From NCBI RefSeq assembly GCF_002802865.1, contig NZ_PGLQ01000001.1, positions 310,001 through 374,000 on the forward strand: a stretch of 64,000 nucleotides of DNA, read 5' to 3'. Positions 1 through 64,000 of the stretch are shown here, piece by piece (within the stretch, counting starts at the first letter, position 1; the number at the start of each line of letters is the position of its first letter). Made by a program: the position numbers and the translations under genes. The DNA is from Bifidobacterium scaligerum (GTDB lineage: Bacteria; Actinomycetota; Actinomycetes; Actinomycetales; Bifidobacteriaceae). Below the pieces are notes generated by a model. The model was not told where the DNA came from and did no database searches. It saw nothing but the letters and a program-made list of their open reading frames with translations.

Positions 1-2
1 CT

Positions 3-1301
3 GTCCTGCTTGCCGCCATGGGCGGATGCGCGCTTACGTTCATCGCATTCGTCGTCTCTGCCGTCTACTGGATGCCAGCGCTCATGCGCGGTGCCGGAGC
101 GCTTGCCGCCAAAATCGGCCCCAGTGCCGTCATTGCTCACTCCAACATCCAAAAGAACCCACGCAGGGTTGCCGCCACCGGTGCCGCACTCCTTATCGGC
201 GTCACGCTCGTCTCCACCATCGCCACCGGTGCCGCCAGCGCTAAAACCACCATGGCCGACGCGCTCTCCACCCGCTACAGCGTAGACATGATCGCCACCG
301 GTACCGGCATGACCGAAGAGCAGGCCAGTCAAGTGCGTCATGTTCAGGGCGTCGAACGCGTACTCGACGCGCCGACCGCCCTGCGCCACCTCACCGACGA
401 CCAAGGCCATGATCTCAGCGTCCTGCTCGTCGGCATCCCTGACCTTGACAGTCTTTCGAAAGTCATGCACGCTGACCTGACCGGCATCACTCTGACAGAC
501 CGCGACGTCCTGATGCCCCGACGTGCCCTCAGTGGCGCTGATATCGATTTCGATCGTACGCATACGGCCGATTTCATCGCTGCCGAGAGCACCGCGACGA
601 CCAACACCGACACCACCGCGGCTGCAGGTACGTCCGGCCCAAACCTCACCGTTCTCCAAGCCGATTACCGTCGAGTCTCTTCCACCTACGATGCCGTCGC
701 CTTCGTCACGGTTAATCACTTTACTGACGGTGACCTGACCGAACAGGGGCGCATCCTTCTCATGGCCGCCAATCCCGACGCCAATCACAACGGTGTCGGC
801 GGCATCATCGACGGTGTGCGCGAAGCCTTGAATGCCGTCCCTGACGCCAATGTCACCGGGCCCATTGCTGAGCGCAACATGTGGGACACCACCATCAACG
901 CCATGATGGCCCTGCTCGTCGGCCTCATCGCCGTCGCCGTACTCATCGCGCTTATCGGTGTGGCCAATACGCTCAGCCTGTCCGTTATCGAACGCACTCG
1001 CGAATCCGCCACCCTACGCGCTATTGGCATGACCCGCGGCCAGCTGCGCCGATCCCTCGCCGTGGAAGCACTTCTGCTTGCCGTCGTCTCCGGACTTGCC
1101 GGCGTCATCATCGGCACTCTGTTTGGATGGCTCGGCTCCTACATGGTGTTCAGCCTCTACGGCACCGTCGCCATGCCCTTCGAATGGAAGATCAATGGCA
1201 CCGTCCTCGCCGTGGCTGCGTTAGCCGCCCTTCTGGCCAGTATCCTACCCGCGCGCCGCGCCGCGAACACCCCGCCTGTTGAGGCACTCGCCGAAGCCTG
1301 A
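3..1301 (+). CDS. ABC transporter permease, FtsX/MacB type, C-terminal part (5' end outside window)
   Basis: The reading frame is open from the left edge, so the start lies upstream and the gene is partial. What is visible is the C-terminal half of a FtsX-family permease. First comes one helix and the characteristic cytoplasmic run IGPSAVIAHSNIQKNPRR. A helix at GAALLIGVTLVSTIATGAA follows, then a large extracytoplasmic domain of about 200 residues. The terminal FtsX domain has three helices and the motif VIERTRESATLRAIGMTRGQLRR. The end, PARRAANTPPVEALAEA, is typical of the family. Such permeases work with a separate ATPase, probably encoded just to the left. The substrate (peptide, lipid or drug) cannot be told. 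Confidence 0.9.
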   Translation, partial: VLLAAMGGCALTFIAFVVSAVYWMPALMRGAGALAAKIGPSAVIAHSNIQKNPRRVAATGAALLIGVTLVSTIATGAASAKTTMADALSTRYSVDMIATGTGMTEEQASQVRHVQGVERVLDAPTALRHLTDDQGHDLSVLLVGIPDLDSLSKVMHADLTGITLTDRDVLMPRRALSGADIDFDRTHTADFIAAESTATTNTDTTAAAGTSGPNLTVLQADYRRVSSTYDAVAFVTVNHFTDGDLTEQGRILLMAANPDANHNGVGGIIDGVREALNAVPDANVTGPIAERNMWDTTINAMMALLVGLIAVAVLIALIGVANTLSLSVIERTRESATLRAIGMTRGQLRRSLAVEALLLAVVSGLAGVIIGTLFGWLGSYMVFSLYGTVAMPFEWKINGTVLAVAALAALLASILPARRAANTPPVEALAEA

Positions 1302-1317
1302 CGACGGTAAAGTTCAA

Positions 1318-1362
1318 AGGGATGGCCTGCACATCGTAATACGCGACGCGCAGGCCATCCCT
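1318..1362. terminator. Bidirectional terminator hairpin between convergent genes
   Basis: The 12-13 base arms AGGGATGGCCTGC and GCAGGCCATCCCT enclose a 19-base loop. The hairpin sits between the ABC permease (+) and the response regulator (-), so it can serve both. There is no long T-run. Confidence 0.7.
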
Positions 1363-1424
1363 CGTTCAAACAGTTTGTCGTGACTGGGACATACTGGCAT
1401 ATTGACGTACCGACATGTACGCGG

Positions 1425-2177
1425 TCACACCAATCGATTGTCATATGCAAAAACAACGGCTTGCACACGGTCGCGGGCATTGATTTTCGAGAGAATGTGT
1501 GCCACATGCGTCTTCACCGTGGGCAGGGATATGAACAGCTTGTCCGCAATCTCCTGATTACTCAGTCCATGAGCGATCTCCACCAGCACCTCGCGTTCGC
1601 GGTCGGTGAGCAGATCCAGTTCCGGATCGGTATAGACCGGCTGATCGTGAACTTCCATGCGGGGCTTCGATTCTGAGATTCCACCGGAGGTATTGTCGGC
1701 GACGTAGCCGTCCTGCATCATCTTCTCGATAAGTCGTTTCGTGGCGGATGGAGCGATAATCGCATTGCCGTTGAACACTGTACGGATTGAATTGAGCAAC
1801 GTCTCCGGTTCTGTGTCCTTTAAAAGGAATCCGGATGCCCCGGCGTTGATCGCCGCCATGACATATTCGTCCAGGTCGAACGTAGTCAGGATGATCACGC
1901 GCGTGGTATGGGACAGAACTTCTTCGGATGCCGACGCAGTGATGCGTCGTGTGGCTTCGATGCCGTTCATGCCCGGCATACGTACATCCATCAGCACCAC
2001 ATCGGGATGCAGAGATCCGGCCAGTGCCACGGCTTGCGTACCGTCAGACGCCTGCCCGATCACGTTCATATCCGGCTGCGAGCCGATCACCATGGCGAAT
2101 CCGGCTCGAACCAATTCTTGATCATCGGCGATAATTACACGAATGCCATTGCTGTTGACGCTGTTGCTTTCATCCAT
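1425..2177 (-). CDS. Response regulator, NarL/LuxR family
   Basis: The protein has a receiver domain at the N-terminus (IRVIIADDQELVRAGF, phospho-acceptor Asp in VVLMDVRMPGMNG, switch Thr in VIILTTF, Lys in LLKDTEPE). A C-terminal LuxR helix-turn-helix follows (LTDREREVLVEIAHGLSNQEIADKLFISLPTVKTHV). The frame extends upstream to 2264, but the domain begins right after MDESNSVNSNG, so the start at 2177 is preferred. A start at 2204 (MGRGHR) is also possible. The linker between receiver and HTH, about 40 residues, is longer than usual. It lies just downstream of the double sensor kinase on the same strand and is its likely phosphorylation partner. Confidence 0.93.
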   Translation of the reverse strand: MDESNSVNSNGIRVIIADDQELVRAGFAMVIGSQPDMNVIGQASDGTQAVALAGSLHPDVVLMDVRMPGMNGIEATRRITASASEEVLSHTTRVIILTTFDLDEYVMAAINAGASGFLLKDTEPETLLNSIRTVFNGNAIIAPSATKRLIEKMMQDGYVADNTSGGISESKPRMEVHDQPVYTDPELDLLTDREREVLVEIAHGLSNQEIADKLFISLPTVKTHVAHILSKINARDRVQAVVFAYDNRLV

Positions 2178-2280
2178 GTTTTCTACTCTATGTCCTCTTC
2201 CCATAGAGTCCAGTACGTCGATACCCTGAATATTCCCTGAAAAAACAGCAGCCAAGCCTGGCATTGAACCGTGTCGATAG

Positions 2281-4860
2281 TTACGCGCCCCACTTGGCCG
2301 TATGCATTTGACTGTCCAACGATGAGGCGGGGGTCAATTGCATTGACGGTTGCATATCTTTGTGTTGCTCGTCGCTGAAACCGGTCTCGCGCAGCACACT
2401 CAATAGTTCACGCATATGGGTCAGCGCTGCGCGTCCGCGTATGCCGATCGCTGCGAACAAGTCTGCGATCTGTGTGCTATCGGGCGTAGGAGAGGCGTTT
2501 AACATGGCTAATCCGTCGTCAGTTTGCATGATCACCGATTCCAAAGTGGTCATCACTTCGGCCTGCATGGCAGCTCCTATGCGTTCACGCTCCAGATTCG
2601 CCGCAAGTACTTTCTGGCGTTCCTGCTCGGCGCGCAACGCCTCCTCACGTTGTTGCAGCACTAACGCGTTCATGCCTCGTGAACGGGTCCATCGGGCGGC
2701 GGCGATACATGCAAATCCGATTACCATCACCATGCCTGCCGGGACCAGACCGTGGAGGATAACGGTCCATGCGGCTGAGGCGTTGCGTCCTGGGATAATC
2801 AGTTGAGCTACGATATGCCATAAGCCGGTCCCATTCCATCCGGCTGCCATTTTGATGCCGAACGTCCAAGAATCGATTGCCATAGCCATGCACACCCAGC
2901 GCCATGCCCGCTCGCGGCCGTACAGTACGGCGGAATATACGGATACCAAGGCGAACATGTTCACGAACAGAGCATTGGCCGGCATAATGGAAGAGGGAAG
3001 CAGAAGCTGGACAAAAGACACGACCGCCATCGCCAAGGCGCTTGTCTCGGGAAAACGACGGCGGAACGCCAATGGCGCAAGCAGCGCAATGGTCAACGCG
3101 GTGGTGAACGTCCGGTCGGGCAACATCCAATGTATGCCGTCGGCGGCCAGAAGACGCAGATCGTTATAGGTGGTCGAATTGAGCAGCAGCATCAATGCCG
3201 CAGCTGTGAGCATATCCATCAGCAGATAGTGGCGTTCGGTCCATTGAGCGAGCCGGCCAATCCAATCGGATCGATGTGGTGAACCGCCCTGCTCGAAGTG
3301 TTTTGATCGAAACAATGCCGGGAAGCGTGTGCCGCAGAATCGGATGACACGGCGCGAGACAGCCGTCAAACGTGTCCATGCGCGTGTCCCAATAGGAAGG
3401 ATGCTCGGAGCGATGTTATGGGATTCGTCAATGTTCGGGAGTGAGGACGAATCCGAACGATTGTCTGCACGCGTGGGCAGTGCGCCACAGATTTCGGCGG
3501 GGGCGGGGGCATGCGCGGAGAGAAGAGGAATCGACGCTGATACTTGGAATCCTCGTTCATGCTGCGGCCCGGCCGAAACCGTACCACCAAGAGCTGCGAT
3601 GCGCTCGCGCATGCCGATAAGACCGTAACCTGGCCGATGTCCATCCAGCGCGGCTTTGGCTCCGATTCCATCATCCGTGACGGTTACGGAAAGTGCACTA
3701 TCCGACCAATGCTCGATAATCGAGACCTGAGCCCCGGCACCTGCGTATTTGCGAACGTTCGTCAGAGCCTCCTGCACTAGGCGGAACACCGCTTCGCTGG
3801 CCTGAGACGATAATCTGTCGGGTTGTGCACGGCCGGTTATGGTGCGTGAAACGTTGGTTGGGCTGTTCAATAATGATGGGATATTGTCATATGCGTTCGC
3901 ACTGCCATCGGCAGTGACGTCTGTCTGCGTGCCGAACACCGAGAATACGCGCTGCATGTCATGCTGCGCACGCACCGCCTCATGACGAATCGTGCCCATC
4001 GTGCTACGGGCCAAATCAACATTTTGTGCGCCGGCGTATCTGCCACCATCTGCCTGCACAATAATCGTTGACAATGTATGGGCCACCACATCGTGCATGT
4101 CTCGTGCGATGCGGGCCCGTTCGGCGAGCGCAGCGATGCGTGCCTCCTCGACGTCTCTTGCCTCGATGGCGGCATTGCGTTGCCGCATGGCGGTAAGCGT
4201 GGCACGTCGCGCACGTTGCCATAATGCCATCACCGCGATGCTTATCGCGCTGGCCGCGATTGCCGCAGCCATAATCAGCGAGTCCTCAAGTATCTTCATT
4301 CCGCAATTGCCGGCGTTCGGTACGATACCGCTCTTGCCCGGACAGACTGGCAACGTGACGGCGGTGGGGAGCCAAGCGGTCCAAGTTATGTTGAATCCGG
4401 CCGCTGAACCGAACAGTGGTCCGATGTTGAACGTCACTCCCCACACCGCGCCAGCCAGTAGACTCATCATCAACGACGTAACGACAAACCGCACGGTATG
4501 GTGAGCGTCACCGTATACCAATACGGAATAGAGCATGATCAGCGCGAGGAAATCGCTATAGATGATTGCCGGGCCGACAAACAAATGCACTACAGTAAGC
4601 CCAACAAACAGCCATGCTGCGATTCCCGGGCGAACTCTACGCAAGGTCAAGGGGAGGGCATTCGGCAGACTCCACAGCGCAGTCGCTAACTGCGATGAAG
4701 GAAACAGGAGTCCAGGATTGGAGGCAGGATCGGTACTTGCGGCCATCAGCGAGCTGAATGTTATCAACAGCACAGCCAGCAGCGCATCGAACATTACTGT
4801 GCGGGTCGTTTCGCTGCGAATCCATGTTTTCATGCGTGTACAACAATCCGCTATTCCCAT
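2281..4860 (-). CDS. Tandem double sensor histidine kinase, second kinase module degenerate
   Basis: About 859 residues, roughly twice a normal HPK7 (NarX/DesK-like) kinase. First half: membrane helices, then a HisKA_3 dimerisation box (RARIARDMHDVVAHTLSTI, His near residue 256) and a full HATPase (LVQEALTNVRKYA; DDGIG; GYGLIGMRERI). Second half, from about residue 540: a second set of membrane helices, a coiled-coil-like stretch, and a box that aligns without gaps to the first (ERIGAAMQAEVMTTLESVIMQ). There the His is Gln and the Asp is Ala, and no HATPase follows. The start is uncertain. The frame runs open to 4953, overlapping the divergent gene. ATG 4860 has GAGG close upstream and 4833 is an alternative. 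It pairs with the LuxR regulator downstream. Confidence 0.88.
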   Translation of the reverse strand: MGIADCCTRMKTWIRSETTRTVMFDALLAVLLITFSSLMAASTDPASNPGLLFPSSQLATALWSLPNALPLTLRRVRPGIAAWLFVGLTVVHLFVGPAIIYSDFLALIMLYSVLVYGDAHHTVRFVVTSLMMSLLAGAVWGVTFNIGPLFGSAAGFNITWTAWLPTAVTLPVCPGKSGIVPNAGNCGMKILEDSLIMAAAIAASAISIAVMALWQRARRATLTAMRQRNAAIEARDVEEARIAALAERARIARDMHDVVAHTLSTIIVQADGGRYAGAQNVDLARSTMGTIRHEAVRAQHDMQRVFSVFGTQTDVTADGSANAYDNIPSLLNSPTNVSRTITGRAQPDRLSSQASEAVFRLVQEALTNVRKYAGAGAQVSIIEHWSDSALSVTVTDDGIGAKAALDGHRPGYGLIGMRERIAALGGTVSAGPQHERGFQVSASIPLLSAHAPAPAEICGALPTRADNRSDSSSLPNIDESHNIAPSILPIGTRAWTRLTAVSRRVIRFCGTRFPALFRSKHFEQGGSPHRSDWIGRLAQWTERHYLLMDMLTAAALMLLLNSTTYNDLRLLAADGIHWMLPDRTFTTALTIALLAPLAFRRRFPETSALAMAVVSFVQLLLPSSIMPANALFVNMFALVSVYSAVLYGRERAWRWVCMAMAIDSWTFGIKMAAGWNGTGLWHIVAQLIIPGRNASAAWTVILHGLVPAGMVMVIGFACIAAARWTRSRGMNALVLQQREEALRAEQERQKVLAANLERERIGAAMQAEVMTTLESVIMQTDDGLAMLNASPTPDSTQIADLFAAIGIRGRAALTHMRELLSVLRETGFSDEQHKDMQPSMQLTPASSLDSQMHTAKWGA

Positions 4861-4936
4861 AAACCTCAAGGCTAATCCGTTTTCTGGCCGTGCGATGTCA
4901 CTCTCAGGACTGATTTGTGGACTAAAGTCTTGAGCC

Positions 4937-6400
4937 ATGACACTTCTGAGCAAATATTACGTGCCCGGCCTCGCCATCGAGGACCATTCCATTGATGTGC
5001 CGTTGGATTGGGAAGGCAATGTACCCGGGCAATCATTCGACGGTGAATCCATCAAACTGTTCTACCGTGTAGTCACCACGCCGGAGCACGTACATGACGA
5101 TCTGCCGCTTCTCGTGTTTCTGCAGGGAGGCCCCGGCGGTGCCGGTCCACGTCTGAACAGTCCTACCTCCGACGGTTGGATCGAAGAGGCTACGAAGCAT
5201 TTCCGTGTGATTCTGCCCGATCAACGCGGCACGGGCCGTTCTTCACGCGTGGATACGCATACGATGGCTCGTCTGGCTGCCGCCGGCATGGATGCGCGCG
5301 GTCAAGCCGATTTTCTGAAGAAGTTCCTCGCTGATTCGATCGTGCGTGACTTCGAGCATCTCAGACTCGCCGAATTCGATGGCAGACGATGGGTGACGAT
5401 GGGGCAAAGCTATGGTGGCTTCCTCACGCTGACGTACTTATCCCTCTTCCCATCAGGTGTGATCGCCAGTTTCACCACCGGTGGTATTCCGCATGTTCCG
5501 GCCGATGCCGCTGAGGTGTACGAGCATACGTTCCCGCGTATGGCGCGCAAGACGGCACAGTTTTATGAGCGCTACCCGCAGGATGAGGAACGAGTGGCGG
5601 CGATTGCCGACCAGCTGCCTACCGCGGCTGAAGTGTCGCAGTTCGTCGGCACCCTCACCGATTCGGTCCTGAACTCGGTGGCGGGCAGCGATATCGAGCA
5701 TCGACTGGGCATTATCGCCGGTATGAAAGCGCACGGTTTCCCGCTACTGCCGAATGGGGACCCTCTTACCATCGAACGATTCCAATGCCTCGGTTCCGAT
5801 TTCGGCATGAAACCGAGTTTTGAGCGTGTCCATTGGATTCTCGATGACGCCTTCCTGAATGGCGACGGTTCCGCTTCCGTTGATTCGCCGTTCTCCGATG
5901 AGTTCCTGACCAAGGTGATGAACGCCACTTCGTCGCGCCCGCTGTACTGGCCATTGCAGGAGTTCATCTATGCCGACGGCGATATGAGCGCGCCGATCCG
6001 GTGGGCGGCACAACGTGTTCGCGACACCCACCCCGAATTCGGAGCTGATGTACGTCCGATGAACTTCACCGGCGAGGCCATGTTCCCGTGGATGTTCGAG
6101 CAGGAGGCGGCGCTGCGCCCGTTCAAGCCGGCGATGGATGTGCTCATGGAGGAGACAAGCTTCGGCCGTATCTACGATGTCGAACAGTTGGCCATGAACG
6201 AGGTGCCGTTGCAGGCCGCCGTCTACTTCGACGACATGTATGTGGATTCCGGCATGCAACTCGATACCTTGAGCCGTGTGGGTAACAGTCACTACTGGAC
6301 CACGAATGAATTCGAGCATGACGGACTGCACGGCTCGCTGGTGTTCAAGCATCTTTGGGACGAGGCTCTCAACCGCGGAGACCTTGAGGAACTGTTCTGA
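4937..6400 (+). CDS. pip: Proline iminopeptidase, alpha/beta hydrolase (peptidase family S33)
   Basis: 487 residues. It releases N-terminal proline from peptides in the cytosol. The oxyanion-hole motif is seen as LQGGPGGAGPRL near residue 60, followed by DQRGTGRSS and the nucleophile elbow GQSYGGF near residue 157. A C-terminal HDGLHGS carries the probable catalytic His. No signal peptide is seen. There is no clear ribosome binding site, and the ATG directly abuts the divergent kinase promoter region, so a leaderless transcript is possible. It is 11 bases from proC, with which it likely forms an operon linking proline release and proline metabolism. Confidence 0.9.
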   Translation: MTLLSKYYVPGLAIEDHSIDVPLDWEGNVPGQSFDGESIKLFYRVVTTPEHVHDDLPLLVFLQGGPGGAGPRLNSPTSDGWIEEATKHFRVILPDQRGTGRSSRVDTHTMARLAAAGMDARGQADFLKKFLADSIVRDFEHLRLAEFDGRRWVTMGQSYGGFLTLTYLSLFPSGVIASFTTGGIPHVPADAAEVYEHTFPRMARKTAQFYERYPQDEERVAAIADQLPTAAEVSQFVGTLTDSVLNSVAGSDIEHRLGIIAGMKAHGFPLLPNGDPLTIERFQCLGSDFGMKPSFERVHWILDDAFLNGDGSASVDSPFSDEFLTKVMNATSSRPLYWPLQEFIYADGDMSAPIRWAAQRVRDTHPEFGADVRPMNFTGEAMFPWMFEQEAALRPFKPAMDVLMEETSFGRIYDVEQLAMNEVPLQAAVYFDDMYVDSGMQLDTLSRVGNSHYWTTNEFEHDGLHGSLVFKHLWDEALNRGDLEELF

Positions 6401-6411
6401 AAGGAATTGCC

Positions 6412-7230
6412 ATGAACAATCTCACTATTGGATTCATCGGATACGGCAACATGGCTCAGGCCATCGCACAAGGGCTGGTCGATGCCGGCGTAGTGAACGG
6501 CGGGCAGATGGTGGCCTGCGCCGCCCACTTCGACAAGTTGCAGAAGAACACGGCTGCATTGGGGGTGCGCCCCTTGCATAATCCGTTGGAGGTCGTGACG
6601 GCCGCGGACGTTATTATCATTGCCATCAAGCCGTACCAGATTGAATCCGTAGTTACGCCGCTTGCTGACGAACTTGCCAAGCCTGGTAAAATAGTCGTCT
6701 CGATTGCGGCCGGCTGGGACCTCAAGAAATATCAGGACCTGTTCACCACCGAAGACGGCGCATCCGTCGACTCTCTGAACATTCATATCCAGTGCACTAT
6801 TCCGAATACGCCGATGGCAGTGGGCAAGGGCGTGCTGGTCACCGAATCCGCGAACACGCTGACTGATGAGGAGACGGCGACCTTTGAACGTCTGTTCGGA
6901 CCGATCAGCCTCATCGAGCGTGTGGATAGCGCACATATGAACATCGCCATGGTGGTGGCCGGCTGCGCACCCGCGTTCACCGATATGTACATCGAAGCAT
7001 TGGGCGACGCTGGTGTCAAATACGGGCTGCAACGTGCCACCGCCTATCGTCTGGCCGCAAAAATGGTTGAAGGCGTAGGCGCTCTTTACATGGCCACTGG
7101 CATGCATCCCGGTGCCATGAAGGATGCGGTCTGCTCGCCTGGCGGCACCACCATCAAGGGCGTCGCTCAGCTGGAGAAGGATGGATTCCGCGGAACCGTC
7201 ATCGACGGTGTGGACGCCATCGTCGGGTGA
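6412..7230 (+). CDS. proC: Pyrroline-5-carboxylate reductase
   Basis: 272 residues, the usual family length. It catalyses the last step of proline biosynthesis, NAD(P)H-dependent reduction of pyrroline-5-carboxylate. The N-terminal Rossmann motif is IGFIGYGNMAQAIAQGL, followed by ADVIIIAIKP. The C-terminal domain carries the family signature near residues 225-240 (MHPGAMKDAVCSPGGTTIKG). The ribosome binding site AAGGAA lies 7 bases before the ATG, and the start is only 11 bases after pip. Confidence 0.96.
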   Translation: MNNLTIGFIGYGNMAQAIAQGLVDAGVVNGGQMVACAAHFDKLQKNTAALGVRPLHNPLEVVTAADVIIIAIKPYQIESVVTPLADELAKPGKIVVSIAAGWDLKKYQDLFTTEDGASVDSLNIHIQCTIPNTPMAVGKGVLVTESANTLTDEETATFERLFGPISLIERVDSAHMNIAMVVAGCAPAFTDMYIEALGDAGVKYGLQRATAYRLAAKMVEGVGALYMATGMHPGAMKDAVCSPGGTTIKGVAQLEKDGFRGTVIDGVDAIVG

Positions 7231-7370
7231 CGGGACGACGAATCGGATATGGAATAACCAGACTGCGGTCGCCGAGGTAATCGATCTGCGCCAGCCGACC
7301 AGCATCCAGCAGTGCCGGCGGTGCTATTGCTACAGCGTTAACAATTAACAGGAAGGGGCGGCAACCTACC

Positions 7371-8828
7371 ATGTTCAGTATTATCGACATGTTCAAAGTT
7401 GGAGTGGGGCCAAGCTCCTCGCACACCGTCGGGCCCATGCGAGCCGCACAGGCGTTCGTAACATCGCTGGGGGAGACGGGCAGACTGTCTGCCGTGCGGC
7501 GTGTGCGCATCGTACTGTATGGTTCTCTGGCGCTGACCGGCATCGGACACGGCACCGATCGTGCGGCCGTGGCTGGACTGGAGGGTAACCTGCCCGCCAC
7601 AGTCGATACGAAACATGTCATGACCATCAAGCAGGAATGCGAGCGGCACGGCACTCTCACCTTGGCGGGCGGGCATACCATTCGTTTCGACTACGAGCAT
7701 GACGTGGTTTTCGAGCTTTGGCAGCGTCTGGCGGCTCATCCCAACGGCATGCGATTCCAAGCGTTCGATGCGGCAGGCAGCTTGGTTGACGAGCAAGTGT
7801 GGTATTCCATCGGCGGTGGATTCATACGGCAGGGACATCCCGACGATCATATGATTGGTGTTCACGACAAACCGACAGCGGGGGAGTCCTTCGCGGACGC
7901 CGACGAGTCGACTACTACGGATTTTGGTCCACAAGCCCCTTATGATTTCGGCTCATGTCGTGAACTTATGGACATCTGCAAAACGCATGGTCTAAGCATC
8001 GCCGAAGTGGTGTGGGCCAACGAAACGGCATTGCGCCCGCAACAGGCGGTGCGAGACGATCTGCTCAATATCTGGAAAGTCATGCGCGAGTGCGTGCACC
8101 ATGGTTGCACAAGCGACGAAGCCACACTGCCGGGTGGATTGGACGTGCCCCGACGCGCGCCAAAAATGTATCGAAGATTATCGGGCAATGGTGATGTCCT
8201 CAACCGTGCACGCCGGCTCGACGAAGCTCTGGAAGAATCGGATTCAGCATGGGTGAACCTATTTGCGCTCGCAGTCTCCGAAGAGAACGCCGGCGGCGGA
8301 CGCATCGTTACCGCACCTACCAACGGTTCTGCGGGCATCATTCCGGCGGTACTGCTGTATTACTGGCATTTCGTACATGCCGCTGATGAGGAAGGCGTGA
8401 TCCGATTCCTATTGACGGCCGGAGCCATCGGATATCTGTTCAAGCGCAACGCTTCAATATCCGGTGCCGAAGTAGGATGCCAAGGCGAAGTGGGATCAGC
8501 CTGCTCCATGGCTGCTGCTGGCTTGGCTGCGGTATTGGGTGGAACTCCTGAGCAGGTTGAGAATGCCGCGGAAATCGGCATAGAGCATAATCTGGGCCTG
8601 ACCTGCGATCCTGTGGGTGGATTGGTGCAGATTCCCTGCATTGAACGTAATGCCATGGCTGCGAACACTGCGATCAACGCCGTACGTATGGCCATGCTCG
8701 GCGACGGTTCTCATATCGTCACGTTGGATCAAGCCATTGCAACGATGAAACAGACCGGAGAAGATATGATGGCCAAATACAAAGAGACCTCCAAAGGGGG
8801 TCTGGCCGTCAACGTTGTGGAATGCTGA
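7371..8828 (+). CDS. sdaA: L-serine dehydratase, single-chain iron-sulfur type
   Basis: 485 residues. It deaminates L-serine to pyruvate and ammonia. The beta domain is at the N-terminus (DMFKVGVGPSSSHTVGPMRAA). The alpha domain follows from about residue 300 (TAPTNGSAGIIPAVL). Cluster-binding cysteines are visible in EVGCQGEVGSACSMAAAGL (about 368 and 378) and in LTCDPVGGLVQIPCIERN (about 411 and 422). Alpha and beta are fused, as in most Gram-negative and actinobacterial forms. GGAAGGGG lies upstream of the ATG. The 140 bases separating it from proC hold no other gene. Confidence 0.95.
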   Translation: MFSIIDMFKVGVGPSSSHTVGPMRAAQAFVTSLGETGRLSAVRRVRIVLYGSLALTGIGHGTDRAAVAGLEGNLPATVDTKHVMTIKQECERHGTLTLAGGHTIRFDYEHDVVFELWQRLAAHPNGMRFQAFDAAGSLVDEQVWYSIGGGFIRQGHPDDHMIGVHDKPTAGESFADADESTTTDFGPQAPYDFGSCRELMDICKTHGLSIAEVVWANETALRPQQAVRDDLLNIWKVMRECVHHGCTSDEATLPGGLDVPRRAPKMYRRLSGNGDVLNRARRLDEALEESDSAWVNLFALAVSEENAGGGRIVTAPTNGSAGIIPAVLLYYWHFVHAADEEGVIRFLLTAGAIGYLFKRNASISGAEVGCQGEVGSACSMAAAGLAAVLGGTPEQVENAAEIGIEHNLGLTCDPVGGLVQIPCIERNAMAANTAINAVRMAMLGDGSHIVTLDQAIATMKQTGEDMMAKYKETSKGGLAVNVVEC

Positions 8829-8882
8829 ATATTCTGTAGTTGAGTGTCTCATAACGTCCAGCTGACCTTTAGACTGGAAGTC

Positions 8883-9971
8883 ATGTCTTTAACAATCGGA
8901 ATCGTCGGACTGCCCAATGTCGGCAAGTCCACCATGTTTAATGCATTGACCCGCAACAATGTGCTGGCCGAGAACTATCCGTTCGCCACCATCGAACCGA
9001 ACACGGGCATCGTGCCGCTGCCGGATGATCGACTGCCCGTGCTGGCCAAGCTGGTCAACACCGAGAAGATTGTGCCCGCCACCGTGACCTTCGTAGACAT
9101 TGCCGGCATCGTCAAGGGCGCATCTGAGGGCGAAGGCTTGGGCAACAAGTTCCTCGCCAACATTCGTGAGGCGGATGCCATCTGCGAGGTCGTGCGCGCA
9201 TTCGAGGATGACGATATCGTGCACGTCAACGGCAAGGTTGACCCGGCCGACGACATCGACACCATCAACACCGAGCTGATTCTCGCAGATCTGCAGACCA
9301 TCGAAAACGCGCTGCCGAAGCTGGAGAAGGATCTGCGCGGCAAGAAGATCGAGCCGGCATATATGGAGGCCGTCAAGCAGGCCAAGACGATTCTTGAAGC
9401 CGGCGAGACCTTGGACAAGGCTGCGCGCGAAGGCCGCTTCGACAAGGATTCCGTCTATGACTTGCATCTAATGACCGCCAAGCCGTTCATTTACGTGTTC
9501 AATGTGGATGACAACGAGCTGGCCAACGACGAACTCAAGAAGAAGCTCGCCGCATCCGTGGCTCCGGCTCCCGCTGTGTTCCTGAACGCCCAGTTCGAGG
9601 CTGATTTGACCGAGCTCGATGAGGCCGATGCCCGCGAAATGCTGGCGGATGCTGGTCTTTCCGAGTCCGGTCTTGACCAGCTGGCTCGCGTGGGCTTTGA
9701 CATTCTGGGTCTCCAGACCTTCCTGACCGCAGGTGTCAAGGAAGTGCGCGCATGGCAGATCCACAAGGGTTGGACCGCCCCTCAGGCCGCCGGCGTGATT
9801 CACACTGATTTCGAGAAGGGCTTCATCAAAGCCGACATCGTCTCCTACGATGACTTCGTCGCCGCAGAGGGTTCTATGGCCAAGATCAAGGAGGAGGGCA
9901 AGCTCCGCCAGGAAGGCCGCGACTACGTCATGCAAGACGGCGATATCGTCGAGTTCAAGTTCAACGTCTAA
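8883..9971 (+). CDS. ychF: Redox-regulated ATPase/GTPase YchF (OLA1 family)
   Basis: 362 residues. It is a ribosome-associated P-loop NTPase of the Obg-related class that prefers ATP. It shows G1 GLPNVGKST (residues 8-16), G3 DIAGIVKGA, the coiled-coil insert ([19 protein letters not shown]) and the C-terminal TGS domain ending [16 protein letters not shown]. The frame is open to 8844, but the family begins at [12 protein letters not shown], so 8883 is the start. Its last bases are repeated twice downstream, at 11.7 and 14.1 kb. Confidence 0.97.
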
Positions 9972-9979
9972 GAAGTGAT
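9954..9979 (+). repeat. ychF 3'-end repeat, copy 1 (native)
   Basis: 26 bases covering the last five codons, the stop and the next 8 bases of ychF. They recur identically at 14097-14122 and in degenerate form at 11674-11723. The three copies delimit an accessory segment. Confidence 0.9.
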
Positions 9980-9995
9980 CGTTGGGTAGCATCAA

Positions 9996-10036
9996 GGGTC
10001 TTGGAATCGCTAGAATTCCAAGACCCTCGTTTATTT
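9996..10036 (+). terminator. Rho-independent terminator of ychF
   Basis: The arms GGGTCTTGGAATT and AATTCCAAGACCC overlap slightly at the loop and are followed by TCGTTTATTT. A related but not identical hairpin follows the third repeat copy at 14139. Confidence 0.88.
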
Positions 10037-10170
10037 CGGCCATACGGAACTCTTCAGGGGGCACTTCCATCTCGAATCGCCGTACCGGACTCCATTGGCG
10101 GCTCCTCCGGGTTTGTCCCAGACCTCGGAGTCATGCCATAGACAGGTCTTCAGTCAGCGGCTGCCAACCG

Positions 10171-10674
10171 CTACGGACGGGTCATCAGATAGTTGGTGAA
10201 TGAGACAGTCCCGATTGTCGGATGCCGAGTCTCGACCGTGCGGAATCCATGACGGGCAAAGAACGGATGCGCGGTGATGCTGGCGTGGACGGCGAGACGT
10301 ACGATACCATGGTCGGCCGTGAATTGCTCCACTCGCGCAAGCAGCAACGTGGCGACGCCCAGACGCCCGTACGCCGGGGCGACGAACAACATGTCGATGT
10401 ATCCGGAGTCGTCCACGTCGATGAAACCGATCGGAGTGCCGATTGCGGAATCGGGCGAATCGCCGTCACAGGCGTCGTCGGCCAGTGCGGCGACCCATGT
10501 ATGCGCGGCCATCCGACGGATATTCCATCCGGCGGCCGAACCTGTTCGGCTGGCCCACATGCGCGTCTGTTCCGTATCGTAATCCCGTGACGCCGTTTCG
10601 AGGATAGCGCGACGGAAGACTTGCATCGTTGCCGTCGCGTCGGATGGCCGATACTTCCGGATGATGACTCGCAT
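10171..10674 (-). CDS. GNAT-family N-acetyltransferase
   Basis: 167 residues, a typical single GNAT domain. The N-terminal strand is VIIRKYRPSDATATMQVFR. The acetyl-CoA loop region is YIDMLFVAPAYGRLGVATLLLARVE (motif A in the form R-x-x-G-V-A). The C-terminal HASITAHPFFARHGFRTVETR is the usual motif B. It resembles the YafP/ElaA-type general acetyltransferases, and its substrate is unknown. It lies within the accessory segment and runs against its neighbours. Just beyond its start is a fragment of an unrelated flavin-binding gene, so the gene was probably inserted there. Confidence 0.88.
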   Translation of the reverse strand: MRVIIRKYRPSDATATMQVFRRAILETASRDYDTEQTRMWASRTGSAAGWNIRRMAAHTWVAALADDACDGDSPDSAIGTPIGFIDVDDSGYIDMLFVAPAYGRLGVATLLLARVEQFTADHGIVRLAVHASITAHPFFARHGFRTVETRHPTIGTVSFTNYLMTRP

Positions 10675-10700
10675 GATGTCTCAGTGTAGAGGGCATCGGC

Positions 10701-10805
10701 ACCATCGTGGAACGGTTCGGCGACCAGTTGGTTCTCTTCGAGATCGAGTTCCATGAAGCCAGCGTGACGATCGATCTCGTACATTCGGGTGCCTTGAAGC
10801 TCTAG
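10701..10805 (+). pseudogene. Fragment: 3' end of a pyridoxamine 5'-phosphate oxidase-like gene
   Basis: The frame reads TIVERFGDQLVLFEIEFHE then ASVTIDLVHSGALKL and a TAG stop. It matches the last 32 or so residues of the intact gene at 14366-14785. Over 10708-10803 versus 14688-14783 I count 8 differences in 96 bases. No start or N-terminal part remains, so this is a remnant of a duplication. Confidence 0.9.
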
Positions 10806-11068
10806 ATATGGCCAGATCCCGCGATTTCATGAATTGATCATTTCATTGGGCTTCTTTGTGGCTTCATCGACGCTTCCAGAAAGGAAAGGAGCCTTCCGGG
10901 TTGCGCACTGTAAGGAGGCGTGGAAGGCTGCTCTTGGTTTGAATCCTATTGCGTGACCATGACCGTGCGCAAGCCGGTTGCCGGCGACGGCGCTCCTGCT
11001 GCAGGAATATACTCAAGATGGAGATTTAAGGCATATGAGGTATCGGATGGGAGGTGCGGTAGCCGGAG
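10806..11068. other. Non-coding stretch between remnants
   Basis: No gene is recognised here. An imperfect stem (AGCCTTCC at 10890 with GGAAGGCT at 10922) is the only structure seen. The stretch is probably decayed sequence within the scarred segment. Confidence 0.5.
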
Positions 11069-11324
11069 TTGAGCCGGTTCTTCGGAATCATCGTTCGCAT
11101 GATGTATCAGGATGAGAGCGAACATCACAAGCCGCACGTCCATGTGTATTAGGTGACTTCAAGGCGTCCATCGGCATCGACGGCGAGCTGTTGGCCGGCT
11201 CCCTTCCCGCCAAGCAGTACAAGCTGGTGGCAGCATGGCTCGTGTTGCATGAGGATGAGCTGTACAAGGCGTGGAACGAGGCCGTGTCCGGACTCCGTTC
11301 GACCGTATCAAGCCGCTTTCGTGA
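11069..11324 (+). pseudogene. DUF4160-family gene broken by two frameshifts
   Basis: Three frames together read as one DUF4160 protein. First is LSRFFGIIVRMMYQDESEHH then KPHVHVY. A lost base at about 11150 then creates a TAG. The frame resumes as GDFKASIGIDGELLAGS and continues to LYKAWNEAVSG. A second shift at about 11291 leads to TPFDRIKPLS and a TGA at 11322, matching the family's usual ending (PFxRIxPL). DUF4160 genes are commonly followed by DUF2442 genes, as here. The true start is unclear; TTG 11069 or a lost upstream ATG could serve. Confidence 0.85.
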
Positions 11325-11339
11325 GGAAGGGAGCCCGTC

Positions 11340-11651
11340 ATGTTCGAGGTAAACGGCATCCTGTATGCGGATGAACCCGCTCGGGAACTGGAAATCCGTT
11401 CGGCTCGCGTCACGGATGACCACATCATGCTGGTGACGTTTTCCACGGGCGAGACTCGCCTGTGCGATTTCACCGAAATGTACGACGATGTTCCCGCCTT
11501 CGCCCCGCTGCGGGATGAGAAGACGTTTGAGGGCTTCTGTATCGATCACGGGGTCCTGACCTGGTGTGACGGCGACATCGACATCTCTCCCACGTATCTG
11601 TACGAACATTCGTATGAGTACGCCGCTCATGGCGAACTGGTTTCGGTGTGA
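11340..11651 (+). CDS. DUF2442-family protein
   Basis: 103 residues, intact. It has the DUF2442 pattern: a short beta-rich domain (ARELEIRSARVTDDHIMLVT), then GETRLCDFTEMY, then a leucine/proline-rich middle (AFAPLRDEKTFEGFCIDHG), then the acidic ending LTWCDGDIDISPTYLYEHS. A purine-rich ribosome binding site (GGAAGGGAG) begins just after the end of the DUF4160 remnant. In many bacteria the two families form a conserved pair sometimes predicted to be toxin-antitoxin-like. Biochemical function is unknown. With its partner broken, this gene may be an orphan. Confidence 0.85.
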   Translation: MFEVNGILYADEPARELEIRSARVTDDHIMLVTFSTGETRLCDFTEMYDDVPAFAPLRDEKTFEGFCIDHGVLTWCDGDIDISPTYLYEHSYEYAAHGELVSV

Positions 11652-11674
11652 TGTCGTTAAGCGACATCACACCG
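11644..11674 (+). terminator. Strong hairpin at the end of the DUF2442 gene
   Basis: A 13-base perfect stem (CGGTGTGATGTCG / CGACATCACACCG) has a 5-base loop and overlaps the stop codon region. No T-run follows. It ends exactly where the second ychF-tail copy begins. Confidence 0.6.
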
Positions 11675-11723
11675 AGTTCAAGTTCTCACCAACACCTAGG
11701 AAGTGATTACCGGGCAGCATCGA
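11674..11723 (+). repeat. ychF 3'-end repeat, copy 2 (degenerate)
   Basis: GAGTTCAAGTTC is followed after a diverged gap by CTAGGAAGTGAT and a stretch ending GGGCAGCATCGAG. It aligns with the ychF tail and its downstream bases (CTAAGAAGTGAT ... GGGTAGCATCAAG). No terminator hairpin remains. Confidence 0.7.
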
Positions 11724-11744
11724 GTTTTAGATGGGGAACATGTC

Positions 11745-13016
11745 CTAGAACCTCCGCGCTACGTGCGCTACCAATGGCAACATGGCAACGGCCAGCATGA
11801 ACGTCATCGCCAGAACCGCTCCCGCCGGATAAACGCTGTACGCCCAGCCGTATGCGATCTGCCCAAGAGGCTGGACGCACATGCTCGTGGAGAGCGCGAG
11901 CGACATCACTTTGCCGGTCATGTCCTCGGGGCAGCTCATCTGGATCGCCGGCACGGCGATGAGGTTCGCGAGGGTGATGGCGACCATGGTTCCGCAGGTG
12001 CTTGCCGTGAGCGTCGCAAGGCGCACTCCATCGCCGGCGGGAAGCGCCATGACGAGCGCCTGGGGCAGGATGGTGAGCGAGAAGGCGGCGATTGTTGTCG
12101 GGAATCGTCGCTTGGAAAGCGACTTTGCGGCCCGTCCTCCGACGAGTGCGCCAAGCAGTCCGGATGCTCCCACGAGACCATATGCGAGACCGTACGCCGT
12201 GGAGCCGAACCCCAGCGCGGTCCGCACCATGTAGGGGAAACCGACCTCCGCATAGCCCGTCACCAGAAAGTTGAGCGCAGCGCAAAGCAGTACCAGATAC
12301 AGTACATGGGGGCGCTCGTGAGTGAGGAAACGCCCGGCGCGCACAAGGTCATCGAGGGCCGAAGTGCGCCCATCGTCACCGCGTTCGGGAGCGCCGAGCC
12401 GGATGAAGCACTCCACGACTGCGGCCGTGCCGAATCCCACGATGGTGACGCCCATCATGGGCATGGCACCCACCGCCGCGTAGAGCACGCCGCCGAGCAC
12501 GGCCGGCACGAGCGTGCTCGTCTGGTTCACCACGTTCACCACGGCCATCGCGCGACGCATCACGTCCTCGCCGTGGGAACGGAACATCTGCGGCAGCGCC
12601 ACCTGCACCGTGGGCGTCTCCATGGCATCGAGCACGGCGAGCACCACTTGCATCACGGCAATCGCCGCCAGATTGAATCCGGTGGCCGAGAAAACCGCCG
12701 CACAAACGAGCACCGTTACGGCGGAGAGCGTGTCGAGCGCCACCATGACGGTCCGGCGGTTCCTGCGGTCCGCCACCACACCGCCAAGGGGCGAGAGCAG
12801 AATCGTGGGCAGGATACTCGCCGTGAGAATGGAGGCGAACGCCGCGGCCGAGCCGGTCTCGTCAAGCACCCACATGGACATGGCGAACCGCAACATGAGG
12901 TTGGCGAAGAGCGATATGCCGAGACCTGCGACAAGCAGATAGAAGTCGCGTACGCGAAGAGGGTCCGCGGCTGGGCTGCTTTGCGGTTGAGTCGTGTATT
13001 CGGACGTGTTCGTCAT
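11745..13016 (-). CDS. MFS efflux transporter (EntS/MFS_3-like)
   Basis: 423 residues from the start at 13016, which has AAGGAAAGGA 5-12 bases upstream. The frame continues upstream to 13145 through the operator, which is not plausible. About 12 membrane helices are expected. The MFS signature between helices 2 and 3 is LGGVVADRRNRRTVMVALD, and a large loop at mid-protein carries GAPERGDDGRTSALDDLVRAGR. It is similar to multidrug and siderophore exporters such as EntS and Cmr. The gene follows its TetR regulator on the same strand and has its own copy of the TetR operator. Local base composition looks more GC-rich than the flanks, suggesting transfer. Confidence 0.88.
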   Translation of the reverse strand: MTNTSEYTTQPQSSPAADPLRVRDFYLLVAGLGISLFANLMLRFAMSMWVLDETGSAAAFASILTASILPTILLSPLGGVVADRRNRRTVMVALDTLSAVTVLVCAAVFSATGFNLAAIAVMQVVLAVLDAMETPTVQVALPQMFRSHGEDVMRRAMAVVNVVNQTSTLVPAVLGGVLYAAVGAMPMMGVTIVGFGTAAVVECFIRLGAPERGDDGRTSALDDLVRAGRFLTHERPHVLYLVLLCAALNFLVTGYAEVGFPYMVRTALGFGSTAYGLAYGLVGASGLLGALVGGRAAKSLSKRRFPTTIAAFSLTILPQALVMALPAGDGVRLATLTASTCGTMVAITLANLIAVPAIQMSCPEDMTGKVMSLALSTSMCVQPLGQIAYGWAYSVYPAGAVLAMTFMLAVAMLPLVAHVARRF

Positions 13017-13054
13017 TATTGAATTCCTTTCCTTGGCGTTCATGGACATCCACT

Positions 13055-13073
13055 CAGACCGACCGTCGGTCTG
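13055..13073. promoter_or_regulatory. TetR operator in front of the MFS gene
   Basis: An inverted repeat with arms CAGACCGA and TCGGTCTG around a CCG centre, 39-57 bases before the MFS start. It is the reverse complement, with one mismatch, of the site before the tetR gene at 13865, which makes it a strong operator candidate. Confidence 0.85.
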
Positions 13074-13100
13074 TTCTGGTGATAAAAAATGCGCCATGGC

Positions 13101-13122
13101 AAAGGACGCACAAACGTCCTTT
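13101..13122 (-). terminator. Hairpin between tetR and the MFS gene
   Basis: AAAGGACG and CGTCCTTT form an 8-base stem with a 6-base loop. On the minus strand a run of six T begins 11 bases further on. It may end the tetR transcript, so that the MFS gene is driven from its own operator-controlled promoter. Confidence 0.5.
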
Positions 13123-13166
13123 CGCTGGGGCGCCATAATGTGCAAACCAGTGTGCCCGGGTACGGC

Positions 13167-13829
13167 CTATGCGGACGCCGTTTCCCCTTCTGGCATCAGG
13201 GCTGTGAGACCCTTGACCGCTCGTGGGATGAGCGTCTCGTCGAATACCGGCACGCCGATGGCGTCGAGCATCGTGGCGAGGCAGCGGATACGCCGTTCCA
13301 TGTCGGTGCAGTCGGTGGGATAAAAGCAGGGCATGAGCCAATAGTTGCCGAGGAGCGAGAGCAGCTGCGCCGCCTCTTCGGGATATGCCGTGGGAATCGA
13401 GCCGTCCTGCACGCCCATATCGATGAGCGAGCGGAAGGACTCCGGCAGCCTTGTTGACCAGAAGCGCATATTCGCGGTGAAGAACGCGGGATCCTTGAGC
13501 AGTGCGAGCTGGGATCGAACGAGATCCAAGTGATCGGGGGCGTCCACGGCGGAAATGACGAGTGCGCGCAACTTCTCCAACGCGCTCATGCCATCACGCT
13601 CGATGAGTTCGTCGAGGAGACGCGCGGTGACGGCCCACTCGTCGGCGTTCAGCTGGTCGAGAATCGCCTCCTTCGATTTGAAATGGTGATAGAGCCCGCC
13701 TTTGGAAAGACCCAGATCGTTCAGGATGTCCTGGATGGATGTTTTCTCGTAGCCCTTCTCGGCGAAGAGCCTTCGTGCGGAATCGAGGATTCGCCGTTCG
13801 GTGTCCTCGTGGTGCGTATGGTGCGCCAT
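13167..13829 (-). CDS. TetR-family repressor of the adjacent MFS exporter
   Basis: 220 residues. The N-terminal TetR helix-turn-helix is RILDSARRLFAEKGYEKTSI then QDILNDLGLSKGGLYHHFKS. The C-terminal ligand domain is variable. It resembles the AcrR-like repressors of drug pumps. Its own promoter region carries the palindrome at 13865, and the same palindrome precedes the MFS gene 111 bases downstream. Autoregulation and control of the pump are therefore inferred. The inducer is unknown. Confidence 0.92.
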   Translation of the reverse strand: MAHHTHHEDTERRILDSARRLFAEKGYEKTSIQDILNDLGLSKGGLYHHFKSKEAILDQLNADEWAVTARLLDELIERDGMSALEKLRALVISAVDAPDHLDLVRSQLALLKDPAFFTANMRFWSTRLPESFRSLIDMGVQDGSIPTAYPEEAAQLLSLLGNYWLMPCFYPTDCTDMERRIRCLATMLDAIGVPVFDETLIPRAVKGLTALMPEGETASA

Positions 13830-13864
13830 GACCTCCTCCTTTCCCTTCGCTTCCCCAGAGCATA

Positions 13865-13883
13865 CAGACCGTCGGTCGGTCTG
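13865..13883. promoter_or_regulatory. TetR operator in front of tetR
   Basis: CAGACCGTCGGTCGGTCTG lies 36-54 bases upstream of the tetR start. The same element with one change lies before the MFS gene at almost the same distance from its start. Confidence 0.85.
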
Positions 13884-14096
13884 TCAAATGGTCGAATAGA
13901 CTATCACGCGCTGTGCTTGCATATCCACAACGCGGCAGGATAGAAAAGACTGACAAGCATCGAGCTCGAATTCAATGTGCCTGAGGCCAAATAAATGACC
14001 TTTGACATGACATGATTGCACTGTCTGGATGACTATCCGTCGACTGTGCAAGTGCGAGGGAATGGGCGGCTGTTGTGGTACTGCAAGCCGGTGACA
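13884..14096. other. Non-coding stretch
   Basis: No gene, motif or repeat is recognised before the third ychF-tail copy. Short frames here lack ribosome binding sites. Confidence 0.5.
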
Positions 14097-14122
14097 TTCA
14101 AGTTCAACGTCTAAGAAGTGAT
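14097..14122 (+). repeat. ychF 3'-end repeat, copy 3
   Basis: Identical over 26 bases to 9954-9979. Upstream sequence is unrelated to ychF. Downstream it is followed, as at ychF, by a similarly placed hairpin. Confidence 0.92.
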
Positions 14123-14138
14123 TGCTTCATAGCGTCGA

Positions 14139-14178
14139 GGGCCTTGGGATCCAAGTGATTCCAAGGCCCATGTTGTTT
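14139..14178 (+). terminator. Terminator hairpin after the third ychF-tail copy
   Basis: The arms GGGCCTTGG and CCAAGGCCC are 13 bases apart, followed by ATGTTGTTTT. The position relative to the ychF tail matches the native terminator, but the stem sequence has diverged with compensating changes. Confidence 0.75.
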
Positions 14179-14365
14179 TATCGCGCATTACCTCGCCTCG
14201 TCTCAGCTCAATGGTGCGGGATGTGAATGCTGACATGTATCAGTCACGATATCTCTCACACGTGGGAGTGGGAAATGTGGTCCGTTCGTTAGATGGACGG
14301 GCTTCGAAGTGAAGAGATAGAATGCTGTGCCGAATGGAGCCGTGGCCGGCAAGGAGTATAGCTTT

Positions 14366-14785
14366 ATGAACATCCGTGAATCGTTCGAGCGTATCATGAG
14401 CGAACAGTCGAATATGGCTTTGGCCACGGTGACGTCGGACGGCGTTCCCGATGTTCGTGTCGTCAACTTCTGCTGGCGGGCCGACACCGGTCGCGTTTAC
14501 TTTTCGACGTTCCCCGATAACGACAAAGTGCGGGAAATCGAGGCGGATCCACATGTCGCTTTCACCACCGTGCCGGCCGCCGGCAACGCTCATGTCCGCG
14601 GTAAAGGCGTCTGCCGCCGCAGCGCACTCACAATCAGCGAGATTGCCGGCGACTTCATTAGGAAGGTTCCCGCTTATCGGGGCACTGTGGAGCGGTTCGG
14701 CGACCAGTTGGTTCTCTTCGAGATCGAGTTCCATGAGGCCAGTGTGACGATCGATCTCGCACATTCGGGCACTTTGAAACTCTAA
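14366..14785 (+). CDS. Pyridoxamine 5'-phosphate oxidase-like flavin-binding protein
   Basis: 139 residues, a split-barrel FMN-binding fold as in general stress protein 26 and Pnp-oxidase-like proteins. Seen are the N-terminal NMALATVTSDGVPDVRVVNF, then GRVYFSTFPDNDKVREIEAD, then HVRGKGVCRRS. It is too short for true PdxH. The start at 14366 is chosen for the AAGGAG ribosome binding site. The frame is open to 14327. It probably binds FMN or F420 and its substrate is unknown. A truncated second copy of its 3' end lies at 10701-10805. Confidence 0.88.
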   Translation: MNIRESFERIMSEQSNMALATVTSDGVPDVRVVNFCWRADTGRVYFSTFPDNDKVREIEADPHVAFTTVPAAGNAHVRGKGVCRRSALTISEIAGDFIRKVPAYRGTVERFGDQLVLFEIEFHEASVTIDLAHSGTLKL

Positions 14786-14892
14786 TTCATTCCGAAAAAC
14801 CGTAGGTTCGCGGTTCCAATCTTCGTATGGGTAGAGTTGAACGATATCTGTTTTCGGCTGTGTTATCGTGCATAGATAGAGCTGGCGTTGCT

Positions 14893-14934
14893 CCCGGACG
14901 ATGGACAAGTACCCGGTTTGACAAGACTTGCCAT
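14893..14934 (+). promoter_or_regulatory. Guanidine-III (PRF) riboswitch
   Basis: The RNA contains the conserved blocks CCGGACGA, then UACCCGG, then GACAAGAC of the guanidine-III class. The P1 helix can form between CCGG (14894-14897) and CCGG further on. The pseudoknot pairs AUGG(A)CAAGU (14901-14910) with ACUUGCCAU (14926-14934), with one bulged A and otherwise complete complementarity. The element ends a few bases before the ribosome binding site GAGGAG of the downstream SMR gene, consistent with translational control. The gene encodes a guanidinium-exporter-type SMR protein, which fits the ligand. Confidence 0.93.
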
Positions 14935-14954
14935 ACATGAGGAGTACGACGGTT

Positions 14955-15269
14955 ATGCCTTGGTTTGTTCTTGTAGTTTCTGGCATCTGCGAATCCGTGT
15001 GGGCTATCGCACTTGACCGCTCCGAGGGATTTTCCCGACTGATCCCCACTGTGGTGTTTGTGATTGGCCTCGTTGCCAGTATGGGTGGACTCGCTTTTGC
15101 GATGAAACACATCCCTATTGGCACTTCATACGCGATATGGGTTGGTATCGGTGCGGCAATCACTGCCGTTTACGGCATGCTCAGCGGAGAGGAAGCCGTT
15201 TCACTAATGCGGATCCTGCTCATCATTGGGCTGGTCGCCTGTGTCATAGGGTTAAAGCTCATTGATTGA
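14955..15269 (+). CDS. gdx: Small multidrug resistance protein, guanidinium exporter type (Gdx/SugE)
   Basis: 104 residues with four membrane helices. The essential Glu is at position 13 (MPWFVLVVSGICESVWAIAL). The family block FAMKHIPIGTSYAIWVGIGA is present, and the protein ends IIGLVACVIGLKLID. It works as an antiparallel dimer exchanging guanidinium for protons. The start at 14955 is chosen over 14928 because GAGGAG precedes it and because the upstream bases belong to the riboswitch. The guanidine-III element immediately upstream supports guanidinium as the physiological substrate rather than quaternary ammonium compounds. Confidence 0.94.
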   Translation: MPWFVLVVSGICESVWAIALDRSEGFSRLIPTVVFVIGLVASMGGLAFAMKHIPIGTSYAIWVGIGAAITAVYGMLSGEEAVSLMRILLIIGLVACVIGLKLID

Positions 15270-15285
15270 TGACGGATATGCAGAG

Positions 15286-15315
15286 CTCGTTCCCCTCACT
15301 AGGGGGGCGAGTCTT
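15286..15315. terminator. Terminator between gdx and the convergent exporter
   Basis: CTCG-TT-CCCCT and AGGGG-GG-CGAG form a stem with a 4-base loop, followed by TCTTT. It lies between convergent genes and may serve both. Confidence 0.75.
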
Positions 15316-15367
15316 TCCATGTTGTCGCTAGAGAACAATGTAATGCCATTGTGCAAGCCGAGTTTCT

Positions 15368-16876
15368 TTACCGCAACGTCTTACGGGATATCAGCGCAAC
15401 GATTCCGAGAGTGGCGATAATGATTGCGGCTGCGACGCCGAAGCTGCCGATCATCGCTGATTCATAGGCGCGGGAAGCTACCTGCCGTATCAGCTTGCCT
15501 GTCACGCTAGTGAATTCAGTCGCCCGCTGGAAGTCCAGTGTCACGGAACCCGCGGATTGCGAGTTCAGTCCGACGGATTGTGCGAGATTATGGAATCCTG
15601 TCACATACAATCCGCTCTGTATGCTGCCGAAGATTCCTACGCCGATGATGGATCCGAATTGTCGGAATACGGTCAGCAGACTAGAACCGGCGCCGGACTG
15701 TTCAATAGGCACCCGGCTCATGGCCCAGGTCAGCATCGCCGGTTGGCCTGCTCCCAATCCGAATCCGGCTATGATCTGCCCGATCAGTACTGTCGATTGC
15801 TTCGCCGCTTCGTCATGCCACCACATGGCGGCGCCAATCGTCAGCATGCCAGCGGCCAGACATCCCAAGGCCAGCAAACTCGTACCGCGTGAACCGATCT
15901 GAGAAACAATCCCATCGTTCAACCAGGACCCCACGATGGACGCGATGACCAGTGGCGTCAATAGCATTCCTCCGACCAGCGCGTCGTGACGCAGTACGGT
16001 CTCCAAATAAGCCGGCATGATGAAGATGATGCCGTACATCGAGAAATTCAGCATCATTAACGCTGGCGCGCAGGCCGCGAATGGCGCGTCCTTCATTAAT
16101 CCGAGTTCCATCAACGGATTGTGGGATGCACGATCGTGCAGCACGAATCCCGCTATCAGCACCATGCCGATTGCCATCGGAATCCAAGCGTTCGCCGCCA
16201 GAACACCATGTTGTGCATTAACCAGACCGGCGGAGAACAGGGTGAATCCGGCGAACATCATCGCGACCGATATCCATGGCATATGCAACGACCGGGATTC
16301 GCGCGACGCGCTCGTCTGCGGAACATTTATGTGGATGACCATGATTACGGCAAGGAACACTATGCCATCAAAACCAAAGATGCCGCGCCATCCCAGCGTT
16401 GCGGTGAGCGCTCCGCCGACGAGAGGGCCGAACGGTACGCCCAATGTGCCGGCTATCGCCCATGCGGTCATGGCGCGGGACAATTCGGAACTGCGGAACA
16501 GGATGCCGAGCAGTGCTTGTCCCATTGGAATGACCACGCCTGCACCGGCACCCATAATCGACCTTGAGATGAGCAGCATTGGTATGTTCCCGGCAGCAAG
16601 ACCAATCACGGACGCGACGACGAACATTCCTAGTCCGGCAAGCATGGTCTTCAGATGGCCGAGTCTGTCGCCGAGGAATCCCGCCAGTAGCACCACGGCT
16701 GCGAACACAAGATTGTAGCTGGATACGACCCACTGCTGTTCCGCCATATCCGCTCCGAATGACTCGGTGATATCCGGCAGCGCCACATTGAACGCAGTGG
16801 TGTTGATCATCATCACCAGTTCGGCTGCACATAAGCATATTAACGATCGATTCTGATCTCTCTTCGTGTCGTCCAT
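15368..16876 (-). CDS. MFS drug exporter, DHA2 family (EmrB/QacA type)
   Basis: 502 residues with about 14 predicted helices. Typical features are FNVALPDITESFGADMAEQQ then WVVSSYNL in helix 1-2, the signature AGFLGDRLGHLKTMLAGLG, and the helix-5 drug-antiporter motif WAIAGTLGVPFGPLVGGAL. Near the C-terminus an extra loop (TGFHNLAQSVGLNSQSAGSV) lies between the last two helices. It probably exports lipophilic or cationic toxins with protons. It is divergently transcribed from a TetR gene, and two palindromes lie in the shared promoter region. Confidence 0.93.
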   Translation of the reverse strand: MDDTKRDQNRSLICLCAAELVMMINTTAFNVALPDITESFGADMAEQQWVVSSYNLVFAAVVLLAGFLGDRLGHLKTMLAGLGMFVVASVIGLAAGNIPMLLISRSIMGAGAGVVIPMGQALLGILFRSSELSRAMTAWAIAGTLGVPFGPLVGGALTATLGWRGIFGFDGIVFLAVIMVIHINVPQTSASRESRSLHMPWISVAMMFAGFTLFSAGLVNAQHGVLAANAWIPMAIGMVLIAGFVLHDRASHNPLMELGLMKDAPFAACAPALMMLNFSMYGIIFIMPAYLETVLRHDALVGGMLLTPLVIASIVGSWLNDGIVSQIGSRGTSLLALGCLAAGMLTIGAAMWWHDEAAKQSTVLIGQIIAGFGLGAGQPAMLTWAMSRVPIEQSGAGSSLLTVFRQFGSIIGVGIFGSIQSGLYVTGFHNLAQSVGLNSQSAGSVTLDFQRATEFTSVTGKLIRQVASRAYESAMIGSFGVAAAIIIATLGIVALISRKTLR

Positions 16877-16884
16877 CGATTACC

Positions 16885-16912
16885 TATCTTTAAGATACTA
16901 AGAAGTTTCTTA
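16885..16912. promoter_or_regulatory. Two adjacent palindromes, probable TetR operator
   Basis: TATCTT-T-AAGATA (16885-16897) and TAAGAA-GT-TTCTTA (16899-16912) sit side by side just upstream of the DHA2 exporter start. They are AT-rich in a GC-rich genome. The divergent TetR gene makes them its likely target. Confidence 0.7.
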
Positions 16913-17022
16913 TGAACAACATGCGATTATAGTTATCGGCAAATAAGAAACGCCATAGTATCCTGTATGTGGTATTGCAAACAATTGTTATCCACAACAC
17001 CCATGTCACTGGAGATGAGCCC

Positions 17023-17643
17023 ATGGAAGCGAACACCTCACCAAAACAGACGCGCCGCAGAGGCAAGGCTTTGGACGTAGCCATTCTGGAGGCCGCGTGG
17101 GAGCAGCTATCCGTGTGCAGCGCCGAAGAGTTCACCTTCGAAAACGTGGCCATCAGGGCGCACACCAGTAAGCCGGTACTGTACCGACGATGGCCGAATC
17201 GCACGGAATTGTTCGTGGCCGCCATGAAGCAGCATCGTGTCCATGCCGCCATCGAGCGGCCGAATACCGGCACGCTCAGGGGCGACGTCATCTCCATTCT
17301 CCGGCAGCTCAACAGCAAGCAGTCCGATGCGGTGATGGTGCTTGCCAAGTTCGGCGTCTACGCCAACTGGCTCGGCGTGAGCGCACATGAACTATACGAG
17401 CGCACGATGATTAGCGACCAGCCCAGCATCATGATGGCCATCGAAAACGCGCGGTCGCGTGGAGACGTCACTTGCGAACTACCGGAGTCTTTGCTGCGTA
17501 TGCCCGGAGAACTCGGACGTGCAATCATCCTGCGGGATATGCGCCCGCTATCCGAAGCGGACATTGTCGCCACGGTTGACGAGCTGTTTCTTCCGCTTGT
17601 CGACCATTACGAGCGCCAGGCGCGAGCCGCAGCCGACAAGTAA
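17023..17643 (+). CDS. TetR-family regulator of the divergent DHA2 exporter
   Basis: 206 residues from ATG 17023, which has GGAG 8 bases upstream; the frame continues to 16969. The HTH is LDVAILEAAWEQLSVCSAEE then FTFENVAIRAHTSKPVLYRR then WPNRTELF, an unusual long-helix TetR form with the YRRW motif seen in the TetR_C_16-like group. Its divergent placement suggests that it represses the exporter and itself. Confidence 0.88.
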   Translation: MEANTSPKQTRRRGKALDVAILEAAWEQLSVCSAEEFTFENVAIRAHTSKPVLYRRWPNRTELFVAAMKQHRVHAAIERPNTGTLRGDVISILRQLNSKQSDAVMVLAKFGVYANWLGVSAHELYERTMISDQPSIMMAIENARSRGDVTCELPESLLRMPGELGRAIILRDMRPLSEADIVATVDELFLPLVDHYERQARAAADK

Positions 17644-17793
17644 GTAATGTGTCGAACGCAGCAGCCGAAATGACGGAAAGCCCGCACGGGGCCTCCAACC
17701 CCTGTCATATACTCAAGACGGTTCGTTAGCGCGCACAAAACAGCGCAATGGCTATACAAGACTGTAAATAGCTAGGGGATAGGGAACCATCGC

Positions 17794-18957
17794 ATGAAGA
17801 AAAGCTTGCTATCGATCGCCGCAGGGGCGTTCGTACTCGGTGCGGCCGAATTCGTGATGATGGGCATTCTGCCGCAGACGGCAATCGCAATGAATGTCTC
17901 CATCCCAACCGCAGGCCACTTCATCTCCGCGTACGCCATCGGCGTGTGTGTAGGCGTCACCATGCTGGTGTTCGGTCGCAAGACCAGTCCAAAACATCTG
18001 GTGCTTCTCTTCATGGCACTTGCCTTGGTCGGCAACGCGTTGAGCGCTGCCGCGCCGAATGCCATCGTTCTTGTTGTCGCCCGATTCGTTGCGGGCCTAC
18101 CTCATGGAGCGTTCTTCGGCACAGGCACGGTGATCGCCAAAGCGCTCGCCGACAAGGGGCGTGAAGGCAAAGCGGTATCGGTGATGGTCACAGGCCAGAC
18201 CCTTGCCAATATGCTTGGTGTGCCGGCCGGCACGCTGCTTGCCGAATATCTCAACTGGCGGCTGGCCTTCATTATTCTGGCTCTTGGCGCAGGACTCACT
18301 ATCGTCCTGACCTTGGCTTGGATGCCGCTTATCGCAGCAGTGTCAGATGCCGGGCTCGCCGGTCAATTCCGATTCCTCGCCAAGCCCGGACCGTGGTTGG
18401 TACTTGGCGCTGTGTTCGTGGGTAACTCTGGTGTGTTCTGCTGGTGGAGCTATGTATCCCCATGGCTGCAGAAAACCGGTGGCTATGATTCACAGCTTGT
18501 TCCATTGCTGATGATGCTTGCCGGCTTTGGCATGGTGGTCGGCGGCCTTGCGGGCGGTCATCTTGCCGACCGTTGGCTGCACTCGGTGACTGCCGCAGTC
18601 GGCCAGACAATCTCCGCGGCGGGTCTGTTGATGGTGTTCTTGGTGCCCGGCAATCTGGCAACTTGCGCGCTGTTGACGTTCTGGATTGCGTTCGGCTTGT
18701 TCTTCATCAATGGGCCTCAAATGTTGTTGATGGCTGAAGCCGGCAAAGGCGGCGGCGAACTCATTGGCGGTGCAACAGTACAGATCGCTTTCAACGGCGG
18801 CAATGCAGTCGGTTCCTTGATCGGCGGCATGGCGTTGAACGCCAGCGGCATGAATTATCATGCCGTCGGTTTAGCCGGTCTTCCGTTTACATTGGCTGCG
18901 GTGGCGCTGCTTATCATATTCGCACTGCGTTTCGAAGGTCGTAGCCTTCAGCGCTAG
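17794..18957 (+). CDS. MFS transporter, AraJ/Bcr-like drug or sugar efflux
   Basis: 387 residues with 12 helices. The N-terminal LLSIAAGAFVLGAAEFVMMG then ILPQTAIAMNVS is the AraJ-family signature. The motif between helices 2 and 3 is VFGRKTSPKHLVLLFM, and helix 4-5 carries ARFVAGLPHGAFFGTGTVIA. This group exports arabinose-like sugars or chloramphenicol-like compounds. The substrate cannot be told from sequence. There is no ribosome binding site beyond AGGGGATAGGG, 11 bases upstream. It follows the TetR gene by 150 bases and probably has its own promoter. Confidence 0.9.
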   Translation: MKKSLLSIAAGAFVLGAAEFVMMGILPQTAIAMNVSIPTAGHFISAYAIGVCVGVTMLVFGRKTSPKHLVLLFMALALVGNALSAAAPNAIVLVVARFVAGLPHGAFFGTGTVIAKALADKGREGKAVSVMVTGQTLANMLGVPAGTLLAEYLNWRLAFIILALGAGLTIVLTLAWMPLIAAVSDAGLAGQFRFLAKPGPWLVLGAVFVGNSGVFCWWSYVSPWLQKTGGYDSQLVPLLMMLAGFGMVVGGLAGGHLADRWLHSVTAAVGQTISAAGLLMVFLVPGNLATCALLTFWIAFGLFFINGPQMLLMAEAGKGGGELIGGATVQIAFNGGNAVGSLIGGMALNASGMNYHAVGLAGLPFTLAAVALLIIFALRFEGRSLQR

Positions 18958-19016
18958 TTTGTTGAATGAGCTCGGGAGACAGCCTCATTACGTTCGAGTG
19001 AATTGCGGATTCAGGA

Positions 19017-19595
19017 TTATTGTTCGGATGCATTTACATAGTCGAGCGTTTGCATGAATTCGTTGACTACTTTTTCCAATCGTGGCTTGATGTCAAGGCT
19101 CTTATTGTGCTTGAGCCGGTAATACAGCAATTCGTAAAATCCACCCATGCTGACCACAACCTCCTCGAACGTTGCGTCCCGGGGTTCCTGCCCGATATAG
19201 GTGAACGCCCACCGCGCGTTGAAGGCGAGCACCTGTTCGGTGAGCTCGCGGCTTTTGAGTATGTCAAGCAGGAATTGACGCCATCCTTCGTCCTCTGTCA
19301 GTATGGAGAAGAAATGAGTACCAATGGACACGAGCTTTGCGGCGTCCGATGATGGGTTGCCGGTGCCGTGATTCGGTAGGCCGAGTTGCCTGATGGTCTC
19401 GCCAAGAAGACGGGTCATGGAATCGACAGCGAGCAACTCCTTCTTGGGCCAATGGTATTGCACCAATGCGCGGGTGATGCCGCAACGTTCGGCAAGAAGC
19501 GTGTAACTGGCATGCGTATAGCCGACCTCATGGAACAGTGAGAATGCGGTATTCGCGATGCCTGATCGCATCTCCTCGTTTCTTGGCCTGACCAT
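19017..19595 (-). CDS. TetR-family regulator, divergent from a membrane-protein pair
   Basis: 192 residues if translation starts at 19595, which has GAAGGGAG upstream. The frame continues to 19673. The HTH is IANTAFSLFHEVGYTHASYT then LLAERCGITRALVQYHWPKK. The C-terminal ligand domain contains KELLAVDSMTRLLGETIRQL. It is transcribed away from the two unknown seven-helix proteins, and an inverted repeat lies in the shared 244-base promoter region. Control of that pair is the simplest reading. Confidence 0.88.
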   Translation of the reverse strand: MVRPRNEEMRSGIANTAFSLFHEVGYTHASYTLLAERCGITRALVQYHWPKKELLAVDSMTRLLGETIRQLGLPNHGTGNPSSDAAKLVSIGTHFFSILTEDEGWRQFLLDILKSRELTEQVLAFNARWAFTYIGQEPRDATFEEVVVSMGGFYELLYYRLKHNKSLDIKPRLEKVVNEFMQTLDYVNASEQ

Positions 19596-19725
19596 GCCTG
19601 CGCTCCCTTCGCCAACTGAATGTGGTGGCCGATCCTGCTCCTGCTCGCGTTTCTCCGGGATATACCCGACCATACGCTCTGACTGTCCAGCTTATCGTTC
19701 GACTCGCTCAGCGTCAAAACTTGAC

Positions 19726-19768
19726 GCGTATAGGTTTAGGTTTTACTCTACACATATAGGCTATACGC
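19726..19768. promoter_or_regulatory. Inverted repeat, probable operator of the divergent TetR
   Basis: GCGTATAG (19726-19733) and CTATACGC (19761-19768) are perfect inverted arms 27 bases apart. The spacer holds further TATAGG-like half sites, so two bound dimers are conceivable. A TTGACG hexamer directly overlaps the left arm and may be the -35 box of the plus-strand operon. Confidence 0.6.
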
Positions 19769-19839
19769 ATATAGTCAATAGTGATGCGTCCTGCGATATA
19801 CATGCTGGCGACACAGTCAAGGAAGGAGACGGGAACCCG

Positions 19840-20568
19840 ATGTACACCATCGATCAGGTCATGCAGGTCATCTATGCGAATCCGATGTTCGCGGTGACCG
19901 CGTCATTCATCACCTATGGATTTGGATTCGTGCAATACGGAGCAAGCATGTTCATGCAGGTCAGGAACCGGCGTTGTCCGTTCTATTTCTGGATGCATTG
20001 CTGGTATTTCGGCCACGACATCACGTTCTCGCTGCTGTTCCACCAGTGGTTCGTGGAGATCGGTTATTGGCTGTTCGAGGTGCTATGCGTTGGTTGCATG
20101 TGCTTCGTGCTCATCGAGATCTTCTCGCTGTACCAGTCCGTGAGGAACGAGCGTCAGGAGATCTGGGGCGGGTATTACGCCGGTCGCGCCATTTCGGAAC
20201 GCTCGGCATGGATGCGAGGCATCGCCGGATATGCAATCGGTGCGTTGCTGTTCTGCTGTATCCGTCTGATCATCGGTGATGTGATGTGTCTGATCCTCAT
20301 GGCCTCCACCAATGCGATTCTTGCGCTTATGGTGCACTTCCGCTCCGAAGAATTCGGCATACGCGAGCCCGGAACCATATTGCTGGCATGGGCGACACTG
20401 CTTGGTACCGTCTTCACTTTCGCGCCTAAGGGCATCGGCTTCTTCGCCACGCTGATTGCGCCGTTGAATACGCCGGCTTATTACGCCATCGGCGTCCTAT
20501 GTGTCGCATGTTCCGTTCGCGCGGTGTGGCTCGCGCATACGTTGCCGACCGTGCGCCAGCGCCCGTAA
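19840..20568 (+). CDS. Unknown seven-helix membrane protein A
   Basis: 242 residues. I do not recognise the family. Seven hydrophobic stretches are visible, separated by short charged loops. Notable is CPFYFWMHCWYFGHDITFSL after the first loop: aromatic residues with His and Asp in the membrane. A Glu-bearing helix (YWLFEVLCVGCMCFVLIEIF) follows. The start is ATG 19840, with GGAGACGGG upstream; the frame is open much further but runs through the TetR operator. It is a paralogue of the next gene, with the same helix count and aligned P-x-Y-x-H-x-x-Y-F-x-x-D pattern. Transporter, receptor and membrane enzyme all remain possible. Confidence 0.8.
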   Translation: MYTIDQVMQVIYANPMFAVTASFITYGFGFVQYGASMFMQVRNRRCPFYFWMHCWYFGHDITFSLLFHQWFVEIGYWLFEVLCVGCMCFVLIEIFSLYQSVRNERQEIWGGYYAGRAISERSAWMRGIAGYAIGALLFCCIRLIIGDVMCLILMASTNAILALMVHFRSEEFGIREPGTILLAWATLLGTVFTFAPKGIGFFATLIAPLNTPAYYAIGVLCVACSVRAVWLAHTLPTVRQRP

Positions 20569-20622
20569 AGAGACAGACTTAGCAGAATAACGATCCCAGA
20601 AACAACCAACAAGGAGGTTGTC

Positions 20623-21432
20623 ATGCTTGATTTTCTCAACCATTGGTTCGCCCGTTATCCGGATACATATACCATTGGCCAGTTCGTCTATTCCTTTAGT
20701 CCATCCAATCCCAGGTTTGCGTTGACTGTCGCGGTCGCGGCAGTCACCTTCGCTATCGGATTCTTGGAATACATCTGGAGCTTCCGGCTGGTCCGGGCCG
20801 AACGAAGCGCGCCCTATCCGCTGTACATGCATGCCTATTATTTCGCCATCGATTTTATGGGGTTTATCGTCTTCGCCTTGGCGGCGGTCAGAACCAACGG
20901 ATTCTGGCTGTTCGTCGCCGCTTCGATCGCTGAAGTGGTGTGGGTGTGCTTTGAGGTGTACAACCTCGTCAAATGCGTCACCGTGGAACGTGAAGATATC
21001 TTCGGGCACCTCTATCCGGATGGCGTGCCGGTCAAAGCCGCAGTAGGACGTATCATCGGAGCCATTCTCATCACTTGGACATGTGTGAACCTGTTCCGTG
21101 TTTTCCTGAATGATCCATGCATGTTCAAGTGGTACATCTTCACCAACATTGTCATGGCCATTGGTCCTGGACTCTATTGGGAAAAGCGTGCCACCCGCAT
21201 TGGCGCCAGTTGGACCCTCGCTTGGATCATCCTTGTCGGTACCGTGAATTCGTTCCTTCCTGCCAACATGTGGGCTTTGGCTTCTCCGTACTTTACGTTT
21301 GCCAACAATCCGTGGTTCTATCTGGCCGGAATCGTCGCCATCGGTTTCGCCGTCCGCAATCTGCTGGTACTCAGGCGACTTCCCGCCAAACCGGTCATCT
21401 GCGAGGCGACGGGACGTAAGACGATTCTCTGA
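20623..21432 (+). CDS. Unknown seven-helix membrane protein B
   Basis: 269 residues, a paralogue of the preceding gene 54 bases upstream. ATG 20623 has AAGGAGG 6 bases before it, a near-ideal site. Seven helices are again visible. APYPLYMHAYYFAIDFMGFI aligns with the same region of protein A. The helix 1 end FLEYIWSFRLVRAER and helix 3 AEVVWVCFEVYN carry conserved acidic residues. The C-terminus is a short basic tail. Two unequal paralogues in one operon suggest a heterodimer. No enzyme motif or known transporter motif is seen. Confidence 0.8.
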   Translation: MLDFLNHWFARYPDTYTIGQFVYSFSPSNPRFALTVAVAAVTFAIGFLEYIWSFRLVRAERSAPYPLYMHAYYFAIDFMGFIVFALAAVRTNGFWLFVAASIAEVVWVCFEVYNLVKCVTVEREDIFGHLYPDGVPVKAAVGRIIGAILITWTCVNLFRVFLNDPCMFKWYIFTNIVMAIGPGLYWEKRATRIGASWTLAWIILVGTVNSFLPANMWALASPYFTFANNPWFYLAGIVAIGFAVRNLLVLRRLPAKPVICEATGRKTIL

Positions 21433-21484
21433 TCATTCGGCGCTGGTGACCATTGCGGATCGCATTGGTGTTGAGTACTGACCA

Positions 21485-21745
21485 TCATGCGTCGAAGCTG
21501 ATGGTCAGCGTCCGGCCCATGCCATGGGCCAGTGCCTCCAGCGTTTTGAACGATGGATTGATATGCGCCTGCTCGATGCGCTGAATGGTGATACGCGAGA
21601 CGCCGGTGGCATCGGCCAACTGCTGCTGGGTCATGCCGCATTCCTTGCGCGCCTTGAGCAGCGCCGCGCCTACCTCGGGGTAAATACGCTCCTTGCTGGG
21701 CTTGTTCGCCTGTGGGCTAATGTACGGTGTCGTTGTGTTCGTCAT
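21485..21745 (-). CDS. XRE-family helix-turn-helix regulator
   Basis: 86 residues. The HTH is VGAALLKARKECGMTQQQLA then DATGVSRITIQRIEQAHINP then SFKTLEALAHGMG. It ends with TLTISFDA, as in HigA/HipB-like antitoxins. An N-terminal 25-residue tail precedes the HTH. The frame is open to 22000, but ATG 21745 has AGGA at the right distance. No toxin gene is adjacent, so a plain regulator is as likely as an antitoxin. Confidence 0.85.
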   Translation of the reverse strand: MTNTTTPYISPQANKPSKERIYPEVGAALLKARKECGMTQQQLADATGVSRITIQRIEQAHINPSFKTLEALAHGMGRTLTISFDA

Positions 21746-22069
21746 GGCAACAATCCTCGCTTGTGGAATATCAATAGCGTCGTTGCGTGCAATTGCCGAA
21801 TCGATGATTCGTGGCAATGAGCAACGGGCTTGCGTGAAACCCGTCGTATGCAGTGCATGCCTTGTTTCTACCACGATAGCGCATATTCGTAGGATGCCTA
21901 TCGGGTGAGGAGGGCAGAAGCGACAGACAAACGTATGAGGATGGATGATCGCGCGGAACGACTGCATGACTTGATTGTGCGGGGAATGCGATGATGGCAC
22001 GCGAACGGCCTAGTTTTCCAGCATGATAGGGAAGAATAAAGCGACAATCGCACCATAAGGGGAGGAAAT
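21746..22069. other. Intergenic region between XRE gene and small membrane protein
   Basis: A 324-base divergent region. No gene is recognised and no clear hairpin is seen. It should hold the promoters of both flanking genes. Confidence 0.5.
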
Positions 22070-22375
22070 ATGACGGATATCGACCTGACCAATATTGATT
22101 TGTCGAATCTTGATTTGTCGGCATTGGATCGAGTGGCTGTATGGTATGGGAACCTGCCGGATGTCGCTCAAAAGGCGTTGAGCATCGTCATCGGTGCTGT
22201 TGTGGCATACGTCGTCTTTAAAATCGTAGCCAAAATCATCAAGGGGATCATCATATCCGCCATTGCCGCGATACTGGCGTTCCTGTTGGCCACTGTGCCG
22301 GGCAACATGATTCTTTCGAACGCTTACGACCGCGTGGAACAGCAAGTCACCGCCAGTCTCTCCCAAGCGCAGTGA
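22070..22375 (+). CDS. Small membrane protein with an N-terminal repeat
   Basis: 101 residues, not recognised. It begins with three tandem D-L/I-x-N/A-I/L repeats (TDIDLTNIDLSNLDLSALDR), pentapeptide-like. A short amphipathic stretch and one or two membrane helices follow (LSIVIGAVVAYVVFKIVAKI then IKGIIISAIAAILAFLLATV). The C-terminus is polar. The ribosome binding site GGGGAGG lies 6 bases before the ATG, so expression is likely. Confidence 0.75.
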   Translation: MTDIDLTNIDLSNLDLSALDRVAVWYGNLPDVAQKALSIVIGAVVAYVVFKIVAKIIKGIIISAIAAILAFLLATVPGNMILSNAYDRVEQQVTASLSQAQ

Positions 22376-22415
22376 AAATAACCTCTGTTCTCGATTTTTC
22401 CTTATTCAATACGAT

Positions 22416-23081
22416 TCAATACGGCAATTGAGATGGTTCTTTGCCGTTGAACATGGAAGATGTGTCTGCATGCTTCTGTGTTGTAGAACTAGGCGAAGCA
22501 TTCGGCTTGACGGGTCCCTTTGTGCCTTGGACTCCAGAGGTTCTATTGCTGCCGGGATTATTGGCTTTCTGGATCAACAAGGCTATAGGTAGTACGGCTG
22601 TGAAGCAGGTGCACATAACCATCAGGATGGCGCATAATGCAAGAGCGGAATTATCGCCCTTGACCACATAACGGCTTGGATTTGCCGGATCATACAATAT
22701 CGCAACAGCCTGCCCGACCTCATATCGTGGCGGAGACGATGCTATCGAAAACTTTTGCTCATACGTCTGTCCATCGGCGCTGTAGCGGAACACAGGCGTC
22801 CACGTATCCGAGGAATCCTCATCGGACTCGTCGGCAGGATTGAACACCAGCTGCGTGACAATCCCATCAGTCAATTCCGTGCAATCCGCGCGAAGCCGCA
22901 CCTCATCGACCAGAAATATGATATTGACCACCAGCATGATCGCGCCTATTGCGCTGAAGAGGCCGCAGATAACAGCCCATGACCATTCGTTTTTGGAGCC
23001 TCGAACATTATTGCGGGCATGAGCATCATGATGGCTGGTGGTACTGGCTGATGCGTAGGTGCCATGATTATCCGGTGCCAT
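22416..23081 (-). CDS. DUF3592-domain membrane protein
   Basis: 221 residues. A His- and polar-rich N-terminal tail is followed by a helix (AVICGLFSAIGAIMLVVNII). The central soluble domain is of DUF3592 type (TPVFRYSADGQTYEQKFSIA, VGQAVAILYDPANPSRYVVK). A second helix (LALCAILMVMCTCFTAVLPI) and a basic, Ser/Pro-rich tail follow. Topology: two helices flanking an outside domain. Function is unknown for the family. Confidence 0.82.
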   Translation of the reverse strand: MAPDNHGTYASASTTSHHDAHARNNVRGSKNEWSWAVICGLFSAIGAIMLVVNIIFLVDEVRLRADCTELTDGIVTQLVFNPADESDEDSSDTWTPVFRYSADGQTYEQKFSIASSPPRYEVGQAVAILYDPANPSRYVVKGDNSALALCAILMVMCTCFTAVLPIALLIQKANNPGSNRTSGVQGTKGPVKPNASPSSTTQKHADTSSMFNGKEPSQLPY

Positions 23082-23233
23082 GATTCCTGCTCTCTATGAG
23101 CGCCTGTGATGAACCGCAAACAAGGCGACGGTGACATTGTGAAAACCATTCCATTCAAGCGTATCAGTCATGTCCACCGCGCTCGCCGGAAGCCGGGTAT
23201 GTTCTGATTCCTGAAGATGGCATAATCGGGCAT

Positions 23234-23719
23234 ATGCGTATTGTGATTCAACGGGTAAGCCACGCCAGCGTGGACGTCGTCAATGAGCTGGGAACCCTTG
23301 ACCCTACATTCGAGCCGCAACAGATTGGCCCTGGCTACATGATTCTGGTCGGCGTCTCGGATGCGGACGGAGAAGCCGAAGTGGCATGGCTCGCCCATAA
23401 GGTACTGAACCTGCGTGTCTTCGAGGACGAACAGGGCAAGATGAATCGTTCGATTCAAGATATCGGCGGTGAGATCCTTTCGATTTCACAGTTTACGTTG
23501 TACGCCGATGTACATAAAGGCAATCGCCCCAGCTTTATCAAAGCCGGAAAACCCGAGCACGCGGATATCACGTGGATCAAATTCAATGAAGCCCTCAGAT
23601 CTGGGGGAGTGCCGGTTCGAGAAGGTCGCTTCGGCGCTCATATGCGAGTGGGCTTGGTCAACGATGGTCCAGTGACCATCATCGTTGATACTGAAACCGA
23701 TATGCCGCATAAAAGCTAA
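23234..23719 (+). CDS. dtd: D-aminoacyl-tRNA deacylase
   Basis: 161 residues. It hydrolyses D-aminoacyl-tRNA (and Gly-tRNA-Ala), a proofreading step in translation. The start MRIVIQRVSHASVDV is canonical. The catalytic motif is ISQFTLYADVHKGNRPSF (residues about 85-102), and the Gly-cisPro-like motif is replaced by VNDGPVTIIVDTETD near the C-terminus. The insert NELGTLDPTFEPQQIGPG is slightly longer than in E. coli. Confidence 0.96.
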   Translation: MRIVIQRVSHASVDVVNELGTLDPTFEPQQIGPGYMILVGVSDADGEAEVAWLAHKVLNLRVFEDEQGKMNRSIQDIGGEILSISQFTLYADVHKGNRPSFIKAGKPEHADITWIKFNEALRSGGVPVREGRFGAHMRVGLVNDGPVTIIVDTETDMPHKS

Positions 23720-23783
23720 GTTGGCTGATAGATTTCAGACTTTGATGTGCTCTGTGCAACAACGTTCGTTTTACACGGAAGTC

Positions 23784-23862
23784 GGGGCTGGAATATGTGA
23801 TGCTGAACACGCTCAAGGCCGTTTGACCAAGTTTACAGTCCGGCATCACATATTCCAGCCCC
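23784..23862. repeat. Hairpin element, short form
   Basis: Perfect 20-base inverted arms (GGGGCTGGAATATGTGATGC and its complement) enclose a 39-base loop containing ACACGCTCAAGGCCGTTTG. The loop core and part of the left arm match the larger element at 44997-45122. It sits between dtd and the convergent exonuclease gene. Confidence 0.85.
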
Positions 23863-23888
23863 AACGTTAATGGCGGCGGCGGGTTTTC

Positions 23889-25499
23889 TCAGTCGTATAT
23901 CGGCATGCGGCGTTCATGACGCACGAAATGACGCTTCTTGGTGATGCGCTTGCCGCCCACGCCGGCCTTGCCCTCGGGGCCCCAGGGGCCGCGCGCCTCA
24001 GCCTTGAGCTGCGTCAGATGATGCTTCATGGCGAGCAGCATGATGTGCGTATCTTCCAAACCCAAGTGGCGTTCGGCATCGTCCTCGCGCAGCGCGCCCT
24101 GCCGCTTGGCGTAAGCGTCGAGAGTATTGTCGCCATCTGGATGGCCTTCGCATGGAATCGAGCCCTCATCCCACAGGCGACTCATGGGCAGGGTATCGAT
24201 GATGGTCACGTGGCCATTGCGATATGCTTCCGCATACCCGGCGACGTTGAGCATGAAGAAACTGTGCTCGAATGTAGCCATATGTGCCACGAACGGCTGT
24301 GAAGTCAGACGTTTCAGCAGATCGGCCTGAGCCTGAGCATCCTCATCGAACAGCGGGTATTCGTCGCCGACTCGCTGGCTCACATCAATGCCGGTCAGCT
24401 GGATGATGAACGGATTGCCATGACGCGCCGCTTCCGGAGTTACTCCGAACGAGAAACGATGCTGATCGTAAGCGTCGCCGTCCTGATAGTAATCCTTGTC
24501 GTAGCTGTAGCCGGCAGGTGCGTCGGCGGGACGCGGCGATTTCATATTCATGTATTCGAAGCCCACATCGATGATGTAGGTACGGTAGGGTTCGGTGCCG
24601 TTGGTCTCCAAGTCGATGCCCATGACCTTGTCCACGTCGCGGCCTGGCAAAAACACCGCGCGCCAGTATTCTTTGGCTTCCACGCTCTGCCGTGATGCCA
24701 CATGCTGAGCGGCGGCATGGCGGAATCGTGCGAAAGTCGGCTCCGAGACTGCGGTTTCATCCACGGCAACCTGTTCGGTACCAGGCACTGCGGGATTGTC
24801 GTCATTGATTACCGGCTGTCCTTCAACCAGATAATCCGGGCTGCCGGCATCCGAACTGGAGTCTGCCGGCGCGGATTCGTCAGGGCCGGCTTCCACGGAC
24901 CCGTACTTCACCTCATCGGCGTCAAACAAAGTCATCTGACGGTGGTGACGTGCGGCATCACGAGCCGCACGATCAGCTTTGCGTTGTTCGGCACGGGCGT
25001 TGACGATTTCCGCGGTGCGATCCTGAATGTCATCCACGACAACGCCGTCCTTGGCGGCGGTCAGCACCGGTACGGTTACCCGTTGGCGATCCTCGTCGGT
25101 GATGGTCCATAGGCCTTCCGCCACGCCGCGATCGCGAAGCAGTACGATCTGATCATGTAAACGTCGATTGGCGTACGCCAGTGCGCGTGGCAATTCATAG
25201 GTCTTGATGTGCCGGTCGAAGTCACGCATGAACACCATGCTCATCTTCGCTATGATCGCTTCCAAACGGTCGCGAATCGCAAGATCCGCCTTCAGCAGGT
25301 CATGTACGCTTGAATCGGCTCCCGGCTCAAGATCTTCCGGCTTCGCTACGCCGATGCCATGTTCCAGATCGAGCGAACGCACCCAATCCCAATCAATATC
25401 GTTGTTATCTGCATCCTTCAACATGATGTACGACCACTGGCTGATGCTTTCCTTGGCGGAAGTGAGCCACGAACGGTCGATATTTGAATTATTCCCCAT
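23889..25499 (-). CDS. DEDD-type 3'-5' exonuclease domain protein
   Basis: 536 residues. The C-terminal half is a DnaQ-like RNase H fold: ExoI motif MGIDLETNGTEPYRTYIIDV, ExoII FVAHMATFEHSFFMLNVAGY (Glu where Asp is usual), ExoIII LGLEDTHIMLLAMKHHL with the DEDDh His. The N-terminal half is a helical region (DLLKADLAIRDRLEAIIAKM), then a charged linker (AEQRKADRAARDAARHHRQM) and an acidic low-complexity linker. The C-terminal tail is Lys/Arg/His-rich (GGKRITKKRHFVRHERRMP). The N-terminal half is not recognised. A nucleic-acid exonuclease, of DNA or RNA substrate, is inferred. Confidence 0.8.
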   Translation of the reverse strand: MGNNSNIDRSWLTSAKESISQWSYIMLKDADNNDIDWDWVRSLDLEHGIGVAKPEDLEPGADSSVHDLLKADLAIRDRLEAIIAKMSMVFMRDFDRHIKTYELPRALAYANRRLHDQIVLLRDRGVAEGLWTITDEDRQRVTVPVLTAAKDGVVVDDIQDRTAEIVNARAEQRKADRAARDAARHHRQMTLFDADEVKYGSVEAGPDESAPADSSSDAGSPDYLVEGQPVINDDNPAVPGTEQVAVDETAVSEPTFARFRHAAAQHVASRQSVEAKEYWRAVFLPGRDVDKVMGIDLETNGTEPYRTYIIDVGFEYMNMKSPRPADAPAGYSYDKDYYQDGDAYDQHRFSFGVTPEAARHGNPFIIQLTGIDVSQRVGDEYPLFDEDAQAQADLLKRLTSQPFVAHMATFEHSFFMLNVAGYAEAYRNGHVTIIDTLPMSRLWDEGSIPCEGHPDGDNTLDAYAKRQGALREDDAERHLGLEDTHIMLLAMKHHLTQLKAEARGPWGPEGKAGVGGKRITKKRHFVRHERRMPIYD

Positions 25500-25818
25500 A
25501 CTTCTCCATCGTAGTGCGTTTCGGTTTCATTCCAGACCGTGAGCTCGGAACGATTGCCGAGCCGAGGCTGAACTGCCGGTGAATTCTTCGCTTCGGCTGA
25601 GGGCGGAACCATGTGGAGCCCGCGCGTTTCGGATATGGTGGAGGGCATCGAGTCCGGGCTGGTCCATGCGTGACCCGGCCCCGCAAGTGGTGCTCGGCCG
25701 TGCGTGGAGTGAGGCTCGCATATGAAAGAGTGAAAGCCATGTGGGCCCGACTTCGTGGCGTCGAGTGCCGGGATTGCCGCAACGGTAACAAAGAGGTAAA
25801 AAGAAATGAGGAATCGAC
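25500..25818. other. Divergent intergenic region
   Basis: 319 bases between the exonuclease gene and the phosphatase gene. Several short frames are present, but none has a ribosome binding site or a recognisable product. Promoters of both genes must lie here. Confidence 0.5.
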
Positions 25819-26649
25819 ATGAGCATGCCGCTTGATTTGTATGTGATTCGGCATGGAGAGTCTGAGGCGAACGTCATCGTTCAGGCGGGTGAGCAGGGTG
25901 ATGAGTCTCTGTATACGCAGGACAATGTGACTGTTCCTGATCGATCCTGGAGACTTACCGCCACCGGTCGCAAGCAAGCCGATTGCATTGGCCGTTGGAT
26001 TGTGAATCAGCAGCAACTCTTCGATCGATACATGGTTTCGCCATACGTGCGTGCGCGCGAGACAGCCGCCACTATGGCCCTTCCCAAGGCCAAATGGGAG
26101 GAGAATCGTGTGATTCGAGAACGTTCATGGGGTGAGATCAACACCATAACCAAAGCCGAGTTCAAGAACAATTACGCCCGCAACTGGATGTTCAAAAACA
26201 CGGATCCGCTTTACTGGCGCCCACCGGCGGGCGAGTCGCTTGCGGACGTGGCCGAGGACCGTGTGCATAACGTCCTGACATCGTTGAGCCGCAAGTCGGA
26301 CGCCGAATCAGTCGTGATGGTCACGCACGGCGACTTCATGCTTGCGCTGATGCTGACCATCGAGGATCTTTCGGATGAGGAGTTTTTGCATCGCGCCGAT
26401 TCGGATGATTGGAAAATCACCAACTGCACCTGTCTGCACTACACGCGTCGTGATCCCGAAACCGGCCGCACTTCCAAACGTGTGCGCTGGGAGCAGACCG
26501 CCCGTCCTGTACTGGATGAGGAGACCGGGCGTTGGGAGGTCAAGGTGGAGCCATGGCGCGAGTTCAAGCGACCGTATCTGTCCAATGGTGATTTGGTGGA
26601 TGTGGTGCGCACTGTGGATCCGCATTTGTTGGAGTATTACGGCAAGTAG
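25819..26649 (+). CDS. Histidine phosphatase (phosphoglycerate mutase superfamily)
   Basis: 276 residues. The phospho-acceptor motif is LYVIRHGESEANV (His about 13), with YVRARETAATM and the second catalytic His in VVMVTHGDFMLAL. It is longer than PhoE/GpmB-type enzymes because of a C-terminal extension of about 60 residues (ETGRTSKRVRWEQTARPVLD...). The substrate is unknown. GAGGAAT precedes the ATG. The gene ends 152 bases before the uracil permease, with a GC-rich stem at 26663-26686 between them. Confidence 0.9.
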   Translation: MSMPLDLYVIRHGESEANVIVQAGEQGDESLYTQDNVTVPDRSWRLTATGRKQADCIGRWIVNQQQLFDRYMVSPYVRARETAATMALPKAKWEENRVIRERSWGEINTITKAEFKNNYARNWMFKNTDPLYWRPPAGESLADVAEDRVHNVLTSLSRKSDAESVVMVTHGDFMLALMLTIEDLSDEEFLHRADSDDWKITNCTCLHYTRRDPETGRTSKRVRWEQTARPVLDEETGRWEVKVEPWREFKRPYLSNGDLVDVVRTVDPHLLEYYGK

Positions 26650-26801
26650 CTCGCCAATTGCCGGCATCCGATGAGCATCGGGTGCCCTGGACGGCAGATG
26701 CGAAACGTGTGGAGTCAGTGAACAGGATACAATGACACACGATGCGCGGACGACGGTTGTATAGAGGTCTTCCGCGAGAGAGAACCAAAAGGAGTTCAGT
26801 T

Positions 26802-28091
26802 ATGAAGAACCTGTTCACATGGTCCTTGCATGGCGATGGCAAGAAGCTGCAGCCGGGTGAGGTGGTTGAGCCTGACGAGCGTCTGACTTGGGCGCGTACT
26901 GCAGGCATTGGTGCCCAGCACGTGATCGCCATGTTCGGTGCCACTTTCCTGGTGCCGATTCTCACAGGCTTCGATCCGTCCACCACGCTGTTCTTTACGG
27001 CCATGTCCACTGCGCTGTTCCTGCTGATCAACAGGAACGTATTGCCGAGCTATCTCGGTTCATCCTTCGGCTTCATTGCTCCGATTACCGCCGTAACCAC
27101 GGCGAACAAGGGCATTGCGGTCGCCAGCTTCGGCATTATGATCACCGGTATCCTGCTGGCGTTGGTCGGTGTGCTGGTGCATTACGCTGGTGCCAAGTGG
27201 ATCGATATCATCATGCCGCCGGTTGTCAACGGTGCCATCGTGGCTATCATCGGCTTCAATCTGGCGCCTTCTGTATGGACCAACTTCCAGGCCGCGCCCG
27301 ATACCGCCGTCGTGACTTTGCTGGCTGTGTTGCTGGTAGCTGTGCTGTTCAAGGGACTGATCGGTCGATTGAACATCCTGATTGGTGTACTTATCGGCTA
27401 CATCTATGCCTGCATTCGCGGTCAGGTTGACTTCTCCGCCATCGCCGGCGCCGGATGGATCGGCTTCCCGAAGTTCCATCTGCCGCAGGCCGATTTCTCC
27501 ATTCTGCCCATGTTCATTCCCGTGGTGCTTGTGCTTGTGGCCGAAAACGTGGGCCACGTCAAATCCGTGGCACAGATGACCGGCCGTGACTACGACAACC
27601 AGATCGGCACCGCGCTGATGGCTGACGGCTTGGGCACTACGCTCGCCGGTTTCGGTGGTGGCTCCGGCACCACCACCTACGGCGAGAACATCGGCGTGAT
27701 GGCCGCCACCAAGGTGTACTCGACCGCCGCCTACTGGTGCGCCGCCGCATTCGCACTCATCCTGAGCCTGTGCCCGAAGTTCGGTGCCGTGATCAACACG
27801 ATTCCCGCCGGTGTGCTCGGTGGCGTGACCACGCTGCTGTATGGCATGATCGGCATGATCGGTATTCGTATCTGGGTTGAGAACAAGGTCAACTTCGATA
27901 AGCCGCTCAATATCATGGTCGCCGCCATTACGATGATCATTGCCATCGGACAGTTCGCGTTCACCGTCAACGGCATCTCATTCAACGGCATCGCCATCGG
28001 CACGATCGTGATTTTGGTTGCCTACCATGGTCTCAAGGCCATCGGCAAGGCCACCGGCACCATCGAAAAGAACGATCCGGATATTCTGTAG
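26802..28091 (+). CDS. uraA: Uracil permease, NCS2 family
   Basis: 429 residues with 14 helices expected. The NCS2 start GAQHVIAMFGATFLVPILTG is clear, followed by the conserved substrate-site stretches (VLVAENVGHVKSVAQMTGRD, FGGGSGTTTYGENIGVMAAT). It imports uracil with protons. The start at 26802 has AAAAGGAG 6 bases upstream; the frame is open to 26742. The upstream 150 bases hold possible stems but no recognisable PyrR site. Confidence 0.93.
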   Translation: MKNLFTWSLHGDGKKLQPGEVVEPDERLTWARTAGIGAQHVIAMFGATFLVPILTGFDPSTTLFFTAMSTALFLLINRNVLPSYLGSSFGFIAPITAVTTANKGIAVASFGIMITGILLALVGVLVHYAGAKWIDIIMPPVVNGAIVAIIGFNLAPSVWTNFQAAPDTAVVTLLAVLLVAVLFKGLIGRLNILIGVLIGYIYACIRGQVDFSAIAGAGWIGFPKFHLPQADFSILPMFIPVVLVLVAENVGHVKSVAQMTGRDYDNQIGTALMADGLGTTLAGFGGGSGTTTYGENIGVMAATKVYSTAAYWCAAAFALILSLCPKFGAVINTIPAGVLGGVTTLLYGMIGMIGIRIWVENKVNFDKPLNIMVAAITMIIAIGQFAFTVNGISFNGIAIGTIVILVAYHGLKAIGKATGTIEKNDPDIL

Positions 28092-28151
28092 CGGATATAG
28101 CGAATATCACGTGACGATAGGCCATCGTTCATGCGATGCCGACAGAACCTG

Positions 28152-28200
28152 ATCCCACGGTGTGGTTCCAGCAACCTGCGCCGTGGGATTATGTGTTTGG
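28152..28200 (+). terminator. Terminator after uracil permease
   Basis: ATCCCACGG and CCGTGGGAT pair around a 20-base loop and are followed by TATGTGTTTGGTGTTT. Confidence 0.7.
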
Positions 28201-28346
28201 TGTTTGGTGTTTGACAGGGGGGAAACCATAATCGCATCCATGCGATGGGAAATCATAGACGAGCCAAAGTAGGGGGCTTGGGCTAGGCTCATGTGGTTTA
28301 CATTTCTTACGCGATACCGTGCGTACTTATACCATGAAAGGCCACT

Positions 28347-30344
28347 GTGCCCTATAACGATTTAGATGACGCTGTTGATATTGTGACGACCGACATGACG
28401 AACGAAGAAGAAGCGGGCGATGCGCAGGATCGCCCGGTAACCTTTGGCGAACTTGGGGTGCCCGGCCCGTTGGTTCGCTCGCTTGCCCAAGATGGGAAAA
28501 AGACCGCGTTCCCGATTCAGGCCGATACTTTGCCGGATTCCCTTGCCGGCCGTGACGTACTCGGTCGTGGTCGTACCGGTTCCGGCAAAACGTTGGCTTT
28601 CTCCATTCCGCTCGTAGCCCGTTTGGGTTCGTATGATTCGCTTGGCGAGGTCGCGATGGCTGAGTTCCGTCGCGAAATGAAACGCCGCCGTCAGGAGCGT
28701 CTTGAGGAACGTCGCGCCGATGATTTCCTGCCGCATCCGCGTGGATTGGTGCTTGCTCCGACACGAGAGTTGGCAAACCAGATCAATGACGTGGTGCAGC
28801 CGCTCGCCCGCATGTACGGGATGACCACCACCACCGTTTACGGCGGTGTGAAATACGCTCGTCAGATCCGTGATCTGAAGGCCGGAGCGGACATCGTAGT
28901 GGCATGTCCCGGTCGTTTGGAGGATCTGCTGCATCAGCAGGCACTGACCCTTGCGTCCGTCGAAGTGGTGGTGATCGATGAAGCCGATGAGATGGCGGAT
29001 ATGGGATTCTTGCCGCCCGTGAAGCGACTACTGGAGCAGATTCGCCCCGACGCCCAGCATATGCTGTTTTCCGCCACGCTTGATCATGGGGTTGATGAGG
29101 TGGTCAACACCTTCCTGCATGATCCTAAGGTGCATAGCGTGGATCCGGCCAACAGCGAGCCGGAACTGATGACGCACCATGTATTCGAGACCACCCGTGC
29201 CGACAAACACGAGCTGGTACGTACGCTCGCTTCTGGCAAAGGACGGCGTATTCTGTTCACCCGTACTAAGTTCCAAGCGAAAAAGCTGGCCAAAAACCTT
29301 ACTCAGAGCGGCATCCCCGCGGCTGAGTTGCATGGGAATCTGAATCAGAACCAGCGAGACCGTAATATGGCGGCTTTCGACAGTGGCGATGTGAACGTTA
29401 TGGTGGCTACCGATGTGGCTGCACGTGGCATTGATGTCGGTGGCGTCGAACTGGTGGTTCAGGTCGAGCCGCCGGATGATCCGAAGTCCTTTGTTCATCG
29501 TTCCGGCCGTACCGCGCGTGCGGGCAAGGCCGGCGACGTGGTCACGCTGGTATTGCCCGAGCAGCGTCGTGAGACTCGACGTCTACTCAATCAGGCAGGC
29601 ATTAAGACCAAACCTATTGCGGTGACCCATGATTCGCCTGAGGTACTGGAACTGGTGGGTGAGCGTGCCGAAAAGGTTGAGGGCTGGAGTTTGGAGCAGT
29701 CTCAGCCTGTGGGCGGTCGTCGCAATGGAGGACAGACGAAGCGTGGATCTTTCGGAACGCTCAGTCAAGAGGAGCGTGAAGAACGCGAAAGAAGACTGGA
29801 ACAGGAAAAGAACGCGCGTAAGAAGGAACGCCGTCGCCGTCGTGCGGCGGAGCGCGCCGAGCGGTCTGCGCAGGCGAATGCCGCATCCAATGGCATGCAC
29901 GACAATGCATCAGAGAGTGCGCGAAGCACGGGTGAACGCCGTGCTCAGACACGTCAGGAGCGCAAGGGGAAGAACGCCGTCGCCGAGTCGCGAGGCCGAA
30001 ACCGTGCTGAACGCCGTGCCGGTCTGAGCGATCCACAAGCGGAACGTCGCGATTACCTGTTCGAACATCCTGAAGAACGTCGTGGCGGCAATCCCAGCAA
30101 GCGCGATGAACGTCGCCGCAAGAACAATCGGCAGGACTCTCGCACTGCAGGTGCTGCGAGCGGAGGCAAACGTATTCATCGCAAGAATGAGAACCGCATT
30201 ATCAGCGATGAGCGGGGTGAAGCCGCCAAGCGTCACGACAGGCGCATGATGGCCAAATACGGTAATACGGAGGGCCCTCATCGCCGCCACTCCAAAGTTA
30301 AACGTGTACCGTTCAGGTCCGCCGGCAAACGCAACGGACGCTAA
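28347..30344 (+). CDS. DEAD-box RNA helicase with long basic tail
   Basis: 665 residues, GTG start. The helicase core spans about 30-430: GRGRTGSGKT, PTRELANQ, the DEAD box (VVIDEADEMADMGF), SAT, and HRSGRTARAG. The insert MAEFRREMKRRRQERLEERR lies between motif I and Ia, an extra basic coil. The C-terminal 220 residues are a low-complexity Arg/Lys/Glu-rich tail (RKKERRRRRAAERAERSAQA) that probably binds RNA. It fits the actinobacterial RhlE/CsdA-like group working in cold-shock or ribosome assembly. The start is uncertain: ATG 28395 is an alternative. Confidence 0.93.
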   Translation: MPYNDLDDAVDIVTTDMTNEEEAGDAQDRPVTFGELGVPGPLVRSLAQDGKKTAFPIQADTLPDSLAGRDVLGRGRTGSGKTLAFSIPLVARLGSYDSLGEVAMAEFRREMKRRRQERLEERRADDFLPHPRGLVLAPTRELANQINDVVQPLARMYGMTTTTVYGGVKYARQIRDLKAGADIVVACPGRLEDLLHQQALTLASVEVVVIDEADEMADMGFLPPVKRLLEQIRPDAQHMLFSATLDHGVDEVVNTFLHDPKVHSVDPANSEPELMTHHVFETTRADKHELVRTLASGKGRRILFTRTKFQAKKLAKNLTQSGIPAAELHGNLNQNQRDRNMAAFDSGDVNVMVATDVAARGIDVGGVELVVQVEPPDDPKSFVHRSGRTARAGKAGDVVTLVLPEQRRETRRLLNQAGIKTKPIAVTHDSPEVLELVGERAEKVEGWSLEQSQPVGGRRNGGQTKRGSFGTLSQEEREERERRLEQEKNARKKERRRRRAAERAERSAQANAASNGMHDNASESARSTGERRAQTRQERKGKNAVAESRGRNRAERRAGLSDPQAERRDYLFEHPEERRGGNPSKRDERRRKNNRQDSRTAGAASGGKRIHRKNENRIISDERGEAAKRHDRRMMAKYGNTEGPHRRHSKVKRVPFRSAGKRNGR

Positions 30345-30396
30345 ACGGACTGTTTGCCGGCTGCGCGGTAGTCCATGACCGGTCCACATGGCTTAG

Positions 30397-30441
30397 ATGA
30401 CGGTGTGGCACTCTCTCATATAAAGAGGGCCACACCGTCAT
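30397..30441. terminator. Bidirectional terminator
   Basis: ATGACGGTGTGGC and GCCACACCGTCAT form a 13-base perfect stem with a 19-base loop, between convergent genes. Confidence 0.8.
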
Positions 30442-30484
30442 CCGATATCCGGAAGGATCCGAAAGGACCCCTGAAAGAGCACAA

Positions 30485-31339
30485 CTACTTCACGCTCAGT
30501 GTCTGAGTGAGCGTATGGGATTCACCCGAAGCGAGATTGATCAGCCTCTCGCGGTTCGCTACCGCCTCCACACATACGAAATCCCGCCACTCGCCTTCAT
30601 CAAGATCTCCGATTGCATTACCGGCGGTTTCGCCGGGATTCCACACCACGGTGCCGGTGGCACCCGATGACGAGATCGCGATGGTGCGGCCCAGTGCCGG
30701 ATCGATCAGTTCCAGTGGGTTATTGGTCAGGTAAATGCGATCCACCAGATCTCCTGCGAACGTGACATCGCCTTGCTGTCGTACTACGGGGAAGTCCGGT
30801 AGCGTGGTATCCAAGAAATGAGAGCCGTCCAGTCCATGCACCCGTGTCTGCAGTGCGTCTCCCACATGCAAATAGGTATGCAGCGCCGCTTCATAAGCGA
30901 ATCCGGTATCTCCGGTATTGGTCACTGTCAAAGCAACAGTCAATGTCTCGCCGGCAGCGATGTTCACTTCAGCGTGGAATTGCGGATGCGCATTGCCGTA
31001 AAACTGTTCCAGTGTATGTTCGTCAATGGCTTGCGAATCCAAGATGTACCGTAGTGAGGTGTCGGTGGATTCGGCTATTCGCCAAAGCGAAATACGAGCG
31101 AACCCATGCTTCGGGGTGCGCTTGAATCCTGCGATATCGTATCCGGAATTGAACCAGGGAAAGATAATCGGTATGCCGCCGCGAATCGCTTTGTCGGATT
31201 TGAGGAAGATCGATTTTGGCTGCCATACCACGTCGGGCGAGCCGGCGGGAGCCCAGCGCAGTACATGCGCGCCGTAGTCGCTGACGATGGCTTCGCCGGT
31301 GGAGTCTCCTATACGACGAATGACGAATGGTTCGTTCAT
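30485..31339 (-). CDS. D-hexose-6-phosphate mutarotase (YeaD-like aldose epimerase)
   Basis: 284 residues. The galactose mutarotase-like fold with the glucose-6-phosphate 1-epimerase signature is present: AIRGGIPIIFPWFNSG, KHGFARISLWRI, and EAALHTYLHVGD. The Glu in the C-terminal block DFVCVEAVANRERL is catalytic. It interconverts anomers of hexose 6-phosphates, linking to the sugar-handling genes alongside. The adjacent gene on the same strand is a GH13 amylase. Confidence 0.9.
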   Translation of the reverse strand: MNEPFVIRRIGDSTGEAIVSDYGAHVLRWAPAGSPDVVWQPKSIFLKSDKAIRGGIPIIFPWFNSGYDIAGFKRTPKHGFARISLWRIAESTDTSLRYILDSQAIDEHTLEQFYGNAHPQFHAEVNIAAGETLTVALTVTNTGDTGFAYEAALHTYLHVGDALQTRVHGLDGSHFLDTTLPDFPVVRQQGDVTFAGDLVDRIYLTNNPLELIDPALGRTIAISSSGATGTVVWNPGETAGNAIGDLDEGEWRDFVCVEAVANRERLINLASGESHTLTQTLSVK

Positions 31340-31430
31340 GTGATACCTCCCGAATAGATTGAAGACACTTGTTGCGTATTATGCGTCTATTGTGCAGTGC
31401 GTTGCCGGACCGTGCTGCTTGCGTATCCGC

Positions 31431-32726
31431 CTACTTGCGGTACAGTACGGCTCCGGACCCGTCACGTATGACAAACGATGGTGTGCCGGTAATGTCCAGC
31501 TCCACAGTGATGGACTCGACTCCTGTAACGCTATGAGAGCGGTAGACGAACCTCTTATTCTCCAGCTCCATCGTTTCGGTGCGTGCGTTCAAAAGCCATG
31601 GATTGCGACGTCGCAAGGCGATGAGTGCCTGATGCAGCCGATACACCGGCTCGCCCAGACGAGACAGTTCATTGGGGAAGAGCGGGAATTTCGGCCGGAT
31701 ATCGTCGTCGCCGCCAAAACGCTCCTCCTTGACACCCACATACCCTTGTTCATCGCCGTAATAAATCGACGGAACGCCGCCAACTGTCATCAAAACCGCT
31801 AAAGCCAGCGCAGCCTTGTCTGCGCCGATTTGAGAGACGATTCGGGTCACATCGTGATTGCCGATGAACGTTTGCGGTATGAATGAATCGAGAAAGACAT
31901 TATGTCTCTTGAGATTCCAATCCAACTCAAAGAAATTATCGGTTTCCAACGAATGCTGAATCGATTTCCACAATTCGTACTGCGTCACCGAATCCATAGT
32001 GGACTCCTTGACGATGTGCGGATAATCGCCGTGAATCACTTCGCCGAAAATCCATGAATACGGGTGCGCCTCTTTGACTTGAGGCAGCACCTTCGCCCAA
32101 AATGATGAAGGCACATCGTATGCTGCATCGAGACGCCATCCTGTGGCACCTCGATCAAGCCAGTGATTCATCACGCGCGTCACATAGTCAACGGTTTGAG
32201 GAGCCTCATGGTCGAAGTCCACCAAGTCATCATGGCCTTCGAAAACCTCCAGTGTGGGCTTGCCGTCCGTGTCGATATTTGCGCGCACCAATCCTTGCCA
32301 AGGGACGTCCTGGGTCGTGAGCCTGTTCGTGGCCGCATCGAGCGCAGCGGCGACGGCAGGATGTGAACGGCTGACATGATTGAACACGCCGTCGAGAATC
32401 AGTGAGAATCCCATGTTCCGGCATGCTTCGGCGAGCCGGTCAAAAGCGTGATCGCCGCCGAGCCGGATGTCTACATGCATGTGATCAAGCGTGTCGTATC
32501 CGTGCGTGGCCGATTCGAATATGGGTCCCAGCAACAGCCCGGAAGCACCAAGATCGCGTGCATATTCCAGCCAGTTGATTATGGAATCCAGGCCGCGTCC
32601 ATGGAACTCGCGAGGCCCCGAAGGACGGATATCGGCTCCGCAGAAACTCAGAGGATAGATATGCCAGAACACACCGTAGCGAACCCAGTCGGGCAAAGTG
32701 CGTTCCATTGCCTCATTGACGACCAT
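31431..32726 (-). CDS. Alpha-amylase family glycoside hydrolase (GH13)
   Basis: 431 residues. All four GH13 regions are seen: LILDGVFNHVSR (I), GATGWRLDAAYDV (II, nucleophile Asp), SWIFGEVIHGDY (III, Glu), FIGNHDVTRI (IV). No signal peptide, so it is cytoplasmic. Together with the compact size this suggests action on imported oligosaccharides (glucosidase or amylase). The start at 32726 has AGGAGGT 7 bases upstream; the frame is open to 32810. It is 91 bases from the mutarotase gene and likely co-transcribed with it. Confidence 0.92.
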   Translation of the reverse strand: MVVNEAMERTLPDWVRYGVFWHIYPLSFCGADIRPSGPREFHGRGLDSIINWLEYARDLGASGLLLGPIFESATHGYDTLDHMHVDIRLGGDHAFDRLAEACRNMGFSLILDGVFNHVSRSHPAVAAALDAATNRLTTQDVPWQGLVRANIDTDGKPTLEVFEGHDDLVDFDHEAPQTVDYVTRVMNHWLDRGATGWRLDAAYDVPSSFWAKVLPQVKEAHPYSWIFGEVIHGDYPHIVKESTMDSVTQYELWKSIQHSLETDNFFELDWNLKRHNVFLDSFIPQTFIGNHDVTRIVSQIGADKAALALAVLMTVGGVPSIYYGDEQGYVGVKEERFGGDDDIRPKFPLFPNELSRLGEPVYRLHQALIALRRRNPWLLNARTETMELENKRFVYRSHSVTGVESITVELDITGTPSFVIRDGSGAVLYRK

Positions 32727-32998
32727 CGCAACACCTCCTGTTGACAGTGTGTTCATTTTCTCACAGAATGCATGGAATTGCGCGGACCTCAATGTCGAAG
32801 GTGCTGCCATGGCGTTTGACTAGTGTGGCTTTGATCACATGCTGGGACGAAACATAACCTTGATTTATAGCGACATTACGCTTCCAGACAATGCCATAAG
32901 CAGGTAAGTGAGTCGTCACCGATGGACGGCAGAAGAGAGAACGCCCCCTTTCCTCGTATAGCGATGGGGCGAATTACAAAGAAGTATGAGGGGTCAGT

Positions 32999-35398
32999 AT
33001 GACCGACGCAACAGTTCAGGTTCCGGCACCTGGCAAGTTGGAATTCAATAATGATTACACGCCAGCGGAAGCCGCACGCGTGATTCGCAATTCGAGAGGT
33101 CTGCCCGTAGGCGTACGCCCGAAAATGGTATGGACTTGGAAGAAAGCCTTGCTGTGGGCTGTTATCGCAATCGTATGCGCCTGCGGATGGGCCATGCTGG
33201 CCGTTTCCCGCGGCGAACAGATTTCCGCCATCTGGTTCTTGGTGGTGGCGTTGAGCTCGTACGCCATCGCCTACCGCTTCTATGCGTACTACATTCAGAT
33301 CAAGATCATGCGCACCGATGACGCGAACGCCACTCCGGCCGAACGCGTACATGATGGCGCAAACTTCGAGCGCACGGACCGTCGTGTGCTGTTTGGGCAG
33401 CATTTCGCTGGCATCTCCGGTGCCGGCCCGTTGGTCGGCCCGATTCTAGCCGCCCAGATGGGTTACCTGCCCTCCACGTTGTGGATCATTTTGGGAGTGA
33501 TCTTCGCTGGTGCCGTACAGGACATGCTTGTCCTGTGGATTTCTGCCAAGCGTCGTGGCCGTTCACTCGGCCAGATGGCCACGGACGAAATGGGCAAGTT
33601 CGGCGGCATGATTCTTTCCATATTCCTTGTGGTTATGACTGCCATTGCCATGGCTTTCCTGGCGCTTGTAGCCATCAAGGCCATGGCCGCCTCGCCTTGG
33701 GCGGTGTTCTCCATCGGCATGACCATTCCGATCGCGCTCGCCATGGGATGCTACCAGCGTTTCCTGCGTCCCGGACGTGTGATCGAAACCACGCTGCTCG
33801 GCTTCGTGCTGCTTGTGCTTGACATTGTCGCCGGTGGCTGGATCGCATCCGTTCCTGCTGTGGCCTCCGTCTTCACCCTTGACGCCAAAGAGCTGGTCAT
33901 AGCTCTGGTAATCTATTCATTCGCTGCCGCCGCATTGCCGCATTGGCTGCTGGTCACCCCACGCGACTATCTGTCCACGCTGATGAAAATCGGCACGCTC
34001 GTGTTGCTTGTGGTCGGCATCATCATCGCCAATCCGTCTGTCAAGGTGCCTGGCCTGACCGAACTGGCTTCCCAGTCCACTGGTCCCACCTTCTCCGGCA
34101 GCTTGTTCCCGTTCCTGTTCATTACCATCGCCTGTGGAGCCCTTTCCGGTTTCCACGGTGCAGTGAGTTCCGGACTGACTCCGAAGGCGGTTGAAAAAGA
34201 GAATCAGATTCGTATGATCGGCTACGGTTCGATGCTTGTCGAATCGTTCACCGCCATCATCGCCCTGATTGCAGCAATTACCATCTCCCAAGGCGTCTAC
34301 TTCTCCACCAATATGTCCGCCGCCCAGATCACCGCCGTCTCCGGCGTAAGCATAACCGCCAACTCGACTCCGGCCGAGCAGGCCGAAGCAGCGGTCAAGG
34401 CGGTCTCTTCGATGAAGGTCAGCGACATCGAAGGCAACCAGATGCAGGTTACTTGGGACTCCGTGGATGACAGCGGTGCCGCCAAGACCTATGAGGGTGC
34501 CGAAGCTTTGGAGAAGGCCGCCTCCGACATCGGTGAGAAAACCATCGTCTCCCGTACCGGCGGTGCCACCACGTTCGCCATGGGCATGGCCAACTTCCTG
34601 AAATCCTACTTGGGAGGTCATGATTCGATGGCATTCTGGTACCACTTCGCCATCATGTTCGAAGCCCTGTTCATCCTTACTACCGTCGATAACGGCACCC
34701 GCGTGGCCCGTTATCAGATCGGTGAGATGCTGGGCAACGTGCGCAAACTCAAGAAGTTCGCCGATCCTACATGGAAGCCGGGCAACATCATCACCACGCT
34801 GATCGCCACCGCACTGTGGGGTGGGCTGCTGTGGATGGGCGTCTCCGACGCCAACGGCGGCATCAACGCCATGGTCCCGATCTTCGGCATTTCGAATCAG
34901 CTGCTTGCCGCCGCATGTTTCGTTATCGTCACCGTATGCGTGGCTAAGCTCGGATACAAAAAGTATCTGTGGATTCCGGTTGCGCCTCTGGTGTGGGACA
35001 TCGCAGTGACCTTCACCGCCGATTTCCAGAAGATTTTCGGACCGCTGAGCTACTTTGCCACTGCCTCCAAATATCAGGCCCAGATCGCTTCCGGCGAGCT
35101 GAGCGGTGAAGCATTGGCCAATGCCCAGGCGGCTTTGTCGAACGCCTACCTTGATGGTGTGCTCTCCGTGTTCTTCCTGGTCATGATGAGCATCTTCGTG
35201 GTGGTTGGCATTGTAACGGTCGTTCGGACCTTTGTATCCGGCAAGTTCGGTACTGAAACCACATCTGAAGAGCCGTTCGTTGAATCGCAGTGGTTCGCGC
35301 CCTCCAGCTTGGTGGCAACCTCGCTGGAGAAGAAGGTGCAGCGCGAATACAGTGTCAAGCTGCATGAGCTCACCCAAAACGAGCGAGCCGCGGCATGA
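32999..35398 (+). CDS. cstA: CstA-family transporter (pyruvate or peptide uptake)
   Basis: 799 residues with about 17-18 helices. Family motifs are seen at FGQHFAGISGAGPLVGPILA and QMGYLPSTLWIILGVIFAGA. Other features include FHGAVSSGLTPKAVE, the long polar loop AVSSMKVSDIEGNQMQVTWD, and FILTTVDNGTRVARYQIGEM. The C-terminal tail is cytoplasmic. E. coli CstA and BtsT take up pyruvate, possibly peptides. The ATG has AGGGGTC upstream, and the last 4 bases overlap the ybdD-like gene, as in E. coli. Confidence 0.95.
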   Translation: MTDATVQVPAPGKLEFNNDYTPAEAARVIRNSRGLPVGVRPKMVWTWKKALLWAVIAIVCACGWAMLAVSRGEQISAIWFLVVALSSYAIAYRFYAYYIQIKIMRTDDANATPAERVHDGANFERTDRRVLFGQHFAGISGAGPLVGPILAAQMGYLPSTLWIILGVIFAGAVQDMLVLWISAKRRGRSLGQMATDEMGKFGGMILSIFLVVMTAIAMAFLALVAIKAMAASPWAVFSIGMTIPIALAMGCYQRFLRPGRVIETTLLGFVLLVLDIVAGGWIASVPAVASVFTLDAKELVIALVIYSFAAAALPHWLLVTPRDYLSTLMKIGTLVLLVVGIIIANPSVKVPGLTELASQSTGPTFSGSLFPFLFITIACGALSGFHGAVSSGLTPKAVEKENQIRMIGYGSMLVESFTAIIALIAAITISQGVYFSTNMSAAQITAVSGVSITANSTPAEQAEAAVKAVSSMKVSDIEGNQMQVTWDSVDDSGAAKTYEGAEALEKAASDIGEKTIVSRTGGATTFAMGMANFLKSYLGGHDSMAFWYHFAIMFEALFILTTVDNGTRVARYQIGEMLGNVRKLKKFADPTWKPGNIITTLIATALWGGLLWMGVSDANGGINAMVPIFGISNQLLAAACFVIVTVCVAKLGYKKYLWIPVAPLVWDIAVTFTADFQKIFGPLSYFATASKYQAQIASGELSGEALANAQAALSNAYLDGVLSVFFLVMMSIFVVVGIVTVVRTFVSGKFGTETTSEEPFVESQWFAPSSLVATSLEKKVQREYSVKLHELTQNERAAA

Positions 35399-35616
35399 GA
35401 ATGAGCGGGATGGAGACGATCATCGGCCGGTTGCGAGCCGTCTGGCGCGGCATCGTCTGGTATGTGCGCGAAATCAGCGGTGAAGCCCGATACGATCACT
35501 ATCTGGAGCATTTCGCCGCTGAGCACCCCGGTGAAACTCCGATGAGCGAGCCCGAATACATACGAGCTCGCGAGGAATACGATCGCCTTCACCCCAACAC
35601 CAGCTGCTGCTGTTGA
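35395..35616 (+). CDS. YbdD/YjiX-family small protein (CstA partner)
   Basis: 73 residues. The conserved YREISGxxxYxHYLEHxxxxHP pattern is visible (VREISGEARYDHYLEHFAAE then HPGETPMSEPEYIRAREEY). It overlaps cstA by 4 bases (ATGA), so it is translationally coupled. It ends with three Cys (SCCC). This family is nearly always linked to cstA or btsT and is required for transport in some species. A second ATG at 35401 is possible. Confidence 0.92.
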   Translation: MRMSGMETIIGRLRAVWRGIVWYVREISGEARYDHYLEHFAAEHPGETPMSEPEYIRAREEYDRLHPNTSCCC

Positions 35617-35624
35617 TATGATAC

Positions 35625-35655
35625 AAAGCCCCTCTTCATGAGGGGCTTTTCTTAT
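35625..35655 (+). terminator. Rho-independent terminator of cstA operon
   Basis: AAAGCCCCTC and GAGGGGCTTT with a 5-base loop, followed by TTC and TTATA. A classical short terminator. Confidence 0.92.
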
Positions 35656-35772
35656 AGGTAAGGTTGGCAAAGCGCACACACAACGCCACGAATACCGCTA
35701 CGTAGTCACCAATCGGTTACAATCGGTGTGACGACTTTCCGCCACCCCCGAAGAAGAAGGTGATGACTAGCC

Positions 35773-36825
35773 GTGGACGTATCCTTGGCCTACTTCATCC
35801 AACAGGTGTTCTCAAATCCGGCACTGGCTATAACAACGTTGCTGACGCTGGGCGTCATATTCGTCAATGGCTGGACAGATGCGCCTAACGCCATTGCTAC
35901 CTGCGTGACGACCCGCTGCATGCGCGTGCGCTCTGCAGTCATCATGGCGGCGATCTTCAACTTCCTGGGTGTCTTCCTGATGACGCAATTCAATGCGTCG
36001 GTCGCCTCCACCATCTCCAATATGGTCGATTTCGGCGGCGACACCCACGCTGCGCTTATTGCGCTGTGCGCAGCGCTGTTCTCCATCGTGGTCTACAGTG
36101 TGGGCGCTTCATTGCTCGGCATCCCGACCTCCGAAAGCCACAGCCTGATTGCGGGCCTGTCCGGTGCGGCCATCGCCATCCAGGGCGGTATCGCCGGCAT
36201 CAACATGGGGGAGTGGGTCAAAGTCCTCTATGGCTTGGTGGCAAGCTTGGTCATCGGATTCGGCATGGGCTGGCTCGTGTGCAAGATCGTCACTCTGGTA
36301 TGCGCCGGATTCGACCGCCGACGCACCAACGGATTCTTCACATACGCCCAGATCGTTGGTGCCGCGGCCAACAGCTTCATGCACGGAGCGCAGGATGGTC
36401 AGAAGTTCATCGGTGTATTGTTCCTCGGCATGGCATTCTGCAACGGACAGCCCAGTGTAGCCGGTGTGGTCATCCCCGTATGGCTGATGATCCTGTGCAG
36501 CACCATCATGGGCGTAGGCACTTCCGTGGGCGGCGAGAAGATCATCAAGTCAGTGGGCATGGACATGGTCAAGTTGGAACGTTATCAGGGCTTCTCCGCC
36601 GATTTGTCCAGCGCATTGTGCTTGTTGTTCATGACCATGTTTGGTATCCCGGTCTCCACTACGCATACCAAGACCAGCGCCATCATGGGTGTAGGTGCCG
36701 TACGACGTCTATCCGCCATTAACTTCGGCGTAGTACGCGACATGATGCTTACATGGGTATTCACGTTCCCCGGTTGTGGCCTCATCAGCTTTGTCATGGC
36801 CAAGCTGTTCATGTTTGTGTTCTGA
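35773..36825 (+). CDS. pit: Inorganic phosphate transporter, PiT family
   Basis: 350 residues, GTG start, with 10-12 helices. The PiT signature GWTDAPNAIATCVTTR and its second copy NSFMHGAQDGQKFIGVLFLG are the two family repeats. It imports phosphate (as metal-phosphate) with protons. The DUF47 partner gene follows, a common pairing. The sequence ends MAKLFMFVF, without a tail. Confidence 0.95.
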   Translation: MDVSLAYFIQQVFSNPALAITTLLTLGVIFVNGWTDAPNAIATCVTTRCMRVRSAVIMAAIFNFLGVFLMTQFNASVASTISNMVDFGGDTHAALIALCAALFSIVVYSVGASLLGIPTSESHSLIAGLSGAAIAIQGGIAGINMGEWVKVLYGLVASLVIGFGMGWLVCKIVTLVCAGFDRRRTNGFFTYAQIVGAAANSFMHGAQDGQKFIGVLFLGMAFCNGQPSVAGVVIPVWLMILCSTIMGVGTSVGGEKIIKSVGMDMVKLERYQGFSADLSSALCLLFMTMFGIPVSTTHTKTSAIMGVGAVRRLSAINFGVVRDMMLTWVFTFPGCGLISFVMAKLFMFVF

Positions 36826-36904
36826 GCCGCAAGTTCTTCGTTTTTTCAGCACATCTTCAACCTCATCCCGCGCCCAGAGATCAAGAGCAGAAAGGAGCTT
36901 CCTC

Positions 36905-37528
36905 ATGGCACGCAAGAACGATTCATTCTATTTCGACTGCTTCCGTCAGAGCGCCGAATGCGCCTGCCGTGCCGCACACCTGTTGTACGAGGTCATGAAC
37001 GATTATGATCCCCAACGACTCAAGGATCATATGGATGCGATGCACAAAATCGAGCAAGAAGCCGACAGTGTCCGACACCGGTTGCTCGACGAGCTGGTCA
37101 CCGCATTCATCACGCCGTTTGACCGTGAAGACATTGCTGAGCTGAGCCACGTGCTCGATGATGTGACCGACAGCATCGAAGGAGTGCTCGATCGCATGTA
37201 TTACGACAACGTGACTACCATGCGTCACGAGGCGTTGCAGATGACCGATATGGTGGTCCACGCATGCGAACAGATCGCTGCCCTCGCCGATGAACTGCCG
37301 CAGTTCCGCCGCTCGAAGACGTTGCGTGAGCGCGTATTCGCCGTCAACACCATCGAAACTGATGCTGATCATGTGTTCATCGAGGCGATGCGTTCGCTGC
37401 ACACTTCCGAAACCGATCCGCTGCAGGTGTTCGCTTGGCATGATGTGTATCGCAACCTTGAACAATGCGCCGACGACTGCGAACACGTCGCCGATGTGGT
37501 GGACAGCATCGTTATGAAGAACAGCTGA
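36905..37528 (+). CDS. DUF47 (PhoU-like) phosphate transport accessory protein
   Basis: 207 residues, all helical. PhoU-like helical repeats with acidic metal-binding patterns are seen (MHKIEQEADSVRHRLLDELV; DREDIAELSHVLDDVTDSIE; HDVYRNLEQCADDCEHVADV). It starts at 36905 with AAAGGAG upstream. The frame is open to 36776, overlapping pit. It is thought to gate the PiT transporter next door. It is cytosolic and lacks a signal. Confidence 0.93.
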   Translation: MARKNDSFYFDCFRQSAECACRAAHLLYEVMNDYDPQRLKDHMDAMHKIEQEADSVRHRLLDELVTAFITPFDREDIAELSHVLDDVTDSIEGVLDRMYYDNVTTMRHEALQMTDMVVHACEQIAALADELPQFRRSKTLRERVFAVNTIETDADHVFIEAMRSLHTSETDPLQVFAWHDVYRNLEQCADDCEHVADVVDSIVMKNS

Positions 37529-37589
37529 CCAACTGACCGTTCCCAGTGTGAACACGCCGCGTCACACACCGATGATAGGATGAAATTCC

Positions 37590-39251
37590 ATGGTTAGAAG
37601 AACACATGGCAATTCGCAAGAGCACGTTACCAAGCATATCTTCGTCACTGGTGGCGTGGTCTCATCTCTCGGTAAAGGCCTGACCGCATCGTCTCTTGGC
37701 CGACTGTTGCGTTCACGCGGCCTGCACGTTCTGCAGCAGAAGCTCGATCCGTACATCAATGTGGATCCGGGTACGATGAACCCCTTCCAGCATGGTGAAG
37801 TGTATGTGACTGAAGACGGTGCCGAGACTGATCTGGACATCGGCCACTATGAGCGTTTCCTTGATGTGTTCCTGAGCCAGAAGGCGAATGTGACCACCGG
37901 TCAGATTTATCAGGAGGTGCTGCGCAAGGAGCGCGCCGGCGAGTACCTCGGCCAGTGTGTGCAGGTCATTCCTCACATCACCAACGAAATCAAGTCCCGT
38001 ATGCGTGCCCAGGCCTCCGACGATGTGGACGTGATCATCACCGAGATCGGTGGTACGGTCGGCGATATCGAATCCCAGCCGTTCTTGGAGGCGGCTCGTG
38101 AGGTTCGTCGTGATCTTGGTTCCGACAACTGCATGTTCGTCCACGTTTCGCTCGTGCCGTACATCTCTGCTGCTCATGAGCTGAAGACCAAGCCCACCCA
38201 GCACTCCGTGATGATGCTGCGTCAGCTGGGCATTTCCCCGGATGCATTGGTGCTGCGTTCCGACCGCCCGCTCAACCAGTCCATCAAGGACAAGATCTCC
38301 CTGATGTGCGATGTGGATGCGGAAGGCGTCGTCAACTGCGTGGATGCCAACAGCATCTATGATGTGCCGAAGATTCTGTTCGACGAGGGCTTGGATGCCT
38401 ACGTGGTGCGCGAACTCGGACTGCCGTTCCATGACGTGGATTGGGATGAGTGGGAGGACCTGCTGGAGCGTGTGCATCACCCCAAGCATGAGGTCAATAT
38501 CGCTATTGTCGGCAAGTACATCGATCTGCCGGATGCGTATCTGTCCGTTACTGAAGCTATTAAGGCCGGCGGTTTCGCCAACTGGGCTAAGGTGAACGTC
38601 AAGTGGGTGGCCGCGGATCGCTGCGAAACCACTGAAGGCGCCGCCGCCGCACTCGACAACATCGATGGCATCGTCATCCCCGGAGGTTTCGGCATCCGCG
38701 GTATCGATGGAAAGATCGGTGCCCTGAAGTTTGCGCGTGAAAACAAGCTGCCTGCTCTCGGCCTGTGCCTCGGTCTGCAGTCCATGGTGATCGAGTACGC
38801 TCGCCACGTGCTGGGCATCGAGGACGCCAATTCCTCCGAATTCGAGCCGGATTGCGCCAATCCGGTCATTGCCACAATGGAGGAGCAGAAGGATATCGTG
38901 GCAGGCAAGGGCGATATGGGTCACACCATGCGCCTCGGTTCCTACCCGGCCGAGCTGGAAGAAGGCTCTCTGGTCGCCGAATTGTACGGTACTACGCATG
39001 TCACCGAGCGCCATCGCCACCGCTATGAGGTTAATGTGGCGTACAAGGATCGTCTGCGCGAAGGTGGTCTGCGTATTTCCGGTCAAAGCCCGGACGGCGA
39101 ACTGACCGAATTCGTGGAACTGCCGCGCGAGGTGCATCCGTTCTATGTGGCCACTCAAGCCCATCCGGAGTTCAAGTCTCGTCCGACCAAGCCCCATCCG
39201 CTGTTTGCTGGTTTGGTCAAGGCTGCTCTGGAGCATCAGGAAGCACGTTGA
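37590..39251 (+). CDS. pyrG: CTP synthase
   Basis: 553 residues. It converts UTP to CTP using glutamine. The N-terminal synthetase domain starts [20 protein letters not shown]. The central part has [15 protein letters not shown]. The C-terminal class I glutamine amidotransferase has the nucleophile in [13 protein letters not shown] and the His/Glu pair in [17 protein letters not shown]. An 11-residue N-terminal extension precedes the core. AGGA precedes the ATG. Confidence 0.97.
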
Positions 39252-39286
39252 TGTGATCTGACATAAAGTCGGTATCACTTAATTAT

Positions 39287-39331
39287 CGAGGTGGTGGCGT
39301 TCGCCTGTTTGGCGCGGATGCCACCACCTCG
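39287..39331 (+). terminator. Terminator of pyrG
   Basis: CGAGGTGGTGGC and GCCACCACCTCG form a 12-base perfect stem with a 21-base loop. Confidence 0.8.
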
Positions 39332-39564
39332 TTGCATATGGGTGGACGATACACGGCGCTATCGCAGATTCATGCGGATTTGACGGTGTGATTCGTCGTT
39401 GAGACGAAAAGTATTCAATGGGTCGTGAGATTCGTCACTTTGCCTGTAAAACCGAGATATGAAGGGGTCTTATCGTCCTGCTGTTCCATAGCATACTGCT
39501 ACTATGCAGGTAGCGTATGCGAAATATCGCACTAAACTGTAAGTAGCGTATAGGAAGACCGTCT
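39332..39564. other. Promoter region of the L,D-transpeptidase gene
   Basis: No gene is seen. It contains the repeated motif reported separately at 39510-39551. Confidence 0.5.
39510..39551. repeat. Direct repeat upstream of the L,D-transpeptidase gene
   Basis: GTAGCGTAT occurs at 39510 and again at 39543, exactly 33 bases (about three helical turns) apart and ending 13 bases before the ATG. This spacing would suit a regulator binding twice on one DNA face. Confidence 0.55.
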
Positions 39565-41172
39565 ATGACCAACGAAAATAGGCATTCAACTCTGCAATTC
39601 ACTGCAGCGGGCAGTGATGCAGCGGCTCTTTCGGACACCGATATTCTGATGCCGATTGCAGACACTGCGTCGTCGGAGCATGGTCCATTATCGGTGAAAG
39701 ATCACAAGCGTCATGTTTGGCCGTGGGCTGTGCTCGCCAGTGTCTTCATTGTCATGGCAGCAGCCTGTGGTTTTGGCGTGTGGTTCTTCCAAAGCCATGT
39801 TCTTCCCGGTACCACCCTTTGGGGCAACTCTGTGACCGGCAAGACCCAGCAGGAGATCGCTGACACCATCAACGATCAGGTGAAGCACACCACAGTGACG
39901 GCCAAGTATCAAGGTAAATCCGCTAAATTCACGTTGGAAAGCTTGGGCGTGGATGTTGACGGAGACGCGATCGCTTCCGATGTATTCAACGCGAAGCGTG
40001 GTGATGTTTGGTGGCAGCAGTATGCGTTTTGGATTACTAAAGACATCGCTCCTGAAATCAATGCCAAGCTTGCCAATGGATCGGTAGTCGACAAGGCTCT
40101 TGACATCGATGCTAAAGAGCCGGTCAACGCGCAGGTCAAGCTCAATGATGCCGGTGACGCCTTTACCGTTGTTGCAGGACAGAATGGACAAGGTGCCGAT
40201 GCTTCCAACATCGCGGCACAGGCCATTAGCTCATTGAAGTCACTGGGTGCCACACAGCCCCGAACGGTTACCGTTACGCTCGATGTGACCGAACCAACTG
40301 TTACGGATGCCATTGCGAACGATGCCAAGTCGACTTTGGATACCATCGCCGGCAAGAACGTATCCATCAAGGTTGCCGGCACCGATATTGCCACTGTCAC
40401 CGTGCCCATGCTGGCTTCATCCATGAGCGTGAACGCCAATCAGCAGGCGACATTGAAGAGCGGTGAAACCCGTAATGGCTATGTGGTGTTTGATTCCGCT
40501 AAGTTGCAGCAGTACTACAACGATCAGATTAAGCCGAGCCTTAAGCTGGAGCGCGAGGATACGAAACTGGTGGTCAACAACGCCGGGGAAGTGATCAGCA
40601 CTGAAACAGAAGGCCATGATGGCGTAGTCATTGCTGATGGCGCTGATACAGGCGTCGGTACCAAACTTGCGGATGCCCTCGCTTCAGGATCGAACTCCAT
40701 CACTGTGGCGGGTACGGTCGACCCGAAGCAGGAGGTCAAGGTTACGCACCATGTGGTTATTGACTTGTCCGATCGCAAACTCTACGCGTATGAAAATGAT
40801 CAAGTGGTCAGGACGCTGAATGTTGCGGTGGCACAAGGCAATGACATGACTACAGGCGAATGCGTAGGCCTCATGTGTACTCCTACCGGTGATTTCACCA
40901 TTTGGCAAAAGCTCCCCAGCCAGGATATGAGCGGATCTCTGACTTTGGCGGACGGCAGTGTGGAGAAGTGGGACGTCAAGGACGTGGGCTTCGTAAACTA
41001 CTTCTCCCATGGTGGTTGTGCCATCCACCGTATTGCTGGTGGCTATACTGCTGACGCCTCGATGCCATATGTCGCCAACGGTTCCCACGGTTGCGTGGGC
41101 ATCGGCTGGGATGTGGCCGAATGGTTCTATAACTGGTGCGGCATGGGCACCAGTGTGCATGTTCAAGTCTGA
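39565..41172 (+). CDS. L,D-transpeptidase with YkuD domain and PG-binding repeats
   Basis: 535 residues. A cytoplasmic N-terminus of about 50 residues is followed by one membrane anchor (WAVLASVFIVMAAACGFGVWFF, residues about 54-75). Then come two repeats of the PG_binding_4 / VanW-like type (TVTAKYQGKSAKFTLESLGV; KNVSIKVAGTDIATVTVPML). The catalytic YkuD domain follows: HHVVIDLSDRKLYAYENDQV ... HRIAGG ... ANGSHGCVGIGWDVAEWFYN, with Cys about 508. It forms 3-3 cross-links in the wall or anchors proteins. The catalytic Cys, the SHG motif and a preceding His are all present. Confidence 0.94.
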   Translation: MTNENRHSTLQFTAAGSDAAALSDTDILMPIADTASSEHGPLSVKDHKRHVWPWAVLASVFIVMAAACGFGVWFFQSHVLPGTTLWGNSVTGKTQQEIADTINDQVKHTTVTAKYQGKSAKFTLESLGVDVDGDAIASDVFNAKRGDVWWQQYAFWITKDIAPEINAKLANGSVVDKALDIDAKEPVNAQVKLNDAGDAFTVVAGQNGQGADASNIAAQAISSLKSLGATQPRTVTVTLDVTEPTVTDAIANDAKSTLDTIAGKNVSIKVAGTDIATVTVPMLASSMSVNANQQATLKSGETRNGYVVFDSAKLQQYYNDQIKPSLKLEREDTKLVVNNAGEVISTETEGHDGVVIADGADTGVGTKLADALASGSNSITVAGTVDPKQEVKVTHHVVIDLSDRKLYAYENDQVVRTLNVAVAQGNDMTTGECVGLMCTPTGDFTIWQKLPSQDMSGSLTLADGSVEKWDVKDVGFVNYFSHGGCAIHRIAGGYTADASMPYVANGSHGCVGIGWDVAEWFYNWCGMGTSVHVQV

Positions 41173-41198
41173 GCAAGCCGGCCAGAGTGTGTTCAAAG

Positions 41199-41230
41199 CG
41201 AACGCCGTCTCCGTTGTGAGACGGCGTTCG
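41199..41230 (+). terminator. Terminator of the L,D-transpeptidase gene
   Basis: CGAACGCCGTCTC and GAGACGGCGTTCG form a 13-base stem with a 6-base loop. Confidence 0.8.
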
Positions 41231-41374
41231 CCGTATTGCAACGTAATACAGACGAATTCGCCTGTAATGAAAAGCACAATCACTATTCGTCGTGGCCGGT
41301 AGTGTTTCCCCATGGGTTCTGCTAGGTTTACGTAAGACTATGTCTATGAGCGAAACGAGATGGAAGGCAGGAAG

Positions 41375-42871
41375 GTGACCGATAACACAGCACCGAACGC
41401 CGCCGCTGACGTGGAGATGAGCCAGTACGTGGCCGATCGTTCCCGCGTCAACGAGGACAAAATCAAACAGGATGACGAGATCATCAGCCAGTTCGGCGAA
41501 TACAGCTATGGCTGGCATGATTCCGATGCCGCCGGTGAAGCGGCTAAGCGAGGTATCGACGAAAATGTCGTGCGTGCCATCAGCGCCGACAAGGGTGAAC
41601 CACAGTGGATGCTTGACATGCGTCTGCGTGGTTTCAAGGCGTTCCTCGACAAGCCCATGCCCAATTGGGGTGTGGACCTCTCCGGCTTCAACGCAGATGA
41701 TTTCAAGTATTACGTCAAGCCGATCGACAAGCAGGCCAAAAGCTGGGAGGAGCTGCCTGACGATATTCGCTCCACCTATGATCGTCTGGGTATTCCCGAA
41801 GCCGAGAAAAAGCGTTTGGTTTCCGGCGTGGCCGCTCAGTATGAGTCCGAGGTGATCTACAACTCCATTCAGGAAGACCTGAAAAAGCAGGGTGTGATCT
41901 TCGTGGACACGGACACCGCCGTGCGTGAATACCCCGAGCTGGTGAAGAAGTATTTCGGCACCGTGGTGCCGCCCGAGGACAACAAGTTCGGCGCGCTGAA
42001 TACCGCCGCATGGTCTGGCGGCTCGTTCGTCTATGTGCCTAAGGGCGTCCATGTGGATATCCCGCTGCAGGCATACTTCCGTATCAACACCCCGGCCATG
42101 GGCCAGTTCGAACGTACGTTGATCATTGCGGATGAAGGCTCCTACGTTCATTACGTAGAAGGCTGCACCGCTCCAATCTGGTCCGAGGATTCTCTGCACG
42201 CAGCCATCGTGGAGATCATAGTGGAGAAGCATGCCCGCGTGCGCTACACCACTGTGCAGAACTGGTCGAACAACGTCTACAATCTCGTCACCCAGCGTGC
42301 CTACGTGCGTGAAGGCGGCACCATGGAATGGGTGGATGGCAATATCGGTTCCAAGGCCACCATGAAATACCCGGCCTGCATCCTTGCTGAGCCGTATGCC
42401 AAAGCTTCCACCATGTCCCTCGGTTTCGCTGGCAAAGGCCAGTATCAGGACACTGGCGCCAAGATGATCCATCTGGCTCCGCACACCAGTTCCACCATCG
42501 TGGCCAAGTCCATCTCCCGTGGCGGTGGCCGTTCCGCTTACCGTGGCTTGGTCAAAATCGTCAAGGGTGCGGAAGGTTCGTCTAATTCCACCGTGTGCGA
42601 TGCGCTGCTCGTGGACGACTTCTCTCGCTCCGATACGTATCCGCATGTGGACGTGCGCGAAGATAATGTCTCCATGGCCCATGAAGCCACGGTTTCCAAG
42701 GTCTCCGAAGACCAATTGTTCTACCTGATGAGCCGCGGTCTTAACGAGGACGAGGCAATGGGCATGATCGTGCGTGGCTTCGTTGAGCCGATCAGCCGCG
42801 AGCTGCCGATGGAATATGCGCTTGAGCTCAATAGACTTGTCGAACTGCAGATGGAAGGATCGGTGGGCTGA
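41375..42871 (+). CDS. sufB: Fe-S cluster assembly protein SufB
   Basis: 498 residues from GTG 41375, which follows GGAAGGCAGGAAG. An ATG at 41360 would give 503 residues but lacks a good site. It is the scaffold core of the SufBCD complex. The SufB motifs are seen ([49 protein letters not shown] with the Cys, and [20 protein letters not shown]). It is the first gene of the operon, 5 bases before sufD. Confidence 0.96.
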
Positions 42872-42875
42872 TCCC

Positions 42876-44114
42876 ATGACCAACGAAGCAACCAAAAACG
42901 TCAAGGAAATCGCCATTCCGGTCGCGGATCCGAATGATCCGTACGCCGTACCGGCTGCCATGCCTTCTTCTGTGGACCATGCCGCCCGTTCGTTCGACAT
43001 GAACGACTTCCCGGCGCCGGACCGCAAGCAGGACGAGTGGCGGTACACGCCGATCGAGCGTATCAGTGAATTCTTCGATACATTCAAGCCTTCCGGCGAA
43101 ACTCAGATCGAAGTCTCGATGATTGACGGATCACCGCTCGTCGAAGGCGTGCAGCTCAGCCAGGTCAAGCTCGGCGAGGCTCCGTCCGGTACTGTGTCCA
43201 AGCCGAATGACCGAGTTTCTGCCGTGGAATGGAACTCCGGCGCAACCGCCACCGTCATCGAACTGAGCGGTGAGATCAATCAGCCGGTGCTCGTCAAGGT
43301 GCATGGAGCGGGGGAGGATCTCGACGCCTTCCATCTGGTGATCTCTGCTGCAGACAAGTGCCATGCAGACGTTGTGGTGGAACACGACGGTGACGCCCGT
43401 CTTGCCGAAGGCGTGGAAATCACCACCGGCAAGGACTCGCATATCTCTGCCACATTTATTCAGGAATGGGACAAGACGGCCAAACACGTGGGCAATCACC
43501 GTATTCATGTGGGAGAGGGTGCCTCGTTGCGTCACTCCGTGGTAACTCTCGGTGGTGATGTGGTCCGCATCCGCATGGATCAGGATTTCGGTGGGCCGGA
43601 GGGTGATCTCAATATGCTCGGCATCTACTTTGTCGATCCGGGCGAGCATATCGAGCATCGCACGATGGTGGTGCACAATCACCCCGAGTGCAAGTCCCGC
43701 GTGGTATATAAGGGTGCTCTTGACGGCAAGGGCGCTCACTCCACTTGGGTGGGCAACGCCCTGATTCAGCCGACAGCTCCTGGCACCGACTCCTATGAGC
43801 TCAACCGCAATCTGGTGCTGACTCCGGGAGCCATCGCTGATTCCGAGCCGAATCTGGAAATCGAGAACGGTAATATCGTCGGAGCCGGCCACGCTTCCTC
43901 AGTGGGGCGTTTCGACGATGAGGAGCTGTTCTACCTCCAGTCGCGAGGCATTCCCGAAACCGAGGCCCGCAAGCTCGTGGTACGCGGTTTCTTCGGCGAA
44001 CTTGTAGAAGAGATCGGTATTCCCGCCATCTCCGAACACCTTATGGATGTCATCGATCGTCGTCTGGCTCGTGGTGAAAGCGACGCCATGGCTCAGGTAC
44101 TCGAAGACAAGTAA
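42876..44114 (+). CDS. sufD: Fe-S cluster assembly protein SufD
   Basis: 412 residues. It is a SufB paralogue, the second beta-helix of the SufBC2D scaffold. Seen are FLNDF-like RKQDEWRYTPIERISEFFDT, the beta-helical middle, EHIEHRTMVVHNHPECKSRV then VYKGALDGKGAHSTWVGNA and the C-terminal DDEELFYLQSRGIPETEARK then LVVRGFFGELVEEI. It starts 5 bases after the sufB stop at 42876; the long frame upstream overlaps sufB and is a shadow. Confidence 0.96.
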   Translation: MTNEATKNVKEIAIPVADPNDPYAVPAAMPSSVDHAARSFDMNDFPAPDRKQDEWRYTPIERISEFFDTFKPSGETQIEVSMIDGSPLVEGVQLSQVKLGEAPSGTVSKPNDRVSAVEWNSGATATVIELSGEINQPVLVKVHGAGEDLDAFHLVISAADKCHADVVVEHDGDARLAEGVEITTGKDSHISATFIQEWDKTAKHVGNHRIHVGEGASLRHSVVTLGGDVVRIRMDQDFGGPEGDLNMLGIYFVDPGEHIEHRTMVVHNHPECKSRVVYKGALDGKGAHSTWVGNALIQPTAPGTDSYELNRNLVLTPGAIADSEPNLEIENGNIVGAGHASSVGRFDDEELFYLQSRGIPETEARKLVVRGFFGELVEEIGIPAISEHLMDVIDRRLARGESDAMAQVLEDK

Positions 44115-44197
44115 GCCCGAAAGCAGATCGGATTGCCGAAAGCGATCCCTCCAAATAGACATCGCAGAACAGCACAGACATTTTTAGGAGTACGCAC

Positions 44198-44977
<780 letters not shown>

Positions 44978-44996
44978 TCCGTTGTCTGTTGACCGC

Positions 44997-45122
44997 GAGA
45001 TGGATGTGGTATGTGTTGTTCGACACACTCAAGGCCGTTCGGCCTCGCTCTGGTGTGTGCTCGCAGAGCTTAGCACACACCTACGCTGCTTATGGTCGAA
45101 CAACACATACCACATCCATCTC
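44997..45122. repeat. Hairpin element, long form, inside the suf operon
   Basis: Perfect 28-base inverted arms (44997-45024 and 45095-45122) surround a 70-base centre. The centre holds two smaller stems (AGGCC-GTTC-GGCCT; GGTGTGTGCT with AGCACACACC). The whole would fold as a three-way junction. The segment ACACTCAAGGCCGTT matches the short element at 23784. It lies between sufC and sufS. Confidence 0.88.
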
Positions 45123-45220
45123 CCTCCTCATGAGATTGTCTGAGAGCTAGATGCCAATATCAGGCAGCGGCCAACGTCTCACGATACGGTAGGGAACGTA
45201 AAAACCTAAGGGGATAATGA

Positions 45221-46498
45221 ATGATGGTTGATTTCAAGGCGATTCGGGACGAGTTCCCGATTCTCGATCAGGAGATTCACGGGCACCCGCTGGTGTATTT
45301 GGATTCTGCAGCCACTTCGCAGAAGCCGAATGCGGTAATTGACGCTGAGGCGAACTTCTACCGTACGATCAATGCCGGTGTGCACCGTGGTGCTCATGAG
45401 CTGGCAGCTCGTAGCACTGTGGCTTTCGAAGAGGCTCGTGCCAAGGTAGCAAAGCTTGTTGGCGCGAATGCGGCCGAGGGTGAGGAGGAGATCGTCGTCA
45501 CCGGCGGTGCCACGGCAGGTCTGAACCTGCTGGCTACGGCATTCGGCAACGCTTCGCTGGGCCGTGGGGGAGAGGCCGCCAAGCGTTTCGCTCTGAAGCC
45601 GGGTGACGAGATCGTTGTTTCGCGTGCAGAACATCATTCGGTGCTGCTGCCGTTCCAGGAGCTTGCTTATCGTACCGGTGCCAAGTTTAAGTGGATTGAT
45701 TTGACCGAGGACGGACGAGTTCGCACTGACAACCTCGATGAGGTTATCACCGAACGTACCAAAGTAGTGGCGGTAACGCATGTGGGCAACACCACGGGTG
45801 CCATCACCAACGTGGGCCCGATCATCAAGCGTGCGCATGAGGTAGGCGCAGTGTTCATTCTCGACGCTTGCCAGTCCGTGCCTCACCTCAAGGTGGATTT
45901 CCACGCGCTGGATGTCGATTTCGCCGCTTGGAGCGCGCATAAGATGTACGGTCCTACCGGCGTGGGATTCCTGTATGGCAAGCGTGAGTTGCTGGAGGCT
46001 CTGCCGCCGGCCAATTTCGGTGGTTCGATGGTCGAACTGGCGTATATGGATCATGAAGCGCAGTACATGGCACCGCCTGCACGATTCGAAGCCGGAACCC
46101 AACCGGTCGCTCAAGTGGTTGCTGCCGGTGTGGCCGCCGAATGGATGATGAACATCGGTATGGAAAACATCGAGGCGCATGAGAAGACCCTCTCCGCCGA
46201 GCTGCTCAAGCTCGGTGACATCGACGGTATTCGTATTCTGGGCCCTCGCGAGAATGTAAACCGCATTGGTACGGTAGCCTTCGATGTCAAAGGCGTTCAT
46301 CCGCATGATGTAGGCCAGTTCATTGACGCACAAGGCATTGCCATCCGTGTCGGGCATCACTGTGCCCAGCCGGTGCATCGTCATTTCGGCCTATACGCAT
46401 CCAACCGCGCTTCGTCCGGCGTCTACAATTCGGTGGCGGATGCGCATGCGTTGGTCGAAGCCGCCAAAGGCATCCGTCCGTTCTTTGGCGCGGAATAA
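45221..46498 (+). CDS. sufS: Cysteine desulfurase SufS
   Basis: 425 residues. A PLP enzyme that takes sulfur from cysteine for cluster assembly. Motifs: VYLDSAATSQKP near the start; PLP-binding Lys in FAAWSAHKMYGPTGVGFLYG (Lys about 240); active-site Cys in HHCAQPVHRHFG. Two ATG codons in tandem (45221, 45224) follow AAGGGGATAATGA. It sits after the hairpin element and just before sufU. Confidence 0.96.
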   Translation: MMVDFKAIRDEFPILDQEIHGHPLVYLDSAATSQKPNAVIDAEANFYRTINAGVHRGAHELAARSTVAFEEARAKVAKLVGANAAEGEEEIVVTGGATAGLNLLATAFGNASLGRGGEAAKRFALKPGDEIVVSRAEHHSVLLPFQELAYRTGAKFKWIDLTEDGRVRTDNLDEVITERTKVVAVTHVGNTTGAITNVGPIIKRAHEVGAVFILDACQSVPHLKVDFHALDVDFAAWSAHKMYGPTGVGFLYGKRELLEALPPANFGGSMVELAYMDHEAQYMAPPARFEAGTQPVAQVVAAGVAAEWMMNIGMENIEAHEKTLSAELLKLGDIDGIRILGPRENVNRIGTVAFDVKGVHPHDVGQFIDAQGIAIRVGHHCAQPVHRHFGLYASNRASSGVYNSVADAHALVEAAKGIRPFFGAE

Positions 46499-46564
46499 AC
46501 CTGAGATCGGGAATATTGAGCAGGACCCGGTCCGCAGATTAGGCAGTGAGGAAAAGGAATAACG

Positions 46565-47119
46565 ATGAGTGATTTCGGCATGAGCGGCGATGAGCTGGAG
46601 CAGATGTATCAGGAAGTCATTCTGGAGGCATCCAAACATCCGCATGGCAGGGAATCGTTTGCCCCCAACGCGGCTGAGGAATCCTCCGGTGAAGCGGCTG
46701 CAAATACCACCGTGCGCGCCGCCCACGAATATTGCACACCCGGAGAATCCCATCAGTTCAATCCGACCTGCGGTGATGAGGCAACTGTTCATGTCGAGGT
46801 GTCGGACGACGAGCCGCACACCATCAAACGTCTGGTGTGGGACGGTCACGGTTGTTCCATCTCCCAAGCCAGCCTGTCGGTGATGGTGGATCTCGTGGAC
46901 GGTAAAACCGTGGACGAAGCCATGCATCTGGAGCAGGTGTTCCATCAGCTGATGGAGTCTCGTGGTGCGGGCCTCCAGAGTGAATCTCTGGAAGATGAGC
47001 TTGGTGACGCTGTGGTGTTCCAAGGTGTTTCGAAATACCCTATGCGCATCAAATGCGCTCTGCTAGGCTGGGAAGGGCTAAAGGACTCCGTCGCCAAAGC
47101 CCTGGCTGCAAAGAACTGA
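46565..47119 (+). CDS. sufU: Fe-S assembly sulfur carrier SufU
   Basis: 184 residues. It is a NifU-like zinc protein that accepts sulfur from SufS in Gram-positive bacteria. Zn/Fe ligands are FNPTCGDEATVHVEV and VWDGHGCSISQASLSVMVDL, with the third Cys (KCALLGWEGL) near the end. The region between Cys1 and Cys2 has the usual SufU insertion, and the N-terminus is extended by 35 residues compared with B. subtilis. AAAAGGAATA is upstream. Confidence 0.95.
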   Translation: MSDFGMSGDELEQMYQEVILEASKHPHGRESFAPNAAEESSGEAAANTTVRAAHEYCTPGESHQFNPTCGDEATVHVEVSDDEPHTIKRLVWDGHGCSISQASLSVMVDLVDGKTVDEAMHLEQVFHQLMESRGAGLQSESLEDELGDAVVFQGVSKYPMRIKCALLGWEGLKDSVAKALAAKN

Positions 47120-47129
47120 GGTGAATATT

Positions 47130-47717
47130 ATGAGCGACAATAATTTGGTGCCTGAACCTACGGCTTCCGTGTTTGAAGCCGTTAACGGTGTGTTGCAGGA
47201 TGAAGAGGCCGCACGCCGCGTGATGGCCAATCCGGCATTGGCCAAGGGCTTCCCCAACGGCCATCCTGAGGAGCACGCCGAAAGTGCAGCCGGTGGCGCT
47301 TGCGGTTGTGGCAATCATCAGGGTGCCTGCGGATGTTCCGATGAATCGGATGGTAATGAGATTCCGCTCAAGGCCGTGGATGATATTGGCCGTGCTACTG
47401 CTGAAGACGTGCGTGAAGCACTGCATCAGGTTATCGACCCGGAACTTGGCATTGACGTCATCGATCTTGGTCTGGTATACGGTATCGAAATCGATGAACT
47501 TGGTCGTGCCATCATCACGATGACATTGACCACGCCGGCATGCCCGTTGACCGATTTGATTGAGGATGAATGCGCTTCCACGCTGGCCGGACTGGTGGAA
47601 GAGTTCCGTATCGACTGGACCTGGAATCCGCGTTGGACCGTTGAGCGCATTACGCCGGAAGGCCGGGATCAGCTTGCCGCGCTGGGTTTCAATTTCGACA
47701 ATCTGCCAAAATACTGA
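47130..47717 (+). CDS. sufT: SufT-type Fe-S carrier (DUF59/MIP18) with Cys-rich N-terminus
   Basis: 195 residues. The DUF59 domain (ATAEDVREALHQVIDPELGI then DVIDLGLVYGIEIDE; TLTTPACPLTDLIEDE) fills the C-terminal 110 residues. The N-terminal part is unusual: AGGACGCGNHQGACGCSDES holds four Cys in a Gly/Cys-rich loop that could bind metal. It is preceded by GAGGTG; a GTG at 47121 is less likely. It is the last gene of the operon and probably passes clusters to target proteins. Confidence 0.9.
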   Translation: MSDNNLVPEPTASVFEAVNGVLQDEEAARRVMANPALAKGFPNGHPEEHAESAAGGACGCGNHQGACGCSDESDGNEIPLKAVDDIGRATAEDVREALHQVIDPELGIDVIDLGLVYGIEIDELGRAIITMTLTTPACPLTDLIEDECASTLAGLVEEFRIDWTWNPRWTVERITPEGRDQLAALGFNFDNLPKY

Positions 47718-47760
47718 GTCAGAAGAGCCATAAGAACAGCCATATCAAGGATATATTAAA

Positions 47761-47799
47761 AGGGTCTGGCAACCACGACGGTTGTCAGACCCTTTATTG
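47761..47799. terminator. Bidirectional terminator after suf operon and glgC
   Basis: AGGGTCTGGCAACC and GGTTGTCAGACCCT, about 13 paired bases with one mismatch, loop CACGAC-like, followed by TTATTG. It lies between convergent sufT and glgC. Confidence 0.88.
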
Positions 47800-47821
47800 T
47801 TACGCTGTTGAATGAGATCAC

Positions 47822-49066
47822 TCAGTCATCAACGATGGTGTTCTTCGGCACCACGGTGATGCCCTCCGGCGTAACTGTGAAGCCACGAGCCAGATCGTGC
47901 TCGGTATCGATACCAACGGTGGAGTTCTCAGTCAGGACTACGTTCTTATCGAGAATGGCCTTGTACACGCGGGCGCGACGGTTAATGACCACGCCATCGA
48001 ACAGCACGGAATCGACAATCTGCGCCCAAGAGTGAATACGGACGTTGGGGGAGAGCACGGAGTGGTGCACTTCACCACCGGAGACGATCACACCGGGGGA
48101 GACGATGGAATCAGTGGCATGGCCCAGACGATCACGACCGGCATGCACGAACTTGGCCGGCGGCAGGTTGCCGGACATCGTGTAAATCGGCCAATCCTGA
48201 TTGTACAGGTTGAACTCGGGCACGTAGGCGATCAGGTCCATATGCGCATCGTAGAACTGCTTGATGGTACCCACGTCGCGCCAGTAGGCGTGATCAGTGG
48301 ACGTGGAGCCAGGAATCTCGTTCGAGTTGAAATCGTATACGCCGGCCTCATTGCGGGCAGCGAAGTACGGAGCGATGTCGCCACCCATGTCGTGCTTGGT
48401 ATCGGCGGCCTTCTCATCGAGCGCCAGAGCCTCGAACAGAGCCTTGGTATTGGCTACGTAGTTGCCCATGGAAGCCAGAATCTGATTCGGATTGTCCGGC
48501 AAACCAGTGGTGGTGGCCGGCTTCTCCTGGAAGTTCTTGATCATGTTCGGATGCTCCGGGTCAACCTCGATCACGCCGAACTGGTTCGACTGCTCGATAG
48601 GTTGACGAATGCCGGCGACCGTGAATTCGGCACCGGATTCGATGTGCTGCTGCACCATCTGCTCGAAGTCCATGCGATAGACGTGGTCGGCACCTACAAT
48701 CACCACGATATCCGGCTGGACATCTTCGATGATGTTAATGGTCTGGTAGATAGCGTCGGCCGAACCCAGATACCAGTGCTTACCGAGACGCTGCTGCGCC
48801 GGAACAGGGGAGACGTAGGATCCCAGCAGAGGAGAGAAGCGCCAGACCTGCGAAATATGACGGTCCAGTGAGTGAGACTTGTACTGGGTGAGCACCACAA
48901 CCTGACGGTAGCCGGAATTCACCAAGTTGCTCAACGGGAAATCAATCAGTCGGTAGACGCCGCCGAAGGGCACGGCGGGCTTTGCGCGATCACGGGTGAG
49001 TGGCATGAGGCGTGTCCCCTCACCGCCTGCAAGCACAATTGACAGAATCTTGGGATTCTTGGCCAT
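47822..49066 (-). CDS. glgC: Glucose-1-phosphate adenylyltransferase
   Basis: 414 residues. It makes ADP-glucose for glycogen synthesis. Substrate-binding motifs are [40 protein letters not shown] and [20 protein letters not shown]. The N-terminal Rossmann-like domain is followed by a left-handed beta-helix at the C-terminus ([20 protein letters not shown]). No regulatory or signal sequence is seen. The 221 bases upstream contain no other gene. Confidence 0.97.
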
Positions 49067-49287
49067 CGTAACTGTCCTCTCTTGTTACCTAGCGCCTTTC
49101 GGCACCGTACTGCTGGGCCGAGCGCTTCCTTGCCCTCGGTGTACATAGTTAATAATTGCAGAAAAAATCGAACACGCAAGGTAATTCGCTCCGCGTGCCG
49201 CAGACTTTGTCATGAACTTGGAATGAACCCACGGTTGCGAAAGCCGTGAGATGCGGTTGCGAAAACCGGGAGGCCTGGCTAGAGGTT

Positions 49288-50175
49288 CTAGATCAACGGG
49301 CGTGTTGCATAGAATGCCACTGCGCTGGATGCGGCGACATTGAGACTGTCCACATCATGGCTCATGGGGATCTTCACAGTCAGATCGGCTCGGGCAATGG
49401 TGTGATGGGACAGGCCGTCGCCTTCAGTGCCGAAGATCAGTGCCAGCTTGCCGATGTGCAAAGGGTCATCACCGGGAAGATTGAGTCGTCGAGTAAGCTC
49501 GTCCAAGGATATGGAGTCGTCTTCGAGTGCCATGGCTACTGTGGTGAAGCCCAGCGATCGCAATTCGTCAATGCCTCGGAATGGCCAGTAATGCTTGTCT
49601 TCGGTGCCATCATCGTTGTATCCGGTAATGCGGGTCCACGGCACTTGGAATACCGTACCCATGGATACGCGGGCTGCACGCCGGTACAACGGGTCTCCGC
49701 AGGAGGGTGTTACCAGCACGGCGTCCACATCCAGCGCGGCCGCAGAACGCATCAATGCGCCCACATTGGTATGGTCCACGATGTTTTCCATGACCGCGAC
49801 ACGGCGGGCATCGCGGCAAATCTCGGATACCGAGGGCAAAGGCCATCGTCTCATGGCGCATAAGGCACCACGATGAAGTCGGTAGCCGGTCAAACGTTTG
49901 AGCTGGTCGGGAGATGCCACGTACACTGGAATATTCGGACCCCAGTGAGCGTCTACAAAAGCGAATGTTTCGCGCATGCCTTCCAGCCAAGGTTCCTCGA
50001 CCAGTAAAGACAACGGCTCGCGCCCGGCGGCCAGTGCCCGATCGATAACCTTGGGGGATTCGGCTATGAATACGCCTTTAGCTGGTTCCAGCCGATTGCG
50101 CAGCTGCATCTCCGTAAGACTGACATAGGCTTCGACACGCGGGTCGTCGACTGACTGGAGCGTGATGAACTGCAT
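49288..50175 (-). CDS. SpoU/TrmH-family RNA methyltransferase
   Basis: 295 residues. The SPOUT trefoil-knot domain shows motif 1 (ENIVDHTNVGALMRSAAALD), motif 2 (LALIFGTEGDGLS) and motif 3 (VKIPMSHDVDSLNVAASSAV). The N-terminal part (IAESPKVIDRALAAGREPLS) is the substrate-binding domain of the TrmH/RlmB type. Its RNA target, a tRNA or 23S rRNA 2'-O site, cannot be told apart by sequence. It lies upstream of tRNA-Leu in the same orientation. Confidence 0.93.
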   Translation of the reverse strand: MQFITLQSVDDPRVEAYVSLTEMQLRNRLEPAKGVFIAESPKVIDRALAAGREPLSLLVEEPWLEGMRETFAFVDAHWGPNIPVYVASPDQLKRLTGYRLHRGALCAMRRWPLPSVSEICRDARRVAVMENIVDHTNVGALMRSAAALDVDAVLVTPSCGDPLYRRAARVSMGTVFQVPWTRITGYNDDGTEDKHYWPFRGIDELRSLGFTTVAMALEDDSISLDELTRRLNLPGDDPLHIGKLALIFGTEGDGLSHHTIARADLTVKIPMSHDVDSLNVAASSAVAFYATRPLI

Positions 50176-50227
50176 AATCGCCTTTCATGCAAACGGCGGG
50201 GCCGTGGAAAAGTGCTGCCGATAACGA

Positions 50228-50253
50228 AAAACCCCTTGCAGTGCAAGGGGTTT
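50228..50253 (-). terminator. Terminator of tRNA-Leu
   Basis: AAACCCCTTGCA and TGCAAGGGGTTT form a near-perfect stem and, on the minus strand, a run of five T follows. Located 7 bases after the tRNA 3' end. Confidence 0.85.
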
Positions 50254-50259
50254 ATTCTG

Positions 50260-50347
50260 TGCCCGAGACGGGACTTGAACCCGTACGCCCGTATAAAATA
50301 GGCACTAGCACCTCAAGCTAGCGCGTCTACCATTCCGCCACCCGGGC
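50260..50347 (-). tRNA. tRNA-Leu (anticodon GAG)
   Basis: 88 bases with a long variable arm, as in class II tRNA. The acceptor stem GCCCGGG pairs with CTCGGGC and the discriminator is A73. The anticodon stem is CTAGC/GCTAG around TTGAGGT, giving GAG, which reads CUC and CUU. The T arm GGGTTCAAGTCC is canonical. CCA is not encoded. Confidence 0.95.
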
Positions 50348-50452
50348 AGGTGTCGTGTGGACAACGAGTAGATACTTTAGCAGCAGATTCGCGGAGTGCA
50401 ACTCGACGGGTGCTTTCGGCGTGTCGCGTTTTCGCTCGGTAGCCTTGAGGCT

Positions 50453-51250
50453 ATGACAGATGCTCTTTTCCTGTTCGATCCGCAGGTCGATGATGTTCCA
50501 GTAAACAGCGATGAACTCCATGCCGGTTGGAAGCTCACCCTTCCGCCGCATATCAAACGTCATGCCGTGCAGGCCATGCGTTTGAAGGTGGGCGACAGCC
50601 TGCAGCTTTCGGATGGTAACGGCCTGAGGATTCAGGCGGTATTGGATGATGCCGAAGCCGGATTGGCTGATGTGGTCAATGTAGGGAGAGAGCCCGAGCC
50701 GTTGACCAGGCTTGCCTTGATTCAGGCTTTGGCGAAAACCGGCCATGATGAGCAGGCCATTGATACGGCTACGCAGATCGGAGTGGATCAGGTCATTCCA
50801 TGGCAGGCCGATCGTTCCATCGCCAAGTGGAAAACCGGCCGCACGGATCGGAAGTGGAGCTCTGTGCTTGATGCCGCCACGGAACAATCCCGGCGGGCGT
50901 TCAAGCCACGGCTGGAGGCATGCGTATCCAGCAAAGAGATTGTGGCGATATGCCGTCGTGCGTGCGTACATGGTGACTTGGTGATCGTTTTGCATCAGGA
51001 CGCCACGGATACTTGGACCAGTGTGGAGACACGTGTCTCGCAGTTGATCGATCGTACGTTGGAGGACGGCAGACCTCGCACCATCAACGTGATCGTGGGG
51101 CCTGAGGGCGGTATCAGCGAGCAGGAGGTGTCTGCGTTCCTTGAGGCAGGGGCCGTCAGTTGTGTGCTTGGGCACAATATCCTGAGAGCTGCCGCTGCAG
51201 GTCCCGTGGCGCTTTCCCTGTTGTCTCGAACCCTGGGACGTTACGAGTAG
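50453..51250 (+). CDS. rsmE: 16S rRNA (uracil-1498-N3)-methyltransferase
   Basis: 265 residues. It methylates U1498 of 16S rRNA. The N-terminal PUA-like domain (KLTLPPHIKRHAVQAMRLKV then GDSLQLSDGNG) is followed by a SPOUT domain: QALAKTGHDEQAIDTATQIG then VDQVIPWQADRS, INVIVGPEGGISEQEVSAFL, VLGHNILRAAAAGPVALSLL. The start at 50453 is chosen by homology to the family N-terminus; GAGG lies just 2-3 bases upstream. The frame continues to 50396. It begins 105 bases beyond tRNA-Leu, which is on the opposite strand. Confidence 0.95.
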   Translation: MTDALFLFDPQVDDVPVNSDELHAGWKLTLPPHIKRHAVQAMRLKVGDSLQLSDGNGLRIQAVLDDAEAGLADVVNVGREPEPLTRLALIQALAKTGHDEQAIDTATQIGVDQVIPWQADRSIAKWKTGRTDRKWSSVLDAATEQSRRAFKPRLEACVSSKEIVAICRRACVHGDLVIVLHQDATDTWTSVETRVSQLIDRTLEDGRPRTINVIVGPEGGISEQEVSAFLEAGAVSCVLGHNILRAAAAGPVALSLLSRTLGRYE

Positions 51251-51380
51251 ATTGTCAATAAGGCCAACAGTATGAAAATGCCGGGGAAAGAATTGGCTGA
51301 AGGCTGACCTGGAAGTCATGCATGGGCATCGCCCCGCGCTAAGCTGAATACGGAGTAATACCAAACGTTCGAGGAGCAAG

Positions 51381-51719
51381 ATGAGCGCATCTGATGATTG
51401 CCTGTTCTGCAAGATCATCGCAGGCCAGATTCCCAGCGGCAAGGTGTACGAGGATGAGACGACGTATGCCTTCAAGGACATCAATCCCAAGGCCAAAGTC
51501 CATGTACTGATTGTGCCGAAGAAGCATTATGCCAATGTGGCGGAGCTCGCGGCCGCAGACCCGGCCGAGCTGGCGCATATTGTTTCCGTTGCCCAGAACA
51601 TTGCTGATGAGTCCTTCCACGGTGCTTACCGTTTGGTGTTCAACACGGGTCTTGACGCGGGACAGACCGTATTCCATGTGCATGCTCATGTACTGACCGG
51701 CGAGAAGCTGGACGAGTAG
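51381..51719 (+). CDS. hinT: HIT-family nucleotide hydrolase (HinT)
   Basis: 112 residues. It hydrolyses purine nucleoside phosphoramidates and aminoacyl-adenylates. The Zn-free N-terminal [20 protein letters not shown] and the catalytic HIT triad [13 protein letters not shown] (residues about 98-110) are complete. GAGGAGCAAG precedes the ATG. The gene is 19 bases before phoH. Confidence 0.96.
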
Positions 51720-51738
51720 CGAGGAGCGAGAAGTTTTC

Positions 51739-52983
51739 GTGGCCACGACTACACGTACCATCACCATCCCGCCGCAGCTTGATCCGGTGTCTGTGCTCGG
51801 CCCGGTGGATGAGGTCATTCGAGAGGTGGAACGAGCCTTCCCGGACCTCACCATCATCGTGCGCGGCAATCGGGTGGCCATTGTCTCCCGTTCCAAGCAG
51901 TCCGAACCGCAGGCCGCGCAAGCCGAGGACTTGGTCAACACCATCATTCAGGCTGCCTATACCGCACCGATGGACGCCGATACGGTGCGCCGCATGCTTG
52001 ACCAGAACGTGTTGAGGAATGACGTGAGATTAAGCCGTCCGGGGCATGGGCCCACTCACGCCAAACTCATACAGTCCACCTCCGGTGAGACGAATGGACG
52101 AACCCGGAATCAATCACGGGGCCAAGCCGGGCGCGAGAGCACTTACCGCAAGCCGACGGTGCCTGGCGTCATCACTTTTGCGGCGGGCGTGCCGGTTCGT
52201 GCGAAAACCGCCGGACAGGTGGCATACGTCAATGCCATCGAGTCGCACACCATCACATTCGGCATCGGCCCCGCCGGCACCGGAAAGACGTACCTCGCAG
52301 TGGCCAAGGCAGTACGTGCCTTTCAGGACAAACAGATCCGACGGATCATCCTGACCCGCCCTGCCGTGGAGGCAGGGGAGAACCTGGGTTTCCTGCCGGG
52401 AACACTCAACGACAAGGTCGACCCATATCTGCGACCGCTGTATGACGCTTTGGGAGATATGCTCGGAGCTGATCAGCTCAGACGTCTTATGGACGACAAC
52501 ACCATCGAAGTAGCGCCACTTGCCTACATGCGTGGCCGTACGCTCAACGATGCGTTTGTGATTCTCGACGAGGCGCAGAACACCACCGAGCAGCAGATGA
52601 AAATGTTCCTGACGCGACTTGGCTTCAATACCAAAATGGTGATCACCGGTGATATTTCACAGGTCGATCTGGCTGTGCCGCGATCCGGTCTGGCCACCAT
52701 TGAACAGATTTTGGGGACTATAGAAGGCATTTCGTTTGTTCATTTGGACAGCGACGATGTGGTACGTCATCAGTTGGTGGGCAAAATCGTAGCAGCTTAT
52801 GACAGACACGCTGCTATCGCCGGAGACCATCGTTCCATCGAACGTCGTGGACGTCGCCGCGGCAAAGCCGCCGATGATGCTGATGCCAATTCCGACCAAC
52901 GAATCACTTCCACCGGCGCTTCTGATAACACTTCTGGCGACGACACCCCGACAACACGAAACGAGGCAGTAGATGAGCGTTGA
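51739..52983 (+). CDS. phoH: PhoH-family ATPase
   Basis: 414 residues, GTG start (GAGGAGCGAG upstream). The P-loop is [16 protein letters not shown] (about 176-191). Walker B and [10 protein letters not shown] follow ([14 protein letters not shown]), then TGDISQVDL and the arginine-finger region. The N-terminal domain ([20 protein letters not shown]) is KH-like. The last 60 residues form a charged, low-complexity tail. PhoH is predicted to act in RNA processing with YbeY, whose gene overlaps it by 11 bases. Confidence 0.94.
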
Positions 52984-53524
52984 CGTGACCAACGAGACCC
53001 AATGGATTATCGATCCGAAGATTTTCTCGGATCTAGGCATATGGGTGCTCGATCAGATGCGTGTAAGCACGCAGTCTGATCTGACCATCATGTTTGTGGA
53101 TCCCGACCCCATCGCCGAACTGCATATGCGTTGGATGAATTTGGAAGGGCCGACCGATGTGATGAGTTTCCCGATGGATGAACTGCGCCCCGGCGATGGC
53201 AGAACCGTGATGGAGGGCGTTCTGGGCGATATCGTGATTTGCCCATGGGTTGCCGCGCAGCAGGCAGCGGCGGCAGGACACAGCACCATGCAGGAGATGC
53301 TGTTGCTGACCATCCATGGCATTCTGCACCTGCTCGGATACGATCACGTGACCCCCGAGCAGGAGCGTCAGATGTTCGGTCTGCAGCGTCAGCTGTTGCT
53401 CACGTTCTTTGCCTTGCGTCATGACTCCGGAGTACAAGCCACATTGCCCGCTGGCGCTCCAGACGCATTGGCCATCTATGATGCCGCGCACGGCAGCGGA
53501 CGCGATCTTGATGCGAAAAGCTGA
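52973..53524 (+). CDS. ybeY: Endoribonuclease YbeY
   Basis: 183 residues. It is a zinc-dependent RNase needed for 16S rRNA 3' maturation. The metal site is seen as [20 protein letters not shown] (H3 motif HGxLHLxGYDH). The strand order before it ([20 protein letters not shown]) is typical. The start overlaps phoH by 11 bases. The C-terminus has an extra 35 residues ([20 protein letters not shown]) beyond E. coli YbeY. Confidence 0.95.
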
Positions 53525-53656
53525 TCCGATTCCGTCCATAATTCTGATTCAGCCGACAGCACCGTACGGCCAGACGCAAGATGATCTTCGTCGACGCTGT
53601 ACACGTATTGTTCTCCGATAATATTTTCCTCTCAACGACCAAGGACGACAATCGAT

Positions 53657-55087
53657 ATGGAGTATTCCAGTACCACCCTGATCGCCATCACCGTTGTTTT
53701 GGTGTTCGTGGCGGCCGTATCCGTCTGGTTCTCATTGACTATGGCTGCTGCGGAAGGTGCCGTAGCCCGTGTGACCCGATCCAGTCTGAACAATCTCATT
53801 CTGGAGGTGCAAACCGATTCTGAGACCAGTCAGTTCCTCAAGATGAAAAAAATCGACAGAATTCATCTGGTCCAACGGCTGATCTCCAATCGGTATGCCA
53901 CGGCGGGAAGTTGCGCTTTCTTCCGTGTGGCTTGCAATGTGATCGATGGCGTGTTGGTGGCTTCTCTGGCATCGATATGGGGTGCTGAACTATGGGTGGG
54001 ACTGTTGGCCGGGTTCCTGTTCGCGGCGATCGTGGCCGTGGTCTCGGTATTGGTCAGGCCGCGCACTGCTGGCATGGCTAAGCCGGTAGACAGCCTGCTG
54101 TCCCACTCCCGCACGGTGTCGATTGTTGTATGGTTGACGCCATTTGCCCGTCTGGGTTCTGACAAGAATGGCGGTAAGACAGGCCGACGCTCCAAGAACG
54201 ACGATTTGTCCGATGATGAGGAGCTGGAAAAGATTCAGCTTGAACAGGGCAAGGCAGCCATTGATCGATTGGTGGAATCCAACGAATTCGATCCCGAAGT
54301 CTCGGAGATGTTGCGCAATGTGCTCACCCTGTCCGACACGCTCACTCGTGAAATCATGGTGCCGCGCACCGACATGATTTGCATGGAGCGGGACACCACT
54401 TTATCGGCAGCTCTCAAACTGTTTTCGCGTTCAGGCTTCTCCCGCGTGCCGGTGATCGGCGAAGATATGGACGACCTTGTAGGCGTGGCCTATTTGAAAG
54501 ATGCCGTGCGCGCCACAGCCTTTAACCCGGCTGCTTTGGATCGCCAAGTGGAGACCATCGTGCGTCAGCCGATGCTGGTGCCCGAATCAAAGCCGGTGGA
54601 TGATTTGTTCCATGAGATGCAGCGGTCACGTCAGCATGTGGCCGTAGTGGTCGATGAATACGGCGGCATCGCCGGTATGGTAACCATCGAAGACGCGTTG
54701 GAACAGATCGTGGGCGAGCTGGAGGATGAGCATGATCGTACCCAGCGTAGCGAGCCCGAGAAGATCGGCGACAACAAGTGGAAGATGCCGGCCCGCACTC
54801 CAATCGCCGATCTGGAGGAGATCTTCGAGATCGATATCGATGAGGACGATGTGGACACGGTCTACGGTCTGCTGACTAAGATTCTCGGCCGTGTACCGAT
54901 CGTCGGTGCGTCGGCCGTGACCCGTGGCCTCAAACTTACGGCGGTCGACTCCGCTGGACGTCGTAAGAAGGTGTCCACCATCGTGGTCGAACCTGCCCAC
55001 GTCGAGGGTGACGAGGAAGATGGCAAGACCAGCGAGGAAGACGGCGAACCGTCCGCCGACGAAGACAAGACCGCCAGCAAGGAGTGA
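53657..55087 (+). CDS. CNNM/CorC-type membrane protein with CBS pair (hemolysin family)
   Basis: 476 residues. The N-terminal CNNM-type transmembrane domain has 3-4 helices (TTLIAITVVLVFVAAVSVWF; GVLVASLASIWGAELWVGLL then AGFLFAAIVAVVSVL). A CBS pair follows (TREIMVPRTDMICMERDTTL; VVDEYGGIAGMVTIEDALEQ then IVGELEDEHD), then the CorC_HlyC domain. The C-terminus is an acidic tail with many Glu/Asp. It is probably linked to Mg2+ or Co2+ efflux. It sits in the ybeY-era order seen widely in bacteria and ends 1 base before the era start. Confidence 0.93.
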   Translation: MEYSSTTLIAITVVLVFVAAVSVWFSLTMAAAEGAVARVTRSSLNNLILEVQTDSETSQFLKMKKIDRIHLVQRLISNRYATAGSCAFFRVACNVIDGVLVASLASIWGAELWVGLLAGFLFAAIVAVVSVLVRPRTAGMAKPVDSLLSHSRTVSIVVWLTPFARLGSDKNGGKTGRRSKNDDLSDDEELEKIQLEQGKAAIDRLVESNEFDPEVSEMLRNVLTLSDTLTREIMVPRTDMICMERDTTLSAALKLFSRSGFSRVPVIGEDMDDLVGVAYLKDAVRATAFNPAALDRQVETIVRQPMLVPESKPVDDLFHEMQRSRQHVAVVVDEYGGIAGMVTIEDALEQIVGELEDEHDRTQRSEPEKIGDNKWKMPARTPIADLEEIFEIDIDEDDVDTVYGLLTKILGRVPIVGASAVTRGLKLTAVDSAGRRKKVSTIVVEPAHVEGDEEDGKTSEEDGEPSADEDKTASKE

Positions 55088-55088
55088 G

Positions 55089-56081
55089 ATGAGCGATCAG
55101 AACAATACCGCACACGTTGATGAGCCGGTTAAGCAGGATACCCCATATCGTTCAGGATTCGTGGCCGTGGTGGGTCGTCCGAACGTGGGCAAATCCACGT
55201 TGATCAACGCGTTGATCGGCAAGCAGATTGCCATCGCATCCTCCCGTCCGGAAACCACGCGAAAGGCGATTCGTGGCATTCTGACCACGGATCATGCACA
55301 GCTGGTATTGGTGGACACTCCCGGTATCCATCGTCCTCGCACCCTGCTTGGTCAGCGTCTTAACGATGTGGTGGAGGAATCCCTGTCCGACGTGGACGTA
55401 GTGGCGTTCCTGTTGCCTGCCGATCAGGAGATCGGTCCTGGAGACCGTCGCATTCTCTCTCGCCTGCGCTCCGATTTCGCCACCAAGCGTGAGGACGGTA
55501 CCTTCGCTTGGAAAGTCCCGCTTATCGCCATCGTCACCAAAATCGACGAATTGGGCCGCGAACAGCTGATCAACAAGCTTATCGAAATCAACGAGTTCGC
55601 TGATTTCGCGGATATTGTGCCGGTCAGTGCGCTGAAGCATGACAACCTCGCCGAGGTCAGGAACGTGCTGATCGATCACACGCCGGAAGGTCCGCAGATG
55701 TATCCAGAGGACCAGATCAGTGAGGAACGTCCGGAGGACACCATCGCCGAGCTTATCCGCGGCGCGTTCCTGGAAACGCTTGATGACGAATTGCCGCACT
55801 CGCTGGCTGTAGTGGTAGATTCCATCGATTACCCCGAAGACAATGAAACCGGGGCGGCTTATGACGGCAAGGCTCAGGTCAACGTATCCATCTACGTGGA
55901 GCGCGACTCGCAGAAGCCCATCATCATCGGCAAGGGCGCGTCGAATCTCACCTATGTCAAGAAGAAGCTGCGTACTCCGGTCAATCGCATCGTCGGGCAG
56001 AAGGCTCGCCTTGACCTCCACGTCAAGGTTGCCAAAGGTTGGCAGTCCGATCCTAAGCAGTTGGAAAAATTAGGTTTCTAA
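55089..56081 (+). CDS. era: GTPase Era
   Basis: 330 residues. It is a small-subunit assembly GTPase. G1 is AVVGRPNVGKSTLINAL (about 28-44), G2 SSRPETTRKAIRG, G3 VDTPGIHRPRTLLGQR, G4 IVTKIDELG, and the C-terminal KH domain is IGKGASNLTYVKKKLRTPVN then RIVGQKARLDLHVKVAKGW. The longer frame to 54924 is a shadow of the upstream gene. Its start is 1 base after the preceding stop, and AAGGAGTG provides the ribosome site. Confidence 0.96.
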   Translation: MSDQNNTAHVDEPVKQDTPYRSGFVAVVGRPNVGKSTLINALIGKQIAIASSRPETTRKAIRGILTTDHAQLVLVDTPGIHRPRTLLGQRLNDVVEESLSDVDVVAFLLPADQEIGPGDRRILSRLRSDFATKREDGTFAWKVPLIAIVTKIDELGREQLINKLIEINEFADFADIVPVSALKHDNLAEVRNVLIDHTPEGPQMYPEDQISEERPEDTIAELIRGAFLETLDDELPHSLAVVVDSIDYPEDNETGAAYDGKAQVNVSIYVERDSQKPIIIGKGASNLTYVKKKLRTPVNRIVGQKARLDLHVKVAKGWQSDPKQLEKLGF

Positions 56082-56107
56082 TTATCCCAACTGCTTAAGG
56101 TCACTTT

Positions 56108-56136
56108 AGGGAAGTCTGTTGGCTTCCCTTGTTATT
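56108..56136 (+). terminator. Terminator of era
   Basis: AGGGAAG and CTTCCCT form a 7-base stem with an 8-base loop, followed by TGTTATT. Facing it is a response regulator ending at 56149. Confidence 0.75.
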
Positions 56137-56148
56137 GCATCCGCTGTC

Positions 56149-56874
56149 TCACCGATGGGTGTTGATCCACAGGATAGCGAGTTGTGTACGATTGGCTAGG
56201 CCCAGTCGGTCCAATATAGTGCTGATACGGTTGCGGACCGTGCCCTCGCTCAGGTAAAGGCGCGCAGCGATATCCCGATTATCGAATCCCTGCGCCACGA
56301 GCTCAGCGATGCTGCGGCTGCGTTCATCCATGGCATCCAGTGCGCGTCGGTCCGCATCAGAATCGATGGGAACGGACCCATGCCGGTGAGCTGCGGTAAC
56401 GGTCTGTGATGGATGGCTCGGTTCATCGGCTTGCGTGTCGTCGCCGTTGGCATTCGCACTGTTGCCGGTGAGCTTGCCGAGCACCTCAGCCCCTAGCACC
56501 ACTTGTCCGGCCATCACCGCTTGCAAGGCGGGCGCTACGGCGGAGACATCCTGCTTGATGAGATATCCTCTGGCACCCAGCGTCATAGCTTGTGCTATAT
56601 ATTCCCGGTCTGCGAATGTAGTGAGGAACAACACGCGAGCGGCAGGATCTTTCTTCAAGATATCTCGTGCCGCGTCCAAACCACTCGTGCCGGGCATCTG
56701 TATATCGATGAGTAGAATATCCGGGTGATTGGCCGGTGTGGTGAAATACTGTTCGACCGCGGTCTTTCCATCGTGTGCGGTCCATAGCACCTCAGCCGCG
56801 CCGGTGGCAGACAGGATGGTTGCCAACGATTGGCAGACGATAGGATCATCGTCCACGATTGCGATTCTCATCAT
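56149..56874 (-). CDS. Response regulator, NarL/LuxR family
   Basis: 241 residues. The receiver is MRIAIVDDDPIVCQSLATIL with phospho-Asp in ILLIDIQMPGTSGLDAARDI, Thr in LFLTTFADREY, and Lys in YLIKQDVSA. LuxR HTH: LDAMDERSRSIAELVAQGFD then NRDIAARLYLSEGTVRNRIS. Two Met at the start (56874 and 56871); the first has GAAGGAAG at the right distance and overlaps the kinase stop by 4 bases. The linker between domains is long and charged (GNSANANGDDTQADEPSHPS). Confidence 0.93.
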   Translation of the reverse strand: MMRIAIVDDDPIVCQSLATILSATGAAEVLWTAHDGKTAVEQYFTTPANHPDILLIDIQMPGTSGLDAARDILKKDPAARVLFLTTFADREYIAQAMTLGARGYLIKQDVSAVAPALQAVMAGQVVLGAEVLGKLTGNSANANGDDTQADEPSHPSQTVTAAHRHGSVPIDSDADRRALDAMDERSRSIAELVAQGFDNRDIAARLYLSEGTVRNRISTILDRLGLANRTQLAILWINTHR

Positions 56875-58187
56875 GCTGCTTCCTTCATCGAACGATTCCA
56901 TTGCTGTTTTGGCACCGAGACGAACACGCGCCATCCTTGTCGATATGGTCCACATGACGATGTGCCGCCGATCGCACGTACACGTGACTCGATATCAGCC
57001 AATCCCATGCCCCGGGACAAGACGCTGCTGTTCTTGCTGTTCGTTTGTTGTTGCGGGATCGCGGGTCCAGGATCCTGCACAACCAACTGCCAGAATGCAG
57101 GAAAATCACGCAGTGTGACTTGCGCTGTGCGAGCTTGGCTGTGGTGGATGACATTCGACAAAGCCTCGCGAATCACTGTGGAGCAACAGCGAGATACGGG
57201 AGCCGGAGCAGAGGCAATATCATTCTCAAGTTCGACGATAAAGCCAGGAGAAATGCCATTGAACGAGCGTACAGCCGCTTCAATCTGCGCAGTAAAATCA
57301 GTGCCGTCATCCTCCAGATCATGTACAGACCGGCGCACCATCATCATCGCATCATCCAATGTTTCGCTCAGCGCTCCAAAATGTTGAGATGCCATGGTGT
57401 CGCCGGTTGCGTCGGCTACGGCTCGTCCGGCTTGAGCTTGCATAATGGCACGAGTCAGCAAATGGCCTACATTGTCGTGAATCTCACGTGCGATACGAGT
57501 ACGCTCACCCAGCGTGGCCATACGGACCGACTGAGCTCGCTCCTCGTCCATATCGGCGAGCCGTACGCGGTTGGACCGGCTCGCCTCACGTGCGCGGTCC
57601 TGCAATGCACGCAACTGGTGACGTTCCTCAGCCTCTTTCGCTGATCGGCCTCCCAGCGCGAAACCTAGCGACGCTATGCCTGCGATAAGTGCGATTCCAG
57701 CCAGGTCGTAGTTCGTTCGATCAACGTCGATTACCGGCAACAGCCAGGCTGCCGCCAGCGGGGCTAGCCATATCCAGTGAGATACGGTAATGCAATATGG
57801 CAGGAAATTCGAAGAATCCTCGGTCAAAAGCGTTTTGTCCGGCCTCAACGAAAAACGATGCAGCTGCGGCGTCGAAGACGGTGATGCTGACATCATCCGC
57901 GCACTCGGCAACCTTGCAGCGTCATAGGCGATGACTGGCAGAAACACGATCCAGTGAGGTATGGCAAACGTCATCAACGCATATCCGGCTACTGGAATCC
58001 ATGCCCATGTTGTTTGTCGCAGCCAGTCGAACAACCCTGTTGCCGACAGTACCAGCAACATTCCAGCGATGATTTTGGCACTGGGAACATTTCCGGACGC
58101 ATTTACCCCCAGAACAGTGCTTTTGACAGCGAATAACAGCACCATGCTGATCGCCACCATCAGCCCTTTTTCCGCCATCGTGCGCAT
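56871..58187 (-). CDS. Sensor histidine kinase (HPK7, LuxR-partner type)
   Basis: 438 residues. Membrane helices (IVFLPVIAYDAARLPS with flanking runs; WIWLAPLAAAWLLPVI; AGIALIAGIASLGFALGG) are followed by HisKA_3: RIAREIHDNVGHLLTRAIMQ (His near 238) and HATPase with EALSNVIHHSQARTAQVTLR, VVQDPGPAIPQQQ, SRGMGLADIESRVRAIGG. The ATP-binding N, D and G boxes are present but the G1 box (DPGPAIP) differs from the usual DDG. It is translationally coupled to the regulator by an ATGA overlap. The signal is unknown. Confidence 0.9.
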   Translation of the reverse strand: MRTMAEKGLMVAISMVLLFAVKSTVLGVNASGNVPSAKIIAGMLLVLSATGLFDWLRQTTWAWIPVAGYALMTFAIPHWIVFLPVIAYDAARLPSARMMSASPSSTPQLHRFSLRPDKTLLTEDSSNFLPYCITVSHWIWLAPLAAAWLLPVIDVDRTNYDLAGIALIAGIASLGFALGGRSAKEAEERHQLRALQDRAREASRSNRVRLADMDEERAQSVRMATLGERTRIAREIHDNVGHLLTRAIMQAQAGRAVADATGDTMASQHFGALSETLDDAMMMVRRSVHDLEDDGTDFTAQIEAAVRSFNGISPGFIVELENDIASAPAPVSRCCSTVIREALSNVIHHSQARTAQVTLRDFPAFWQLVVQDPGPAIPQQQTNSKNSSVLSRGMGLADIESRVRAIGGTSSCGPYRQGWRVFVSVPKQQWNRSMKEAA

Positions 58188-58368
58188 ACGTCCTCCGAAG
58201 TGCGAGCCTTCCCCTTATCCAAGACTACCCGCTTTGTGCAGATGCGGCTCACTCAACAGAAGTTTTTTATGAAGCTTGTGTCAGATCTGTATGTTTTTGC
58301 CTCGGATAGTACCATGTATTGATGTTTCTGATGATTATTCAACGCGTGAAGAGGCAAAGGGGACTCTG

Positions 58369-61300
58369 ATGATGAACGATCATTTGTCTGATTCAGACAG
58401 TGACAAGAAAATCTCTGCATTCGATGAAGCTATGTTCGAACATGCGGTCATTCAACGTCTGCAGTCGTTAGGGTACGAATGGCTATACGGTCCGGATGTA
58501 AACCGTACGAATGAGTTATATCGCGATGCTCTGTTGCCGGGAGTATTGGAAGATTGTTTACATCGTATCAATCCTCAAGCGCATCCTGCTGCTCTTGCTG
58601 AGGCTTTACGTAAGGTAACAGATATCGAAGGGATGGATCTGCTATCCCGCAATATTCAATTCATGGACTATCTCCAATCCGGTGTTGAAGTGTCGTTCTT
58701 CGATGGAGAGAAGACGGACACCGACCATGTGAGAATTATTGATTTTGAGCATCCGGAACGGAATATATTCAATGTGGTCAATCAATGGACATATGTTGAG
58801 TTTGAAGAAAAACGACCTGACATCATCGTATTTGTCAACGGTATGCCACTCGTGGTATTCGAGCTGAAATCGCCGTCACGTGAGAACGTTGATGCTTCGG
58901 ACGCCTATCTGCAGCTGAGAACCTATATGAAGGTCATTCCTTCGCTGTTCACGTACAACGCGTTTTGTGTGATGACCGACATGAGTGACACTCGTGTGGG
59001 AACTATTACGGCCAATGAAGATCGCTTCATGCAATGGAAGACCGCTGATGGTGACTATTCAAAGATTGCTAACAAGATAGCTGTTCGATGGACTACCTTG
59101 CTTGATGGTATGTTTCCGAAAGAACGATTGCTTGATATTCTTCGAAATTTCATCTGTTTCTCCAAGTCAGAAGAAGGAACCGCGAAAATTCTCGCGGCAT
59201 ATCATCAGTACTTCGGTGTTCATAAGGCTGTGGAGAGCACCTTGCGCGCCGTGAATGGCGATGGTAAAGCTGGTGTGTTCTGGCATACTCAGGGTTCCGG
59301 TAAATCATTGTCGATGGTGTTCTATGCTCATTTGCTGGCTGAACAGGTGAATAGTCCAACGATTGTCGTGACTACTGATCGCACTGATTTGGATGGGCAG
59401 TTATATAGTCAGTTCGCTAAATGCTCAGATTTCTTACGCCAGATTCCCCAGCAAGCGGAAAGCCGTGAGAATTTGATCGAACTGTTGGATAGCCGACAGG
59501 CAAACGGCATCATATTCACGACGATGCAGAAGTTCAGTGAATCCGATGAACCGTTATCAGAACGCCGCAACATCGTAGTCATGGCCGACGAAGCGCACCG
59601 CAGTCAGTACGGACTGGAAATAAAACTCCATGCGGATGGTACTCATTCAGTGGGTGATGCGTTAAAAGTCAGGCAAGCGCTCCCGAACGCTTCCTATATA
59701 GGATTTACCGGCACTCCGATTGAGACTCAGGATAAATCCACCCGCGAGATATTCGGTGATTACGTGGACGTGTACGACATGACCCAATCGGTCGAGGACG
59801 GTGCCACTCGTCCGGTGTTCTATGAGAGTCGTGTGGTTTCGCTCAAGCTGGATGAGAACATACTCCGCGAATTGGATGAGCAGTACGAGAACATCTCGGA
59901 TGATGCCGATGAGATGGCTATTGATCGTAGTAAACGTGACTTGGCGACGATGGACAGTGTGCTGGGAGCTCCTGAGACCATTGACTCACTGTGCCGTGAC
60001 ATAGTGAACCACTATGAGGAAAATCGTGCTGATGAGCTGACGGGCAAGGCATTGGTCGTTGCGTATTCGCGGACCATCGCCATGCGCATGTACGATAAGT
60101 TCCTTGAACTGCGCCCGCAGTGGAAAGACAAAGTGCATGTGGTCATGACCTCTTCTAATCAGGACCCGGAGGAATGGCACAAGATTATCGGCAACAAAGC
60201 GCACAAACTGGAGCTGGCTAAAGAATTCAAGGATGATAATAGTCCGTTCAAAATCGCCATCGTTGTAGATATGTGGCTAACCGGCTTCGATGTACCTTCG
60301 CTGTCCACGATGTATGTCTACAAGCCTATGAAAGGACACAACCTCATGCAGGCTGTGGCGCGAGTGAATCGTGTGTATAAGGGCAAGGAAGGCGGCCTGA
60401 TCGTCGATTATATCGGCATCGCCGGTGCCCTGAAACGTGCGATGCACGACTACACTAAGCGTGATCGTGAACGGTATGGCGACATGAACGTGGCCGACAC
60501 TGCATACCCGTTATTCCTCGACAAGCTGAGTGCGTGCCGAGACTTTCTGCATGGTTTGGATTATCAGAACCGAATCCATACCAATTCTGCCGAACAGATG
60601 GCTGAAGCCATCGCGGATGGTGCGGACTACTTACTTGATCCCGAGCGGGAGAAAGATCGTAAGGACTTTATCAAGTGTGCCAAGGAGATGGCCCAAGCAT
60701 TTGGCTTATGCCGCAGCATGGTTGCTGATGAACTGAAGATCGAAGAAGCGTACATCGATGTGTTGCGCACGCAGATGCTGAAAGTGCTAAACGTCAATCC
60801 AGACAACCCGCGTATGTCTTTGAAGGAGATTAACAAGCAAATCGCCGCCATCATGGAGCAAGGCGTACATAACGAAGGCGTTATCGATCTGTTCGAAGAC
60901 CGGACAGTTGAGGTCTCGTTGTTTGATGAATCGTTCCTTGCCGAAGTCGCACAGATGAAGCAGAAGAATCTTGCGTTGGAATTGTTGCGCAAGCTGATTG
61001 ACGATCAGGTCAAGGCATATCGCAAGAAGAGCGTGGTCATGGCTGGCAAGTTCTCCGAGATGTTGCAGCAATCGGTTAATGCATATCTCAACGGCATGCT
61101 CACCAACGCCGAGGTCATCCAGCAGCTGTTGGACATGGCCAAGGAGATTATGGCTGCACGCCAGGAAGGCAAGACGCTGGGTCTGGATGATGAGGAGCTT
61201 GCCTTCTATGATGCGCTGACCAAGCCGCAAGCTATCAAGGATTTCTACGAGAACGATGAGCTGGTTGCTATCACCCGAGAGCTGACTGACACGTTGCGCA

Positions 61301-61470
61301 AGAACCGCACGATAGACTGGCAGAAGAAAGAAGATGCCCGCGCTCGCATGCGTAAGTCAATCAAACGATTGCTGAAGAAGCATAAGTATCCGCCGGACGA
61401 AGTGCCGGAGGCCATCGAGACGGTGATGCAGCAGTGCGAGTTGTGGGTTGACTACGGAGAGGGAAACTGA
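58369..61470 (+). CDS. hsdR: Type I restriction enzyme, R subunit
   Basis: 1033 residues from ATG 58369, with AAAGGGGAC upstream; the frame continues to 58276. Endonuclease domain: RPDIIVFVNGMPLVVFELKS (PD-(D/E)-x-K, about 149-167). SF2 motor: HTQGSGKSLSMVF (Walker A, about 307), MADEAHRSQYGL, IGFTGTPI, SLSTMYVYKPMKGHNLMQAV then ARVNRVYKGKEGGLIVDYIG. C-terminal helical domain binds the methylase. It cuts DNA away from unmethylated recognition sites after translocation. Followed by hsdM 3 bases on. Confidence 0.96.
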   Translation: MMNDHLSDSDSDKKISAFDEAMFEHAVIQRLQSLGYEWLYGPDVNRTNELYRDALLPGVLEDCLHRINPQAHPAALAEALRKVTDIEGMDLLSRNIQFMDYLQSGVEVSFFDGEKTDTDHVRIIDFEHPERNIFNVVNQWTYVEFEEKRPDIIVFVNGMPLVVFELKSPSRENVDASDAYLQLRTYMKVIPSLFTYNAFCVMTDMSDTRVGTITANEDRFMQWKTADGDYSKIANKIAVRWTTLLDGMFPKERLLDILRNFICFSKSEEGTAKILAAYHQYFGVHKAVESTLRAVNGDGKAGVFWHTQGSGKSLSMVFYAHLLAEQVNSPTIVVTTDRTDLDGQLYSQFAKCSDFLRQIPQQAESRENLIELLDSRQANGIIFTTMQKFSESDEPLSERRNIVVMADEAHRSQYGLEIKLHADGTHSVGDALKVRQALPNASYIGFTGTPIETQDKSTREIFGDYVDVYDMTQSVEDGATRPVFYESRVVSLKLDENILRELDEQYENISDDADEMAIDRSKRDLATMDSVLGAPETIDSLCRDIVNHYEENRADELTGKALVVAYSRTIAMRMYDKFLELRPQWKDKVHVVMTSSNQDPEEWHKIIGNKAHKLELAKEFKDDNSPFKIAIVVDMWLTGFDVPSLSTMYVYKPMKGHNLMQAVARVNRVYKGKEGGLIVDYIGIAGALKRAMHDYTKRDRERYGDMNVADTAYPLFLDKLSACRDFLHGLDYQNRIHTNSAEQMAEAIADGADYLLDPEREKDRKDFIKCAKEMAQAFGLCRSMVADELKIEEAYIDVLRTQMLKVLNVNPDNPRMSLKEINKQIAAIMEQGVHNEGVIDLFEDRTVEVSLFDESFLAEVAQMKQKNLALELLRKLIDDQVKAYRKKSVVMAGKFSEMLQQSVNAYLNGMLTNAEVIQQLLDMAKEIMAARQEGKTLGLDDEELAFYDALTKPQAIKDFYENDELVAITRELTDTLRKNRTIDWQKKEDARARMRKSIKRLLKKHKYPPDEVPEAIETVMQQCELWVDYGEGN

Positions 61471-61473
61471 TTC

Positions 61474-62979
61474 ATGGCGAAAAAGACAAGCACCAAAGCC
61501 CTCGGCTTCGAGGAGCAGATTTGGGACGCAGCTTGTAAACTGCGTGGCAACATCGATGCTTCGGAATACAAGAATGTTGTGCTCGGCTTGATTTTCCTCA
61601 AATATATCTCGGATAACTTCGAGGCCAAACACGCCGAATTGGTGGCTGAAGGCGAAGGATTCGAGGAAGATCGCGACGAGTACACGTCCGAGAACATCTT
61701 CTGGGTACCGAGAGAAGCCCGTTGGGAAGTCGTGGCCGCGGCCGCGCACACTCCTGAAGTCGGTAAGGTCATCGATGAATCAATGAGGCTCATCGAGCAG
61801 GAGAACAAGAAACTCAAGGGTGTGCTGCCCAAGAACTTCGCACGTCCTGAACTGGACAAGCGCCGGCTCGGGGAAGTGGTCGACCTGTTCACCAACGTGA
61901 AGATGGCTGAGAATGGAGACACCCATGATTTGCTCGGCCGCACGTATGAATACTGCCTGTCGCAGTTTGCATCGCAGGAGGGTAAGAATGCCGGTGAATT
62001 CTACACGCCGAAGTGCGTGGTGAAGACACTGGTCAATGTGATTGAACCGTTCAAAGGGCGCGTCTATGACCCGGCGTGCGGCTCGGGCGGCATGTTTGTA
62101 CAGTCGGCCGAGTTCGTGCGCAACCATCAGGGTAACATTAACAACATCTCCGTCTATGGTCAGGAGTCGAACCCGACAACGTGGAAGATGGCCACGATGA
62201 ACCTCGCCATTCGTGGTATCGATGCCGATCTTGGCCCGAAAAACGATGACACGTTCTTCAACGATCTGCATCGCACTGAACGGTTTGACTACATTCTCGC
62301 CAATCCACCGTTTAACCTGTCCGATTGGGGCGGCGACAAGCTCAAGGACGATCCACGATGGGAATACGGTGTGCCGCCTGAAGGCAATGCAAACTTCGCA
62401 TGGATGCAGCACATGATTCACCACCTGTCTCAGTCCGGCAGAATCGGTCTGGTGCTTGCCAACGGCTCGCTATCATCCCAGACGAACAATGAAGGGGAGA
62501 TTCGCAAGAACATCGTGAATGCCGGACTGGTCGAAGGTATCGTTGCCATGCCGACGCAGTTGTTCTTTTCCACGCAGATTCCGGTATGCCTATGGTTCCT
62601 TCGCAAAGGTCGTCCTGCTGATTCGAAGACACTATTCGTGGATGCTCGCAATATGGGTACGATGATCAGCCGCTCGCAGCGGACTCTGACCGATGAGGAC
62701 ATTCAGAGGATCGCGTTCACGTTTGATGCGTTCCGTGACGGAACGTTGGAAGAAGAAAAGGGCTTCTCCGCCGCAGTGTCTATCGAAGACATTGCCAAGC
62801 AGGATTACATTCTTACTCCCGGCCGCTATGTCGGCATCGCCGAACAGGAAGAGGACGATGAGCCCTTCGATGAAAAGATGAAGCGTCTGACCGGTGAACT
62901 TGCCAAATGTTTCGAGGAGTCCAACCGACTGCAAGCCGAAATCAAGAAAAACCTGGAGGCGATTGGGTATGGGGTGTAA
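61474..62979 (+). CDS. hsdM: Type I restriction-modification methyltransferase, M subunit
   Basis: 501 residues. It transfers methyl groups to adenine N6. The N-terminal HsdM domain is FEEQIWDAACKLRGNIDASE. SAM site: GEFYTPKCVVKTLVNVIEPF then KGRVYDPACGSGGMFVQSAE (about 199). Catalytic IANPPFN (about 276-282). The C-terminus (EEDDEPFDEKMKRLTGELAK) forms the helix that contacts HsdS. It starts 3 bases after hsdR and overlaps hsdS by 11 bases. Confidence 0.97.
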   Translation: MAKKTSTKALGFEEQIWDAACKLRGNIDASEYKNVVLGLIFLKYISDNFEAKHAELVAEGEGFEEDRDEYTSENIFWVPREARWEVVAAAAHTPEVGKVIDESMRLIEQENKKLKGVLPKNFARPELDKRRLGEVVDLFTNVKMAENGDTHDLLGRTYEYCLSQFASQEGKNAGEFYTPKCVVKTLVNVIEPFKGRVYDPACGSGGMFVQSAEFVRNHQGNINNISVYGQESNPTTWKMATMNLAIRGIDADLGPKNDDTFFNDLHRTERFDYILANPPFNLSDWGGDKLKDDPRWEYGVPPEGNANFAWMQHMIHHLSQSGRIGLVLANGSLSSQTNNEGEIRKNIVNAGLVEGIVAMPTQLFFSTQIPVCLWFLRKGRPADSKTLFVDARNMGTMISRSQRTLTDEDIQRIAFTFDAFRDGTLEEEKGFSAAVSIEDIAKQDYILTPGRYVGIAEQEEDDEPFDEKMKRLTGELAKCFEESNRLQAEIKKNLEAIGYGV

Positions 62980-64000
62980 ATGGAATCAAGAACCGTTACG
63001 TGAGTTCGTTTCGGATCTTTTTAAAGGAGTTGTACCAATATACATCGATGAAGGTCACGAATATGCAGTTCCGGTTATTGGACAGCGATGTGTTAGAAAT
63101 TATGAGATAGATTTGTCTCCTATTCGATTCCATAATGGATTTTCCAAGCCGATTCCGATTCGGAAAATGCTGCGTAAGCATGATATTTTGATTAATGCGA
63201 CAGGTGTCGGTAGCGCTGGAAGAGTTGCTCAAATACGGGATGACATACGAGCAACGATTGATGGCCATGTCATTGTGGTAAGAGCGCAAAAAATTGATCC
63301 TATGTATTTGGGATATGCACTCAAGTGTCAACAGTCGAAAATCGAGCAGTTGGCGGAGGGATCTACTGGTCAAACCGAGATGAATAAGCAACGTTTGCAA
63401 GATGAGATCATCATTTCGTATCCCAATTCAATTGTTGACCAGTTGAAAATAGTTCATATCCTTAATTCCATTGACAGGCAGATAGTATTTCTTAATCAGG
63501 CAAACGGCCATTTGTTGGAGTTGCTATCAGCTAAACACGACGACAATTTCAGTTCTCGGCTTGATGCTGAACTGCGTGATGTGTGTGTTCTTGTAAAGGA
63601 AAAGACTACGGTCGAAAATGCAAATCTCAACACCTATGTCTCAACGGAAAGTCTTATCCCCGATAAAGGCGGTAGACAGCGTGCTTCTGGTCTGCCGCAA
63701 TCCGGGAAAGTGACAGTGTATAAATCAGGCGATATCTTGATTTCTAACATTCGCCCTTACTTTAAGAAAATTTGGTTTGCAGATTGTAACGGCACTTGCT
63801 CGAATGACGTACTGGTCTTCCGCGCAAAGGATGAAAACCTGGCACCTTATATCTTTTTCACCCTTTACTCGGATGTGTTTTTCAGATATATGGTTGCTGG
63901 TTCTAAAGGAACAAAAATGCCACGTGGAGATAGGAACCAGATAATGTCTTATAACATTCCCATCATCAGTAATGAAGCACGAGCATTTTCTAACGACGCC
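62969..64000 (+). CDS. hsdS: Type I specificity subunit HsdS (3' end outside window)
   Basis: An uninterrupted frame of 344 codons begins at ATG 62969 and runs off the right edge. The first target recognition domain spans about 1-145 (VPVIGQRCVRNYEIDLSPIR; INATGVGSAGRVAQI). The central conserved region is DQLKIVHILNSIDRQIVFLN (about 155-175). A second TRD begins about 190 (EKTTVENANLNTYVSTESLI; GDILISNIRPYFKKIWFADC) and lacks its C-terminal conserved region in this window. Base composition is clearly AT-richer than hsdM. It sets the DNA sequence recognised by both M and R subunits. It overlaps hsdM by 11 bases. Confidence 0.93.
   Translation, partial: MGCKWNQEPLREFVSDLFKGVVPIYIDEGHEYAVPVIGQRCVRNYEIDLSPIRFHNGFSKPIPIRKMLRKHDILINATGVGSAGRVAQIRDDIRATIDGHVIVVRAQKIDPMYLGYALKCQQSKIEQLAEGSTGQTEMNKQRLQDEIIISYPNSIVDQLKIVHILNSIDRQIVFLNQANGHLLELLSAKHDDNFSSRLDAELRDVCVLVKEKTTVENANLNTYVSTESLIPDKGGRQRASGLPQSGKVTVYKSGDILISNIRPYFKKIWFADCNGTCSNDVLVFRAKDENLAPYIFFTLYSDVFFRYMVAGSKGTKMPRGDRNQIMSYNIPIISNEARAFSNDA

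Follow-up and report, generated by a model that had tools for sequence, protein, structure and literature searches.

We describe a tandem-module sensor kinase of Bifidobacterium scaligerum that shows reciprocal degeneration of its two DHps. The catalytic helix 1 is kept by module 1 and the helix-2 arginines by module 2, an observation that is new here. This residue pattern points to a hetero-bundle rather than to a DHp homodimer. The reading that we favor, with about even confidence, is that of a single-chain pseudo-heterodimeric HisKA_3 kinase (DesK/NarX-like), in which module 2 would partner module 1 and supply half of one docking site. The gene lies in a window of 64,000 nucleotides, the whole stretch of DNA that was analyzed (contig NZ_PGLQ01000001.1, positions 310,001 to 374,000).

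Results

The kinase consists of two unequal modules

A single uninterrupted frame on the minus strand, running from an ATG at 4860 to a stop at 2281, encodes 859 aa, and 129 of the 149 aligned rows have Met in its start column. From the N-terminus, a DUF7134 membrane domain is followed by a HisKA_3 DHp and HATPase_c. A variable linker, about 80 residues long, then leads to another DUF7134, another DHp-like hairpin and a short tail (see table). Pfam recovered DUF7134 in each half, at 4.3e-20 with the full-length protein and at 3.5e-09 and 9.5e-14 when the first and the second half were scanned alone. When the halves were scanned apart, HisKA_3 (2.2e-14) and HATPase_c (1.3e-09) were found in the first half only. 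In the full-length scan a second HisKA_3 stretch was counted at the loose cut-off of E <=1, with its position not displayed. Module 1 thus has the build of a HisKA_3 kinase, an H-[DE] DHp followed by HATPase_c, and module 2 alone does not. A sequence-only reading of this DNA had described two complete sensor halves. Membrane part and DHp are indeed duplicated, but the ATPase is present in the first half only. Aligned residue by residue, the stretch ERARIARDMHDVVAHTLS of module 1 lies against ERERIGAAMQAEVMTTLE of module 2, with His256 replaced by Gln766 and Asp257 by Ala767. The same reading had been right about this exchange of the acceptor and its neighbor. By eye, the tail motif L.PA..LD.QL that follows the dead DHp resembles the DHp-ATPase linker of outside kinases.

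Table. Features of the tandem kinase and its neighborhood, in positions of the window.
Feature	Positions	Strand	Basis or conservation
Tandem-module sensor kinase, 859 aa	2281..4860	-	single frame in 149/155 loci
DUF7134 membrane sensor of module 1, residues 12-142	4435..4827	-	Pfam
Catalytic DHp of module 1 with partly degenerate helix 2, residues 236-310	3931..4155	-	alignment columns
Phospho-acceptor His256 codon	4093..4095	-	His in 149/149
Sole ATPase domain, HATPase_c, residues 356-446	3523..3795	-	Pfam
Inter-module variable linker, residues 452-535	3256..3507	-	alignment
DUF7134 membrane sensor of module 2, residues 538-678	2827..3249	-	Pfam and HMM of module-1 membrane part
Pseudo-DHp of module 2 with dead helix 1 and canonical helix 2, residues 741-828	2377..2640	-	alignment columns
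Gln766 codon, phospho-acceptor position	2563..2565	-	Q 118, R 28, H 3 among 149
Arg817 codon, DesK Arg235 equivalent by alignment and counting	2410..2412	-	Arg in 149/149
Conserved C-terminal tail motif L.PA..LD.QL, residues 842-852	2305..2337	-	149 aligned rows
Response regulator, Response_reg and GerE/LuxR HTH, directly downstream of kinase, start codon uncertain	1425..2264	-	Pfam
FtsX-type ABC permease, convergent with regulator	18..1301	+	on downstream side in 133/149 loci
Alpha/beta hydrolase, divergent neighbor (upstream)	4937..6400	+	in 130/149 loci

The tandem architecture is conserved in Bifidobacteriaceae

Of 155 Bifidobacteriaceae loci, namely the window and 154 fetched loci (109 from the same genus, 45 from other genera of the family), 149 have both halves in a single frame and in this order. 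The best matches of both halves lay in one open frame in 150 loci, and 149 rows were aligned after L144, which ends at a contig edge with 441 aa, had been removed by hand. The other five are two broken frames (L064 and L180), one contig edge (L102), one locus without module 1 (L142) and one with masked stretches (L143). Named relatives include Bifidobacterium olomucense (91%) as well as B. felsineum and B. colobi (69% each). The observation is therefore real, general and conserved, and the domain order suggested for a check in other bifidobacteria is borne out by these loci.

The first reading had named two findings that would overturn it, and both failed to appear. A fusion created by a sequencing error is ruled out by the single frame in 149 of 155 loci, which come from different species-level genomes. 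A separate start for the second half is ruled out as a general feature, since a candidate in the linker, counted as an in-frame ATG or GTG (not TTG) with a Shine-Dalgarno-like stretch, was present in just 5 of 149 rows.

The tandem kinase is not universal in Bifidobacteriaceae. A query with the second half matched 110 of 112 same-genus genomes, where a few matches may be module 1 or another kinase, and found no match in the remaining two (G012 and G096) nor in 10 of the 47 other genomes of the family that were asked again. In one same-genus genome (G045, locus L142, 6174-7421) a lone module 2 with the Gln kept forms a 416-aa frame directly before the regulator; no module 1 was found in this genome. 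Searches of an open-license library of papers returned no description of the tandem kinase among the matches listed. One study lists among the markers of Bifidobacteriales a 1-aa insert in a “histidine kinase”, which may be this protein or another (PMC4921777).

Module 2 is catalytically dead and under purifying selection

In module 1, His256, Asp257, His261, Asn368, Gly413 and Gly416 are each conserved in 149/149 rows. The DxxxQ/H phosphatase motif, formed by Asp257 and His261, is hence complete in every row. The corresponding columns of module 2 have lost this chemistry. Its acceptor column holds Gln in 118, Arg in 28 and His in 3 rows, the adjoining column varies among 12 residues (44 Ala, 24 Ser, 18 each of Gly and Gln, 2 Asp and others), and the equivalent of His261 is His in 5 and Gln in 5 of 149. 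The three His rows (L176, L177 and L179) belong to one genus and have Glu after the His; no ATPase match was found in their second halves. An HMM of the module-1 ATPase matched 0/149 second halves, even at E <=10, in agreement with the earlier statement that the second half has no ATPase domain. The same result rules out a second ATPase hidden in the tail, and it separates the protein from double kinases of the TodS type with two catalytic modules.

The fold of module 2 is conserved nonetheless. An HMM of the module-1 membrane part matched 148/149 second halves at E <=10 and 146/149 at 1e-5. Phe802, Arg810, Leu813, Arg817 and Leu823 are invariant (149/149), Arg824 is kept in 147/149 and Pro844 of the tail in 148/149. 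For four close pairs, dN/dS was 0.03-0.06 in module-2 helix 1, 0.00-0.32 in helix 2 and 0.07-0.24 in TM2. Module 2 is under purifying selection. With its acceptor His lost and its fold, including a predicted hairpin, conserved, it qualifies as a pseudo-histidine kinase. That module 2 might be a decaying duplicate without function, as the missing catalytic residues and ATPase would allow, is barely credible in view of the low dN/dS, the five invariant residues and the age of the tandem, in which each module forms one clade older than the sampled rows.

The two DHps have lost residues reciprocally

For comparison we used 44 outside kinases with one DHp match each. Nineteen of them (of 20 fetched) had been chosen for their similarity to the whole query, and hence mostly to module 1; the other 25 (of 30) came from a Pfam search. 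All three helix-2 arginines were present in 40/44 outside kinases, in 0/149 module-1 rows, a few of which (such as L045, L177 and L179) are mis-registered in this count, and in 146/149 module-2 rows. Taken singly, the three columns were Arg in 41, 44 and 43 of the 44 outside kinases, in 24, 34 and 6 of 149 module-1 rows and in 149, 149 and 146 of 149 module-2 rows. The helix-2 profile was built from motifs picked with an arginine-favoring pattern, and all 44 outside kinases were re-scored with this profile.

Adding 11 kinases fetched for likeness to module 2 gave 55 outside kinases, in which 33 DHp columns are conserved. Both modules retain 12 of these columns, module 1 alone retains another 10 and module 2 alone another 4; the remaining 7 are intermediate, and no column was doubly lost. 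The module-1-only columns comprise nine in helix 1 and one acidic residue in helix 2, and the module-2-only columns all lie in helix 2. By chance, such a complete lack would be expected with a probability of about 0.11 (hypergeometric, by hand), and it is weak taken alone. Helix 2 of DHp1 keeps several hydrophobic core columns.

Predicted docking residues are divided between the modules

By sequence, the best solved relative of the DHp-ATPase part of module 1 is DesK (1.5e-11). Structures of DesK:DesR show a regulator that sits on helix 1 of one protomer and makes minor contacts with helix 2' of the partner protomer (PMC5231405). There, DesK Arg235 forms a salt bridge with Asp103 of the regulator, and Asp203 and Arg206 also touch it; in the phosphatase state His188 is hydrogen-bonded to His188' of the other protomer, and Gln193 is given as the residue of the phosphatase motif (PMC5231405).

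Counted by hand from His188, the middle helix-2 arginine of module 2, Arg817, aligns with DesK Arg235 and is present in 149/149 rows. Asp271 and Arg274 of module 1 correspond by position to DesK Asp203 and Arg206 and are kept in 149/149 and 148/149; their module-2 equivalents are Asp in 53/149 and Arg in 1/149. The reverse face, formed by module 2 helix 1 and module 1 helix 2, is degenerate on both sides, and the regulator keeps a Lys-Asp pair in 144/144. Since the equivalents of the DesK docking residues are split between the modules, a DHp1-DHp2 bundle would have exactly one complete docking face. Furthermore, the restriction of column 766 to Gln, Arg and His is what a residue facing His256 might show.

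Co-variation and structure prediction

Inter-domain co-variation was calculated as mutual information with average-product correction on 149 rows with an effective number of 88. DHp1-DHp2 pairs made up 25 of the top 200 inter-domain pairs, a 2.9-fold enrichment and the highest inter-domain class. Co-variation of helix 1 with helix 2' peaked at the register expected for antiparallel packing, and 0/27 other bands were as high; that of helix 1 with helix 1' peaked within three residues of register. No register peak was found for helix 2 with helix 1' or helix 2 with helix 2' in these 149 rows, and the intra-module controls gave a register peak inside DHp2 and none inside DHp1. Effect sizes were small. 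The signal persisted when second halves were shuffled within clades; it therefore lies on deep branches and may be phylogenetic.

An AlphaFold2 model of the kinase, made with four sequences, reached a mean pLDDT of 44 and a pTM of 0.27 and is uninformative about packing. Moderate confidence was confined to the DHp hairpins and the ATPase; the hairpin of module 2 was predicted at 708-789 and 795-825, with DHp pLDDT blocks of 49-74.

Origin of the tandem kinase

Both trees that were calculated placed module 1, module 2 and the outside kinases each on one side of a branch, and both modules together were separated from 19 outside kinases with a support of 99/95. The tandem is thus older than the sampled rows, since all copies of a given module fall into a single clade. 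This agrees with a single duplication that preceded the split of the sampled genera, with long-branch attraction as a possible caveat. The internal duplication proposed in the sequence-only reading is thus supported, as is its dead second module. Its suggestion that this module is a second sensory input or an inhibitor fares less well, since the reciprocal helix loss fits a dimerization partner better.

Among the matches listed in searches of 197 and 394 class-wide genomes, none was recognized as a tandem protein, and none was found outside the family among 64 frames that were taken from these matches. These frames were the 44 kinases with one DHp match each and 20 loci with one DHp region each in the parts seen. 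Nine of the 20 loci had been picked for long open frames, of which two proved to be 412 aa, and several long frames reach the edge of the fetched stretch with up to about 240 residues unseen. The architecture is thus absent outside the family as far as it was sampled.

Genomic neighborhood

A regulator with Response_reg and GerE domains adjoins the kinase in the window, which identifies it as a partner of the NarL/LuxR type. Among the 149 loci, it follows the kinase on the same strand in 143 and lies on the opposite strand in one (L044 of G053, 3387-4199, the sole such locus); five loci had no match in the fetched stretch. The matched part of the regulator begins less than 300 bases from the kinase stop in 125 of 144 cases and about 2.4 kb away in three. 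In the five loci without a match, the regulator lies farther off or on another contig of the same genomes, and one has an internal stop. At L114 (G101), an insert on the minus strand at about 9392-10762, with a frame that looks TnpB-like by eye, lies between kinase and regulator, and the regulator is found beyond it, just past the fetched stretch. An envelope function is no more than hinted at by the neighboring FtsX-type permease. Scans for promoters and terminators gave matches at chance level.

Two further features of the window were recorded. A second histidine kinase of the same genome (56907-57614, minus strand; locus L002) is a single-module protein in a 447 aa frame and is 31% identical over the DHp-ATPase part. 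A Guanidine-III riboswitch at 14874-14935 on the plus strand scored 41.3 bits, against an Rfam gathering score of 36.

Discussion

A model for a fused, asymmetric kinase

The reciprocal loss of helix-1 and helix-2 residues fits module 2 best as the dimerization partner of module 1. We infer that DHp1 and DHp2 pair, within or between chains. In our model, a DUF7134-HisKA_3 kinase would have been duplicated in the Bifidobacteriaceae lineage, so that a single polypeptide came to carry a pair of membrane sensors and a pair of DHp hairpins, and the second copy would have lost its ATPase and acceptor His and become the fixed partner of the first. DHp1 and DHp2 would then pack as one four-helix bundle with Gln766 or Arg766 opposite His256, replacing the partner histidine, and the sole ATPase would phosphorylate His256. 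The adjacent response regulator would have one composite docking site, to which DHp1 contributes helix 1 (Asp271 and Arg274) and DHp2 contributes helix 2 (Arg817), and dephosphorylation would depend on Asp257/His261. The two diverged membrane halves would form one asymmetric sensor, and module 2 possibly contributes extra sensory input or inhibition on top of its role as partner. In its strictest form, a natural single-chain kinase that works without homodimerization, with a permanent asymmetric bundle, one phospho-His, one ATPase and one composite regulator dock, the model is tentative, and we place it somewhat below an even chance.

A hetero-bundle of one chain with one ATPase needs cis autophosphorylation. 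DesK probably autophosphorylates in trans, and if these kinases act in trans, the ATPase of module 1 would face a dead helix, which speaks against the one-chain form. Cis or trans autophosphorylation is set by the handedness of the DHp loop, according to one report (PMC6798134), and NarX/NarQ may break this rule, according to another (PMC8199190). Three further points count against the pairing, namely the minor helix-2 contact in DesK, the genome with module 2 and no module 1, and the three rows with an acceptor His and no ATPase.

The most serious competitor, although in our view unlikely, is an ordinary two-chain homodimer in which DHp1 pairs with DHp1' and a DHp2-DHp2' module serves as second sensory input or inhibitor. 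It would account for the complete conservation of the six DHp and ATPase residues of module 1 and for the fact that both duplicated membrane sensors are recognizable, and trans autophosphorylation would follow with no further assumption. However, DHp1-DHp1' would lack the full set of helix-2 arginines, with the equivalent of DesK Arg235 being Arg in just 34/149 rows, and the catalytically idle DHp2 would keep all three in 146/149. That DHp1-DHp2 is the most co-varying inter-domain class also argues against it, with the caveat of phylogeny. More improbable is a domain-swapped dimer of two chains with two hetero-bundles, each made of DHp1 of one chain and DHp2 of the other. The same residue evidence that suggests the single-chain pseudo-heterodimer applies to it, and subunit swapping is described for engineered single-chain chemoreceptors (PMC4692393). 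The data fit the one-chain form equally well, however, and the variable linker is long enough for either.

We give a still smaller chance to an exchange of partners, in which DHp1-DHp1' would form for trans autophosphorylation and DHp1-DHp2 for docking, phosphotransfer and dephosphorylation, so that module 2 would switch the state of the kinase. This would reconcile a composite dock with trans autophosphorylation and is consistent with the hydrophobic core columns kept in DHp1 helix 2, but the two pairing states are conjectural.

Comparison with known systems

The tandem kinase shares the HD motif, a membrane sensor and a NarL/LuxR-type regulator with DesK of Bacillus subtilis. DesK is a dimer of identical single-module chains, whereas here two unequal modules are fused and His and ATPase reside in one of them only. 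DivL of Caulobacter is a pseudo-histidine kinase, a kinase-like protein that regulates another kinase; it is a separate protein, whereas the dead module described here is part of the same chain and has no ATPase domain. TodS carries two kinase modules in one soluble chain, both active in a relay. Unlike TodS, the tandem kinase has one dead module and no receiver domain in the chain. EL346 shows that a kinase need not dimerize with its own copy (PMC10359499), but it is soluble and of the HWE/HisKA2 type, and its DHp face is covered by a LOV domain and not by a second DHp. Single-chain chemoreceptors, both engineered (Tsr~Tsr) and natural (soluble ones in Rhodospirillum centenum), likewise join both subunits of a dimeric receptor into one polypeptide (PMC4692393). 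They have no kinase chemistry, and both halves of the engineered receptor are Tsr.

If the model is correct, the tandem kinase would be an evolutionary analogue of the pseudo-symmetric fused dimers found elsewhere in biology. Most work on sensor kinases concerns symmetric dimers, in which it is difficult to mutate one half without the other. Here the halves would be encoded apart in one chain, and each helix, each docking face and the question of cis or trans autophosphorylation could be tested separately for either side. In infants, bifidobacteria are dominant among the gut bacteria, and the kinase and its regulator are a widely conserved signaling system of these organisms.

Follow-up and report, generated by a model that had tools for sequence, protein, structure and literature searches.

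Locus and gene content

We analysed a window (the whole stretch of 64,000 nucleotides) of the Bifidobacterium scaligerum genome, which contains, on the forward strand, a predicted gdx/sugE-type SMR guanidinium exporter gene (14955–15269, 104 aa, MPWFVLVVSGICESVW...) preceded by a Shine-Dalgarno sequence (SD; AGGAG at 14940–14944) that is conserved in close relatives. The start codon is the ATG at 14955; a TTG-started ORF at 14928 was rejected as the gene start, because the homologues align from residue 1 at the ATG. The product belongs to the SMR family (Pfam PF00893, 81.7 bits; cut-off 23.7), and its best NCBIfam match by far is SugE (NF008512, 101.8 bits). Since this score is below the equivalog cut-off of 126, we call the protein Gdx-type and not a SugE equivalog. 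The closest solved relative is Gdx-Clo (6wk5, E 1.5e-22), as compared to EmrE at 1e-7 or weaker. The two proteins align without gaps over residues 1–102 and have E13, W16, S42, Y59, W62 and K101 in common, while the window protein has D21 where Gdx-Clo has K21. E13, S42, Y59 and W62 are functional residues and W16 discriminates Gdx from Qac proteins, being conserved in the former, whereas the latter have Gly or Ala at this position (PMC7695847). All five are present in the product. The downstream gene is SugE/Gdx-like and not Qac-like, and a Qac/EmrE-type exporter is ruled out by W16 as well as by the scores. The Gdx-type SMR gene proposed in the initial annotation is thus borne out by the five residues, the Gdx-Clo match and the PF00893 score. 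It is the sole SMR gene of the genome, and its nearest named product homologues are those of B. cebidarum (95%), B. saguini (93%), B. felsineum (93%) and B. colobi (91%).

Directly upstream of this gene, Rfam cmscan of the window found a match to Guanidine-III (RF01763) at 14874–14935 (+), with 41.3 bits versus a gathering score of 36. The alignment spans all 67 model positions and the match ends 19 nt upstream of the SMR gene start. It is the single RF01763 match in the whole 2.65-Mb genome (genome-wide search, E 3.3e-7), and no guanidine-I, -II or -IV riboswitch in the window reached its Rfam gathering threshold; these classes share ligand and target gene type with guanidine-III and differ from it in fold. 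The initial annotation had called the class guanidine-III and offered the covariance score as its own test, which the leader passed; its statement that all conserved blocks are in the leader also agrees with what we see (CCGGACGA, GUACCCGG and GACAAGAC are all found in the window aptamer). The loop 5' of GACAAGAC is 2 nt below the Rfam consensus length and 1–2 nt below that of most relatives. Model scores, together with conservation, establish the riboswitch class and the gene identity as read from the sequence.

The transcript probably starts at about 14875–14878, at the beginning of the P0 hairpin described below, as judged from a probable extended -10 element (TG-T-TATCGT, 14861–14869, +). 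Of 75 homologous leaders, 21 have the motif TGnTAnnnT 19–29 nt 5' of the core, where mononucleotide shuffling predicts 1.9; a scan for a two-hexamer sigma-70 promoter found none, and the extended -10 fits better. The leader would then be about 80 nt long and probably consists of P0, the aptamer and the ribosome-binding site and nothing else. A terminator scan found no terminator between the aptamer and the gene, by which transcription attenuation was rejected, and a plasmid origin of the leader was rejected as well (no match in the plasmid collection). Downstream, in the interval between gdx and a convergent MFS gene, lies a strong hairpin (15276–15322; -25.7 kcal/mol, z -4.45; none of 200 shuffles equally stable), which lacks a long T run, was not called by the terminator scan, and is a probable terminator shared by the two genes. 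We note that the riboswitch-gdx unit lies amid three MFS efflux-type genes and two TetR-type regulators (11745–18957), a local cluster of drug-efflux genes, and that a 307-codon ORF (14240–15163, -) antisense to the riboswitch and gdx is probably a by-product of codon bias.

Structure and covariation of the aptamer

The aptamer core comprises 14894–14933 (+). P1 consists of 14894–14897 paired with 14913–14916, and P2 of eight pairs (14902–14904 with 14931–14933, and 14906–14910 with 14926–14930) with A14905 bulged. Every pair of this H-type P1/P2 pseudoknot, which the Rfam model holds incompletely, is formed in the window. Relatives from other genera commonly bulge a base at this point of P2, after the five inner pairs, so the bulged A is no peculiarity of the window. 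Upstream of the core, the 5' part of the RF01763 model corresponds to the P0 hairpin (GAGC-UGGCGUU-GCUC, 14879–14893, +; from the model match and folding), in which 14879–14882 pair with 14890–14893. The element had been annotated as starting at 14893; the core begins at C14894, and C14893 is part of P0. The pseudoknot halves given there (14901–14910 with 14926–14934) do contain P2 with its one bulged A, but we exclude the 14901–14934 pair, which would consume the A of the invariant ACGA block, and P1 was missing from that description. That the leader adjoins the ribosome-binding site was correctly noted, with the SD 6 nt past P2.

For the covariation test, 57 distinct aptamers were aligned on sequence alone, and the four P1 pairs and the five inner P2 pairs were scored. 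These pairs are formed in 99.0% of cells as compared to 80.2% after shuffling, and six of the nine show both-sided changes. The covariation score is 0.410 versus 0.090 for shuffled alignments (0 of 500 shuffles as high), and controls with slid pairings reach at most 0.071. Five versions of the P1 helix were seen (CCGG/CCGG, CCCG/CGGG, UGGG/CCCA, UCUG/CAGA and CCUG/CAGG), the exception being B. saguini, in which P1 has a C-A mismatch (CCAG). The ACGA block and GUACC are invariant across the aligned aptamers, including C6 and G17, which are ligand-site nucleotides of guanidine-III (PMC7736828).

Distribution of the aptamer and its neighboring genes

RF01763 is present in 20 of 112 Bifidobacterium genomes, and in 17 of these 20 a gdx homologue starts 10–42 nt 3' of the aptamer. 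Conversely, the aptamer adjoins gdx in 17 of the 18 Bifidobacterium genomes whose gdx homologue is 46% identical or more. In the bacterial class to which the genus belongs, 125 of 297 sampled genomes contain RF01763, and the aptamer-gdx pairing is kept in most of 80 homologous loci in Actinobacteria and beyond. Guanidine-III was originally reported as ykkC-III, from leaders of emrE and speB genes in Actinobacteria and delta-Proteobacteria (PMC2864571); guanidine binding was demonstrated afterwards, together with a prediction that the RNA exposes the SD (PMC12186494). The main known hosts of guanidine-III are Actinobacteria (PMC2864571, PMC12186494). In the guanidine riboswitch literature that we read, we found no mention of Bifidobacterium. 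The window RNA is a further member of the known class in the standard aptamer-gdx arrangement: it shares with guanidine-III the conserved blocks, P0, the P1/P2 pseudoknot and the site just 5' of the ribosome-binding site of an emrE/sugE-type gene, and it differs in its loop 5' of GACAAGAC, shorter by 2 nt than the consensus, and in its predicted anti-SD, formed by the P0 3' arm and C1 of P1 and not by the P2 3' strand. For a chance match 5' of an unrelated SMR gene we found no support and its probability is negligible, as it is ruled out by the score over the gathering threshold, the sole match in the genome, the covariation and the conserved synteny.

Several loci in the genus depart from this arrangement. 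One genome without any SMR match has a 45.3-bit aptamer at about 1523 of its locus with no gdx downstream (L087, G079), an orphan or remnant. In another (L097, G059; 519 onward), a 34.6-bit aptamer with mismatches in P1 and P2 is followed by an apparently broken gdx frame, so that the whole aptamer-gdx unit looks like it is decaying. Such decay in the genus, together with a score just 5 bits over the gathering score and the shortened loop, could be taken to mean that the window RNA too is a decayed or variant member of guanidine-III that has lost its guanidine sensing. We consider this very improbable: every core nucleotide is intact, P1 and P2 are fully paired, the gene is intact, and the core is identical or nearly so in about ten related species despite differing flanks.

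In two other Bifidobacterium genomes a guanidine-III aptamer lies directly 5' of a PaiA-like GNAT acetyltransferase gene (57.8 bits, L082 in G057, 1523–2266; 54.1 bits, L083 in G103, 1522–2090); in G057 a second aptamer with gdx follows about 0.9 kb past the first. The second-best solved relative of this GNAT is 8osp (E 9e-45), which we take to be the Lactobacillus curiae canavanine acetyltransferase. That enzyme has been described (PMC10416765) and a guanidine-IV riboswitch controls its gene (PMC9788692). Of the 112 Bifidobacterium genomes, 28 encode this GNAT family, with the aptamer before it in only G057 and G103, and none of 13 genomes of the bacterial class with that GNAT has it near a guanidine-III aptamer. 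We found no description of a guanidine-III aptamer with a GNAT gene in the literature searched. The association supports the guanidine-canavanine link proposed previously (PMC10416765, PMC9788692).

Predicted folding of the leader and control of translation

The folding and SD-opening figures given here are nearest-neighbour energies that ignore both the pseudoknot and the ligand. In the computed ligand-free fold, an anti-SD sequence UGCUCC (14889–14894, +), consisting of the P0 3' arm and the first P1 base, is predicted to pair with the SD stretch GGAGUA (14941–14946), with a core pair probability near 1; the P0 3' arm would thus serve two purposes. The pairing extends from 14880–14896 to the SD stretch and sequence beyond it, and P2 is kept as an inner stem. 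An SD:anti-SD probability near 1 was also computed for the free folds of the four closest relatives. When the 20 nt 5' of P1 were shuffled, near-1 SD pairing was retained in only 0–1 of 200 trials for the window and for each of these four relatives; the effect of upstream shuffling is weaker in the next relatives (19–61 of 200). The overall stability of the leader is not unusual (z -1.60).

Locking the aptamer lowers the computed cost of opening the SD from 6.9–10.6 to 2.7–4.1 kcal/mol in four of five transcript lengths, while for the transcript ending at 14975 the predicted effect has the opposite sign; the SD also keeps some weak pairing elsewhere when coding sequence is added to the locked-aptamer calculation. 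At -25.3, the computed OFF fold lies far below P0 plus P2 in energy (-11.0, P1 not counted), so that switching must rely on co-transcriptional folding. As the transcript grows, P0 is favoured up to base 14944 and is displaced at 14945–14946, which would leave a short window for a guanidine-held pseudoknot to block the displacement.

These calculations agree with translational control, and guanidine-III is, by prediction, a switch that turns translation on and in addition shields the mRNA from RNase E (review PMC12186494). We infer the ligand, the ON direction and the SD switching from the validated class and from the folding. In the mechanism that we propose, without guanidine the SD stretch (GGAGUA, 14941–14946) would be held by UGCUCC (14889–14894), a pairing that would open P0 and the first P1 pair, with P2 persisting as an inner stem, and the sequestered SD would exclude the ribosome. 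With guanidine, the P1/P2 pseudoknot would be held, P0 could form and the SD would be free, so that the exporter would be made and guanidinium removed. We are highly confident that the element is a guanidine-III riboswitch in the 5' leader of the lone Gdx-type SMR gene, and that it switches exporter synthesis on in response to guanidine.

Off-states in relatives

Over 79 leaders, pairing of the P2 3' strand to the SD-AUG stretch is computed at -8.38 kcal/mol, as compared to -7.12 when the strands are swapped between species (0 of 2000 swaps as good; swaps of this kind keep relatedness, so this count is no probability). The helices vary by genus (for example GACUUGCC/GGCAAGUC, GACGGCCUCC/GGAGGUCGUC and GCCAGA/UCUGGC), and a helix of this kind seems to be the one formed in most actinobacterial relatives. 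In three Bifidobacterium leaders (L009, L098 and L099), GGCAAGUC directly 5' of the AUG perfectly complements the P2 3' strand GACUUGCC, which is, by its sequence, an evident case of strand exchange that would mask the start site.

The better-than-swapped match of the P2 3' strand to the SD-AUG stretch, with helices that differ by genus, is what would favour this usual actinobacterial OFF state in the window too, in place of pairing through P0/P1. We find that quite unlikely, because the window and its four closest relatives reach only -3.3 kcal/mol for this helix (96th–97th percentile, among the worst of the 79 leaders), versus -12.5 to -16.0 kcal/mol for the P0/P1 strand with the SD. It is likeliest that the lineage of the window hides the SD with the other aptamer strand, P0/P1. 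A more specific proposal, which we hold tentatively and at a little under even confidence, is that in B. saguini, B. cebidarum, B. felsineum, B. colobi and the window species the widespread helix of the P2 3' strand with the SD-AUG stretch has been lost and an aptamer-spanning helix between the P0/P1 5' strand and the SD has taken its place; if true, the same aptamer would gate translation via its other strand. The P0/P1:SD pairing shows no clear coevolution over all leaders (120 of 2000 swaps as good). It is possible in Blastococcus and others too, and may therefore be an old alternative and not a new one.

Guanidine could also act mainly by protecting the mRNA, with the compact aptamer blocking RNase E scanning and little direct control of the SD. 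Such protection is reported for guanidine-III (review PMC12186494, citing Richards and Belasco 2021), and it would suit a short leader with the aptamer near the 5' end. As the main mode of action we regard it as unlikely, though less so than the usual OFF state, since the SD is sequestered in the ligand-free fold and the ribosome-binding region coevolves with the P2 3' strand class-wide, both of which point to direct control of the ribosome-binding site. RNase E protection and such direct control are compatible in one RNA.

Implications

The difference in expression platform is a modest refinement of a known class; the comparative set suggests that one small aptamer has been coupled to the ribosome-binding site via either of its strands. 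In B. scaligerum, the riboswitch probably turns on the exporter when toxic guanidine accumulates. By analogy with the validated class, Bifidobacterium, with its host-associated species, would be a further genus that both senses guanidine and exports it, a point relevant to the sources of guanidine in animal hosts. Few regulatory tools exist for this genus, and a leader of about 80 nt with an aptamer of about 40 nt would provide a small and testable switch.
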